Part shown: piece by piece, positions 1 to 39,859 of the stretch | How positions within the stretch are numbered: the stretch's first letter is position 1 | How the letters are laid out: each line of letters begins with the position of its first letter | Source: an uncultured Porphyromonadaceae bacterium | GTDB taxonomy: Bacteria; Bacteroidota; Bacteroidia; Bacteroidales; UBA11471 | Direction: 5' to 3' | Assembly (NCBI GenBank): GCA_900542765.1 | Contig: UQOX01000023.1 | Coordinates: 1 to 39,859 of the forward strand | Length of the DNA: 39,859 bases | Made by a program: the position numbers and the translations under genes | Notes under the pieces: generated by a model | What the model was told of the DNA's origin: nothing | Database searches by the model: none | What the model saw: the letters and a program-made list of their open reading frames with translations, nothing else

Positions 1-1851
1 CTCGCCCTGGCATTGCTGACGGGCCACCTTGCCGGTTACCGAACGGTCTACTTTATTGGTGAGCCAGTCTTTGCAGGCGACGGCTTCGAGTTGCAGCACC
101 TGCTCTACATATTGATAGATGTCGGCCACGTTATAGGTCACATCTTCGTAAGTCTCTTCCACGGTCGTGTCGTGCATGACGGTACGGGGTGCCTTACCGA
201 ACATATCGTCCATTTCGAGGTCGATGGGACGCACACCGTCTTTCTGTTCAAAGACAAAACGATGGTCGCCCGTGGTCTCGCCCACCACATACATCGGGGC
301 ACGTTCACGGTCGGCGATGCGACGCACACGATCGATGTCTTTCTCGGCAATGAGCATACCCATGCGTTCCTGACTTTCGTTGCCCACGATTTCCTTGGCC
401 GAAAGGGTCGGGTCGCCAATGGGCAACTGTGCCATGTCGATTTTCCCGCCGGTCGTTTCGACAAGCTCCGAGAGGGCATTGAGGTGACCGCCGGCTCCGT
501 GGTCATGGATAGAGATGATGGGGTTATCGTCGCTCTCGGCCAAAGCCCGAACGACATTGGAGACACGTTTTTGCATCTCGGGGTTGGCACGCTGCACGGC
601 ATTGAGCTCGATGGCGTTGGCATACTGCCCGGTCTCGACCGAAGATACGGCACCGCCACCCATTCCGATGCGGTAGTTGTCACCGCCCATGACCACCACT
701 TTTTCTTGGGGTTCGGCTTCGCCTTTCAAAGCGTCGCGCAGGGTGGCAAATCCTACGCCACCGGCCAACATGATGACTTTGTCGTAGGCGAATTTCTTAT
801 AGTTCTCAGCGTGTTCGAAGGTGAGCAGCGAACCGCAAATGAGCGGCTGGCCGAATTTGTTTCCGAAATCGGAAGCTCCGTTCGAGGCTTTGATAAGAAT
901 CTGTTCGGGCGTTTGATAGAGCCATTTGCGGGGAGCCATGGCATTTTCCCATTCACGACCCTCTTCGGTACGGGGATAAGAGGTCATATAGACGGCCGTT
1001 CCCGCAATGGGAAGGCTGGCTTTACCTCCGCCGAGACGGTCGCGAATCTCTCCGCCGGTACCGGTAGCTGCGCCGTTGAAGGGCTCTACGGTAGTGGGGA
1101 AGTTATGGGTCTCGGCTTTGAGGGAAATGACGGTTTCGATGTCTTTTATCTCGAAGAAATCGGGCTTGTCCTGGGTGGCCGGGGCGAATTGCTCCACGAC
1201 AGGGCCTTTGTTGAAGGCCACATTGTCTTTATAGGCCGACACGAGGTTGTTGGGATTCTCCTCGGAGGTTTTCTTTATCAACTTGAACAGCGAACTTTCT
1301 TTTTCTTCTCCATCGATGATGAATACGCCGTTGAAGATTTTGTGGCGACAGTGTTCGGAATTGACCTGCGAAAAGCCGAAAACTTCGCTATCGGTGAGCT
1401 TGCGGCCGAGTTTGTGGCTCAGGTCGTTGAGGTACTTCACTTCTTCATCACTCAATGCAAGCCCTTCCTGGGCGTTATAGGCCACGATGTCGTCGATGTA
1501 AACGATAGGATCGGGCTGCTTGTTGATTTCGAATATTTTCTGGTCGATGCCGTCGTACATGCGTTGCAACATGGGGTCGTGCTCGGCCTGTGCGTTTGAA
1601 ACGGGGAAATACTCCTCGATGCGGAGGATTCCTTCGAGGCCCATGTTCTGGGTGATTTCCACGGCATTGGTACTCCACGGGGTAATCATTTCTTTGCGGG
1701 GACCGACAAACCAACCGTCGAGACGAGTCTCGGAAAGCAACTGTGCCCGACCGAAAAGCCAACTCAGCTTCTCGACCTCCGGGGCCGATAATTCGTGCGT
1801 AACATCAACAGCGATAATCTGCTGTTCGGGGGTTTTAAAGAAAAGTACCAT
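1..1851 (-). CDS. purL: phosphoribosylformylglycinamidine synthase, N-terminal half (runs off left edge)
   Basis: This is the first 617 codons of a large single-chain FGAM synthase, which makes FGAM from FGAR, glutamine and ATP in step 4 of cytoplasmic purine synthesis. The reading frame is open to base 1, so the C-terminal catalytic and glutaminase parts lie outside the window. The start is the ATG at 1851: the protein begins MVLFFKTPEQQIIAV and continues with EVEKLSWLFGRAQLL and VGPRKEMITPWSTNAVEIT, typical of the PurL N-terminal region. Near the edge it reads NKVDRSVTGKVARQQC, a conserved PurL stretch. The full-length form in this phylum is about 1230 residues, so about half is present. 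A -7 box lies about 65 nt upstream of the start. The 528-residue open frame on the plus strand here is only a shadow of this gene. Confidence 0.95.
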   Translation of the reverse strand, partial: MVLFFKTPEQQIIAVDVTHELSAPEVEKLSWLFGRAQLLSETRLDGWFVGPRKEMITPWSTNAVEITQNMGLEGILRIEEYFPVSNAQAEHDPMLQRMYDGIDQKIFEINKQPDPIVYIDDIVAYNAQEGLALSDEEVKYLNDLSHKLGRKLTDSEVFGFSQVNSEHCRHKIFNGVFIIDGEEKESSLFKLIKKTSEENPNNLVSAYKDNVAFNKGPVVEQFAPATQDKPDFFEIKDIETVISLKAETHNFPTTVEPFNGAATGTGGEIRDRLGGGKASLPIAGTAVYMTSYPRTEEGREWENAMAPRKWLYQTPEQILIKASNGASDFGNKFGQPLICGSLLTFEHAENYKKFAYDKVIMLAGGVGFATLRDALKGEAEPQEKVVVMGGDNYRIGMGGGAVSSVETGQYANAIELNAVQRANPEMQKRVSNVVRALAESDDNPIISIHDHGAGGHLNALSELVETTGGKIDMAQLPIGDPTLSAKEIVGNESQERMGMLIAEKDIDRVRRIADRERAPMYVVGETTGDHRFVFEQKDGVRPIDLEMDDMFGKAPRTVMHDTTVEETYEDVTYNVADIYQYVEQVLQLEAVACKDWLTNKVDRSVTGKVARQQCQGE

Positions 1852-1915
1852 TCTCTATTGTTTTATGTGTGTATAACCGGAAATGGATAATCGTATGAAC
1901 GGGTTTATTTGTGTG

Positions 1916-1949
1916 CAAATGTAATGAAAAGCCTCGGGTTATAAAACAA
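1916..1949 (-). promoter_or_regulatory. promoter of purL
   Basis: On the minus strand a TACATTTG -7 box (1916-1923) matches TAnnTTTG. A TTG lies upstream at 1947-1949, with a 23-nt spacer slightly longer than ideal. Transcription would start near 1910, giving a leader of about 58 nt. The rest of the 342-nt gap 1852-2193 holds the lysE promoter and an isolated plus-strand TACTTTTG (2014-2021) without a clear -33. Nothing else was recognised there. Confidence 0.6.
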
Positions 1950-2115
1950 TAAAAAAAAGTATTTTTGGGAATAAGCGCGATATTTTGAGAATACAGGATT
2001 CGGGGCGACATCGTACTTTTGTGTAAACGCCTTATTATCCGCGCGCGTTTTTTCCTGTCTTCATACAAGATAGCAGGCCACTCGACACCTGTCAAAGTTG
2101 AAAACTTCATTTTCG

Positions 2116-2147
2116 TTTGTCTCGGCGTTCTCATTTGCTTATATTTG
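2116..2147 (+). promoter_or_regulatory. promoter of the lysE-like gene
   Basis: A TTTG at 2116-2119 is followed after exactly 20 nt by TATATTTG (2140-2147), a near-perfect Bacteroidetes promoter. The predicted start of transcription (about 2154) lies downstream of the ATG at 2098, so it supports the later start at 2194 for the gene. Confidence 0.75.
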
Positions 2148-2193
2148 CATCGGCAAAACAGCAACCGGCCGACCGGTTTACAGTCACTTGGGT

Positions 2194-2847
2194 ATGTCCA
2201 CGATAGAGTTGCTTATATACATTATTATCAGAGGATTGGCCATCGGAATACTGGTATCGGCGCCGATGGGCCCCATCGGTGTGTTGTGCATACAACGCAC
2301 CCTGAACAAGGGGCGACGTTCGGGATTGGCCACCGGTCTCGGGGCTTCGCTCTCGGATCTCTGCTATGCCATACTCACGGGGTTGGGCCTCTCTATTGTC
2401 GTGGACTTCATCGAGGCCCACCAAGCTCCGTTACAAATTGTAGGCAGTCTCGTGCTCACGGGGTTCGGGCTCTACCTGTTCCGGCAAAATCCGGCCCGGA
2501 ATATCCGCAAGAAACTCAATCAGAAAAGCTCATTCACCCAGGACTTCGCCTCTTCATACCTGCTCACCCTTTCCAACCCGCTCATTCTGCTGCTACTCAT
2601 CGGTCTCTTTGCCCGGCTCAACTTTTTCCTGCCCGAGATGAAGGCAGGTCATTATATACTCGGCTATGTATCAATCATTCTCGGGGCCTTCATTTGGTGG
2701 TTTACCATCACCTACATCATCAATAAGGTGCGTTCACACTTCAATCTTCGCAGCTTGTGGCTCATCAACCGCATCATAAGCATCGTCATCATTGTCATGT
2801 CGTTGGTGGGCGTGGGAACCGGATTTTACGAATATTTCATTAAATAA
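2194..2847 (+). CDS. LysE family translocator (RhtB/LysE-like amino-acid exporter)
   Basis: A 217-residue inner-membrane protein of the LysE/RhtB type, predicted to export amino acids or related small metabolites; the substrate cannot be read from sequence. The N-terminus MSTIELLIYIIIRGLAIGILVSAPMGP carries the family signature (hydrophobic helix, then APMGP and GRRSGLATGLGASLSD). About six hydrophobic helices follow, spaced as in the family (roughly residues 5-28, 37-60, 67-90, 112-132, 147-172, 187-213). The frame is open upstream to an ATG at 2098, but the promoter at 2116-2147 overlaps that region and the extra residues do not resemble the family, so 2194 is preferred. It lies 71 nt before the DUF4136 gene with no clear terminator between, so read-through is possible. 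Confidence 0.88.
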   Translation: MSTIELLIYIIIRGLAIGILVSAPMGPIGVLCIQRTLNKGRRSGLATGLGASLSDLCYAILTGLGLSIVVDFIEAHQAPLQIVGSLVLTGFGLYLFRQNPARNIRKKLNQKSSFTQDFASSYLLTLSNPLILLLLIGLFARLNFFLPEMKAGHYILGYVSIILGAFIWWFTITYIINKVRSHFNLRSLWLINRIISIVIIVMSLVGVGTGFYEYFIK

Positions 2848-2918
2848 ATCGCCTCATTCCCAAACTTTCCCCAAACAGAAGTGTTATTAGGAGAAAAGAT
2901 TCTTAATAATAACCTAAA

Positions 2919-3560
2919 ATGGGAAGAAAAATGAAAAAACTAACCCCCCTCCTCCTCGTCTTACTTTTTATGGTCTCCTGCCAAAAAGAGCCTGACACAT
3001 CGAAACTCAGCGGTAACTTTCTCGTTTTCACCGACTATGACACCAGCGAAAAATTCAGTGATTTCGAATTTTTCTACATTCCCGACAGCATCTTGCTCAT
3101 CTCTTCGAGCAAAACGCCCACTTATTGGAAAGACCAGCAGGCCGAAGAACTTATCATGGCCGTAGTCGACAACATGACTTCGTACGGCTTTTCGCGCGTC
3201 TCACAGAAAGAATACGCCAATGTCGGCATACAGATGAGTTATGTCGAGAGCACCTATTATTTTACCAATTACAGCAGCCCTTACTGGTGGTGGGACTATC
3301 CCGGTTACTGGTACCCCGGTTATTGGGGCGGATACTGGAACAGTTGGTATTACCCTTACACGGTGTCATACAATTATTCGACCGGTTCTCTTCTCATCGA
3401 ATTGGTAAAACTCGACGCCGAAACGAAAAAAATCCCCATCATCTGGAACGCCTACATGTCGGGCCTGCTCTACTCGTCGAACAAAATCAACCTGCAACTC
3501 TCTGTCGAGGCCATCAACCAGGCTTTCAAACAATCGTCTTACCTGAATATTCAAAACTGA
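2919..3560 (+). CDS. DUF4136-type lipoprotein
   Basis: A 213-residue predicted lipoprotein. The signal peptide reads KKLTPLLLVLLFMVSC, with the lipidated cysteine at residue 21. The mature start CQKEPD resembles the QK-(D/E) surface-export signal described for Bacteroidetes lipoproteins, so surface exposure is an inference. The body (NFLVFTDYDTSEKFSDFEFFYIPD, then Y-NVGIQMSYVES, then LLIELVKLDAETKKIPIIWNAYMSGLL) follows the DUF4136 pattern. A striking segment at about 121-150 is very rich in Trp, Tyr and Gly. Function is unknown. The next ATG at 2931 is an equally good start. The gene sits 10 nt before a beta-barrel gene, and the two probably act together in the envelope. Confidence 0.85.
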   Translation: MGRKMKKLTPLLLVLLFMVSCQKEPDTSKLSGNFLVFTDYDTSEKFSDFEFFYIPDSILLISSSKTPTYWKDQQAEELIMAVVDNMTSYGFSRVSQKEYANVGIQMSYVESTYYFTNYSSPYWWWDYPGYWYPGYWGGYWNSWYYPYTVSYNYSTGSLLIELVKLDAETKKIPIIWNAYMSGLLYSSNKINLQLSVEAINQAFKQSSYLNIQN

Positions 3561-3570
3561 TTATAAACTT

Positions 3571-4206
3571 ATGAAAACAACTTGCATCAATCGACTGCGC
3601 ATCGTTTTTGTGTGCGCGCTATCATGCCTCCTGCCCTCAATAGGTTGGGCACAGGCTCCCGCAAAAAAAGGCTATGCCAATATCGACTGGCAATTCAACA
3701 TACCGCTCAACAACGGATTCTCTGACAAGGCCAGCGGTTGGGGCATGAACTTCGAAGGCGGTTACTACATCACCCCCAACGCCGGCGTCGGACTGTTTAT
3801 GGCCTTCCACACCAACAATGAGTACATCGACACTCAGACACTCCATCTCTCGGCCACCTCCCAACTCACCTGCGACCAGCAGCACATGCTGTTCCAGATG
3901 CCTTTCGGAGCCGCCTTCCGTTACCGTTTCATGCCCGAAAAGAAGTTTGCTCCATACGCAGGAGTCAAAGTAGGTGCGCAATATTGCAAAACGACTTCGT
4001 ATTACAATGTTTACAGCACCAGCAATGAAAAATGGGGCGTTTTCGTATCGCCCGAAATCGGCGTGAACATATTCCCGATGGGACCCAACCTGTTTGGCTT
4101 CCACATGGCCTTCTACTACGACTACGCCTCCAACCAGAACCATCTGCTCATATACAAGGTCGACGGCCTGCACAATATCGGATTCAGAGTCGGACTGGCA
4201 TTCTAA
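3571..4206 (+). CDS. outer-membrane beta-barrel protein
   Basis: A 211-residue protein with a signal peptide ending at WAQA (about residue 28). Alternating amphipathic strands follow: WGMNFEGGYYITPNAGVGLFMAF, MPFGAAFRYRFMPEKKFAPYAGVKVGAQY and LHNIGFRVGLAF. The chain ends in phenylalanine, as expected for assembly by the BAM machinery. Size and strand count suggest a small barrel of about eight strands. It follows the DUF4136 lipoprotein gene by 10 nt and is closed by a strong hairpin, so the two form one operon. No specific function can be assigned. Confidence 0.82.
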   Translation: MKTTCINRLRIVFVCALSCLLPSIGWAQAPAKKGYANIDWQFNIPLNNGFSDKASGWGMNFEGGYYITPNAGVGLFMAFHTNNEYIDTQTLHLSATSQLTCDQQHMLFQMPFGAAFRYRFMPEKKFAPYAGVKVGAQYCKTTSYYNVYSTSNEKWGVFVSPEIGVNIFPMGPNLFGFHMAFYYDYASNQNHLLIYKVDGLHNIGFRVGLAF

Positions 4207-4232
4207 TCCTCAGCCGCACAAGGCAAAAAAAT

Positions 4233-4266
4233 AGCGGAGGAAGGACAATATCCTTCCTCCGCTTTG
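4233..4266. terminator. bidirectional terminator between the barrel gene and recJ
   Basis: A perfect 13-bp stem (4233-4245 with 4251-4263) has a 5-nt loop, T-rich sequence to the right and a run of A to the left. It can therefore end transcripts of both convergent genes. Confidence 0.9.
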
Positions 4267-4286
4267 TATTTTTTCCCTTCGGTCAG

Positions 4287-6014
4287 TCATCGCTTGGCCG
4301 AAGGACGTATGTCTTTTATTTGCAACTGTATCGACGTGACGCCCTTGAAATTGTTTTCTTCGATGGTGTAACAGATGTCAAACGGAGCCCCGCTTTTGAT
4401 ATGGGCATAATGCTCGTGCATGCCAAACGCTATGCCACTCATCGTGATGGACGAGCGCAAGTCGCGCACTTCGAGTTTGAGGTGTTCTTGATTGCGACCC
4501 ACGAGCCGGGAACCGGCATCGACAACGCCCAATGTCGAGAAGACCGGCTTCATATTGCCCGGCCCGACAGGACTGAACTGTTTCAAACAGGTGTAGAATC
4601 CCGACGTAATCTCATCGAAACCCAACTCCATGTCGATGTCGATTTGGGGACAAGTCTGTTCGAGAAGAATATTCTCGGCCACATAGTTTTCAAAGCGGTC
4701 GATAAAGCGGTCCACATTTTCCTCCCGCAGGGAGAGACCGGCAGCATAGGTGTGACCGCCGAAATTTTCGAGCAAATCGCGACACGACTCCACGGCTTTA
4801 TACACATCAAATCCCTGTACCGAACGAGCCGAACCGGTAACCAACCCATTGGAGAGGGTGAGCACGACCGACGGACGATAGTAAAGCTCGGTGAGACGGG
4901 AAGCCACGATACCGATGATGCCCTTGTGCCACTCGGCATTGTAGATGACAATGGATTTGCGGTCGTCGAAGTCGGGACGCTGTTCGAGTAATTGACTGGC
5001 CTCTTCCGTCACCTTCTTGTCGAGTTCCTTGCGGTCTTCGTTATACTGGTTGATGTCGTGACTCTTTTTCATGGCGGTCGATGCATCTTTGGAGACCAGC
5101 AAGTCGACGGCCTCTTTACCCGACTGCATACGACCCGATGCATTGATGCGGGGGCCTATCTTGAACACGATGTCGCTGATGGTGATTTCTTTCCCGCGCA
5201 ACCCGCAGACATTGATAATGCCTTGCAGGCCAAGGCTCGGGTTGGAATTGAGGCGCCGCAGGCCGTGATAGGCCAGGATACGGTTCTCGTCGGTAATCGG
5301 TACAATGTCCGAAGCGATGCTCACGGCCACCATATCGAGCAGCGGGAACAAGAACTGTTCGATGCTGATGTTGTTACTGGTGGCAAAGCCTTGCATGAAC
5401 TTGAACCCCACGCCGCAACCCGACAAGTGACTGTAAGGATAGGTATCGTCGTCGCGTTTGGCATCGAGCACGGCAACTGCATGGGGCAACTCATCGTCGG
5501 GCACATGGTGGTCACAGATGATGAAATCGACCCCGCGCCCCTTGGCATAAGCCACTTTCTCCACGGCCTTGATGCCGCAGTCGAGCGCAATAACCAACGT
5601 AAAACCGTTTTCGGCCGCATAGTCGATGCCTTTTATCGAAATGCCGTAACCCTCGTCATAACGGTCGGGAATGTAATAGTCGATGTTGGAATAGAAATTG
5701 TTCAAGAACTTGTAGACCAATGCCACTGCGGTAGTTCCGTCGACATCATAATCGCCATAGATAAGGATTTTTTCTTTGGCTCCCATGGCCTGGTTGAGGC
5801 GCGCAACGGCCTTATCCATATCTTTCAGCAAAAACGGATCATACAAATCGGACAGTTGTGGTCGGAAAAATTTCTTAGCTTGCTCTTCTGTTTTTACCCC
5901 TCGCTGAGCCAGAAGTGTGCATATGGCAGGGCTTATCGACAGGGTCTCTGCCAATCGTTTTTCGATATGCTTTTCTTCTTCGGTAAGGGGCACGTAGTTC
6001 CATTTGCTTACCAT
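4287..6014 (-). CDS. recJ: single-stranded-DNA-specific exonuclease RecJ
   Basis: A 575-residue DHH-family nuclease that degrades single-stranded DNA 5' to 3' in recombination and mismatch or base-excision repair, using two metal ions. The catalytic motifs are all present: DYDVDGT (88-94), DCG (145-147), DHH (168-170), GRINASGR near 288-295, and the DHHA1 motif GGHTYAAG at 419-426. A C-terminal OB-like region follows. The frame extends 54 codons further upstream, but that stretch is not RecJ-like and the predicted promoter lies inside it. The start is therefore the ATG at 6014 (MVSKWNYVPLT). It is convergent with the barrel gene. Confidence 0.95.
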   Translation of the reverse strand: MVSKWNYVPLTEEEKHIEKRLAETLSISPAICTLLAQRGVKTEEQAKKFFRPQLSDLYDPFLLKDMDKAVARLNQAMGAKEKILIYGDYDVDGTTAVALVYKFLNNFYSNIDYYIPDRYDEGYGISIKGIDYAAENGFTLVIALDCGIKAVEKVAYAKGRGVDFIICDHHVPDDELPHAVAVLDAKRDDDTYPYSHLSGCGVGFKFMQGFATSNNISIEQFLFPLLDMVAVSIASDIVPITDENRILAYHGLRRLNSNPSLGLQGIINVCGLRGKEITISDIVFKIGPRINASGRMQSGKEAVDLLVSKDASTAMKKSHDINQYNEDRKELDKKVTEEASQLLEQRPDFDDRKSIVIYNAEWHKGIIGIVASRLTELYYRPSVVLTLSNGLVTGSARSVQGFDVYKAVESCRDLLENFGGHTYAAGLSLREENVDRFIDRFENYVAENILLEQTCPQIDIDMELGFDEITSGFYTCLKQFSPVGPGNMKPVFSTLGVVDAGSRLVGRNQEHLKLEVRDLRSSITMSGIAFGMHEHYAHIKSGAPFDICYTIEENNFKGVTSIQLQIKDIRPSAKR

Positions 6015-6033
6015 TATATAGTGTTTTATTTTC

Positions 6034-6161
6034 TTCGGAAGCCGAAAGACACGCCTGTTTATAAGGATTATCGCCCTTGGGCGACATAAAGACGGCGGGG
6101 CCATCGCCCCGCAAAAAACAGTAAGCGTGTACTGCAAAAAAATTTTGCAGCTGTAAAGATA
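6034..6161 (-). promoter_or_regulatory. recJ promoter and hairpin-rich leader
   Basis: On the minus strand TATCTTTA (6154-6161) is a near-consensus -7 box, with a start near 6147. The leader of about 130 nt then carries four small hairpins: arms 6132-6139/6143-6150 (8 bp, AAA loop), 6095-6101/6106-6112 (7 G/C pairs, 4-nt loop), a TCGCCC/GGGCGA palindrome at 6071-6084, and 6034-6038/6042-6046. No U-run follows any of them on this strand, so they are not ordinary terminators. A regulatory role is only inferred. Confidence 0.45.
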
Positions 6162-6213
6162 GTCATTTCTCCTCAAAGAAAGAGATACGACTCTTATAAA
6201 AAAGCAAAAAAGA

Positions 6214-7125
6214 TTAGTCTTTTATCAGATGCACGTCCATCTGCGGATAGGGGATATTCACATCATTCTCGGCGAATGCCTTGTAAACCTTTCGGTTAAG
6301 ATCATAATAGACATTCCAGTAATCTTCGGTAGCCACCCAAGCCCTGACCAGCACATTCACCGAACTATCGCCCAAGGAGTGGAGGGCGATAAAAACGGGC
6401 GGTTCGCGCAAGATGCGGGCATCGGCTTCGAGGAGCTCCGCAAGGACTTTCTTGGCCGTCTCGTAGCGGTCGCCATAACCGATGCCGAAAGTCCACTCCA
6501 CCCGACGCACTCCGGCTCGGGAATAATTGACGATGATGTCGTTCGAGAGATTTCCATTGGGCACGAAAATCGTCCGGTTGTCGCCGGTAATCAGCACCGT
6601 ATTGAAAATCTGTATCTCCTTCACCGTGCCACTCTGCCCCTGTGCCTCGATAAAATCGCCCACCTTGTAGGGTTTGAAGACCAATATCATGAGACCACCG
6701 GCAAAATTTTGCAACGAACCGCTCAGCGCCATGCTGATGGCAACTCCGGCCGAAGCGAAAAGGGCGACAAATGACGTGGTGTTGATACCAAAAATGCCAA
6801 TAACCATCACCACCAATACGAGCATCAACGTGATGTTGATAAAACTGCGCAAAAACGATTGCACCGACGGCTCGACATGACGACGCGTAAGCAACTTGAT
6901 GATGAAATCACAAAAACGGTTCATCAGCCAGCGCCCCACAAAAAAGACGACCAATGCACCGACAAACTTCAAGCCGAACGCCAACAATTTCGACAACAAA
7001 GACGTCAGTATCTCATCGGCTGTCATACCGGCATATTTTTCGACCACCTCTTTGATTTGTACGACATTCGTCGTATCCGAAGCCGCGATGATTCCCGAGG
7101 TAAGATCAATGTCAAGAAGTTTCAT
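6214..7125 (-). CDS. small-conductance mechanosensitive channel (MscS family)
   Basis: A 303-residue inner-membrane channel that opens under membrane tension and protects against osmotic downshock. After an amphipathic N-terminal part there are three membrane helices (about 48-72, 90-115, 119-142). The pore helix region FASAGVAISMALSGSLQNFAGGLMILVFKPYKVGDFIEA has the Gly/Ala packing pattern and the KPYKVGDFIE end typical of MscS. The beta domain (TVKEIQIFNTVLITGDNRTIFVPNGNL) and the C-terminal alpha/beta domain follow. Its length is close to E. coli MscS (286). It begins 7 nt after the C11 peptidase gene, so the two are co-transcribed from the promoter upstream of that gene. Confidence 0.93.
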   Translation of the reverse strand: MKLLDIDLTSGIIAASDTTNVVQIKEVVEKYAGMTADEILTSLLSKLLAFGLKFVGALVVFFVGRWLMNRFCDFIIKLLTRRHVEPSVQSFLRSFINITLMLVLVVMVIGIFGINTTSFVALFASAGVAISMALSGSLQNFAGGLMILVFKPYKVGDFIEAQGQSGTVKEIQIFNTVLITGDNRTIFVPNGNLSNDIIVNYSRAGVRRVEWTFGIGYGDRYETAKKVLAELLEADARILREPPVFIALHSLGDSSVNVLVRAWVATEDYWNVYYDLNRKVYKAFAENDVNIPYPQMDVHLIKD

Positions 7126-7132
7126 ATCACAA

Positions 7133-8365
7133 TTACTTTATCAAAATTTCATCGATGCCGGCATAGACTTTCTTATACCAGGCCAAGGTGCGATAATACA
7201 AGTCGATGACCTCGTCGCTGTCGGCCACGGCACCGGGTATGTAAGCCGAGAGACCGCAATATTTCTCCAACGGATAACTACGCCACACGCCCAGGACCGA
7301 AGAGAGATAACGCTCCGTGGCATCGGCATAAAGCACGGTGCGGTCGAGACAATCGGCAAAATAGGCATAGGCCGACGAATCGGCACAGGCTCGGGCGACA
7401 TAATCATCGAGGTCGAAAAAAAGTTTTTGGTAACTGATGCTCAGACCCCGTTCCTGGGAATATTGTTGTACCGAATCGACGGCCAAAGAGTCGGTTTGGT
7501 GGCGCAAAGCCCTGTTTACCGACTGGGCCAGAAGGTCGAGCGCACTCATGTCGACGAGCGAAACCGCCCCGTAAGGGTCACGATAGGAGCGATAATAGTC
7601 CATATAAGAACGGCAAACCTCTGTCAACTTCTCGACCAAGGGCTTTTCCAGGGAAAAGAGGTGGGTAATGACCTCTTCATAGGGAAAGCCGGCACCCATC
7701 ACCGCCGCCGGCGAGGCAACATAATACCGGCACTCCGCCCGCAAATCATAGGCCACCTCAGAAGCGCCTAAATAACAGGCATCACAAAGGATAAAATCGA
7801 ACGTGGAATCGGGTATGGCCGCAGCAATCTCATCGATGTTCATCGCCTCTCCCCCGTCGTCACCGAACGAACGCGTGGAACGCAACAGAGCCAAGTCGGT
7901 ATCGATATGTGCCGGATACCAGCCATTGGCATGAGACCACAGGACAAGCCCGAATGTCGATGCCGGATATAGCGCCTTCACCTCCTCGATGACCGATGCC
8001 ATCACCTCCGACGAAACCGAATTACGATCGTCATAGGTGCGCTCCACGGTGCGCTTCACCGTGCGCTTCACCGTGCCGTTTTCGAGCGAAAGGCGTTCGA
8101 GCGTGGGGGTTCCGTAGCGGTCGATGTAAAGCAACAGGTTCCCGTTGTGCAACGCGCCTTTCCCCACTGCCTTTTTCATGTCGGAAATATTACTCTCGAC
8201 AAAGCCGCTCAGGGTGTTGCTTCCCACCATGTAGACCAATACCGTGCAGTCGCATGTGTCACCTCCGGCTGGCGAAACATCATTTTTATGGGAATCGCAG
8301 CACGACGGGAATAACAGCGCCACGCAAAGGGCCATCAATATATATGTCGATATGAGTAGCCGCAT
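7133..8365 (-). CDS. clostripain-like cysteine peptidase (C11), lipoprotein
   Basis: A 410-residue lipoprotein peptidase. The start is the ATG at 8365 (MRLLISTYILMALCVALLFPSC), with the lipidated Cys at residue 22; the longer frame to 8428 would begin upstream of the promoter. Family features are TVLVYMVGSNTL near residue 41, the catalytic histidine in LWSHANGW (His145) and the catalytic cysteine in CDACYLGASE (probably Cys197). C11 enzymes usually cleave after Arg or Lys and often process themselves; targets here are unknown. Residues about 99-110 contain a short TVKR/TVER repeat encoded by a 12-bp tandem repeat. It is first in an operon with mscS. Confidence 0.88.
   Translation of the reverse strand: MRLLISTYILMALCVALLFPSCCDSHKNDVSPAGGDTCDCTVLVYMVGSNTLSGFVESNISDMKKAVGKGALHNGNLLLYIDRYGTPTLERLSLENGTVKRTVKRTVERTYDDRNSVSSEVMASVIEEVKALYPASTFGLVLWSHANGWYPAHIDTDLALLRSTRSFGDDGGEAMNIDEIAAAIPDSTFDFILCDACYLGASEVAYDLRAECRYYVASPAAVMGAGFPYEEVITHLFSLEKPLVEKLTEVCRSYMDYYRSYRDPYGAVSLVDMSALDLLAQSVNRALRHQTDSLAVDSVQQYSQERGLSISYQKLFFDLDDYVARACADSSAYAYFADCLDRTVLYADATERYLSSVLGVWRSYPLEKYCGLSAYIPGAVADSDEVIDLYYRTLAWYKKVYAGIDEILIK
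8037..8072. repeat. 12-bp tandem repeat inside the C11 peptidase gene
   Basis: Three adjacent 12-bp units occur: one GTGCGCTCCACG and two identical GTGCGCTTCACC. They encode repeated Thr-Val-(Lys/Glu)-Arg units on the minus strand. Gain or loss of a unit keeps the frame, so copy number could vary by slippage. Confidence 0.85.
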
Positions 8366-8395
8366 GAGAATTGTCGGTATCTTTGGTTCGAAGCA

Positions 8396-8425
8396 CAAAA
8401 ATAGGGTAAAAAAACGATAGCACAA
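8396..8425 (-). promoter_or_regulatory. promoter of the C11 peptidase-mscS operon
   Basis: On the minus strand TTG (8423-8425) is followed by a 19-nt spacer and TATTTTTG (8396-8403). The predicted transcript starts near 8389, about 24 nt before the ATG at 8365. Confidence 0.75.
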
Positions 8426-8489
8426 CACACCAAATCATAAATCTCCGTAAAAAGGGGGTACCCGGCTGCGAAGGAAAAAAGAAATTGCA

Positions 8490-8497
8490 TTACTTTG
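8490..8497 (+). promoter_or_regulatory. possible -7 box of the TPR gene
   Basis: TTACTTTG followed by C is one mismatch from TAnnTTTG and is correctly placed for a start near 8504, about 18 nt before the ATG at 8522. No good -33 is seen. A second box, TATCTTTG at 8378-8385, lies further upstream on the same strand. Confidence 0.4.
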
Positions 8498-8521
8498 CAA
8501 CAAGAACCAAATGCTCTCCAC

Positions 8522-9346
8522 ATGAAACTGCGCATCGTGACAGCTGCCATTGCAGCCCTGGCGGCAACGGCCTTCCCGGCCAAGGCCCAGTCTTATACCG
8601 AATATATCGATTCCTCTTTTTACTACATCGACAACGGCCGCCTCGACAAAGCCGAACAGGCGCTTCTGCAAGCCCTGCGCACCGAGCCGGCCAATCCCGG
8701 GAACGTGCTCCTGCTCTCCAACCTCGGCACCATACAGCGCAACATGGGCAAACTCACCGAAGCCCTCCGCTCCTACAACAACGCCCTGGTCATGTCGCCC
8801 AAGTCACTCACCCTGCTCTACAACAGGGCAGCATTGTGGGCCGAAATGGACAGCCTGCAACAGGCCAAGGAAGACTATTCACATATACTTTTCATCGACG
8901 ACAAGAATGAAGAGGCGCTCTATCGCAGAGGTCTTATCTTCTTGGAACTGAACGATACGGCGTCGGCTCGCCGCGATTTCGAGCAGTTGCTCTCCATCAA
9001 CGACAAAAGCGCCAATGCCCGCATCGGACTGGCCGCCCTGATGAAATGCCGGGAATTTTACGTCCAAGCCATCGACCTTTACTCCCAAGTCTTACGGGCC
9101 AACCCCAACCTCTCGTCGCTCTACCTCAACCGCGCCGAAGCCTACTACTACAACCGACAATACTCCCGCGCCGCCGAAGACATCGAGATGGCGCGGCAAC
9201 TCTCCCCCGACGACCCACTCGTCTATGTCATGCGCGGCAAGCTGAAACTGGCCCGTTTTGAAAAAGCCGAGGCCAAAAAAGATTTTGAAAAAGCCGTTTC
9301 GTTGGGATTCAAGGCCGAAGACATAGAGCCTTTGCTGGACAATTAA
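8522..9346 (+). CDS. secreted tetratricopeptide-repeat protein
   Basis: A 274-residue protein with a signal peptide (MKLRIVTAAIAALAATAFPAKAQ) and about six to seven TPR units filling the rest. Examples are NPGNVLLLSNLGTIQRNMGKLTEALRSYNNALVMSPKS, EEALYRRGLIFLELNDTASARRDFEQLLSIND and SSLYLNRAEAYYYNRQYSRAAEDIEMARQLSPDD. It should act as a periplasmic or envelope protein scaffold; no partner is suggested by the neighbours. The start at 8522 is chosen over one nine codons upstream because the signal peptide begins there. It is divergent from the C11 operon. Confidence 0.85.
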   Translation: MKLRIVTAAIAALAATAFPAKAQSYTEYIDSSFYYIDNGRLDKAEQALLQALRTEPANPGNVLLLSNLGTIQRNMGKLTEALRSYNNALVMSPKSLTLLYNRAALWAEMDSLQQAKEDYSHILFIDDKNEEALYRRGLIFLELNDTASARRDFEQLLSINDKSANARIGLAALMKCREFYVQAIDLYSQVLRANPNLSSLYLNRAEAYYYNRQYSRAAEDIEMARQLSPDDPLVYVMRGKLKLARFEKAEAKKDFEKAVSLGFKAEDIEPLLDN

Positions 9347-9361
9347 GTCAATGTCTGCTCT

Positions 9362-9466
9362 AAAAAACGGAGAATCTTTTCGCAAAGAATCCTCCGTTCC
9401 CGATAAAAAACTTCTCGCTTTTTATCTCCACAAAAATTGCCTATAACAATCTGCGAGGCAAAGCTA
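9362..9466 (-). ncRNA. candidate small RNA with its own promoter and terminator
   Basis: In the 369-nt gap between the TPR and HU/SPOR genes the minus strand carries a -7 box TAGCTTTG (9459-9466). About 90 nt downstream is a terminator-like hairpin: outer arms 9366-9372/9392-9398, inner arms 9375-9379/9384-9388, loop TCGC, followed on this strand by a run of six T. Between them is a second hairpin (GATAAAAA/TTTTTATC). No protein-coding frame fits. The transcript would run from about 9452 to 9362. No clear -33 is seen, and no known RNA family was recognised. Nothing else was identified in the gap. Confidence 0.4.
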
Positions 9467-9702
9467 TAATAAAAAAAGCATGCTCCGAGCATCGGCGGCC
9501 TTTTTATGCCGACAAAAAGCAAACACATTATAAATCAACACTTTTTATATCAAGAAGTCCCTTTTTTATCGTTCTATTCAAAAGAAATCAATCTATCTGC
9601 AAGCGGCATCATTCCCCCCACACACCGAGAAGCAAGTGAAGGCACCCAACAAAATCATCGCATTTTTCCTCGCGGAATCATAAACTAAAATGTTTTTTTC
9701 GC

Positions 9703-9710
9703 TATCTTTG
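9703..9710 (+). promoter_or_regulatory. -7 box directly before the HU/SPOR gene
   Basis: TATCTTTG ends only 5 nt before the ATG at 9716, so transcription would begin at or next to the start codon and the message would be leaderless or nearly so. No clear -33 is visible. Confidence 0.5.
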
Positions 9711-9715
9711 TCGCA

Positions 9716-10639
9716 ATGCTTGCTATAACAAAACACATCGAATATCTGCTGACCGAGCACGACTGCGTGTTGATACCCGGCTTGGGAGGATTTGTCCTGC
9801 AAGACCGGCCGGCACGCTTCTCGACAGAGGAGAACATATTCTATCCACCGACACGCTCCATCGTCTTCAACCCGACACTGACCTACAACGACGGCCTACT
9901 GGCCGCCTCTTTCATGAGAGCGCAACACATCAGCTACGAGCAAGCATCGCAATGCATCGAGCAGGAGATAGCAACACTGCATGCCTTGCTCCAAAAAGCG
10001 GGGAATCGCGTCGCTTTTGGTAATTTGGGTTGTTTCCTCCTGACCGGAGACAACACTCTCACATTCGAGCCATCGCCCGATTATCTCCTGAACCTCAACC
10101 ACTTCGGGTTACCCACACTCTCTTTGCTGCCGGTCAAAGAGTTGACAAGCAGCCGCAATGTGGCGTCGGAAAAAGCGGAGACCCGCATCGAGACCGAAGA
10201 ACGGGTCATTCATTTCACCATTCGCCGTCGCGTCTTCAACCGTGTCATGGCAGCCGCCGCCCTCCTGCTGCTCCTGCTGGTAACCTCAGGACCTTTTGCC
10301 ACAGCCCCCGAAGCCGACCAAGCCTCCCTCACCCCGGCCACCCTCACCGATGAAGTCAACAACCGCGTCGCCGAAGGCGAATATCTCATCGTGGTATCGA
10401 CCCTCACCGACCGGGAAAGCGCCCTCCTGCAACTGCAAAAGTTCCACAACAACGGTGTCACCGAACCGATATACCTTTTTGAAGACGGTCGCCGTGCCTA
10501 CCTCTACACCCACTCTTTCACCCAACGCAAAGAGGCATACACCTACCTGCAAAAACAGTTGGCCGGGGAGACCCCATTCCCCGACGCCTGGGTCATGCGA
10601 GCCGGCAAAAGCCCAACGGCAAGCCCCGTCGTGAAATAG
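9716..10639 (+). CDS. HU-CCDC81 and SPOR domain protein
   Basis: A 307-residue inner-membrane protein with three parts. The N-terminal domain begins TKHIEYLLTEHDCVLIPGLGGFVLQ, the hallmark of the bacterial HU-CCDC81 repeat (a DNA-binding-like fold), and covers about 1-130. A single membrane helix follows (about 176-195, AAAALLLLLLVTSG). The C-terminal SPOR domain (about 220-298, YLIVVSTLTDRESALLQLQKF to RRAYLYTHSFTQRKEAYTYLQKQL) binds denuded peptidoglycan at division sites. The protein may link nucleoid or cytoplasmic components to the septal wall; that is inference. The start at 9716 is fixed by the conserved N-terminus, although a -7 box lies only 5 nt away. Confidence 0.9.
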   Translation: MLAITKHIEYLLTEHDCVLIPGLGGFVLQDRPARFSTEENIFYPPTRSIVFNPTLTYNDGLLAASFMRAQHISYEQASQCIEQEIATLHALLQKAGNRVAFGNLGCFLLTGDNTLTFEPSPDYLLNLNHFGLPTLSLLPVKELTSSRNVASEKAETRIETEERVIHFTIRRRVFNRVMAAAALLLLLLVTSGPFATAPEADQASLTPATLTDEVNNRVAEGEYLIVVSTLTDRESALLQLQKFHNNGVTEPIYLFEDGRRAYLYTHSFTQRKEAYTYLQKQLAGETPFPDAWVMRAGKSPTASPVVK

Positions 10640-10760
10640 TGGTTTTCCACGATCCATAACAAGACATCAGGAATCCTCCAACGCGCCCATTACAAGGAAC
10701 ATCTCCTTCAAAAATCGGAAGATGAAATTCAGGACATTTCCAATGCCGATAAACCCGAAT

Positions 10761-10804
10761 AAAACGAAAGAGCCTCTCCCCTGCACTACACGGGAAAGGC
10801 CCTC
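10761..10804 (-). terminator. terminator after the TetR gene
   Basis: An imperfect hairpin (10770-10781 with 10792-10804, a 2-nt bulge and a wobble pair) is followed on the minus strand by the T-rich TTTCGTTTT. It lies between the convergent HU/SPOR and TetR genes. Confidence 0.5.
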
Positions 10805-10821
10805 CTTGTAAAATAACAGGT

Positions 10822-11415
10822 CTACGGTTGAAGCAAGTGGCGCATCAGCGAAAGCATGTTCGGCTTCCACTCCTCCTCCAAGAATTTCCGATACGCCTCC
10901 GGTTCCTCAAAGAAAAGATGGGTCAACATGTTCTCCGCCAAAAACGGGAACGTCATCTGGCTGTAAAAAGTGCCCATCACCACCGGAAGAGAAACCCGTC
11001 GGATATTCCCCTTTTCCATCTCATCGAGCAACAATTCCGACAACAATTTCAGAACATGCTCAGTAGGGAACTTTCCTATCAGGTTCAAAAAATTATCGAT
11101 GTCGCGATGCATCTCCCCCACCACAAAACGGGGCAGATTCGGATTTTCGATAAAAACAGGCATATAAGCATCTATCAACCGCTCGACCTTATCCATAAAG
11201 GGGCAATCGGCCTTGATTATACCTTCGATTTTAGGCACGAAAGCGTCGAGAATGGGAGCGACAACAGCCTGAAACATGCGTTCTTTGGTGCGGAAATAAT
11301 AATGCAGCGTCGGACGGTTGATGCCCACCCGGGCCGCAATGTCGCTCATGCTGGTCATTTCATATCCCTTTTCCAGGAAAACCTGCTTGGCCACCGCTAT
11401 AATTTTTTCTTCCAT
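10822..11415 (-). CDS. TetR family transcriptional regulator
   Basis: A 197-residue repressor. The N-terminal helix-turn-helix (about 1-48: IIAVAKQVFLEKGYEMTSMSDIAARVGINRPTLHYYFRTKERMF) is a textbook TetR DNA-binding domain. The remaining helices form the ligand-binding and dimer domain, which gives no hint of the ligand. The gene starts 10 nt after the stop of the giant activase gene on the same strand, so the two share a transcript. A perfect palindrome at that operon's promoter (15666-15685) is the likely operator. This implies that the protein represses its own operon and releases it on binding a ligand, probably the enzyme's substrate or a related acyl compound (inference). Confidence 0.9.
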   Translation of the reverse strand: MEEKIIAVAKQVFLEKGYEMTSMSDIAARVGINRPTLHYYFRTKERMFQAVVAPILDAFVPKIEGIIKADCPFMDKVERLIDAYMPVFIENPNLPRFVVGEMHRDIDNFLNLIGKFPTEHVLKLLSELLLDEMEKGNIRRVSLPVVMGTFYSQMTFPFLAENMLTHLFFEEPEAYRKFLEEEWKPNMLSLMRHLLQP

Positions 11416-11425
11416 AGGTATCGAA

Positions 11426-14400
11426 CTATCCGTTTTTCTTTTCTATCCCGTTGATAAACAAAAGCATGCGATTTGTAACATTCACATCGCTCACGCCACT
11501 GTCAAAATCCAAAGACAACAAATTCATCTGAGGATACAACTCTTTGATTTTCTTTTCAACGCCTTTGGACACGATATGGTTGGCAATACAGCCGAACGGT
11601 TGCAGGCTGACAACGTGGGTTATGCCCCGACGCGCCATCGAAACCACCTCGGCCGGCAACAACCACCCTTCTCCAAACTGGGCATACAGGGGAATGACCT
11701 CCCGGCCGGCTTGCGCCAACTCGAAGATGTCGGGGAACGGGGTAAACAGCGGAAATGCCGATGCGACCCGGTTGTATTTCTCCATACGACGATGCACGAG
11801 CGCATAAATGCCGCGAAGGAGAGATTCGGACATTTTATGGGGAGATAGATGATTTTCACTGTTGACTGGCCGATTGACAAACGATTGCAAGAAAAACTCG
11901 GTGAGGGTGGGCGGTACGACCTCGACACGTCGACCGACCAGCCAGGCCGAAAGATTTTTCTGAGCAAAAGCATGGAATTTCAGGAAAATCTCACCAACTA
12001 CCCCGACCTTCGGGAGTTGTACCGACACATCGGTCGCCTCGGCAAAACAACGCGCGGCTTCGGCCGTAAGGTCGAGCAACTCACCGGGTTTGTTACGTTC
12101 TATCGAGCGGCAGGCCCTTTCGAGGAAATCATCGCGCAACTTCGACACCGTCCCGGGAACTTTCTCCCTGACTACCGCCGCATAATAAAACTTGGCGATG
12201 CAGTCGGAGAAGAGAACCGCATCGAGTGCCATCGGAAGTATTTTAAGCCAGTCGACCCGAAATCCGGGTTGCGGATTGTCAAAGGCATCACCCCAAGAAA
12301 CCGACACCACCGGCACCTCGGCAAATCCGGCATCGACAAGCGCTTTTTTTATCAGGGCCAAATAACCCGTTGCCCGGCACTGCCCGCCGGTTTGCGTCAT
12401 GGCCACCGCCGTCTCGGCCGGATTATAACGTTTTTCCTTGAACGCCTTCACAATATCGCCCACAACCAAGGTTGCCGGATAGCAAACCTCATTGTTGGCA
12501 TAGCGCAAACCATAATCGGCCGCCACGCCGTCGCTCATGGGAAGGACTTCGACATCATATCCCAAAAGTCGGAATATCGAGGGTATCAAAGGCGATATGA
12601 AGGGGGTGAAATAAGGAACAATGATTTTTCGGGAACGGTCGGCCAGCGTATAGGGCGGCGTAGTGACACAGGAGGTGTGCTGCGCCGACAACTCGGGCTG
12701 CATGCGGAGGCTCTCGATGAGCGAGCGCACCCGCAACCGTATGGAACCGATGTGGTTGACATCATCGATTTTCAACAGCGTATAGCTCTTCCCATGACGA
12801 TGCAACAACTCTTTCACCTCATCGACAAGAAAGGCATCGGGACCACAACCGAACGAGGTCAGTTGCACAAATTGCACCTGACTTCCCTGGCTGGCGACCC
12901 ACCGGGCGGCAGCCAAGATGCGATTGGGATAGGCCCATTGGGAGATGAACCGGGAGTCGGTGGCGGAGTTTTCCTCTCCCCGCACGACATCATCGGTAAT
13001 CACATCGACCCCCATTGAGGCAATCATGTCGGAGATTTTATGCTGCACCAGTTTATCGGCATGGTAAGGCCGTCCGGCCAGGAGTATGGTCAGCCGGCCT
13101 CGCGAACGGTTCGCCGTCACCCGCCGCTTCATCGTCGAGGCCAGTGTCGTCACATAGCCCTGCTGCGCCTCCATGGCCGCCGCAAAAGATTTCTTGATGA
13201 CGCGGGAAGGGACTCCGAGCGAACGGAGGTAATCGGAACATTGACGGAAGAGCGCTTTCTCGTCCTTGAATGTGATTGCGGGGGCATCGAGCGGCACGGA
13301 AAGGGGCATCACACTTTTGCACACCTCGGTGTAGCCCGAAACAACCGGACAATTATAACTGTTGACACGATGCGTGTCGTCTTGCCGCTCATACACGACA
13401 AAAGGGAAGAAAATACGGTCGACCCGTCGGTCGCACAACTCCTGCAAGTGACTGTGCACCAATTTGGCCGGGAAACAAATATTGTCGGACATCACCCAAT
13501 GGGCCGATGCCTCATAAGCCGCATACCGGGAGGGGGAAGAAAGGACGACCCGCATTCCGGCCGAGGTGAAGAGGGTATGCCAGAAGGGATAATCTTCGTA
13601 CATGTTGAGGCAACGGGGAATACCTATCGTCAACTTTCCCTCGTCAAGTGAGGGCCGCTCAAAAAGAAGTCCGATCTTTTCATCATAGGTGTTCACTCCT
13701 TTTTCGGCCGCTTCACCCCGGTTGGAAAAATGTTTCTCACATTTATTCCCCGAATAGTAAGAACGCCCGCCGGCAAAATCGTAACGGGTTATGCGGCAAC
13801 GGTTGGCGCACCCGGCGCACGATGTCTGCCGGGTAGAATAAACCGCCCCCCGCATCAGACTTTCGGGCGTAACAATGCAACCGGCATGTTCCGTGTGTTT
13901 GGCATACCAGGCACACCCATAAGCCCCCATCAACTCGGGGAAATTGCTTCGCGAGACCCGCTTTCCCGTGAGTTTTTCAAAAGCCCCCACCACCGCATCG
14001 TTGCGCATCGTGCCTCCCTGCACGACGATATGGTCGCCCAACTCAGAGAGGTCATTTATTTTCAATACTTTATAGAGGCAGTTCTTGACCACCGAATAGG
14101 CCAAACCGGCTGCAATGTCGCCGACGGTAGCCCCTTCGCGCAAGACCTGTTTCACCTTGGAGTTCATAAACACGGTGCACCGGGTACCCAAGTCGCAAGG
14201 GTGGAGCGCCAAAGAGGCCAAGCGGGCAAAGTCGGGCACGGCATATCCCAACGAACGGGCAAAGGTCTCGATAAACGAGCCGCACCCCGATGAGCAGGCT
14301 TCATTGATTTCCATACGCGTCAACACCTCTTTGTCGACAAATATCGCCTTCATATCCTGGCCGCCGATGTCGAGAATAAACGAGACCCGTTCATCGAAAC

Positions 14401-15637
14401 GGCGGGCTGCCAAGTAATGGGCAATCGTTTCGATAATACCGGCATCGAGACCGAAAGCCGCCTTTATCAGTTCCTCACCGTAGCCGGTGACACAACTCCC
14501 GAGAATATGCAACGACACGGCATGAGCCTCGGCCTGGGCCTGCATCGAGGCAAGCCCCTCTTTCACGGCCAGTACCGGATTTCCGTTGTTGGGTGCGTAA
14601 TGGGTAAACAGCACCTTGTCGTCGTCGGCAAGCAGGACGATTTTGGTCGTCGTAGAACCGGAGTCTATGCCCAAGTAAACATTCATCACCCCGCTTCGCC
14701 ATTGTGCCTGCTCGATTTTCGGGGCAGAATGTTCCTGTTGCCAAAGGTGGTAGGCCGACTCATTTTCAAAAATCGGTTCCATGGAAGATTTCACTGCCTC
14801 GGCATGCGCTTTTTGGCGCCAAACGGCCGCCCACTCATCAAGCGGGCGGTAATCAACGACATCGGGCGACAAGGCCGCGCCCCAAGCGGGAATCAAATGA
14901 CTTTGTTCGGGGACGACCCACTGACCGGGTGTCAAATGCAAATAATCGACAAATGCCTTGCGCAAGGCCGGCACGAAGGTGAGCGGCCCTCCACAAAAAA
15001 GCACCGGCAGAGAAAGCTCGCAACCACGCGAAAGGGTGACTATCGTCTGCACGGCCACGGCATGGAAAACCGATGCTGCCACATCGGCCTTGTCGACATT
15101 TTTGGCCAAGAGGTTCTGCACATCGGTCTTGGAAAAAACGCCACACCGGGAGGCTATCGGATATATCGTATGCGCCTGTAAAGCCAAATCGCTCATTTCC
15201 TCGACCGGCCCCCCCAGCAACAAAGCCATTTGGTCGATAAACGCACCGGTACCGCCGGCACAGTTGCCGTTCATGCGCAAATCGGCCGGCTTATCCTTGT
15301 GCAGGAATACCACCTTGGCATCTTCGCCCCCAATATCAATTATCGAACTCACTTGTGGAAATTGTCTCGACACGCATTGCGTGGCAGCGACCACCTCCTG
15401 CACGAAAGGTATGCCGCAACGCTCGGCAACGCCCAGTCCGACACTGCCGGTCATGACCAACGTGCATGACGCACCCGGGAAACGGTCGCACAACTCCTCG
15501 AAGAAGTTGTCCAATAAAGCCTCCACGGCTGCCTGATGACGTCGATAACAGGTATATACGGTATTGCCTTCACTATCGAGAACGACCATCTTTGCCGTCG
15601 TCGAGCCAACGTCCAGACCGATTCTGTATCTCTCCAT
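11426..15637 (-). CDS. fused double acyl-CoA-dehydratase activase / DUF2229-HgdB-like reductase
   Basis: A 1403-residue cytoplasmic iron-sulfur protein. Two BadF/BcrA/HgdC-type ATPase domains lie at about 4-260 and 318-580. Each has a phosphate loop (LDVGSTTAK; IDSGSTTTK), a DIGG motif, and the two cysteines that hold the [4Fe-4S] cluster at the activase dimer interface (Cys126/Cys165; Cys448/Cys487). A Cys-rich linker follows (Cys607, 610, 614, 633), then DUF2229 and HgdB-like regions (GIPRCLNMYEDYPFW; LLAGRPYHADKLVQHKISDMI; TSFGCGPDAF; TQTGGQCRATGY). In this superfamily ATP hydrolysis drives very low-potential electron transfer, for 2-hydroxyacyl-CoA dehydration or for reduction by double-cubane-cluster proteins. 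The substrate here is unknown. No separate dehydratase subunits are nearby. A good Shine-Dalgarno (AAGGAG) precedes the ATG at 15637. Confidence 0.88.
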   Translation of the reverse strand: MERYRIGLDVGSTTAKMVVLDSEGNTVYTCYRRHQAAVEALLDNFFEELCDRFPGASCTLVMTGSVGLGVAERCGIPFVQEVVAATQCVSRQFPQVSSIIDIGGEDAKVVFLHKDKPADLRMNGNCAGGTGAFIDQMALLLGGPVEEMSDLALQAHTIYPIASRCGVFSKTDVQNLLAKNVDKADVAASVFHAVAVQTIVTLSRGCELSLPVLFCGGPLTFVPALRKAFVDYLHLTPGQWVVPEQSHLIPAWGAALSPDVVDYRPLDEWAAVWRQKAHAEAVKSSMEPIFENESAYHLWQQEHSAPKIEQAQWRSGVMNVYLGIDSGSTTTKIVLLADDDKVLFTHYAPNNGNPVLAVKEGLASMQAQAEAHAVSLHILGSCVTGYGEELIKAAFGLDAGIIETIAHYLAARRFDERVSFILDIGGQDMKAIFVDKEVLTRMEINEACSSGCGSFIETFARSLGYAVPDFARLASLALHPCDLGTRCTVFMNSKVKQVLREGATVGDIAAGLAYSVVKNCLYKVLKINDLSELGDHIVVQGGTMRNDAVVGAFEKLTGKRVSRSNFPELMGAYGCAWYAKHTEHAGCIVTPESLMRGAVYSTRQTSCAGCANRCRITRYDFAGGRSYYSGNKCEKHFSNRGEAAEKGVNTYDEKIGLLFERPSLDEGKLTIGIPRCLNMYEDYPFWHTLFTSAGMRVVLSSPSRYAAYEASAHWVMSDNICFPAKLVHSHLQELCDRRVDRIFFPFVVYERQDDTHRVNSYNCPVVSGYTEVCKSVMPLSVPLDAPAITFKDEKALFRQCSDYLRSLGVPSRVIKKSFAAAMEAQQGYVTTLASTMKRRVTANRSRGRLTILLAGRPYHADKLVQHKISDMIASMGVDVITDDVVRGEENSATDSRFISQWAYPNRILAAARWVASQGSQVQFVQLTSFGCGPDAFLVDEVKELLHRHGKSYTLLKIDDVNHIGSIRLRVRSLIESLRMQPELSAQHTSCVTTPPYTLADRSRKIIVPYFTPFISPLIPSIFRLLGYDVEVLPMSDGVAADYGLRYANNEVCYPATLVVGDIVKAFKEKRYNPAETAVAMTQTGGQCRATGYLALIKKALVDAGFAEVPVVSVSWGDAFDNPQPGFRVDWLKILPMALDAVLFSDCIAKFYYAAVVREKVPGTVSKLRDDFLERACRSIERNKPGELLDLTAEAARCFAEATDVSVQLPKVGVVGEIFLKFHAFAQKNLSAWLVGRRVEVVPPTLTEFFLQSFVNRPVNSENHLSPHKMSESLLRGIYALVHRRMEKYNRVASAFPLFTPFPDIFELAQAGREVIPLYAQFGEGWLLPAEVVSMARRGITHVVSLQPFGCIANHIVSKGVEKKIKELYPQMNLLSLDFDSGVSDVNVTNRMLLFINGIEKKNG

Positions 15638-15665
15638 TCTATCTCCTTTTTAAATTGCCACACAT

Positions 15666-15685
15666 GTCTGACATGTATGTCAGAC
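15666..15685. promoter_or_regulatory. palindromic operator, probable TetR binding site
   Basis: GTCTGACAT-GT-ATGTCAGAC is a perfect inverted repeat with 9-bp arms and a 2-bp centre. It directly abuts the -7 box of the activase-tetR operon, so a bound repressor would cover the transcription start. Confidence 0.8.
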
Positions 15686-15686
15686 G

Positions 15687-15694
15687 CAAATGTA
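15687..15694 (-). promoter_or_regulatory. -7 box of the activase-tetR operon
   Basis: TACATTTG on the minus strand matches TAnnTTTG and lies immediately upstream of the palindrome. The start of transcription would be near 15681, inside the operator, leaving a leader of about 45 nt. No clear -33 is present. Confidence 0.65.
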
Positions 15695-15855
15695 AAATTT
15701 TTCGTTCATGCTGCCTCGAAAGCATCATTTACTTTAACTTTTTTTAGTCAAGCAGGAAAAGCATGACCTCTCCCCGCTCACCCTCAAAAGGGATTGCCGG
15801 GAAACGACACCACAGCCAACGCCGCCAAGTCACGACGGGAGAGGTGGCACGACAC

Positions 15856-16737
15856 CTAACGGTCCAATGCGCGCACGGCGGCCAAACGCCCGGCCTCGAT
15901 GATTTCGCGGGCATGATAGAAAGCGAGAATGCCGTAAGAAGCCACAGGCACCTCGATGAGCAAATGAGGTTTGTAAAGTGCGACCGTGAGACGCGATATG
16001 CGCTCAATCATCATGTCGGAAGCCTGCATCAAGCCGCCATCGTATGACCTGTCGGTCGCTATCCTCGCCTCGGGCCGTTCCGAATCGGGCATAAACGTGC
16101 GCTTCAACCACTCGACAAAAGCGGAATCTTCCTCCTCCCCGGCCTTTACCTGCCGTTGCACATGGACCGGCTTGGCGGCATCGGGCACATTCACGTCGAC
16201 GGCAAAGAGCTTGTCGCCACGACGACGATGCACCCGGTTGACGGGTAATGGATTGAGGATTCCACCGTCCATCAATACCATGTCGGACTTATGCACCGGG
16301 CGGAAAAATGCCGGCAACGAAATCGAAGCCCGAATGGCATCGAACAGATTGCCGCTGTCGAAGACAACCTCCTTCTCGGCCAGCATATCGGTGGCTATGG
16401 CCGAAAAAGGTATATCGAGGGACTCAATGGGCCTATCGGGAACAAACTCTTTGAGCGTGGAGATGATGCGCTGCCCCTTGACCATGCCATCGAGCCGGAA
16501 CGAGAAATCGAGCAACTGAAACAGGCGCAACTTATCAATATCCAATACCCACTCCTTGAATTCGGACAGTTTGCCGGCGGCAAAAATTCCACCCACCAAG
16601 GCACCCATGGAGGTTCCGGCAACAGAGGTTATTTCATATCCACGCGAGAGCAACTCCTCGATAACGCCGATGTGCGCCAATCCGCGTGCACCACCACTGC
16701 CCAATACCAATGCTATCTTCTGTTTGTTTTTCTTCAT
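15856..16737 (-). CDS. patatin-like phospholipase (RssA-type)
   Basis: A 293-residue patatin-family hydrolase. It shows the oxyanion-hole motif GSGGARG (13-19), the nucleophile elbow GTSMG with Ser43, and the catalytic aspartate in DGG at Asp157 (VLMDGGILNPLPV). These are all the elements of the Ser-Asp dyad that cleaves acyl esters. No signal peptide is evident, so it should work in the cytoplasm or at the inner membrane face. The start is the ATG at 16737 (MKKNKQKIALVLGSGGARG), the usual distance from the first motif. An ATG 15 codons upstream lacks family resemblance. It is divergent from the exporter gene and ends about 220 nt before the activase operon, which has its own promoter. Confidence 0.9.
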   Translation of the reverse strand: MKKNKQKIALVLGSGGARGLAHIGVIEELLSRGYEITSVAGTSMGALVGGIFAAGKLSEFKEWVLDIDKLRLFQLLDFSFRLDGMVKGQRIISTLKEFVPDRPIESLDIPFSAIATDMLAEKEVVFDSGNLFDAIRASISLPAFFRPVHKSDMVLMDGGILNPLPVNRVHRRRGDKLFAVDVNVPDAAKPVHVQRQVKAGEEEDSAFVEWLKRTFMPDSERPEARIATDRSYDGGLMQASDMMIERISRLTVALYKPHLLIEVPVASYGILAFYHAREIIEAGRLAAVRALDR

Positions 16738-16883
16738 CGCACACCTGTTTTTGGGTTTTAAAATTAATGATTCTCGCAACACGCCACCTTGTGCCGAAGA
16801 GGCGATTTAACATGATTAACCGTTTTTTTTATCTATTGACAGATTGTTTGAAACATTTTTGGGAATTTTGCGCCAATTTTTAA

Positions 16884-18071
16884 ATGACCCTCATGACACA
16901 AACATTACCCGACCAACAAAATTCCCGCATTTTCATATTACTCTTCATGAGCATGTTGTCGGCATTCGGTCCCTTTGTCACCGATTTCTACCTGCCGGCA
17001 CTTCCCCAACTCGTCAACAATTTCGACACGACCACCTCGTTGGTACAACTCACCCTCACATTCAGCATGTTGGGGCTGGCCACAGGGCAGATGATTATCG
17101 GCCCGCTCAGCGACAAGCTGGGCCGTCGCACCCCCCTCATCATCTCATTGATATTGTTTGTCATATCGACCGTGGCCTGCCTGTATGCCAACGATATACA
17201 CACATTTATCGTGTGCCGCCTCATACAGGGTTTTGCCGCAGCCGGAGGGCTTGTCATCTCACGCTCCATCGTCACCGACCTCTATGCCGGCAACGCACTG
17301 GCCCGCACCTTCTCCCTCATGGCCGCCATCAACGGCATTGCGCCGGTAGGTGCGCCGGTATTGGGTGGCATCATGCTCGAATGGACCGACTGGCGGGGCA
17401 TCTTCATCATATTGCTGGCCATCGGCATCATTCTCACCCTCATCAGTTTCGGACAGAAAGAGACCCTCTTGCCCGAGAATCGTTTCCAGGGAGGCATTCT
17501 GTCGACATTCACGCAACTTGTTCCCGTGCTGCGCAACCGGCAGTTTACCTTCTATCTGCTCATACAAACCTTCGCCATGGGGGTTTTGTTCAGTTACATC
17601 GCCGCTTCGCCATTCATATTCCAGCAACACTACGAAATCAGCCCCATGCTTTACAGCATCTGTTTCGGCTTGAATGCCTTTGCCATCATGATCGGGTCGA
17701 GCCTGCTCACCCCGAGGTTTTCCAGTGCTACCACAGCCCTGCGGGTGGGAGCCACGGTATTTTTTATCCTGGGACTGTGCGTGGCTGCCGCCCTTGTGGC
17801 CGACCTCTCTTTTGCCGTAGTGGAAGGGTTGCTGTTTGTGATGATGTTCTTCTTCGGCATGGTGATGCCCACCTCCACGGCCCTCGCTCTCGACCTCGAA
17901 CGCAAGAGTGCCGGTAATGCTTCGGCCTTGCTGGGATTTACGCAATTTCTTTTCGGCGGCATCGTTTCCCCGCTTACCGGTATGGGCAATATTCTCATAA
18001 CGACTGGTATCATCATTGCCCTTTGCTGCGGGGCGATGTATCTCTTCACCCGCATCGCCACACAAAAATAG
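16884..18071 (+). CDS. Bcr/CflA-type multidrug exporter (major facilitator superfamily)
   Basis: A 395-residue inner-membrane transporter with twelve hydrophobic helices. DFYLPALPQLV after helix 1 and GPLSDKLGRRTPLI (MFS motif A) between helices 2 and 3 are diagnostic of the Bcr/CflA drug:proton antiporters. CRLIQGFAAAGGLVISRSIVTDLY matches helix 4 of the family. Its likely role is proton-driven efflux of drugs or dipeptides; the substrate is not readable. The ATG at 16884 is used; one three codons later (16893) is equally plausible. The upstream region has only weak promoter-like sequence (GAATTTTG at 16863-16870). Confidence 0.92.
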   Translation: MTLMTQTLPDQQNSRIFILLFMSMLSAFGPFVTDFYLPALPQLVNNFDTTTSLVQLTLTFSMLGLATGQMIIGPLSDKLGRRTPLIISLILFVISTVACLYANDIHTFIVCRLIQGFAAAGGLVISRSIVTDLYAGNALARTFSLMAAINGIAPVGAPVLGGIMLEWTDWRGIFIILLAIGIILTLISFGQKETLLPENRFQGGILSTFTQLVPVLRNRQFTFYLLIQTFAMGVLFSYIAASPFIFQQHYEISPMLYSICFGLNAFAIMIGSSLLTPRFSSATTALRVGATVFFILGLCVAAALVADLSFAVVEGLLFVMMFFFGMVMPTSTALALDLERKSAGNASALLGFTQFLFGGIVSPLTGMGNILITTGIIIALCCGAMYLFTRIATQK

Positions 18072-18110
18072 GTAACCCCGGCGATGATAAGACCTTATGT
18101 TATCTTATTG

Positions 18111-18142
18111 TTTGCAGATGTGTGAAAAAGATATTATTTTCG
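18111..18142 (+). promoter_or_regulatory. promoter of the AT-rich hypothetical gene
   Basis: TTTG (18111-18114), a 20-nt spacer and TATTTTCG (18135-18142) fit the Bacteroidetes promoter with one mismatch in the -7 box. The start would be near 18149, 20 nt before the ATG. Confidence 0.6.
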
Positions 18143-18168
18143 TACATCAAACTTAAATTTTTATACTC

Positions 18169-18828
18169 ATGAAAAAAACATTTCTACTCACCATCATTTT
18201 TTCAATTTCAATACTTCCCATCTTCGCTCAAAAACAAGATTCATTAAGCATAGAAGAAAAAATATACACAGAACTTACAGACCTCATATATGATCATACC
18301 TGTAAATCCTACATAACCAAAAAAGAATATAAAAAGAAATATGGGAAATGGTTCTTCCGTGATGTGAACCGTCTATCCAAAACAATACAAAACGCGCCAA
18401 AGTACACGCAAGAACAATTTTTGAAGGCTGTGTATTTACATCAAAACTCCATCGCAAAAAACTATGAAACAATACAGTTATTAAAACGGAAAAACCTCAA
18501 ATTCAAACGATGGGGAGCAACAATATTAGGGGCATCTCTTGGCGGCGATTTGATTGCGACTATCATCATCAGTAAGAAAAAAGATGTAGAAATTAGCTAT
18601 ACAATGAATGATAAAGGAAAACCTTCGGCCATAACAACCCGAACATTTAACAAAGCAAAAGCCTACCGAATAACCCAATATATATGCAGCGCAGGAGCTA
18701 TAACAGGTATAGCCCTGCTCATACGTTATGGGAATAATGTTCGCCACTATGACCCAGGATTCAGTTTAGCAAAAGAACTTTACATACAAGAATGCGGGCT
18801 CGGAATAGCCCTCACAAAAAAGTTCTAA
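18169..18828 (+). CDS. hypothetical secreted protein, AT-rich
   Basis: A 219-residue protein I do not recognise. It has a clear signal peptide (MKKTFLLTIIFSISILPIFAQ), then a charged, Lys/Tyr-rich helical region, then two hydrophobic stretches (about 115-135, WGATILGASLGGDLIATIII; about 167-185, ICSAGAITGIALLIRYG), and it ends in phenylalanine. It could be a small envelope or membrane protein. Its base composition is far more AT-rich than every neighbour, with many AAA, ATA and TTA codons, which suggests recent acquisition or weak selection. It has its own promoter and is followed by the hairpin shared with tRNA-Cys, so it forms a single-gene unit. Confidence 0.7.
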   Translation: MKKTFLLTIIFSISILPIFAQKQDSLSIEEKIYTELTDLIYDHTCKSYITKKEYKKKYGKWFFRDVNRLSKTIQNAPKYTQEQFLKAVYLHQNSIAKNYETIQLLKRKNLKFKRWGATILGASLGGDLIATIIISKKKDVEISYTMNDKGKPSAITTRTFNKAKAYRITQYICSAGAITGIALLIRYGNNVRHYDPGFSLAKELYIQECGLGIALTKKF

Positions 18829-18850
18829 TCATATAATCACAGAAAAACAC

Positions 18851-18884
18851 AGAAGGGCGCTCATCGTTTGATGAGCGCCCTTCT
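18851..18884. terminator. terminator of tRNA-Cys (and possibly of the hypothetical gene)
   Basis: A perfect 15-bp stem (18851-18865 with 18870-18884) has a GTTT loop. On the minus strand it is followed by the T-rich TGTGTTTTT, so it mainly ends the tRNA transcript. Confidence 0.88.
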
Positions 18885-18890
18885 GTTGTG

Positions 18891-18961
18891 AGGTTCCTAG
18901 CAGATTCGAACTGCTGTAAGTGGTTTTGCAGACCAGTGCCTAACCTCTCGGCCAAGGAACC
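18891..18961 (-). tRNA. tRNA-Cys (GCA)
   Basis: A 71-nt cloverleaf on the minus strand. The 7-bp acceptor stem is GGTTCCT/AGGAACC (18955-18961 with 18892-18898). The D arm contains AGAGGTTA, the anticodon loop CTGCAAA has anticodon GCA (complement of 18927-18929), and the T arm is AGCAG-TTCGAAT-CTGCT. The discriminator base is U, the identity base for cysteine tRNA. The outermost pair of the anticodon stem is a C-C mismatch. CCA is not encoded. Confidence 0.95.
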
Positions 18962-18978
18962 TTGTTGCTTTTGCGTGG

Positions 18979-19009
18979 CAAAGATAGAAGTTATTTTTTG
19001 ATTCTGCAA
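18979..19009 (-). promoter_or_regulatory. promoter of tRNA-Cys
   Basis: On the minus strand TTG (19007-19009), a 20-nt spacer and a consensus TATCTTTG (18979-18986) would start transcription about 11 nt before the tRNA. The -33 and part of the spacer lie inside the last codons of the upstream Cys-rich gene. Confidence 0.75.
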
Positions 19010-19209
19010 GCAGATGTGGCGTTTTTCTTTGCAATTTCTTCACGCCGGCCTTCACCCATGCTTCCATCACCACGACAGGAGGCCGATTTACAGCCTTGGC
19101 ACCCACAGTGACACGACGAAGATTTACCCTTTATCGCGCGAACGATATGGTACACGACATAAGCCGCAACGGCCACTCCTATGATAATAACGATTAATTG
19201 CTGTGCCAT
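18991..19209 (-). CDS. FeoB-associated Cys-rich membrane protein
   Basis: A 72-residue protein with one N-terminal membrane helix (about 4-24, LIVIIIGVAVAAYVVYHIVRAI). A cytoplasmic tail follows with SCHCGCQGCKSASC, the spacing seen in the small Cys-rich proteins that accompany FeoB. It may bind iron or help FeoB, perhaps in the way FeoC does in other bacteria (inference). The start is the ATG at 19209, 2 nt after the feoB stop, giving tight translational coupling; a GTG at 19215 is a less likely alternative. Confidence 0.85.
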   Translation of the reverse strand: MAQQLIVIIIGVAVAAYVVYHIVRAIKGKSSSCHCGCQGCKSASCRGDGSMGEGRREEIAKKNATSACRIKK

Positions 19210-19211
19210 AA

Positions 19212-21602
19212 TCACACAAATAATTTACCGATGTTGAACACCAAAAACGCGACCACCCAGGCAAATGCCGTATTGTAGACGATGGAGAAAATACCCCACC
19301 CCCAACTTCCCGTCTCCTTGACAATGGCGGCAATGCTGGCCAGACAGGGGAAATACAACAGCACAAAAATCAAAAAAGAGATTGCCACCAGCGGCGTGAA
19401 GTCGGGAGAACCGGTTTCGGGATTGTTTGCCGTCAGCCTCTCGCGCAACGAAGCGTCGTCTTCTGCCAAATCCGGGTCACCGGCATACAACACGCCAATG
19501 GTACTGACGACGATTTCTTTGGCGGCGACTCCCGACAAGAGGGCGATGTCGACTTTCCAATTAAAACCGAGCGGCTCCATGACCGGCTCGACAAGTTGTC
19601 CCAGCCTTCCCAAGTAAGAATTTTTCTGCTGCACGGCCGCGGTTTCGGTCACCCCTGTCACCGGGTCGACCTGCGGACGAGGATAATAGCTCAAAAACCA
19701 AACGACCACGGCAGCGACCAAAATAACACCACCCATCTTGCGCAGATATTGTTCGGCCTTGTCCCACATGTGACGCATGGTGGCCTTCATCGTCGGTACC
19801 CGGTAAGGTGGCAGTTCCATGACAAAAGGGGTCTCGTCTTTCTTGAAATAAAAACGGCGGAGCAGGCGGGCCGTGAGTATGGCGGCCAGTATTCCCACGA
19901 CATAGAGTCCCAAGAACACAAAACTGGCGTAGGCCGAGAAGAAGGTGCCGATAATCAGCACATAGACCGGCAAACGGGCACTGCACGACATGAAGGGATT
20001 GATGAGTATCGTGATGATGCGACTACTGCGGCTCTCGATGGTGCGCGTGGCCATGATGGCCGGCACATTGCAACCAAAACCCATGATAAGGGGGATAAAC
20101 GACTTCCCATGCAATCCCACCTTGTGCATGATTTTGTCCATGATAAAGGCAGCCCGCGCCATATAGCCCGAGTCTTCCATGAAAGAGATGAAGAGATAGA
20201 GTATGAGTATGTTGGGCAGGAAGACGATGACGCTGCCCACACCGCCTATCACACCATCGATGAGCAAATCTTTGAGAGGGCCCGGCGACATGAACCGCTC
20301 GATAAAGCCGCCCAACGCGTTCACGCCCGACTCTATCCACTCCATGGGATAGGCACCGAGCACAAAGGTCGCTTCGAACATGACCCACATCAAGAAAAGG
20401 AATATGGGAAACCCGTAAATCTTGTGGGTCACCAACGAATCGATGAGACGCGTGGTCTTAAACTCATTTCGTTTGCCGGGTACAAGGGTTTCGTGCAGAG
20501 CCCCCGAGATAAAACCGTACTTTTCATTGGCAACGGCCGCCTCGACACTTTCGCCGAGCGTGTCCTCGATACGCTTGCCTTCTTTGTCGCGCAAGGCAAT
20601 CCAATGTGCATAAGAGGGTTCATTCGACAAAATGTGTTCCATCTCCTTGTCGCGTTCGAGCAATTTGATGGCCAAATATCGGGGCGAAAGCGAGTAGACT
20701 TCCCGGGCCTCTTTCTTGATGGCGTCTTTAATTTGGGAAATACTCTCTTCAAGCAGTGTTCCGTGATTGACATGTATATGCCGCACGACCGGGTCTTCGC
20801 GCTCATAGACCCGTATGATGGTGTCAAAAAGCGTATCGAGGCCCCAGCCGGTGCGCGAAATGGTCGGCACCATGGGGACACCGAGCATCTTCCCGAGCAT
20901 TTCGTAGTCGAAACGGTCGCCACTGGCCTCCAACTCATCATACATGTTGAGGGCCACCACCATGCGGAGGTCCATATCGATGAGCTCGGTAGTAAGGAAG
21001 AGGTTGCGTTCGAGATTGGAAGCCACCACGACGTTTACCACCACATCGGGTTGCTTCTCGACGATGTGACGCCGCACATAGAGCTCCTCGGGCGTGTAGG
21101 CCGAAAGGGAATATGTGCCCGGCAAATCACAGATATTGAAACGGTAGCCCTTATAGTCGAAATGGCCCTGCTTGGCATCGACCGTCACGCCGCTATAATT
21201 GCCCACATGTTCGTGCGCCCCCGAAGCGACGTTGAAGAGAGAGGTCTTGCCGCAATTGGGATTGCCCACCAACGCAATGTTTATCACCTTGCTCGACCTG
21301 TCGGCGGCCTTCTGCATCTGCATCTCCTCATCGACTATGAGTTCGCCGGCACCGACCGGCAGTTCGGTACGAGCCTCTTCGAGGGTCATTACCTCGATGA
21401 GTGCGGCTTCGCTACGGCGCAGCGACACCTCATAGTCGAGAATCTTATATTTTACAGGATCCTTCAAAGGGGCATTGAGCAAGACCTTCACCTTCTTGCC
21501 CCGTACAAAACCCATTTCGATGATACGCTTGCAGAATGCACCGTAACCCAGCACTTTCACGATAACAACTTCTTGACCGGTGGGAACTTCGGAGAGCCGC
21601 AT
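19212..21602 (-). CDS. feoB: fused FeoA-FeoB ferrous iron transporter
   Basis: A 796-residue inner-membrane Fe(II) importer. Residues 1-75 are a FeoA SH3-like domain (MRLSEVPTGQEVVIVKVLGYG). A linker leads to the FeoB G domain: P-loop GNPNCGKTS (113-121), switch regions ending in DLPG (159-162), and NMYDE as the specificity motif. A helical switch domain and the membrane part follow, with the paired Gate motifs GCNVPAIMATRTIESR and PFMSCSARLPVYV. The FeoA-FeoB fusion is the usual arrangement in Bacteroidetes. The start is the ATG at 21602, where the FeoA domain begins and an AGAGGAA lies 7 nt upstream; the frame extends 27 codons further without family resemblance. No clear promoter or iron box was found in 21603-21810. 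Confidence 0.96.
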   Translation of the reverse strand: MRLSEVPTGQEVVIVKVLGYGAFCKRIIEMGFVRGKKVKVLLNAPLKDPVKYKILDYEVSLRRSEAALIEVMTLEEARTELPVGAGELIVDEEMQMQKAADRSSKVINIALVGNPNCGKTSLFNVASGAHEHVGNYSGVTVDAKQGHFDYKGYRFNICDLPGTYSLSAYTPEELYVRRHIVEKQPDVVVNVVVASNLERNLFLTTELIDMDLRMVVALNMYDELEASGDRFDYEMLGKMLGVPMVPTISRTGWGLDTLFDTIIRVYEREDPVVRHIHVNHGTLLEESISQIKDAIKKEAREVYSLSPRYLAIKLLERDKEMEHILSNEPSYAHWIALRDKEGKRIEDTLGESVEAAVANEKYGFISGALHETLVPGKRNEFKTTRLIDSLVTHKIYGFPIFLFLMWVMFEATFVLGAYPMEWIESGVNALGGFIERFMSPGPLKDLLIDGVIGGVGSVIVFLPNILILYLFISFMEDSGYMARAAFIMDKIMHKVGLHGKSFIPLIMGFGCNVPAIMATRTIESRSSRIITILINPFMSCSARLPVYVLIIGTFFSAYASFVFLGLYVVGILAAILTARLLRRFYFKKDETPFVMELPPYRVPTMKATMRHMWDKAEQYLRKMGGVILVAAVVVWFLSYYPRPQVDPVTGVTETAAVQQKNSYLGRLGQLVEPVMEPLGFNWKVDIALLSGVAAKEIVVSTIGVLYAGDPDLAEDDASLRERLTANNPETGSPDFTPLVAISFLIFVLLYFPCLASIAAIVKETGSWGWGIFSIVYNTAFAWVVAFLVFNIGKLFV

Positions 21603-21810
21603 AGATTTTCCTCTTTTTATGATGTTGACAAATTCTCCACAAAAGTCGTTATTTATTTTCATTCTACATAATAATCCGTCCATTTTATTTATACGGAATA
21701 TAAATAATCGGCCCGATCTTTCATTTTTAGCATTATTTAAGCAAAAATCATTTACACAGCCAAAACACTTTTACATCTTTGATTATTTATTATCTTTTTA
21801 TACTACTACC

Positions 21811-22426
21811 ATGAAAAAATTTCTTCTCATTGCAAGCCTCATCTTGCTATCACAAGTAAATCGAGCTGCCGCCCCGGCCGAAACAACGACCCGTACGGAC
21901 ACAATACCCTCCTATTCGGGGACAATTCCCGTCATGTTCATCATGACCGCTGACAGCGTTCCCATTGTTTCGAAAGAAGATTATGTCGATGCGACCTATT
22001 ACCTCGAAACATTCGGTATCGAAGGTTATGAACCTTTCGGGACAAAAGAGGAACAACTTCCGCTCGAAATCAGAGGGCGCGGAAATTCTTCCTGGACCAA
22101 TGCCGACAAAAAGCCCTACAAACTGAAACTCGGCTCCAAAACGCCCCTCATGGGCATGCCCAAGAGCAAGCACTTCGTTCTCCTGGCCGAGGTCGGCACA
22201 TACACTCAATTCCTGTCCGAAACGGCAGGCATGGAGTTGGGACGCATGATTCAACTCCAATCAAGCAATAACAAAAGCCACGGCGTCTGATGTCACGGGG
22301 CGCAACTACTCGCTGAAACAGGTCGGCGACAATATCTTTGAAATGCCCCAACAACTGCATTTCTGCATCATGACGTTCACCACCGATGACGGTCGCACGA
22401 TTTCCATCAAACAGATTATCCAATAG
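21811..22426 (+). pseudogene. CotH-kinase-like gene with internal deletion and frameshift
   Basis: The first 159 codons (21811-22290) encode a signal peptide and the N-terminal part of a Bacteroidetes CotH-family protein. They include VPIVSKEDYVDATYYLETFG, LPLEIRGRGNSSWTNADKKPYKLKLG and LMGMPKSKHFVLLAE. The family then continues for several hundred residues of kinase-like domain. Here the sequence jumps at about 22256-22272 into a different frame that encodes a typical secreted-protein tail (TKATASDVTGRNYSLKQVG to DDGRTISIKQIIQ), ending at TAG 22424-22426. The middle of the gene is missing and the two ends are out of frame. The N-terminal piece stops 21 nt past the junction at 22290. A proper terminator follows, so the locus was once intact. 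Confidence 0.8.
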
Positions 22427-22446
22427 CCGAGACGTTACACCCTTTC

Positions 22447-22476
22447 AAAGCCTCCTTCGTAAAAGGAGGTTTTTTT
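22447..22476 (+). terminator. terminator of the CotH-like locus
   Basis: The stem CCTCCTT/AAGGAGG (22451-22457 with 22463-22469) is extended by AAAG/TTTT pairs, has a 5-nt loop and is followed by a run of T. The remaining gap to 22670 holds the GH28 promoter. Confidence 0.88.
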
Positions 22477-22586
22477 ATGTATAATCCATACTTCACAATA
22501 GGGGTGGCAGAAAACAAATTATCCTTAAAAACTCAAATCGGTCGATAAATAGGCAAGAAAAGTTTCTGTTTTACATATATTCTCCC

Positions 22587-22594
22587 TATTTTTG
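22587..22594 (+). promoter_or_regulatory. -7 box of the GH28 gene
   Basis: TATTTTTG fits the consensus. TTTC at 22563-22566 is 20 nt upstream, a weak -33. The leader would be about 70 nt. Confidence 0.55.
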
Positions 22595-22670
22595 TAATGC
22601 TTAAAAACAAGGCGCCATCGTCCCAAAAGTTCTTCAAAAACAGCTTTATCCATTTATTCAACCCAATACC

Positions 22671-24245
22671 ATGAAAAAAGCCCTATTTCTCACAGCGACA
22701 CTTTTCTTCTTTACCCAACTCGTCTCTGCCGCCCTCGACGTCCGCTCCTTCGGAGCCAAAGGCGACGGACAGACCCTCGACACCCGGGCCATACAGGCTG
22801 CCATCGACTCGGCCTCGGCCTGCGGCGGAGAAACCGTTGTCCTCACCCCCGGCAAATACCTGAGCGGTACCCTCGTCCTGAAAAGCAACGTAACCCTGCA
22901 CATCGAACGAGGAGCCACGCTGTTGGGGAGCACACAATTCAGCGATTACCCGGCGTATGAGTCGAGCTACATCTCCCATATCAAACGATATTCCAACCGT
23001 TCGCTCATCTTCGCCGAAAAGGTCGAGAACATAACGATTTGCGGCGAAGGCACCATCGACGGGCAAGGCTCCCTGGAAAACTATCCCGCCACCGAGACCG
23101 AGACCCTCATGGGCATCACCCGACGCCCCTACCTGCTGCGTGTCATCAGCTGCAAGAATGTCACACTCAACCACATACATTTGCGCAACTCCCCAGCATG
23201 GACCCAACATTACCTCGACTGCGAAAATGTCTTCATCGACGGCATCGACGTCTATAACCACGGCAACTACAACAACGACGGCATCGACATCGACAACTGC
23301 CGACAGGTGCGCATCGTCAACAGCCACTTCAACACCGACGACGACGCCATCTGCTTCAAGACGACCAATGCCACGGGTCGGTGCGAAAACGTGGTGGTGG
23401 CCAACTGCGTCATTGCCGCCAACTGCAACGCCATGAAGTGGGGCAGCGAAACCAACGGCGGATTCCGCAACTTCACGATTACCAACTGTGTCTTCTGCCG
23501 CGCCGACGAACCCACGATTTACGACCGTCCCCACCGCACGCTCGGCGGACTTGCCATCGAAACGGTCGACGGCGCTCTGCTCGAAAACTTCAACATCAGC
23601 AACATCTCGATGTATGGGGTAATGACCCCGCTCTTCATTCGACTGGCCAACCGCGGACGCAACTATTACGACGGCGGTCCCTCCCAACCGGCAGGAACCC
23701 TGCGCAACGTGCACATAAACAACCTCACCGCCACCATGCACGGGTTGGTGACCAGCTCCATTACCGGCCTTGAAGGGCACCCGGTCGAAAACGTCACCCT
23801 CACCAACGTGCATCTGATATGCGACGGCGGCGGCTCGGCCGAACATGCCCAAAACCGCAACTTGCCCGAACGCGAAAAGGAATATCCCGAGACCCTCATC
23901 TTTGCCGATGCCCCCGCCTCGGGCCTCTATGTAAAAAATGCCCAAGGTCTGCGCATACAAAACTTATGTCTCGAAGTGCGGCAAGCCGACCCACGCGCGT
24001 TGCTCTTCATCGAACAGACCGACGATGCCGTTCTCGACGGCATCACACTCATCAACCCGGCCGCATCGTCCCAGCTCATTCTGCGCAACAACAGCGACAT
24101 ACTTGTCGAGAAACTGAGAGAGCCCGGCAAGGAAACGGCCGATGGAATCACCATAGAAGGCAACGACAACCGGAATATCGACATCGAGAAAAACTGTCCG
24201 GTGCGATTTGCCGACCAAGCTACCAAGAAATGTTTACTCAAATAG
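22671..24245 (+). CDS. glycoside hydrolase family 28 (polygalacturonase-like)
   Basis: A 524-residue secreted enzyme with a signal peptide ending near VSA (residue 20). Residues 22-60 (LDVRSFGAKGDGQTLDTRAIQAAIDSA) start a right-handed parallel beta-helix of the GH28/pectate-lyase superfamily. The acidic motifs NDGIDID (202-208) and TDDDAICFK (222-230) supply the catalytic aspartates. The usual GHG motif is replaced by NAMKWGSETNGG, as in many Bacteroidetes members. It should hydrolyse galacturonic-acid-containing glycans such as pectin; exact linkage cannot be told. It is followed by a Sel1 gene after 7 nt and then by a PL1 lyase, suggesting a small pectin-degradation unit. No SusC/SusD pair lies nearby. 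Confidence 0.9.
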   Translation: MKKALFLTATLFFFTQLVSAALDVRSFGAKGDGQTLDTRAIQAAIDSASACGGETVVLTPGKYLSGTLVLKSNVTLHIERGATLLGSTQFSDYPAYESSYISHIKRYSNRSLIFAEKVENITICGEGTIDGQGSLENYPATETETLMGITRRPYLLRVISCKNVTLNHIHLRNSPAWTQHYLDCENVFIDGIDVYNHGNYNNDGIDIDNCRQVRIVNSHFNTDDDAICFKTTNATGRCENVVVANCVIAANCNAMKWGSETNGGFRNFTITNCVFCRADEPTIYDRPHRTLGGLAIETVDGALLENFNISNISMYGVMTPLFIRLANRGRNYYDGGPSQPAGTLRNVHINNLTATMHGLVTSSITGLEGHPVENVTLTNVHLICDGGGSAEHAQNRNLPEREKEYPETLIFADAPASGLYVKNAQGLRIQNLCLEVRQADPRALLFIEQTDDAVLDGITLINPAASSQLILRNNSDILVEKLREPGKETADGITIEGNDNRNIDIEKNCPVRFADQATKKCLLK

Positions 24246-24252
24246 TCGCATT

Positions 24253-25053
24253 ATGACAAAATCGTCGTTCTCATCGTGGGCAGCCGGCCTCCTTCTCCTC
24301 GGCACCCTGCTCTTTGCTGGCACGGTGGCAGCCCAGGAGCCGGCCATCGGCGAATTGACCCGCAAAGGCGAAGAGGCATACCTCGCCAAGAAATACAAAA
24401 CCGCCGTCGAATATTTCACAACGGCGGCAGAGCAAGGCGATGCCCAGGCTCAATACCGGCTGGGGGAATGCTACTACTTCAAAAGAGGAGTCAAGCGCAA
24501 CTACAAAAAGGCCGTCGACTGGTGTGAGAAAGCCGCCGAAGAAGGAATAGGCGGGGCACAATACATTCTCGGAGCCTGCCATTTCAAGGGAAAAGGCACG
24601 GAAAAAGACTTGGATAAAGCATTCCTTTGGTTTACGAAAGCCGCCCAAAACGGGATTGTCCAGGCACAAAAGGAGGTCGGTTCATGCTACGCCAACGGTT
24701 GGGGTACCGAAGTCAACGACTCGCTGGCCGCGCAATGGTTCGAAGTCGCCGCCAAACAAGGGGAAGCCGAAGCCCAATTCATACTCGGAGCCTGCTATTA
24801 CGACGGGAAAGGCGTCGAGAAGAATCTCGAAAAAGCCTTCTTTTGGTATCGAAAAGCCGCTTATCAGGATTTGGCCGAAGCCCAATACTTCCTGGGCATG
24901 TGCTACTACTCGGGCGAAGGAGTGGAGCAAGACAACACCCAATCGGCACACTGGTTGCACAAAGCCCTCGAAAACGGGTTGGACGGAGACCGTGGCACCT
25001 TGGCCCGAGACATGATAAGACGCATCGAGCGCCCCTCCTCCACACTCCGATGA
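24253..25053 (+). CDS. secreted Sel1-repeat protein
   Basis: A 266-residue protein with a signal peptide (to about residue 27, TVAAQ) and roughly six Sel1-type repeats of 36 residues. Examples are GDAQAQYRLGECYYFKRGVKRNYKKAVDWCEKAAEEG and GEAEAQFILGACYYDGKGVEKNLEKAFFWYRKAAYQD. Sel1 repeats form helical scaffolds that bind other proteins. The start at 24253 follows the GH28 stop by 7 nt, so it is translationally linked to the GH28 gene; the frame upstream overlaps GH28 and lacks a signal peptide. Its partner is unknown. Its place between two pectin enzymes hints at an assembly or anchoring role, which is inference. Confidence 0.88.
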   Translation: MTKSSFSSWAAGLLLLGTLLFAGTVAAQEPAIGELTRKGEEAYLAKKYKTAVEYFTTAAEQGDAQAQYRLGECYYFKRGVKRNYKKAVDWCEKAAEEGIGGAQYILGACHFKGKGTEKDLDKAFLWFTKAAQNGIVQAQKEVGSCYANGWGTEVNDSLAAQWFEVAAKQGEAEAQFILGACYYDGKGVEKNLEKAFFWYRKAAYQDLAEAQYFLGMCYYSGEGVEQDNTQSAHWLHKALENGLDGDRGTLARDMIRRIERPSSTLR

Positions 25054-25153
25054 CTGAGGTGGCAAGCACCGGTAATCATCACCAGTGCGACGACCGGAAC
25101 CGGCTTCCTGCCATTCCACGTTATAATAATAAGAAGAACCTCACTCTATTTTT

Positions 25154-26551
25154 ATGAAAAACATCTTCCCCGCTCTATTGCTGCTATTCAGCATGGGGAG
25201 CATAAGCCAAGCCCAGCCCCTCGCCTTTCCCGGCGCCGAAGGATATGGGAAATACACCACCGGCGGACGGGGCGGCAAAGTCATCACCGTAACCAATCTC
25301 AACGACAGCGGCCCCGGCAGCCTACGCGATGCCGTAGAACAGAAAGGGGCCCGCATCATTGTTTTTGCCATCGACGGGACCATCGAATTGAAATCGCCCT
25401 TGCGCATCAACAACGACAGCATCACCATCGCCGGGCAATCGGCCCCGGGCGACGGTATCTGCCTGAAAGATTATCCGCTGACCATCAATGCCAGCAACGT
25501 CATCATACGTTACCTGCGCGTGCGTGTGGGCGACCGTTACCAGCGCGACAGCGACGGCATAGGAGGCGGTCGTTACGGACAGAAAAATGTAATTCTCGAC
25601 CACCTCTCTGCCAGTTGGAGTATCGACGAGTGCCTGTCGATATACAAGACCGAGAATCTCACCGTGCAATGGTGTCTCATCTCGCACAGCCTGAACCACT
25701 CGATACACACCAAAGGAAGCCACGGTTTCGGCGGCATTTGGGGCGGATACAAAGCAACGTTCCACCACAACCTGCTGGCCAACCACGCGAGCCGCAACCC
25801 GCGCTTTGCCTCGGTCGACGGTACCAAATGGGTCGATTACCGCAACAACGTCGTGTATAACTGGGGGTATAAAACCGCGTATGGCGGAGGGCACCACGGC
25901 GAGATAAACCTCGTAAACAATTATTACAAACCGGGACCGGCCTCGCAACACCACCGACTGCTCGACGTGGCCGATGACGGGACCGGGCGCTACTATGTGG
26001 CCGGCAATGTCATGGAGGGCGACACGGCCGTGACTTTGGACAACCTTGCCGCCATCGGTGACCGTCCGGGAAAGAGCTATACCCCCGATGCAAAAAACAG
26101 CCAGAAAACGCTCGGCATAGCTCCCGATGCCGTTCCCACGCCGGGTGAGGCAAGTGCTTCGTGCATCGTCTCCACCCCATTCCCCTATGAACCGATAGAA
26201 GAAGACAGCCCGGCCGAAGCCTACCGCCGGGTATTGGCCATCGCCGGGTGCAGCCACGCCCGCGACAGCTACGACAAGGCGGTCATCGAGCAAGTGAAAA
26301 AGGGTCTCGGGACATTCGGCACCAACGGCATCATCGACACGCCCGCAGATGCCGGCAGCTGGCCCAAGTTGAAATCGAAAAAGCCCCGCAAGGACAGTGA
26401 CGGCGACGGTATGCCCGACCGCTGGGAAAAACGTCACGGGCTCAATCGGCACGACCCGAGCGATGCCTCGGCCTACACGATAAGCCAGGAATATACCAAT
26501 ATCGAATGTTACCTCAACAGCCTGGTCGGCAAGAATTTTTCTACAAAATAA
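25154..26551 (+). CDS. pectate lyase family 1 protein with C-terminal calcium-binding motif
   Basis: A 465-residue secreted lyase with a signal peptide (residues 1-20, MKNIFPALLLLFSMGSISQA). The N-terminus AFPGAEGYGKYTTGGRGGKVITVTNLNDSGPGSLRDAV and the beta-helix strands (GQSAPGDGICL, NVILDHLSASWSIDECLSIY, SHGFGGIWGGYKATFHHNLLANHASRNPRF) are characteristic of Bacteroidetes PL1-type pectate lyases. These enzymes cleave polygalacturonan by beta-elimination with calcium. Near the C-terminus DSDGDGMPDRWEKRHGLN (from 414) is a thrombospondin-type-3-like Ca2+ loop common in such proteins. It lies 100 nt after the Sel1 gene on the same strand and probably belongs to the same transcript. A weak hairpin at its end (26539-26546 with 26571-26578) overlaps the next promoter. 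Confidence 0.9.
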   Translation: MKNIFPALLLLFSMGSISQAQPLAFPGAEGYGKYTTGGRGGKVITVTNLNDSGPGSLRDAVEQKGARIIVFAIDGTIELKSPLRINNDSITIAGQSAPGDGICLKDYPLTINASNVIIRYLRVRVGDRYQRDSDGIGGGRYGQKNVILDHLSASWSIDECLSIYKTENLTVQWCLISHSLNHSIHTKGSHGFGGIWGGYKATFHHNLLANHASRNPRFASVDGTKWVDYRNNVVYNWGYKTAYGGGHHGEINLVNNYYKPGPASQHHRLLDVADDGTGRYYVAGNVMEGDTAVTLDNLAAIGDRPGKSYTPDAKNSQKTLGIAPDAVPTPGEASASCIVSTPFPYEPIEEDSPAEAYRRVLAIAGCSHARDSYDKAVIEQVKKGLGTFGTNGIIDTPADAGSWPKLKSKKPRKDSDGDGMPDRWEKRHGLNRHDPSDASAYTISQEYTNIECYLNSLVGKNFSTK

Positions 26552-26570
26552 AATTTTTTCCTGCAATTTG

Positions 26571-26601
26571 TTGTAGAATTGAATTTATTTTTCTACTTTT
26601 G
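26571..26601 (+). promoter_or_regulatory. promoter of the trp leader and trpB2
   Basis: TTG (26571-26573), a 20-nt spacer and TACTTTTG (26594-26601) form a good Bacteroidetes promoter. Transcription would begin near 26608, 16 nt before the leader-peptide ATG. Confidence 0.75.
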
Positions 26602-26623
26602 CCTCAAAGAAAAAACGAACGAC

Positions 26624-26686
26624 ATGCATTCGACATACGCAAAAAATTGGCAAGGTTGGCGTCACTTACACCCCCGATGGTCGTAA
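26624..26686 (+). CDS. trpL: tryptophan leader peptide
   Basis: A 20-residue open frame, MHSTYAKNWQGWRHLHPRWS, with Trp codons at 26648, 26657 and 26678 and a TAA at 26684-26686. Three tryptophans in 20 residues is far above chance. The frame sits between a promoter and a strong terminator upstream of trpB2, exactly as expected for a ribosome-mediated attenuator. The second Trp codon lies inside pairing segment 1. When charged tRNA-Trp is scarce the ribosome should stall there and free segment 2. No Shine-Dalgarno is seen, which is normal in this phylum. The assignment rests on context; the peptide itself is probably not functional as a protein. Confidence 0.85.
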   Translation: MHSTYAKNWQGWRHLHPRWS

Positions 26687-26750
26687 GACACAACCTCCAT
26701 ATCCCCATATAAGAAGGTTTGTCACGGCCGTGACAAACCTTCTTTTTTTT
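26653..26750 (+). promoter_or_regulatory. tryptophan transcription attenuator
   Basis: Four mutually complementary segments are visible: 1, AGGTTGGCGTC (26653-26663, within the leader peptide and including a Trp codon); 2, GACACAACCT (26687-26696, directly after the leader stop); 3, AGGTTTGTC (26715-26723); 4, GACAAACCT (26732-26740). Segments 1 and 2 pair as the protector hairpin (six pairs, a small internal loop, three pairs). Segments 2 and 3 pair as antiterminator (nine pairs, one bulged C). Segments 3 and 4 form the core of the terminator. Ribosome stalling at the second Trp codon would mask segment 1, allow 2:3 pairing and let transcription reach trpB2. With ample tryptophan, 1:2 and 3:4 form and transcription stops. 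Confidence 0.85.
26711..26750 (+). terminator. attenuator terminator
   Basis: A perfect 34-nt palindrome (26711-26744) gives a 15-bp stem with a GGCC tetraloop, followed by an uninterrupted run of T to 26750. It lies 55 nt before the trpB2 start, so it must be bypassed for expression from the promoter at 26571. Confidence 0.95.
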
Positions 26751-26804
26751 GTATTTACCCCATGCTTATTATCTAACAATATCTCATAATAAATCAATGT
26801 AACA

Positions 26805-28166
26805 ATGGAAACAAAAAAATTTTTACTGCAAGAAAAAGACATTCCCACGGCATGGTATAACATCGTCGCCGACATGAAGACGAAACCCCTGCCCCCCTTG
26901 AATCCTCAGACCCATCAACCGATGAAAGAGGAAGATTTCTATCCGCTCTTCGCCAAAGAGCTGGCACACCAGGAGATGAACCAGACAGATGCCTGGATAG
27001 AGATACCCGAACAAGTGCGTGACATGTATAAGATATGGAGACCGACCCCCCTGGTACGAGCCTACGGCCTCGAAAAATATCTCGACACCCCGGCCCACAT
27101 CTATTTCAAAAACGAAAGTGTCAGCCCGGTAGGTTCCCACAAACTCAACTCGGCCATTGCACAAGCCTATTTCTGCAAAAAAGAGGGCGTAACCAATATC
27201 ACCACCGAGACCGGTGCCGGCCAATGGGGTGCCGCACTCTCCTTTGCCGCCAAGGCTTTCGGTCTCGAACTGGCCGTGTATATGGTAAAAGTGAGCTACC
27301 ACCAGAAACCCTATCGCCGCTCCATCATGCAGACATTCGGTGCCCAAGTCATCGCATCGCCCAGTATGAGTACCCGTGCCGGCCGTAAAATCCTCACCGA
27401 GCACCCCAACTACCAAGGCAGTTTGGGAACCGCCATCTCCGAAGCCGTGGAACTGGCCATGCAGACGCCCAACTGCAAATATACGCTGGGCAGTGTGCTC
27501 AACCATGTGATGCTGCATCAAACGGTCATCGGACTCGAAGCCGAAAAGCAGATGGAAATGGCCGGAGAATATCCCGATGTGGTTATCGCCTGCTTCGGTG
27601 GCGGTTCGAACTTCTCGGGCATCTCCTTCCCCTTCCTGCGCCACAAGCTGAAAGAAGGGAAGAATCTCCGCGTCGTTGCGGCCGAGCCGGCCTCCTGCCC
27701 CAAGCTCACCCGCGGTGTCTTCCAGTATGACTTTGGCGACGAAGCCGGATACACGCCTCTTATCCCCATGTTCACGCTGGGACACAACTTCTCACCGTCG
27801 AATATCCACGCCGGCGGTCTCCGTTACCACGGAGCCGGATCCATCGTAAGCCAGTTGCGCAAAGAGGGTCTCATGGAAGCTGTCGACATACCCCAACTCG
27901 AAACCTTCAAGGCTGCCACCATCTTTGCCCAGGCCGAAGGCATCATTCCCGCGCCCGAGTCGTCGCACGCCATCGCAACAGCCATTCGTGAAGCCGAACA
28001 AGCCAAACTCGAAGGAAAATCAAAAGTCATTCTCTTCAACCTCTCGGGTCACGGTCTCATCGACATGGCAGCTTACGACCAATACATCGCCAACGACCTG
28101 CAAAACTACGAGGTCACCGACGAAGAAGTGGCCCGCAACATTTCGCAACTCGAAAAAATCATCTAA
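26805..28166 (+). CDS. trpB: tryptophan synthase beta chain, TrpB2 type
   Basis: A 453-residue PLP enzyme that makes tryptophan from indole (or indole glycerol phosphate products) and serine. The catalytic lysine is Lys113 in GSHKLNSA. ETGAGQWG (135-142), with Trp where canonical TrpB1 has His, and the N-terminal extension identify the TrpB2 class. GGGSN (265-269) binds the cofactor phosphate. No trpA or other trp gene is next to it, so it is a stand-alone copy, which in gut bacteria could salvage external indole (inference). Control by the Trp attenuator immediately upstream argues that its physiological product really is tryptophan. It is closed by a strong terminator. Confidence 0.95.
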   Translation: METKKFLLQEKDIPTAWYNIVADMKTKPLPPLNPQTHQPMKEEDFYPLFAKELAHQEMNQTDAWIEIPEQVRDMYKIWRPTPLVRAYGLEKYLDTPAHIYFKNESVSPVGSHKLNSAIAQAYFCKKEGVTNITTETGAGQWGAALSFAAKAFGLELAVYMVKVSYHQKPYRRSIMQTFGAQVIASPSMSTRAGRKILTEHPNYQGSLGTAISEAVELAMQTPNCKYTLGSVLNHVMLHQTVIGLEAEKQMEMAGEYPDVVIACFGGGSNFSGISFPFLRHKLKEGKNLRVVAAEPASCPKLTRGVFQYDFGDEAGYTPLIPMFTLGHNFSPSNIHAGGLRYHGAGSIVSQLRKEGLMEAVDIPQLETFKAATIFAQAEGIIPAPESSHAIATAIREAEQAKLEGKSKVILFNLSGHGLIDMAAYDQYIANDLQNYEVTDEEVARNISQLEKII

Positions 28167-28217
28167 TCCACAGGTCGCAACTCTTGCCCGGCCGCAGGAG
28201 GTAATGACCGACCCAGC

Positions 28218-28259
28218 CAGAGAACGGCACCCTGTTCGGGGTGTCGTTCTCTGTTTTTT
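28218..28259 (+). terminator. terminator of trpB2
   Basis: A 15-bp stem with one G-U pair (28218-28232 with 28239-28253) has a 6-nt loop and is followed by TTTTTT. Confidence 0.92.
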
Positions 28260-28327
28260 GGGGTAAAATCAGTAATCGGGGTAAAAATCGCCGTAAAAAA
28301 TATTGGCCGATATACCGGAATGAGACT

Positions 28328-28335
28328 TATCTTTG
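28328..28335 (+). promoter_or_regulatory. -7 box of the DXS-like gene
   Basis: A consensus TATCTTTG is followed by C. A TTG at 28303-28305 lies 22 nt upstream. Transcription from about 28342 leaves a leader of about 79 nt before the ATG at 28421. Confidence 0.6.
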
Positions 28336-28420
28336 CCGACGCATTGAGGCAACGACTCCGTGTTCGGGAATGATACTTACCGAAAAAAAAAGATTCTATT
28401 CACAAAAGATTACTTAACCC

Positions 28421-30176
28421 ATGTTCCTAAACCAAATCCACTCTCCCCAAGACATCAAACGACTCTCCTTGTCACAACTCGAAGAGCTGTCGCAAGAGAT
28501 ACGACAAGCCCTGCTGGCAAAGCTCAGCGTTCACGGCGGACACGTCGGTCCCAATCTCGGCATGGTCGAGGCCACGATTGCCCTGCATGTCGTGTTTGAC
28601 TCTCCCCACGATAAAATCGTCTATGACGTTTCGCACCAAAGCTATACCCACAAAATGCTTACCGGTCGCGCCGAAGCCTTTCTCGACCCGGCCGAATACG
28701 ACTCCGTAACCGGATATACCAACCGGCAGGAAAGTGAACACGACTTCTTCACCGTAGGACACACCTCGACCTCGGTGAGCCTGGCCGGCGGACTGGCCAA
28801 GGCCCGCGACCTGAAAGGCGAACAGGGAAACATCATCGCCGTCATAGGCGACGGCTCCCTCAGCGGAGGGGAAGCCTTCGAAGGACTGAGCAATGCAGCC
28901 GAAGCCGGCACCAACATGATCATCGTCGTGAACGACAACGAAATGTCCATCGCCGAAAACCACGGCGGACTGTACCAAAACCTGCAACTGCTGCGCGAAA
29001 GCCACGGTGAAGCCCCCTGCAACTACTTCCGTTCGCTGGGTCTCGACTACGTCTATGTCGAGGAGGGCAACGACATCGCCACCCTCATCGAGACATTCCG
29101 TCGGGTCAAAGACTGCCCGCACCCGGTAGTCGTGCACATACACACCCTGAAAGGGAAGGGTTACGCCTTGGCCGAACAGGAGAAGGAACGTTTCCATTGG
29201 AGCCTGCCGTTCGACCTCTCGACAGGAGAAGTAAACGTTTCTGAGGAGGAAAAAGACTACGACGAACTCACCGGAGCCTTCCTGCTCGACGAAATAGGCA
29301 AGGATCCGCGAGTCGTCGCCATCACGTCGGGTACTCCTGCCGTATTCGGCTTCTCACCCGAACGCCGTCGCAAAGCCGGCCGGCAGTTTGTCGACGTGGG
29401 CATTGCCGAAGAACACGCCGTGGCACTGGCTTCGGGCATCGCTGCCGGTGGAGGCTGCCCCGTGTACGGAGTATACAGCACCTTCATACAACGCACCTAC
29501 GACCAACTCTCGCAAGACCTCTGCATCAACAACAACCCGGCCGTCATCTGCGTCTTCGCCGCTTCGGTATGGGGTATGAACGATGTCACCCATCTCGGGC
29601 TATTCGACATACCCATGCTCTCCAACATACCCAACCTGGTCTATCTGGCACCGACCTGCAAAGAGGAATATTTTGCCATGCTCCGTTGGGGTATGCGGCA
29701 AACGAGCCACCCGGTGGCCATTCGCGTGCCGGGCAACGGCGTGATATGCAACAACTCACCCGTCGATGCCGATTACGGCGACCTCAACCGCTACAAGGTC
29801 ATGCAACAGGGCGACACGGTCGCCATCATCGCCGCCGGGTCGTTCTACCAATTAGGCGAAACGGTTGCCCAACAGTTGCACGAGCAACAGGGAATCACCC
29901 CTACCCTCATCAACCCGCGTTACCTCACCGGCACCGACGACAAAAATGCTCGACAGCCTGAAAAAAGACCACCGGCTGGTCATCACGCTCGAAGACGGCA
30001 TTCTCGACGGAGGTTTCGGCGAGAAGATAGCCCGATTCTACGGTGACAGCGATATGAAAGTGCTCAATTACGGACTGCGCAAGGAGTTTGTCGACCGATA
30101 CGACGCCGGCGAATTACTCTCGGCCAACCGTCTCACCGCCCCGCAAATCGTCGAAGACATCGCCACCGTACTGTAA
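28421..30176 (+). pseudogene. DXS-like transketolase-family gene with a single-base frameshift
   Basis: The locus encodes a 584-residue thiamine-diphosphate enzyme resembling 1-deoxy-D-xylulose-5-phosphate synthase, though shorter than the usual 620-640. The N-terminal part has HGGHVGPNLGMVEATIALH, YDVSHQSYTHKMLTGR and the ThDP/Mg2+ motif GDGSLSGGEAFEGLSNAAE...NDNEMSIAEN. The middle domain has VDVGIAEEHAVALASGIA. At 29942-29946 there is AAAAA where the family-consistent reading (TGTDDKMLDSLKKDHRLVITLEDGILDGG) needs AAAA. In the frame as given, the protein continues out of frame to a stop at 30046. The correct C-terminal domain continues in the +1 frame to TAA near 30176. Sequencing or assembly error, a real mutation, or slippage on the A-run are all possible. 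It may be a paralogue rather than the main dxs. Confidence 0.82.
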
Positions 30177-30196
30177 GACTTTTCTCTTTATATGCA

Positions 30197-30234
30197 GACA
30201 AAGGGGCAACCATTCTCTTGGTTGCCCCTTTGTC
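30197..30234. terminator. terminator hairpin between convergent DXS-like and rfbC genes
   Basis: A perfect 16-bp stem (30197-30212 with 30219-30234) has a 6-nt loop. No long T-run follows on either strand, but the stem and the convergent position make it a likely bidirectional terminator. Confidence 0.75.
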
Positions 30235-30259
30235 CTATCTTGAAAAGAGCGATTCTCTA

Positions 30260-30808
30260 TCAATCGAAGCAATAAACCTCGGAGAGGGGTTTGCCGGCCC
30301 GGTCCTTGGGAGAGAGCAACATCTCCTCCTCGGCGATGGGCCATTCGATTCCCACCTGGGGGTCGTTGTAGATGAGCGATGCCTCAGACTGCGGCGCATA
30401 GACATTGTCGACCTTATACACAAAGGTCGCCGTGGGACTCAACACCAGGAAACCGTGGGCAAAACCGCGGGGAATAAAGAGCTGACGGGCATTCTCGTCC
30501 GAGAGCTCCACTGCCACATATTTGCCGAAGGTAGGCGATGACTTGCGCAAATCGACGGCCACGTCGAGCACACGGCCTTCGATGACACGCACCAACTTGG
30601 CCTGCGAAAATTCCCCCTTTTGAAAATGGAGACCTCTCAACACGCCGTAGGTCGAACGCGACTCATTGTCTTGCACAAAATCGACTCTCCCGACATGCTG
30701 TTCGAAAAGATCCTGCCGGTAAGTCTCCATGAAATAGCCTCGGGCATCACCGAACTTTTTGGGCTCTATGACATACACACCGGGGATTGCTTGTTCTATA
30801 AATTCCAT
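30260..30808 (-). CDS. rfbC: dTDP-4-dehydrorhamnose 3,5-epimerase
   Basis: A 182-residue cupin-fold epimerase that converts dTDP-4-keto-6-deoxyglucose to dTDP-4-keto-rhamnose, the third step of dTDP-L-rhamnose synthesis for surface polysaccharide. Typical segments are PGVYVIEPKKFGDARGYFMETY, VQDNESRSTYGVLRGLHFQ (with the catalytic His), KLVRVIEGRVLDVAVDLRKSSPTFGKY, LFIPRGFAHGFLVLS and VYKVDNVYAPQSE. Length is normal for the family. It starts 24 nt after the stop of the PepC-like gene on the same strand with no promoter visible between, so it appears co-transcribed with a peptidase. The other rhamnose genes (rfbA, B, D) are not in the window. Confidence 0.95.
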   Translation of the reverse strand: MEFIEQAIPGVYVIEPKKFGDARGYFMETYRQDLFEQHVGRVDFVQDNESRSTYGVLRGLHFQKGEFSQAKLVRVIEGRVLDVAVDLRKSSPTFGKYVAVELSDENARQLFIPRGFAHGFLVLSPTATFVYKVDNVYAPQSEASLIYNDPQVGIEWPIAEEEMLLSPKDRAGKPLSEVYCFD

Positions 30809-30832
30809 ATTGTTTTCGATTTTTGAGATTGA

Positions 30833-32230
30833 TTATTCGTCCTCGGCAAACATCGGATCCCAAGCGGGAAGCAGCGTGGGTTCCTGTTTGAGAATGTCGA
30901 GGATATTTTGAGGCACATATTTTTTCTCGACGACGAGGCGGAACATGTATTCGTCGAACCACTCATCGGTCATAATCAAGAAGCCCTTATATCCGGAGGC
31001 TGCCCCCCAGCTGTTTTCGAGAAGCCAACGGTCGGGTTTACCCTCGGCATCGAGATTCACGGCCACGAGGGTCATGGCATGCGACGAACCGCTGGCAAAG
31101 GTCTGTATGCGCTGTTTCTTGTCCATGCCGAAAGTGGTTCCCATGAGCGACTCGTAGTCGTAGTTTCGCAAATCGAGAGTGCCCTTCTTGGAGTCGAGGT
31201 ATTTGGCTACGTCGCACGAGAAATACATGGCGGTGCTGTCTTTGATAGAGGCAATGGCCATGGCCTTGATGTCATCGGCGGGCAGGTTGACGTATGTCCA
31301 GTTGGCACCGTCGTAGGCATGGCGGTCATAATCGATTTCATACAGCTTGTAATAGGGGCGCGACGGGTCGTTCATGAGCATGACATAACCGCCGGTGAGG
31401 TCATCGCCGATATATTCGTCATAGAACGACTTGGGAGTATAGGTCTTGGTCTCGACAGGATTGCCCTTGGCGTCTTTGCGGGTCCAGGTAAACTCGGTGG
31501 GCGGTTCGCCGAAAGCACGAGCCAGCATGCGATAAACGGTCGAGAGCATCTCGGTCTTTTTCTTGTCGATGTCGGCCTGTTTGGTCTTGGCCGGTAGCTC
31601 GCGCAACTGCAAGCCATATTCGCGCAATTTGAGTTTTATCAAGAAGGCGATGCGGGCCGTGTTGTTGGCACTGAAAGTCTCGTTCATGACTTCGCGGGGC
31701 ACAAGGCCGTATTTGCCGATGATGTCGGCCACGCCGGTAAACTGGCCGCCATCGCTCAACGGGTTCTTGAAGAGCCATTCCACCATTTTGTCGTCCATGG
31801 GGAGATGGCGGGTATCAACGACCCCTTGCAAGAAGAGGTTGGCCTTTTCGAGTTGGTCATAGAAAAAGCAGTAGACTTGCGAGAACTCGCATTCGGGCAG
31901 GTCATACTCGGCCATCATTTTGGCACGCAGCACGTTCATGCCCGAGAAGAGCCAGCAACGACCCGACGACTGCTGGTCGGTAATGCCCTTGGTGGGAACC
32001 CGGTGCGAGAAATAGGCGTCGACCTCGGTCGTCACGTCGGCATTAGCCGCCAACTTCTGAATATCGGTACCGGCCAACGCGTTGCGCAGGGCTTTCTCTT
32101 CGGGGGTGTGTTTATAACTGTCGCGCAACTTGCCGAGCATCTCGGCATCGATACCGCCTTTGTTCTGTGCCCAGCCGGTCGTGGTGGCAAAGGCAACAAG
32201 GGCGGCGAGCATGATTTTCGATAATCTCAT
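30833..32230 (-). CDS. secreted aminopeptidase C / bleomycin-hydrolase-like peptidase (C1B)
   Basis: A 465-residue cysteine peptidase. The papain-like active site is complete: Gln and Cys in DQQSSGRCWLFSG, His in GSSHAMTLVAV and Asn in LLENSWG. The arrangement with a large insert is that of PepC/BLMH. Unlike the classic cytoplasmic hexameric enzymes it begins with a signal peptide (MRLSKIMLAALVAFATTTGWAQ), so it should act in the periplasm, trimming peptides. This exported form is common in gut Bacteroidales. Its C-terminus ends AEDE rather than in the autoinhibitory tail of cytosolic homologues. The promoter upstream is strong, and rfbC follows after 24 nt. Confidence 0.9.
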   Translation of the reverse strand: MRLSKIMLAALVAFATTTGWAQNKGGIDAEMLGKLRDSYKHTPEEKALRNALAGTDIQKLAANADVTTEVDAYFSHRVPTKGITDQQSSGRCWLFSGMNVLRAKMMAEYDLPECEFSQVYCFFYDQLEKANLFLQGVVDTRHLPMDDKMVEWLFKNPLSDGGQFTGVADIIGKYGLVPREVMNETFSANNTARIAFLIKLKLREYGLQLRELPAKTKQADIDKKKTEMLSTVYRMLARAFGEPPTEFTWTRKDAKGNPVETKTYTPKSFYDEYIGDDLTGGYVMLMNDPSRPYYKLYEIDYDRHAYDGANWTYVNLPADDIKAMAIASIKDSTAMYFSCDVAKYLDSKKGTLDLRNYDYESLMGTTFGMDKKQRIQTFASGSSHAMTLVAVNLDAEGKPDRWLLENSWGAASGYKGFLIMTDEWFDEYMFRLVVEKKYVPQNILDILKQEPTLLPAWDPMFAEDE

Positions 32231-32269
32231 GTCGTTGTGTGTTTAGGTTGGTATTTTTGTTGTTTCCGG

Positions 32270-32301
32270 CAAAGATAGCGAAAGGCAAGGGCAGAAACAA
32301 A
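32270..32301 (-). promoter_or_regulatory. promoter of the PepC-like gene and rfbC
   Basis: On the minus strand TTTG (32298-32301), a 20-nt spacer and TATCTTTG (32270-32277) match the consensus completely. Transcription would begin near 32263, about 33 nt before the ATG. Confidence 0.85.
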
Positions 32302-32426
32302 CGGAAAACAAAGTTTTCGAGTTTGATTTTGCCGAGCCGCCTCCTGTCTTCTGAAAAGACAGCGAAAGAAGTCCTTCTCCCATCTCCGCCGAAGATTGCA
32401 GCAACAACCCATGCGGTTCCCCATGC

Positions 32427-32461
32427 AAAAAAAATCCGTCGCATGCTTGTGCGTGCGACGG
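32427..32461 (-). terminator. terminator of the GT2-like gene
   Basis: An 11-bp stem (32436-32446 with 32451-32461, one mismatched pair) is followed on the minus strand by ATTTTTTTT. It lies 24 nt past the GT2-like stop. Confidence 0.85.
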
Positions 32462-32484
32462 GTCAAACGGGTGTCAGGCAAAAA

Positions 32485-33132
32485 TCAGAGAAGAGGATAT
32501 GCCACAACGGCACTACGGGGGGCGACCCGGGAAGAGACACCGGCAAGGCATTGCAGGGCTCCTCGCACGCGCCGATGAGCATAAAGCTCCCCGCCATGGC
32601 GTTCGTAGAGAAGGAAGTCATATTCACCGGGAGTGCCTTCGAGGCGGAAAAGCGGAGAATAATGGCGCAGCAGGTGCATAAAATCCATATCGGCCTCGGC
32701 ATAACGACGGGTATCATACCAGGGAAGTGCCGCATCGCCCTCGACATTATGGAAACAGACCGCGCACGAAGGGTGCTCGCGCAAATAATCGCCTTGGCGT
32801 TGCAGTTTGCAGTTGTCGTTCCACCTCTCGTCATCACGACACACGGCCACATATCGGCCGGATATTCCGGCGCCGGGACGTCCGAAGGCGATGTAACGTT
32901 CGGGATTGCGACGATAACGGAGACGATGGGGATAAGTCGCCCCACGACGGCGACAAAGTGCCTCTATGCCATCGTCCTGTGAACGGTCGACGACCAGCAC
33001 TTCGGTATCGAACGTGGTGCTTTGTCGCCCCAGCATATCGAGACAGGCGGCACAGTCGGAGAGGGTGCGGGCGAGCAACACCACCGAAACGAGAGGTGAA
33101 TGTGTGGCCGGTGTGTAACAAGATGTTTTCAT
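32485..33132 (-). CDS. glycosyltransferase family 2-like protein, short and divergent
   Basis: A 215-residue cytoplasmic protein with a GT-A fold signature. PLVSVVLLARTLSDCAACLDMLGRQ is the first beta-alpha unit, and TEVLVVDRSQDDGIEAL stands in place of the usual VVDDGSTD. GRYVAVCRDDERWNDNCKLQRQGDYLREHPSCAVCFHNVEG parallels the metal-binding region (xxDDxxW-KLQ-Q--FL--HP--A-CFHN) of Bacteroides GT2 enzymes. It should transfer a sugar from a nucleotide sugar, perhaps to surface glycan or a lipid; no acceptor is evident. It is shorter than most GT2s and some motif residues are altered, so activity is not certain. It lies 57 nt after a small carrier-protein-like gene and is closed by a terminator, so the two form an operon. 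Confidence 0.72.
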   Translation of the reverse strand: MKTSCYTPATHSPLVSVVLLARTLSDCAACLDMLGRQSTTFDTEVLVVDRSQDDGIEALCRRRGATYPHRLRYRRNPERYIAFGRPGAGISGRYVAVCRDDERWNDNCKLQRQGDYLREHPSCAVCFHNVEGDAALPWYDTRRYAEADMDFMHLLRHYSPLFRLEGTPGEYDFLLYERHGGELYAHRRVRGALQCLAGVSSRVAPRSAVVAYPLL

Positions 33133-33189
33133 ATCGGAACGTTTTTTATTTGTTTCGGGCAGGAGATCATGAACAGTGGAAAAATCGGG

Positions 33190-33420
33190 TTATCTCTTGG
33201 CCAAAATGCAACGGTAAAGGTCGGCCAAGGTCTCGGAATGACAGAAGTCAGCGGCATCGAGCTGCACACGGTAACGCTCATAAATGAGCGACGTGAGGGT
33301 CACGGCCAGCACGACATTCCATTCGCGCAGGTGTTTGTAATGGGTGGTTGTCGAGAGTTCCCGGGGGGAGGTACAATAAAACAACGGGGCAAGGGTATGC
33401 ACAAAATCCAACTCTTCCAT
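33190..33420 (-). CDS. acyl-carrier-protein-like protein lacking the attachment serine
   Basis: A 76-residue protein whose layout matches Bacteroidetes acyl carrier proteins. Helix 1 is followed by LSTTTHYKHLREWNVVLAVTLTSLIYERYRVQLDAADFCHSETLADLYRCILAKR; compare the usual L-xxTxFKxLxEWDSLxALxLIAMIDExYxVxLxxxDIxxxxTIxDLxxxI. At the site where DSL carries phosphopantetheine, this protein reads N-V-V, so it cannot be modified in the normal way. It may be a structural or regulatory relic, or part of a degenerate glycan or lipid locus together with the GT2-like gene downstream. The ACP assignment rests on pattern similarity only. Confidence 0.6.
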   Translation of the reverse strand: MEELDFVHTLAPLFYCTSPRELSTTTHYKHLREWNVVLAVTLTSLIYERYRVQLDAADFCHSETLADLYRCILAKR

Positions 33421-33440
33421 ATCTCATTCTTTTGGGAATA

Positions 33441-33528
33441 GAACGAAAAAAAGAGTGATTTTGTTCGTTCGACAGGCCGACGTCATGCGCCGACAGAAAA
33501 GCCCCACGGGCAATTGGTCGGCAAAATA
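33441..33528 (-). promoter_or_regulatory. possible leader of the carrier-protein-like gene
   Basis: On the minus strand TATTTTGC (complement of 33521-33528) resembles a -7 box but has one base fewer than the consensus spacing. Downstream, GAACGAA/TTCGTTC (33441-33447 with 33464-33470) makes a hairpin about 20 nt before the ATG. GCCGAC/GTCGGC (33476-33481 with 33517-33522) could form a longer stem. Evidence for function is weak. Confidence 0.25.
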
Positions 33529-33662
33529 GGGCTATTTATCGAATTTATTAGAAGGTGGGAGATGTTTATTTTATTTTATTTTTACGTCCCAAAAAAGGTT
33601 TTGTGATTTCGGTTAAGTATAATACGCCTTTTTCATCGAACTATTCTATATATTTTGGTTAT

Positions 33663-33700
33663 GCGGCACTCTTTTCGGGAGAAACGGGTGCCGCTTTTTT
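33663..33700 (+). terminator. orphan plus-strand terminator
   Basis: GCGGCAC/GTGCCGC (33663-33669 with 33688-33694) is extended by an inner TTTC-GGGA-GAAA hairpin and followed by TTTTTT on the plus strand. No plus-strand gene precedes it; the flanking genes are both on the minus strand. The 306-nt gap 33421-33726 otherwise holds only the weak leader elements of the carrier-protein-like gene. Confidence 0.65.
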
Positions 33701-33726
33701 ATCGGCACGTCGAGAAAGGGTAAAAA

Positions 33727-34383
33727 TCAGAGACTTTCGACAATGGAGAGAATTTCTTGCGGAGCGTCGACCAAATGACAGGCCCCGGCCTTTTCGAGCT
33801 CTTCGCGCGAACGGAACCCCCAGGTAACCCCCACGGAACATATCCCGGCTGCCCGGGCCGTCATCATGTCGACCCCCGAGTCGCCCACATACAATGTCTC
33901 ATCGGCCGTGAGGGCGGCCGCCGACAAGATGTCGTACACGATGGCCGGGTCGGGCTTCACCGGTATGCCCTCGCGTTGCCCAAAGACCGCCGAGAATCGA
34001 ATGTCGGGAAAAAAGTGCGCCACCAACTTCTCGGTGGCCCGCTGGTACTTGTTCGAGGCAACGGCCAACGCCACGCCGCGTTGCCGCAAGGCGATGAGAA
34101 GGTCCACAATACCGTCGTAAGGTTTCGTGCGGCAGGTGTTGTGATTGTCGTAATAAGGAACAAAAAAGGAACGCATGCGGGCAATGTTCTCTTCTGTGCG
34201 TTCGGCCTCGGGCAAGGCTCGTTCAAACAGCTTGGCGATGCCATTCCCCACAAACATGTTATAATCCTCGACAGGGTGTTGCGGATAACCGCACTGCACC
34301 AAAGCGTAATTGGTAGCTTTGGCCAGGTCGCCGATGGTATTGAGCAACGTGCCGTCCAAATCAAAAATAACCAGTCGTTTCAT
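33727..34383 (-). CDS. gph: phosphoglycolate phosphatase-like HAD hydrolase
   Basis: A 218-residue HAD-superfamily phosphatase. Motif I is DLDGTLLNT (the nucleophile and acid-base aspartates are 8 and 10). Motif II is ASNK, motif III the Lys in PVKPDPAIV, and motif IV GDSGVDMMTARAAG. The helical cap with the NMFVGNGIAKLFERAL signature matches phosphoglycolate phosphatases (Gph/PGP), which remove 2-phosphoglycolate formed in DNA repair. Related pyrophosphatases or sugar-phosphatases cannot be excluded. The start is the ATG at 34383; the frame continues 29 codons upstream across the promoter. It is a single-gene unit, divergent from uxuB. Confidence 0.88.
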   Translation of the reverse strand: MKRLVIFDLDGTLLNTIGDLAKATNYALVQCGYPQHPVEDYNMFVGNGIAKLFERALPEAERTEENIARMRSFFVPYYDNHNTCRTKPYDGIVDLLIALRQRGVALAVASNKYQRATEKLVAHFFPDIRFSAVFGQREGIPVKPDPAIVYDILSAAALTADETLYVGDSGVDMMTARAAGICSVGVTWGFRSREELEKAGACHLVDAPQEILSIVESL

Positions 34384-34407
34384 CGTTTCTTTTTTCTTTT
34401 CGGAGGA

Positions 34408-34415
34408 CAAAAGTA
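34408..34415 (-). promoter_or_regulatory. -7 box of the HAD phosphatase gene
   Basis: TACTTTTG on the minus strand, 24 nt before the ATG, fits the consensus; no clear -33. In the 478-nt gap 34384-34861 I see only this box and the uxuB -7 box, and no open frame or hairpin that convinces. Confidence 0.55.
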
Positions 34416-34824
34416 GATATAATTTTCGGAACGGCCTCACCCCACCCCCGAGAAAGAAATCCTCTTCCACCCGAAAGAGGAAGTGCAGCGTTACAAAAAA
34501 TGAGGGTTCTCTCCCACTCCATGCAAACGCCGGTCATTTTTATACCTATTTCACGAATTCCTGTGTTTCAAAAGTTTTTTTCAGCAACATAAACACAGAC
34601 AGGCCCAACCCCGGAAGGGCAGCTTCGCACGTCAAGTCGCGACAGATACCGAGGGAAAAGGTTTTTCGACCCCGGCGTCCCGAGTGCCAACTCGATAACG
34701 CGATTAACGGTTTTTCTCATTTATTCGACATAGAGAGGCAAAAAAACATTCCGACCTCCACCCGACGGCAAGTCGTGGGGACAAGAATCGGAGACAACGA
34801 TTTCACATTTTCAACTTTTGTAAT

Positions 34825-34832
34825 TACCTTTG
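34825..34832 (+). promoter_or_regulatory. -7 box of the uxuB-uxuA operon
   Basis: TACCTTTG matches TAnnTTTG and would start transcription near 34839, about 23 nt before the ATG at 34862. The -33 is poor (TTTC at the right distance). Confidence 0.6.
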
Positions 34833-34861
34833 TTTTCTCAACAAATTATAGAAAGACAACT

Positions 34862-35674
34862 ATGAACCGACTTTTCGACATCACAGGCCGCACGGTCGTC
34901 ATGACCGGCGCCACAGGAGTTTTGGGCAGCAGCATCTCACGTTATCTGGCTCACGAAGGCGCCATCGTCATCGCCTTGGGGCGCAACCGGGAACACGGCT
35001 CGGCGCTCGTCGATGAAATAACCGCAGCGGGCGACTCGGCTCTCTTCCTCCCTTGCGACGTGCTCGACCGTCCCTCGCTCGAAAAATGCCGCGACGAAAT
35101 ACTGAACCGCTACGGGCACATCGACATTCTCATCAACGCCGCCGGCGGGAACATGCCGGGAGCCACGATTCCCACGGACAAGACATTCTTCGACATGTCG
35201 ACCGACGATTTCAAGCGTGTGGTCGACCTCAACCTGCACGGCACGGTGATTCCGACCCAGGTGTTTGCCGAAGACATGGCACGCCGCGGTGAAGGCGCCA
35301 TCGTGAATTTCAGTTCCGAGTCGGCACTCCGCCCGCTTACCCGCGTCGTGGGATATACCTCGGCCAAAGCCGCCGTGCAACAGTTTACCAAATACATGGC
35401 GGTGGAGATGGCCACCAAATTCGGCGAAGGCATACGCGTAAACGCCATCGCACCGGGGTTCTTCCTCACCGAGCAGAACCGCACCCTGCTCACCAATCCC
35501 GACGGCAGCCTCACCGCCCGCGGAAACGCCATCGTGGCACACACGCCATTCGGCCGTTTCGGCTCGCCCGACGAATTGTGCGGCACGATACACTACCTCA
35601 TCAGTGACGCGTCAAAATTCGTCACGGGCACCGTAGCGGTTGTCGATGGCGGATTCGACGTTTTCTGCCTCTAA
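34862..35674 (+). CDS. uxuB: D-mannonate oxidoreductase, SDR family
   Basis: A 270-residue short-chain dehydrogenase. It has the NAD(P)-binding motif TGATGVLG (15-22), INAAGGNMPGAT (the NAG region plus a motif typical of fructuronate reductases), the catalytic YTSAK, and APGFFLTEQNRTLL. It interconverts D-fructuronate and D-mannonate in glucuronate catabolism. In this phylum the role is filled by this SDR type rather than by the larger E. coli UxuB. Assignment rests on the family pattern and on uxuA beginning 27 nt downstream. The frame is open far upstream (to 34310), but the promoter and the conserved N-terminus (MNRLFDITGRTVVMTGATG) fix the start at 34862. Confidence 0.9.
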   Translation: MNRLFDITGRTVVMTGATGVLGSSISRYLAHEGAIVIALGRNREHGSALVDEITAAGDSALFLPCDVLDRPSLEKCRDEILNRYGHIDILINAAGGNMPGATIPTDKTFFDMSTDDFKRVVDLNLHGTVIPTQVFAEDMARRGEGAIVNFSSESALRPLTRVVGYTSAKAAVQQFTKYMAVEMATKFGEGIRVNAIAPGFFLTEQNRTLLTNPDGSLTARGNAIVAHTPFGRFGSPDELCGTIHYLISDASKFVTGTVAVVDGGFDVFCL

Positions 35675-35701
35675 GTCACCCCCAAGAAAAAATTTTTCAT
35701 C

Positions 35702-36874
35702 ATGATACTCTGCGAACAAACCTGGCGTTGGTACGGGCCCAACGACCCCGTCAGCCTGCAAGACATACGCCAAGCCGGCGCCACCGGCATCGTCACCGCC
35801 CTGCACCACATTCCCAACGGCGAAGTGTGGAGCATCGAAGAGATAGAAAAACGCAAACGACTCATCGAAGAAGCCGGCCTGCGATGGTCGGTCGTGGAGA
35901 GTGTCCCGGTGCATGAACACATAAAGACCCAGACGGGCAATTTTCAGACGTATGTCGAAAACTACAAAGAAAGCCTCCGCAACCTCGCCCGCTGCGGCAT
36001 CTATATCGTGACCTACAACTTCATGCCCGTCCTCGACTGGACTCGCACCGACCTTGCCTACACGATGCCCGACGGCTCAAAAGCCCTGCGCTTCGAACGT
36101 GCCGCCTTCATGGCCTTCGACCTCTACATACTGAAACGACCCGGTGCCGAGAGCGAATACAGCGACGAAGAAAAAGCCATCGCCCTCGACCGTTACCGCA
36201 AGATGAGCGACGAAGAGAAAAACCGCCTCGTGCGCAACATGATTGCCGGACTGCCGGGCTCGGAAGAGAGCTTCACCCTGCAACAATTCCAAGAGGCGCT
36301 CGACCGCTACCGCGACATCGACGCCGAGAAACTCCGCGCACATCTCATCTACTTCCTGCGCGAAATAACTCCGGTGGCCGACGCCGCGGGCATCAAACTG
36401 GTCATTCACCCCGACGACCCGCCCTACCCCATACTGGGACTCCCGCGCATACTCAGCACCGAAGCCGACTTCGTGAAACTCGTCGAGGCGGTACCCAACC
36501 CGTCGAACGGATTGTGCCTGTGCACCGGCTCTTTCGGCGTGCGTGCCGACAACGACCTGGCAGGCATGATGCAACGACTGGGCGACCGCATCAACTTCGT
36601 GCACCTGCGCAGCACCCAACGCGACGCCGAAGGCAACTTCTTCGAAGCCAACCACCTCGAAGGCGACGTCGACATGTATAACGTCATGAAAAACTTCCTG
36701 CTGCTGCAACAACGCCGGGGCGTGTCGATACCCATGCGCCCCGACCACGGACACCAGATGATCGACGACTTGAAAAAGAAAACCAACCCGGGCTACTCCT
36801 GCCTCGGCCGCCTGCGCGGCCTGGCCGAACTGCGCGGCCTCGAAAAAGGCATCGCCTACTCGATACTCCGATAG
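35702..36874 (+). CDS. uxuA: mannonate dehydratase
   Basis: A 390-residue TIM-barrel enzyme that dehydrates D-mannonate to 2-keto-3-deoxygluconate using a divalent metal. Hallmarks are [39 protein letters not shown] at the N-terminus, [14 protein letters not shown], the metal-site residues in [18 protein letters not shown] and [13 protein letters not shown], and [11 protein letters not shown] near the end. Length matches the family (about 390-395). It is the middle gene of an operon, 27 nt after uxuB and 1 nt before the acetyltransferase, so all three are co-expressed when glucuronate is used. Confidence 0.97.
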
Positions 36875-36875
36875 C

Positions 36876-37445
36876 ATGGCAACAGAAAAAGAAAAAATGC
36901 TGGCCGGAGAGTTATACGATTGCGGCGACGCCGAATTGCTCGAACGGTGGTACAAGGCCAAGGAGCTGCAAACGGAATACAACAACACCTCTCCCCGACA
37001 GAAGGAAAAACTGGCCGCCCTACTCGACCAGCTCCTCGGCCAACGGGGCGAAGACGTGTGGATTGCAGCCCCCTTTTTCGTTGATTACGGCGAAAACATT
37101 TTCCTGGGAAATCGGGTCGAAATCAACATGAACTGCACATTTCTCGATTGCAACCGCATTACCATCGGAGATTATTCGGGCATAGGCCCCGGCGTACACA
37201 TCTACACCGTCTATCACCCGACAATCCCCGACGAACGACTCTCGACAGACCGTTCGTTTTGGAAATCGCAAGCCCAACCGGTCACCATCAGGAAAAATGT
37301 ATGGATTGGAGGCGGAAGCATCATACTACCCGGCGTAACCATCGGCGACGGAACCACCATCGGAGCCGGGAGCGTCGTTACCCGCCCGATACCCGACCAT
37401 TGCATCGCCGTAGGAAACCCCTGCCGGGTCATAAAAAGAATATGA
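36876..37445 (+). CDS. maltose/galactoside-type sugar O-acetyltransferase
   Basis: A 189-residue left-handed beta-helix acetyltransferase. The N-terminal EKMLAGELYDCGDAELLERWYKAKELQTEYN is the Maa domain. It is followed by hexapeptide repeats (FVDYGENIFLGNRVEINMNCTFLDCNRITIGDYSGIGPGVHIYT). The catalytic His is in YTVYHP, and VWIGGGSIILPGVTIGDGTTIGAGSVVT completes the fold. Such enzymes transfer acetyl from acetyl-CoA to a sugar hydroxyl; in operons with catabolic genes they may detoxify excess sugar. The ATG is 1 nt after the uxuA stop, so the genes are translationally coupled. A terminator follows. Confidence 0.93.
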   Translation: MATEKEKMLAGELYDCGDAELLERWYKAKELQTEYNNTSPRQKEKLAALLDQLLGQRGEDVWIAAPFFVDYGENIFLGNRVEINMNCTFLDCNRITIGDYSGIGPGVHIYTVYHPTIPDERLSTDRSFWKSQAQPVTIRKNVWIGGGSIILPGVTIGDGTTIGAGSVVTRPIPDHCIAVGNPCRVIKRI

Positions 37446-37477
37446 CAGTCCCCCAAAAACGAAGTAAAAAAAACAGG

Positions 37478-37526
37478 ACACCTTTTCTCCTATGTATCAA
37501 ACCGTTTGGAGAAAAGGTGTTTTTTT
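37478..37526 (+). terminator. terminator of the uxu operon
   Basis: A perfect 13-bp stem (37478-37490 with 37508-37520) has a 17-nt loop and is followed by TTTTTT. Confidence 0.92.
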
Positions 37527-37562
37527 ATGATAATATCACACGGTATTCGTCGGCTTTTTTCT

Positions 37563-37570
37563 TACCTTTA
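37563..37570 (+). promoter_or_regulatory. possible -7 box of dnaE
   Basis: TACCTTTA is one mismatch from TAnnTTTG and lies 27 nt before the dnaE ATG. No convincing -33 is present. Confidence 0.35.
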
Positions 37571-37597
37571 CCTCGCGAATCTTATCCCATAAATCTT

Positions 37598-39859
37598 ATG
37601 CAACCCTTTGTTCATCTGCACGTTCACTCGCAGTATTCTGTTCTCGACGGGCAAGCCAGCATCGCGGCCATCGTCGACAAGGCCATCGACGACGGCATGC
37701 CGGCCATTGCCCTCACCGACCATGGAAACATGTTCGGCGTGAAAGAGTTCTACAACTACATCAAGAAGAAAAACGGAAAGCGGAAAAGCACCGCTCAGGA
37801 GCTCGAACAGAAAATCGCCGCCCTTGCAGATGACGACCCCGAACGGGAGAGCAAACTGGCCGAGTTGCAGGCACAACTCGACAAAGTGAAAAAACCGTTC
37901 AAACCCATTATCGGCTGCGAAATGTATGTGGCCCGCAAACGGCTCCAAGACAAAAACGGGAAAGAAGACCAAAGCGGATACCACCTTGTCGTGCTGGCCA
38001 AAAACGAGAAAGGGTACCATAACCTCATCAAGCTGGTATCGAAAGCCTGGACAGAAGGTTTCTACATGCGTCCCCGCACCGACCGCGTGGAGCTCGAAAA
38101 ATATCACGAAGGGCTCATCATCGCATCGGCCTGCCTCGGCGGCGAAGTACCCAAGAAAATCATGAACGGCACTCCGGCCGAAGTCGAGGAGACCATCTCG
38201 TGGTATAAAAATCTCTTCGGAGACGACTACTACCTCGAAATGCAACGCCACAAGGCCACGGTACCCAATGCCAACCACGAAACCTACGAAAAGCAGCAAA
38301 TCGTCAATGCCCAACTGCTCGAATATGCCAAGAAATTCGGGATAAAGCTCATCTGCACCAACGATGTGCATTTCGTCAACGAGGAACATGCCGATGCCCA
38401 TGAACGGCTCATATATCTGAACACCGGGCGCACCGTGAGCCAAGGCAATCCCAACATGGGCTACTCCAAACAAGAGTGGCTCAAAACGACCGAAGAGATG
38501 AACGGCGTCTTCGCCGACCTGCCCGAGGTACTGGCCAACACGCTCGAAATTGCCGACAAGGTCGAGACTTACAGCATCGACCACGCCCCCATCATGCCCA
38601 CCTTCCAAATCCCGACCGAATTCGGCACCGAAGAGGAATACCGCCGGAAATACACCGAGAAAGACCTCTTCGACGAATTTACGCAAGACGAGAACGGAAA
38701 CGTCGTGATGAGCCAAGAGGCGGCCGAAAAGAAAATAAACGTCCTCGGCGGATATGACAAACTCTACCGCATCAAACTCGAAGCCGACTACCTGAAAAAA
38801 CTGGCTTACGACGGAGCTTACAAACGTTACGGAAACCCGCTCGACAAGGACATAGAAGAACGCATCATCTTCGAACTGCACATCATGAAGACGATGGGTT
38901 TCCCCGGCTACTTCCTCATCGTGCAGGACTTCATCGCCGCCGCCCGGCGAATGGGCGTATCGGTAGGCCCGGGTCGTGGCTCGGCTGCCGGCTCGGCCGT
39001 CGCCTACTGCCTGGGCATCACGCAAATCGACCCCATCAAGTATGACCTGCTGTTCGAGCGGTTCCTGAATCCCGACCGCATCTCCCTCCCCGATATCGAC
39101 ATCGACTTCGACGACGACGGTCGCGGAGAAGTGCTGCGCTGGGTGACCGAGAAATACGGGCACGAAAAGGTGGCGCACATCATCACCTACGGCACGATGG
39201 CCACCAAAATGGTGCTCAAAGACGTCGCCCGCGTCGAGGAATTGCCCTTGGCCGAATCGAACCAACTGGCCAAACTCATTCCCGACCGGTTGCCCGAAGT
39301 GAACGGCAAAGCCCCTAAAATCAATCTGAAAAACTGCATCGCCGCCGTGCCTGAACTTCGTGCCGCCTGCGAAAACGAACGCACCCGCAACATCATGAAA
39401 TATGCCCAAATGCTCGAAGGCAACGTGCGGGGCACCGGCGTACACGCCTGCGGCACCATCATCTGCCGCGACGACATCACCGACTGGGTACCCGTGAGCA
39501 CGGCCGACGACAAGGAAACGGGCGAAAAACTTCTGGTGACCCAATACGAAGGCTCGGTCATCGAAGACACCGGCCTCATCAAGATGGACTTCCTGGGGCT
39601 GAAAACCCTCTCCATCATCAAAGAGGCCCTCAGCAACATCAAACTCTCCCGCGGCATCGACGTCGACATCGACAACATCGACATCAACGACCCGGCCACC
39701 TACAAGCTCTACGGCGAGGGACGCACGATAGGTACGTTCCAGTTTGAGTCGCCCGGTATGCAGAAATACCTGCGCGAGCTGCAACCTTCGAACTTCGAAG
39801 ACCTCATCGCCATGAATGCCCTCTACCGTCCGGGTCCCATGAAATACATACCCTCTTTC
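37598..39859 (+). CDS. dnaE: DNA polymerase III alpha subunit, N-terminal 754 residues (runs off right edge)
   Basis: The replicative polymerase of the chromosome. The open frame begins at ATG 37598 (MQPFVHLHVHSQYSVLDG) and has no stop before the window ends, so about 60% of an expected protein of roughly 1250 residues is present. The PHP domain starts with HLHVHS and contains LTDHGNMFG and ICTNDVHF. The palm region has VGPGRGSAAGSAVAYCLGIT and PDIDIDFDDDGR (about 501-512), which carries two of the catalytic aspartates. MKYAQMLEGNVRGTGVHACG and DFLGLKTLSIIKEAL follow in the fingers region. An extra charged segment (about 52-90) inserted in the PHP domain is usual for Bacteroidetes. The long minus-strand open frame over this region is a shadow. 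Confidence 0.96.
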   Translation, partial: MQPFVHLHVHSQYSVLDGQASIAAIVDKAIDDGMPAIALTDHGNMFGVKEFYNYIKKKNGKRKSTAQELEQKIAALADDDPERESKLAELQAQLDKVKKPFKPIIGCEMYVARKRLQDKNGKEDQSGYHLVVLAKNEKGYHNLIKLVSKAWTEGFYMRPRTDRVELEKYHEGLIIASACLGGEVPKKIMNGTPAEVEETISWYKNLFGDDYYLEMQRHKATVPNANHETYEKQQIVNAQLLEYAKKFGIKLICTNDVHFVNEEHADAHERLIYLNTGRTVSQGNPNMGYSKQEWLKTTEEMNGVFADLPEVLANTLEIADKVETYSIDHAPIMPTFQIPTEFGTEEEYRRKYTEKDLFDEFTQDENGNVVMSQEAAEKKINVLGGYDKLYRIKLEADYLKKLAYDGAYKRYGNPLDKDIEERIIFELHIMKTMGFPGYFLIVQDFIAAARRMGVSVGPGRGSAAGSAVAYCLGITQIDPIKYDLLFERFLNPDRISLPDIDIDFDDDGRGEVLRWVTEKYGHEKVAHIITYGTMATKMVLKDVARVEELPLAESNQLAKLIPDRLPEVNGKAPKINLKNCIAAVPELRAACENERTRNIMKYAQMLEGNVRGTGVHACGTIICRDDITDWVPVSTADDKETGEKLLVTQYEGSVIEDTGLIKMDFLGLKTLSIIKEALSNIKLSRGIDVDIDNIDINDPATYKLYGEGRTIGTFQFESPGMQKYLRELQPSNFEDLIAMNALYRPGPMKYIPSF

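Follow-up and report, generated by a model that had tools for sequence, protein, structure and literature searches.

What controls a trpB2 gene that stands apart from any tryptophan operon, and what might its product be for? The question is raised by the window, i.e. the whole stretch of 39,859 nucleotides analysed here, from an uncultured bacterium of the order Bacteroidales. In it, trpB2 (26805..28166, + strand) encodes a TrpB-like PLP enzyme of TIGR01415/NF009057, scoring 608.5 bits against the curated TIGR01415 cut-off of 518.85. The best of its relatives with a solved structure is 6hul; 4qys and 6hte are named tryptophan synthase beta chain 2. No other trp gene was found in the window by comparison with the seven ORFs of the trp region of a congener, G006, in which trpB1, D, C, F and A agree with separate gene searches, trpE and trpG being assigned by position only. 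A terminator-like hairpin 3' of the gene (28218..28253, + strand; consensus scan only) is consistent with a monocistronic trpB2 unit. Concerning the surroundings, the two genes directly upstream (22671-24245 and 25154-26551) are rhamnogalacturonidase/polygalacturonase-like and pectate-lyase-like, with NCBIfam scores below the cut-offs, which would place pectin use beside trpB2. The gene that follows (28421-30046) resembles 1-deoxyxylulose-5-phosphate synthase (NF008968, 814.7 bits vs 510), the gap to it being about 0.27 kb in the window and about 3.2 kb in the congener G004. At gathering score, Rfam matches the window only in a tRNA gene (18891-18961, − strand).

The trp attenuator of enterobacteria consists of a leader peptide with close Trp codons and of RNA segments that pair alternatively as 1:2, 2:3 and 3:4. 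The initial annotation had proposed a complete device of this kind in front of trpB2, and its parts—leader, antiterminator and terminator—are indeed present. The promoter it had placed before the leader is borne out by a box in the sequence, TACTTTTG (26594..26601, + strand), matching TAnnTTTG, which we take to be the Bacteroidota −7 consensus; from the usual distance after such a box, the transcript presumably starts near 26605. The 20-codon frame MHSTYAKNWQGWRHLHPRWS (26624..26686, + strand; ATG at 26624, stop TAA at 26684-26686) was found exactly as described, its three Trp codons beginning at 26648 and 26657, both conserved, and at 26678, non-conserved. Segment 1 (26653..26663, + strand) pairs with 26687-26696, with 9 pairs in this stretch, and segment 2 (26679..26698, + strand) forms the predicted 5' arm of the antiterminator. 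Segment 3 (26711..26729, + strand) comprises the 5' arm and the loop of the terminator, its portion 26713-26729 being the antiterminator 3' arm. The intrinsic terminator, including the T-run, spans 26711..26752 (+ strand; 15 bp, −22.1 kcal/mol), and its hairpin (26711-26744) is as perfect as had been claimed, with 15 pairs, a loop of 4 and the T-run next to it.

Could the hairpin simply be the ordinary terminator of an upstream transcript, the Trp-rich frame being accidental? Intrinsic terminators are common, and the CDS 25154-26551 ends upstream of the leader on the same strand; against this, that CDS is separated from the leader by the promoter box, and the combination of the two elements is hardly reproduced by chance. 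Dinucleotide shuffling of the window's own 260-nt upstream region gave a leader with clustered Trp codons in 10 of 2000 cases and the leader plus terminator in none of 2000. The window has, on its two strands together, 27 ATG starts of such ORFs (7-35 aa); a terminator within 100 nt downstream was seen for that of the trpB2 leader alone. The same was seen in 203 unique trpB2 upstream regions, obtained by pooling order-level genomes with the named loci (213 minus those shorter than 200 nt or bearing N, identical ones merged; the near-identical window and L001 kept as separate entries). An ATG leader with clustered Trp codons occurs in 61 of them, compared with 50 of 4060 shuffles and 8 of 289 control ORFs, and the leader plus terminator in 47, compared with 1/4060 and 0/289, respectively. 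It should be noted that the scan accepted ATG starts only, a looser one (57/213) having taken in the false TTG-start leaders L027, L032, L122, L126 and L127. The doubtful leader of L073 is counted among the 61, not among the 47; it is a WQRW frame about 180 nt upstream of trpB2, in coding-like sequence and with no terminator found, and is probably a chance frame. An accidental frame before an ordinary terminator is, on this evidence, very improbable.

For the attenuator to switch, its pairings have to exclude each other. The 1:2, 2:3 and 3:4 pairings of the four segments drawn in the initial annotation are all predicted; the 2:3 pairing had been drawn too short, since the terminator loop also takes part. 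As predicted now, this antiterminator joins 26679-26698 with 26713-26729 by 16 pairs. Its duplex has an energy of −18.6 kcal/mol (z −4.1), an equally good one being reached in 1 of 200 shuffles. Sharing segment 3 with the terminator, it is mutually exclusive with it, and it is placed at the edge of the ribosome: the 5' arm begins 22 nt downstream of 26657, where the second conserved Trp codon starts. Segment 2 does not start right after the leader stop, as had been thought, its arm from 26679 overlapping the last codons and the stop. The third Trp codon (26678-26680) was considered as a sensor and rejected; it is probably not one, because it is replaced by Arg in both other congeners and overlaps the start of the antiterminator arm.

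Folding predictions for partial transcripts agree with two alternative states. The RNA 26674-26733, from which segment 4 is absent, folds as the antiterminator (−19.0 kcal/mol), and the RNA from 26700 onward, corresponding to a ribosome at the stop, as the terminator (−22.6 kcal/mol). With all four segments free, from 26674, the minimum-energy fold is the terminator (−27.0 kcal/mol), so the antiterminator would need co-transcriptional timing. When tryptophan is short, the ribosome would stall at the Trp codons 26648/26657; stalled at 26657, it would, with the footprint we assume for it, leave segment 2 free to pair with segment 3 before segment 4 is made, so that no terminator would form and trpB2 would be transcribed. 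When tryptophan is plentiful, the ribosome would reach the stop 26684-26686 and cover segment 2; the 3:4 hairpin would then form, and transcription would end with the release of an RNA of roughly 145 nt, counted from the start near 26605. If the leader were not translated, 1:2 pairing would favour termination. A different sensor acting on the same terminator—a T-box, a riboswitch or a protein-bound leader—might also be imagined, T-boxes or TRAP being described as serving trp genes in other bacteria. Neither the window nor 20 related loci gave an Rfam riboswitch or T-box match at gathering score, and Trp codons clustered in a short frame are meaningful only if translated, which makes such a sensor extremely improbable. 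Sensing by the translating ribosome is thus the reading followed below.

Conservation in relatives, on which the initial annotation had staked its proposal, was found both within the genus and beyond it. Apart from L001 (genome G001), nearly identical to the window, the genus offers two further distinct leader sequences, L002 (= G004) and L004 (= G002), with the peptides MNFLSRNWQGWRHLHSQRS and MNMIVTHICHWQGWYRTYNPHRS, respectively. In both, the WQGW frame, the terminator and, at the stop of the leader, GGTCGTAAG are kept. The 3:4 pairs are retained at 14/15 (L002) and 13/15 (L004), and those of 2:3 at 15/16 and 11/16, the remaining five in L004 being broken. As to 1:2, the pair 26662:26688 is changed on both sides in L002 (U-A to C-G) and the pair 26661:26689 is broken in L004. 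The covarying stems that had been expected are thus thinly represented in the genus: the three sequences yield a single pair in which both bases are changed. No conserved gene block was found round trpB2 in comparison with the operon-only congeners G005-G007.

The order as a whole is more informative. TrpB2 (E 1e-150 or better) is present in 140 of 392 genomes of at least 90% completeness, and the upstream DNA was read for 130 of these, two partial genes and the eight lowest-scoring ones being left out; for L143-L242 the gene start was set from the match, and positions may err by a few codons. Counted irrespective of a terminator, ATG leaders with Trp clusters precede trpB2 in 49 of the 130 genomes, covering 25 of the 45 TrpB2-bearing families read (L151 was excluded by hand from this count and from those of terminators and promoter boxes). 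Runs of three or four Trp codons, none longer, are present in 26 of the 49. A terminator within 260 nt accompanies trpB2 in 38 of 49 genomes with the leader vs 9 of 81 without it. Of 52 loci bearing the leader, a set that includes both L001 and the near-identical window, 35 have a promoter box in the 75 nt preceding its ATG, vs 6.3% of shuffles. The earlier opinion that an attenuator on trpB2 is unusual in Bacteroidetes therefore did not hold, the more so as the Bacteroid-trp motif had already been listed for the phylum (RF01692; PMC2864571, as far as the part available describes it). The mechanism of trp attenuation is already known; the target gene and the breadth across the order are new. 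In the titles and abstracts covered, most subscription journals lying outside that coverage, no attenuator in front of a stand-alone trpB2 was reported for Bacteroidota.

The closest TrpB2 sequences, those of Parabacteroides and kin, have no such leader, and the window clade lies near them in the TrpB2 tree. That tree has 103 rows, none of them shorter than 440 aa, with a stop or identical to another, and none from the genomes of L143-L242; the doubtful L073 counts as a leader in it. Its starred branches force at least four changes of the leader label by a quick method. Two loci, L072 and L139, carry upstream of trpB2 single-Trp-codon frames (YWR type) with a full terminator and are possibly decaying attenuators. 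In family f99 (L122-L124, L126, L127), a conserved 15-bp hairpin with a T-run, perhaps the terminator of the upstream gene, is located about 145-190 nt upstream of trpB2, with no ATG Trp leader.

Covariation was also sought order-wide, by a swap test in which the stop region of each of 46 leaders was paired both with the terminator arm of the same leader and with those of all the others. The mean energy was −13.9 kcal/mol for own pairs and −10.1 for swapped ones; the double-centred mean of −3.65, compared with a permutation standard deviation of 0.42, was matched in 0 of 5000 permutations. The own partner ranked first in 7/46 and among the top three in 16/46, near relatives sharing arms, and its advantage was absent in several leaders (L160, L162, L182, L197, L201 and L226). 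Taken singly, 24 of 47 leaders have a 2:3 pairing in the top 5% of shuffles and 23 fall short of it. The co-fit of the 2:3 partners across leaders gives this predicted pairing stronger support than the genus covariation does; for 1:2, the order-wide signal is weak (p 0.02).

How do these leaders relate to known motifs? The enterobacterial Trp_leader (RF00513) is alike in the close Trp codons of its leader peptide and in its 1:2/2:3/3:4 alternatives, but it controls a biosynthetic operon, whereas here the target is a lone trpB2; no match at gathering score was obtained in the window or in 20 related loci, and the best score seen anywhere was 26.8 bits vs 41, at L165. According to the available part of PMC1262725, attenuators have been predicted for trp operons of Corynebacterium and Streptomyces, including C. 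diphtheriae trpB2A, where a Trp leader also precedes a gene called trpB2. There, trpB2 and trpA belong to one operon and a second trpB is the first gene of another, whereas here trpB2 is alone and the nearest genome has no trpA match.

Also among the closest known counterparts is Bacteroid-trp (RF01692), from the same phylum and of the same build, in which a leader frame rich in Trp and a terminator following it lie ahead of a trp gene. It has WWW where the window leader has WQGW, and the target in the window is the stand-alone trpB2. Matches to RF01692 in G005-G007 (45.7-48.9 bits) fall just under the cut-off of 49 and lie directly before trpB1 of the trp operon. The window gave no match even at E 10, none at the gathering score was found in 20 loci, 11 of them counted as leader-bearing, and none at E 0.1 in 20 leader loci; weak matches were seen on two trpB2 leaders, 21.6 bits (E 7.5) in G004 and 35.5 bits (E 0.027) at L075. 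The Bacteroid-trp leaders of the operon nevertheless share two elements with the trpB2 leaders of the genus, namely GTCGTAAG, at the stop of the leader, and AAGG...GTC, in the arm of the terminator. Aligned to the 8 trp-operon leaders that could be extracted out of 10, the genus trpB2 leaders give z scores of 4.3-8.0; against the best trpB2 leaders from other families, z is 5.3-6.9. Since shared architecture raises both comparisons, these scores are only suggestive of a trp-operon leader copied onto trpB2; kinship with the trp-operon leaders of the same genus is plausible, though unproven.

It remains to ask what the attenuated gene would serve. In G001, the nearest genome (99% complete; TrpB2 100% identical), the searches returned no match for trpA, trpB1, trpC, trpD, trpF or tryptophanase, and in G002 (78% complete) none for trpA, C, D and F. 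Operon genes are present in G005, G006 and G007, which have no TrpB2, and G003 (70% complete) has trpA, C, D and F with no TrpB match. G004 possesses TrpB2 plus a trp operon; one stop had been flagged inside its trpB1 and trpA, and a decaying operon was considered and dismissed, both ORFs reading open (393 and 257 aa). A tryptophanase-like gene occurs in the operon-bearing G006 (C6:2174-3526, L273), scoring 533 bits against TIGR02617, whose cut-off of 825.8 it does not reach, and no tryptophanase match was found in the other six genus genomes, three of them 70-83% complete. Across the order, 26 genomes have both leader and trpA; in all 19 of these that were examined, no trp gene was found in the 4 kb after trpB2 (E 1e-5; no positive control at that distance).

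Membership in TIGR01415 and the lack of matches in the nearest genome for the de novo genes searched support the indole-salvage role first suggested, and the window trpB2 product probably turns scavenged indole into tryptophan. Published work points the same way: an E. coli trpA mutant benefits from BT_RS23500 of B. thetaiotaomicron (59% identical to a Thermotoga TrpB2) only if the wild type is spotted alongside, which the available part of PMC11535334 reads as use of secreted indole. Bifidobacteria use outside indole as well (PMC11085991, in the part available), and the accessible part of the table of gut Trp pathway variants in PMC9026213 has no TrpB2-only class.

The attenuator might still be real and the main job of TrpB2 a different one, either as a spare synthase working with TrpA or as another beta-replacement enzyme that happens to be Trp-regulated. 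The leader is found in 26 of 80 trpA-positive TrpB2 genomes (trpA-positive meaning E <1e-20, 152 genomes; 154 exceed the Pfam cut-off), and in the leaderless G136, G278 and G331 a distance of 3.5-5 kb separates trpB2 from trpA on the same strand. On the other side stand the published indole cross-feeding of the Bacteroides TrpB2 (PMC11535334, as far as available) and the absence of a trpA match in G001 and 22 other leader-bearing genomes, which therefore have no obvious internal indole source. A main job other than salvage of outside indole appears unlikely. The idea that leader presence tracks pathway loss was likewise unsupported: 23 of 50 trpA-negative TrpB2 genomes have the leader, a proportion not distinguishable from that of the trpA-positive ones (Fisher p 0.14), so that having the attenuator does not by itself indicate that the pathway was lost.

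Based on the above results, a conserved classical-type trp attenuator probably sits on a probable indole-salvage gene. In the window, a stand-alone TrpB2 using outside indole is very likely controlled by transcription attenuation of the classical, ribosome-mediated type, with charged tRNA-Trp as the signal; we infer the switching, the response to tryptophan and indole as the natural substrate, which TrpB2, once made, would turn into tryptophan. A wider proposal, decidedly more tentative, is that across the order the stand-alone trpB2 may be a module for indole capture, inducible by Trp starvation, equipped with an attenuator of its own and acquired several times, in this genus perhaps by copying the Bacteroid-trp leader of the trp operon; it would keep Trp feedback after loss of the operon and make the cells dependent on the indole of their neighbours. 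The trpB2 leaders mark a group of attenuators missed at cut-off by the trp-leader model that Rfam holds for the phylum. The Trp-codon attenuator before a lone trpB2 in more than half of the TrpB2-bearing families read is regulatory evidence that TrpB2 relieves tryptophan starvation, and in genomes without de novo gene matches an attenuated trpB2 points to regulated indole cross-feeding among bacteria.
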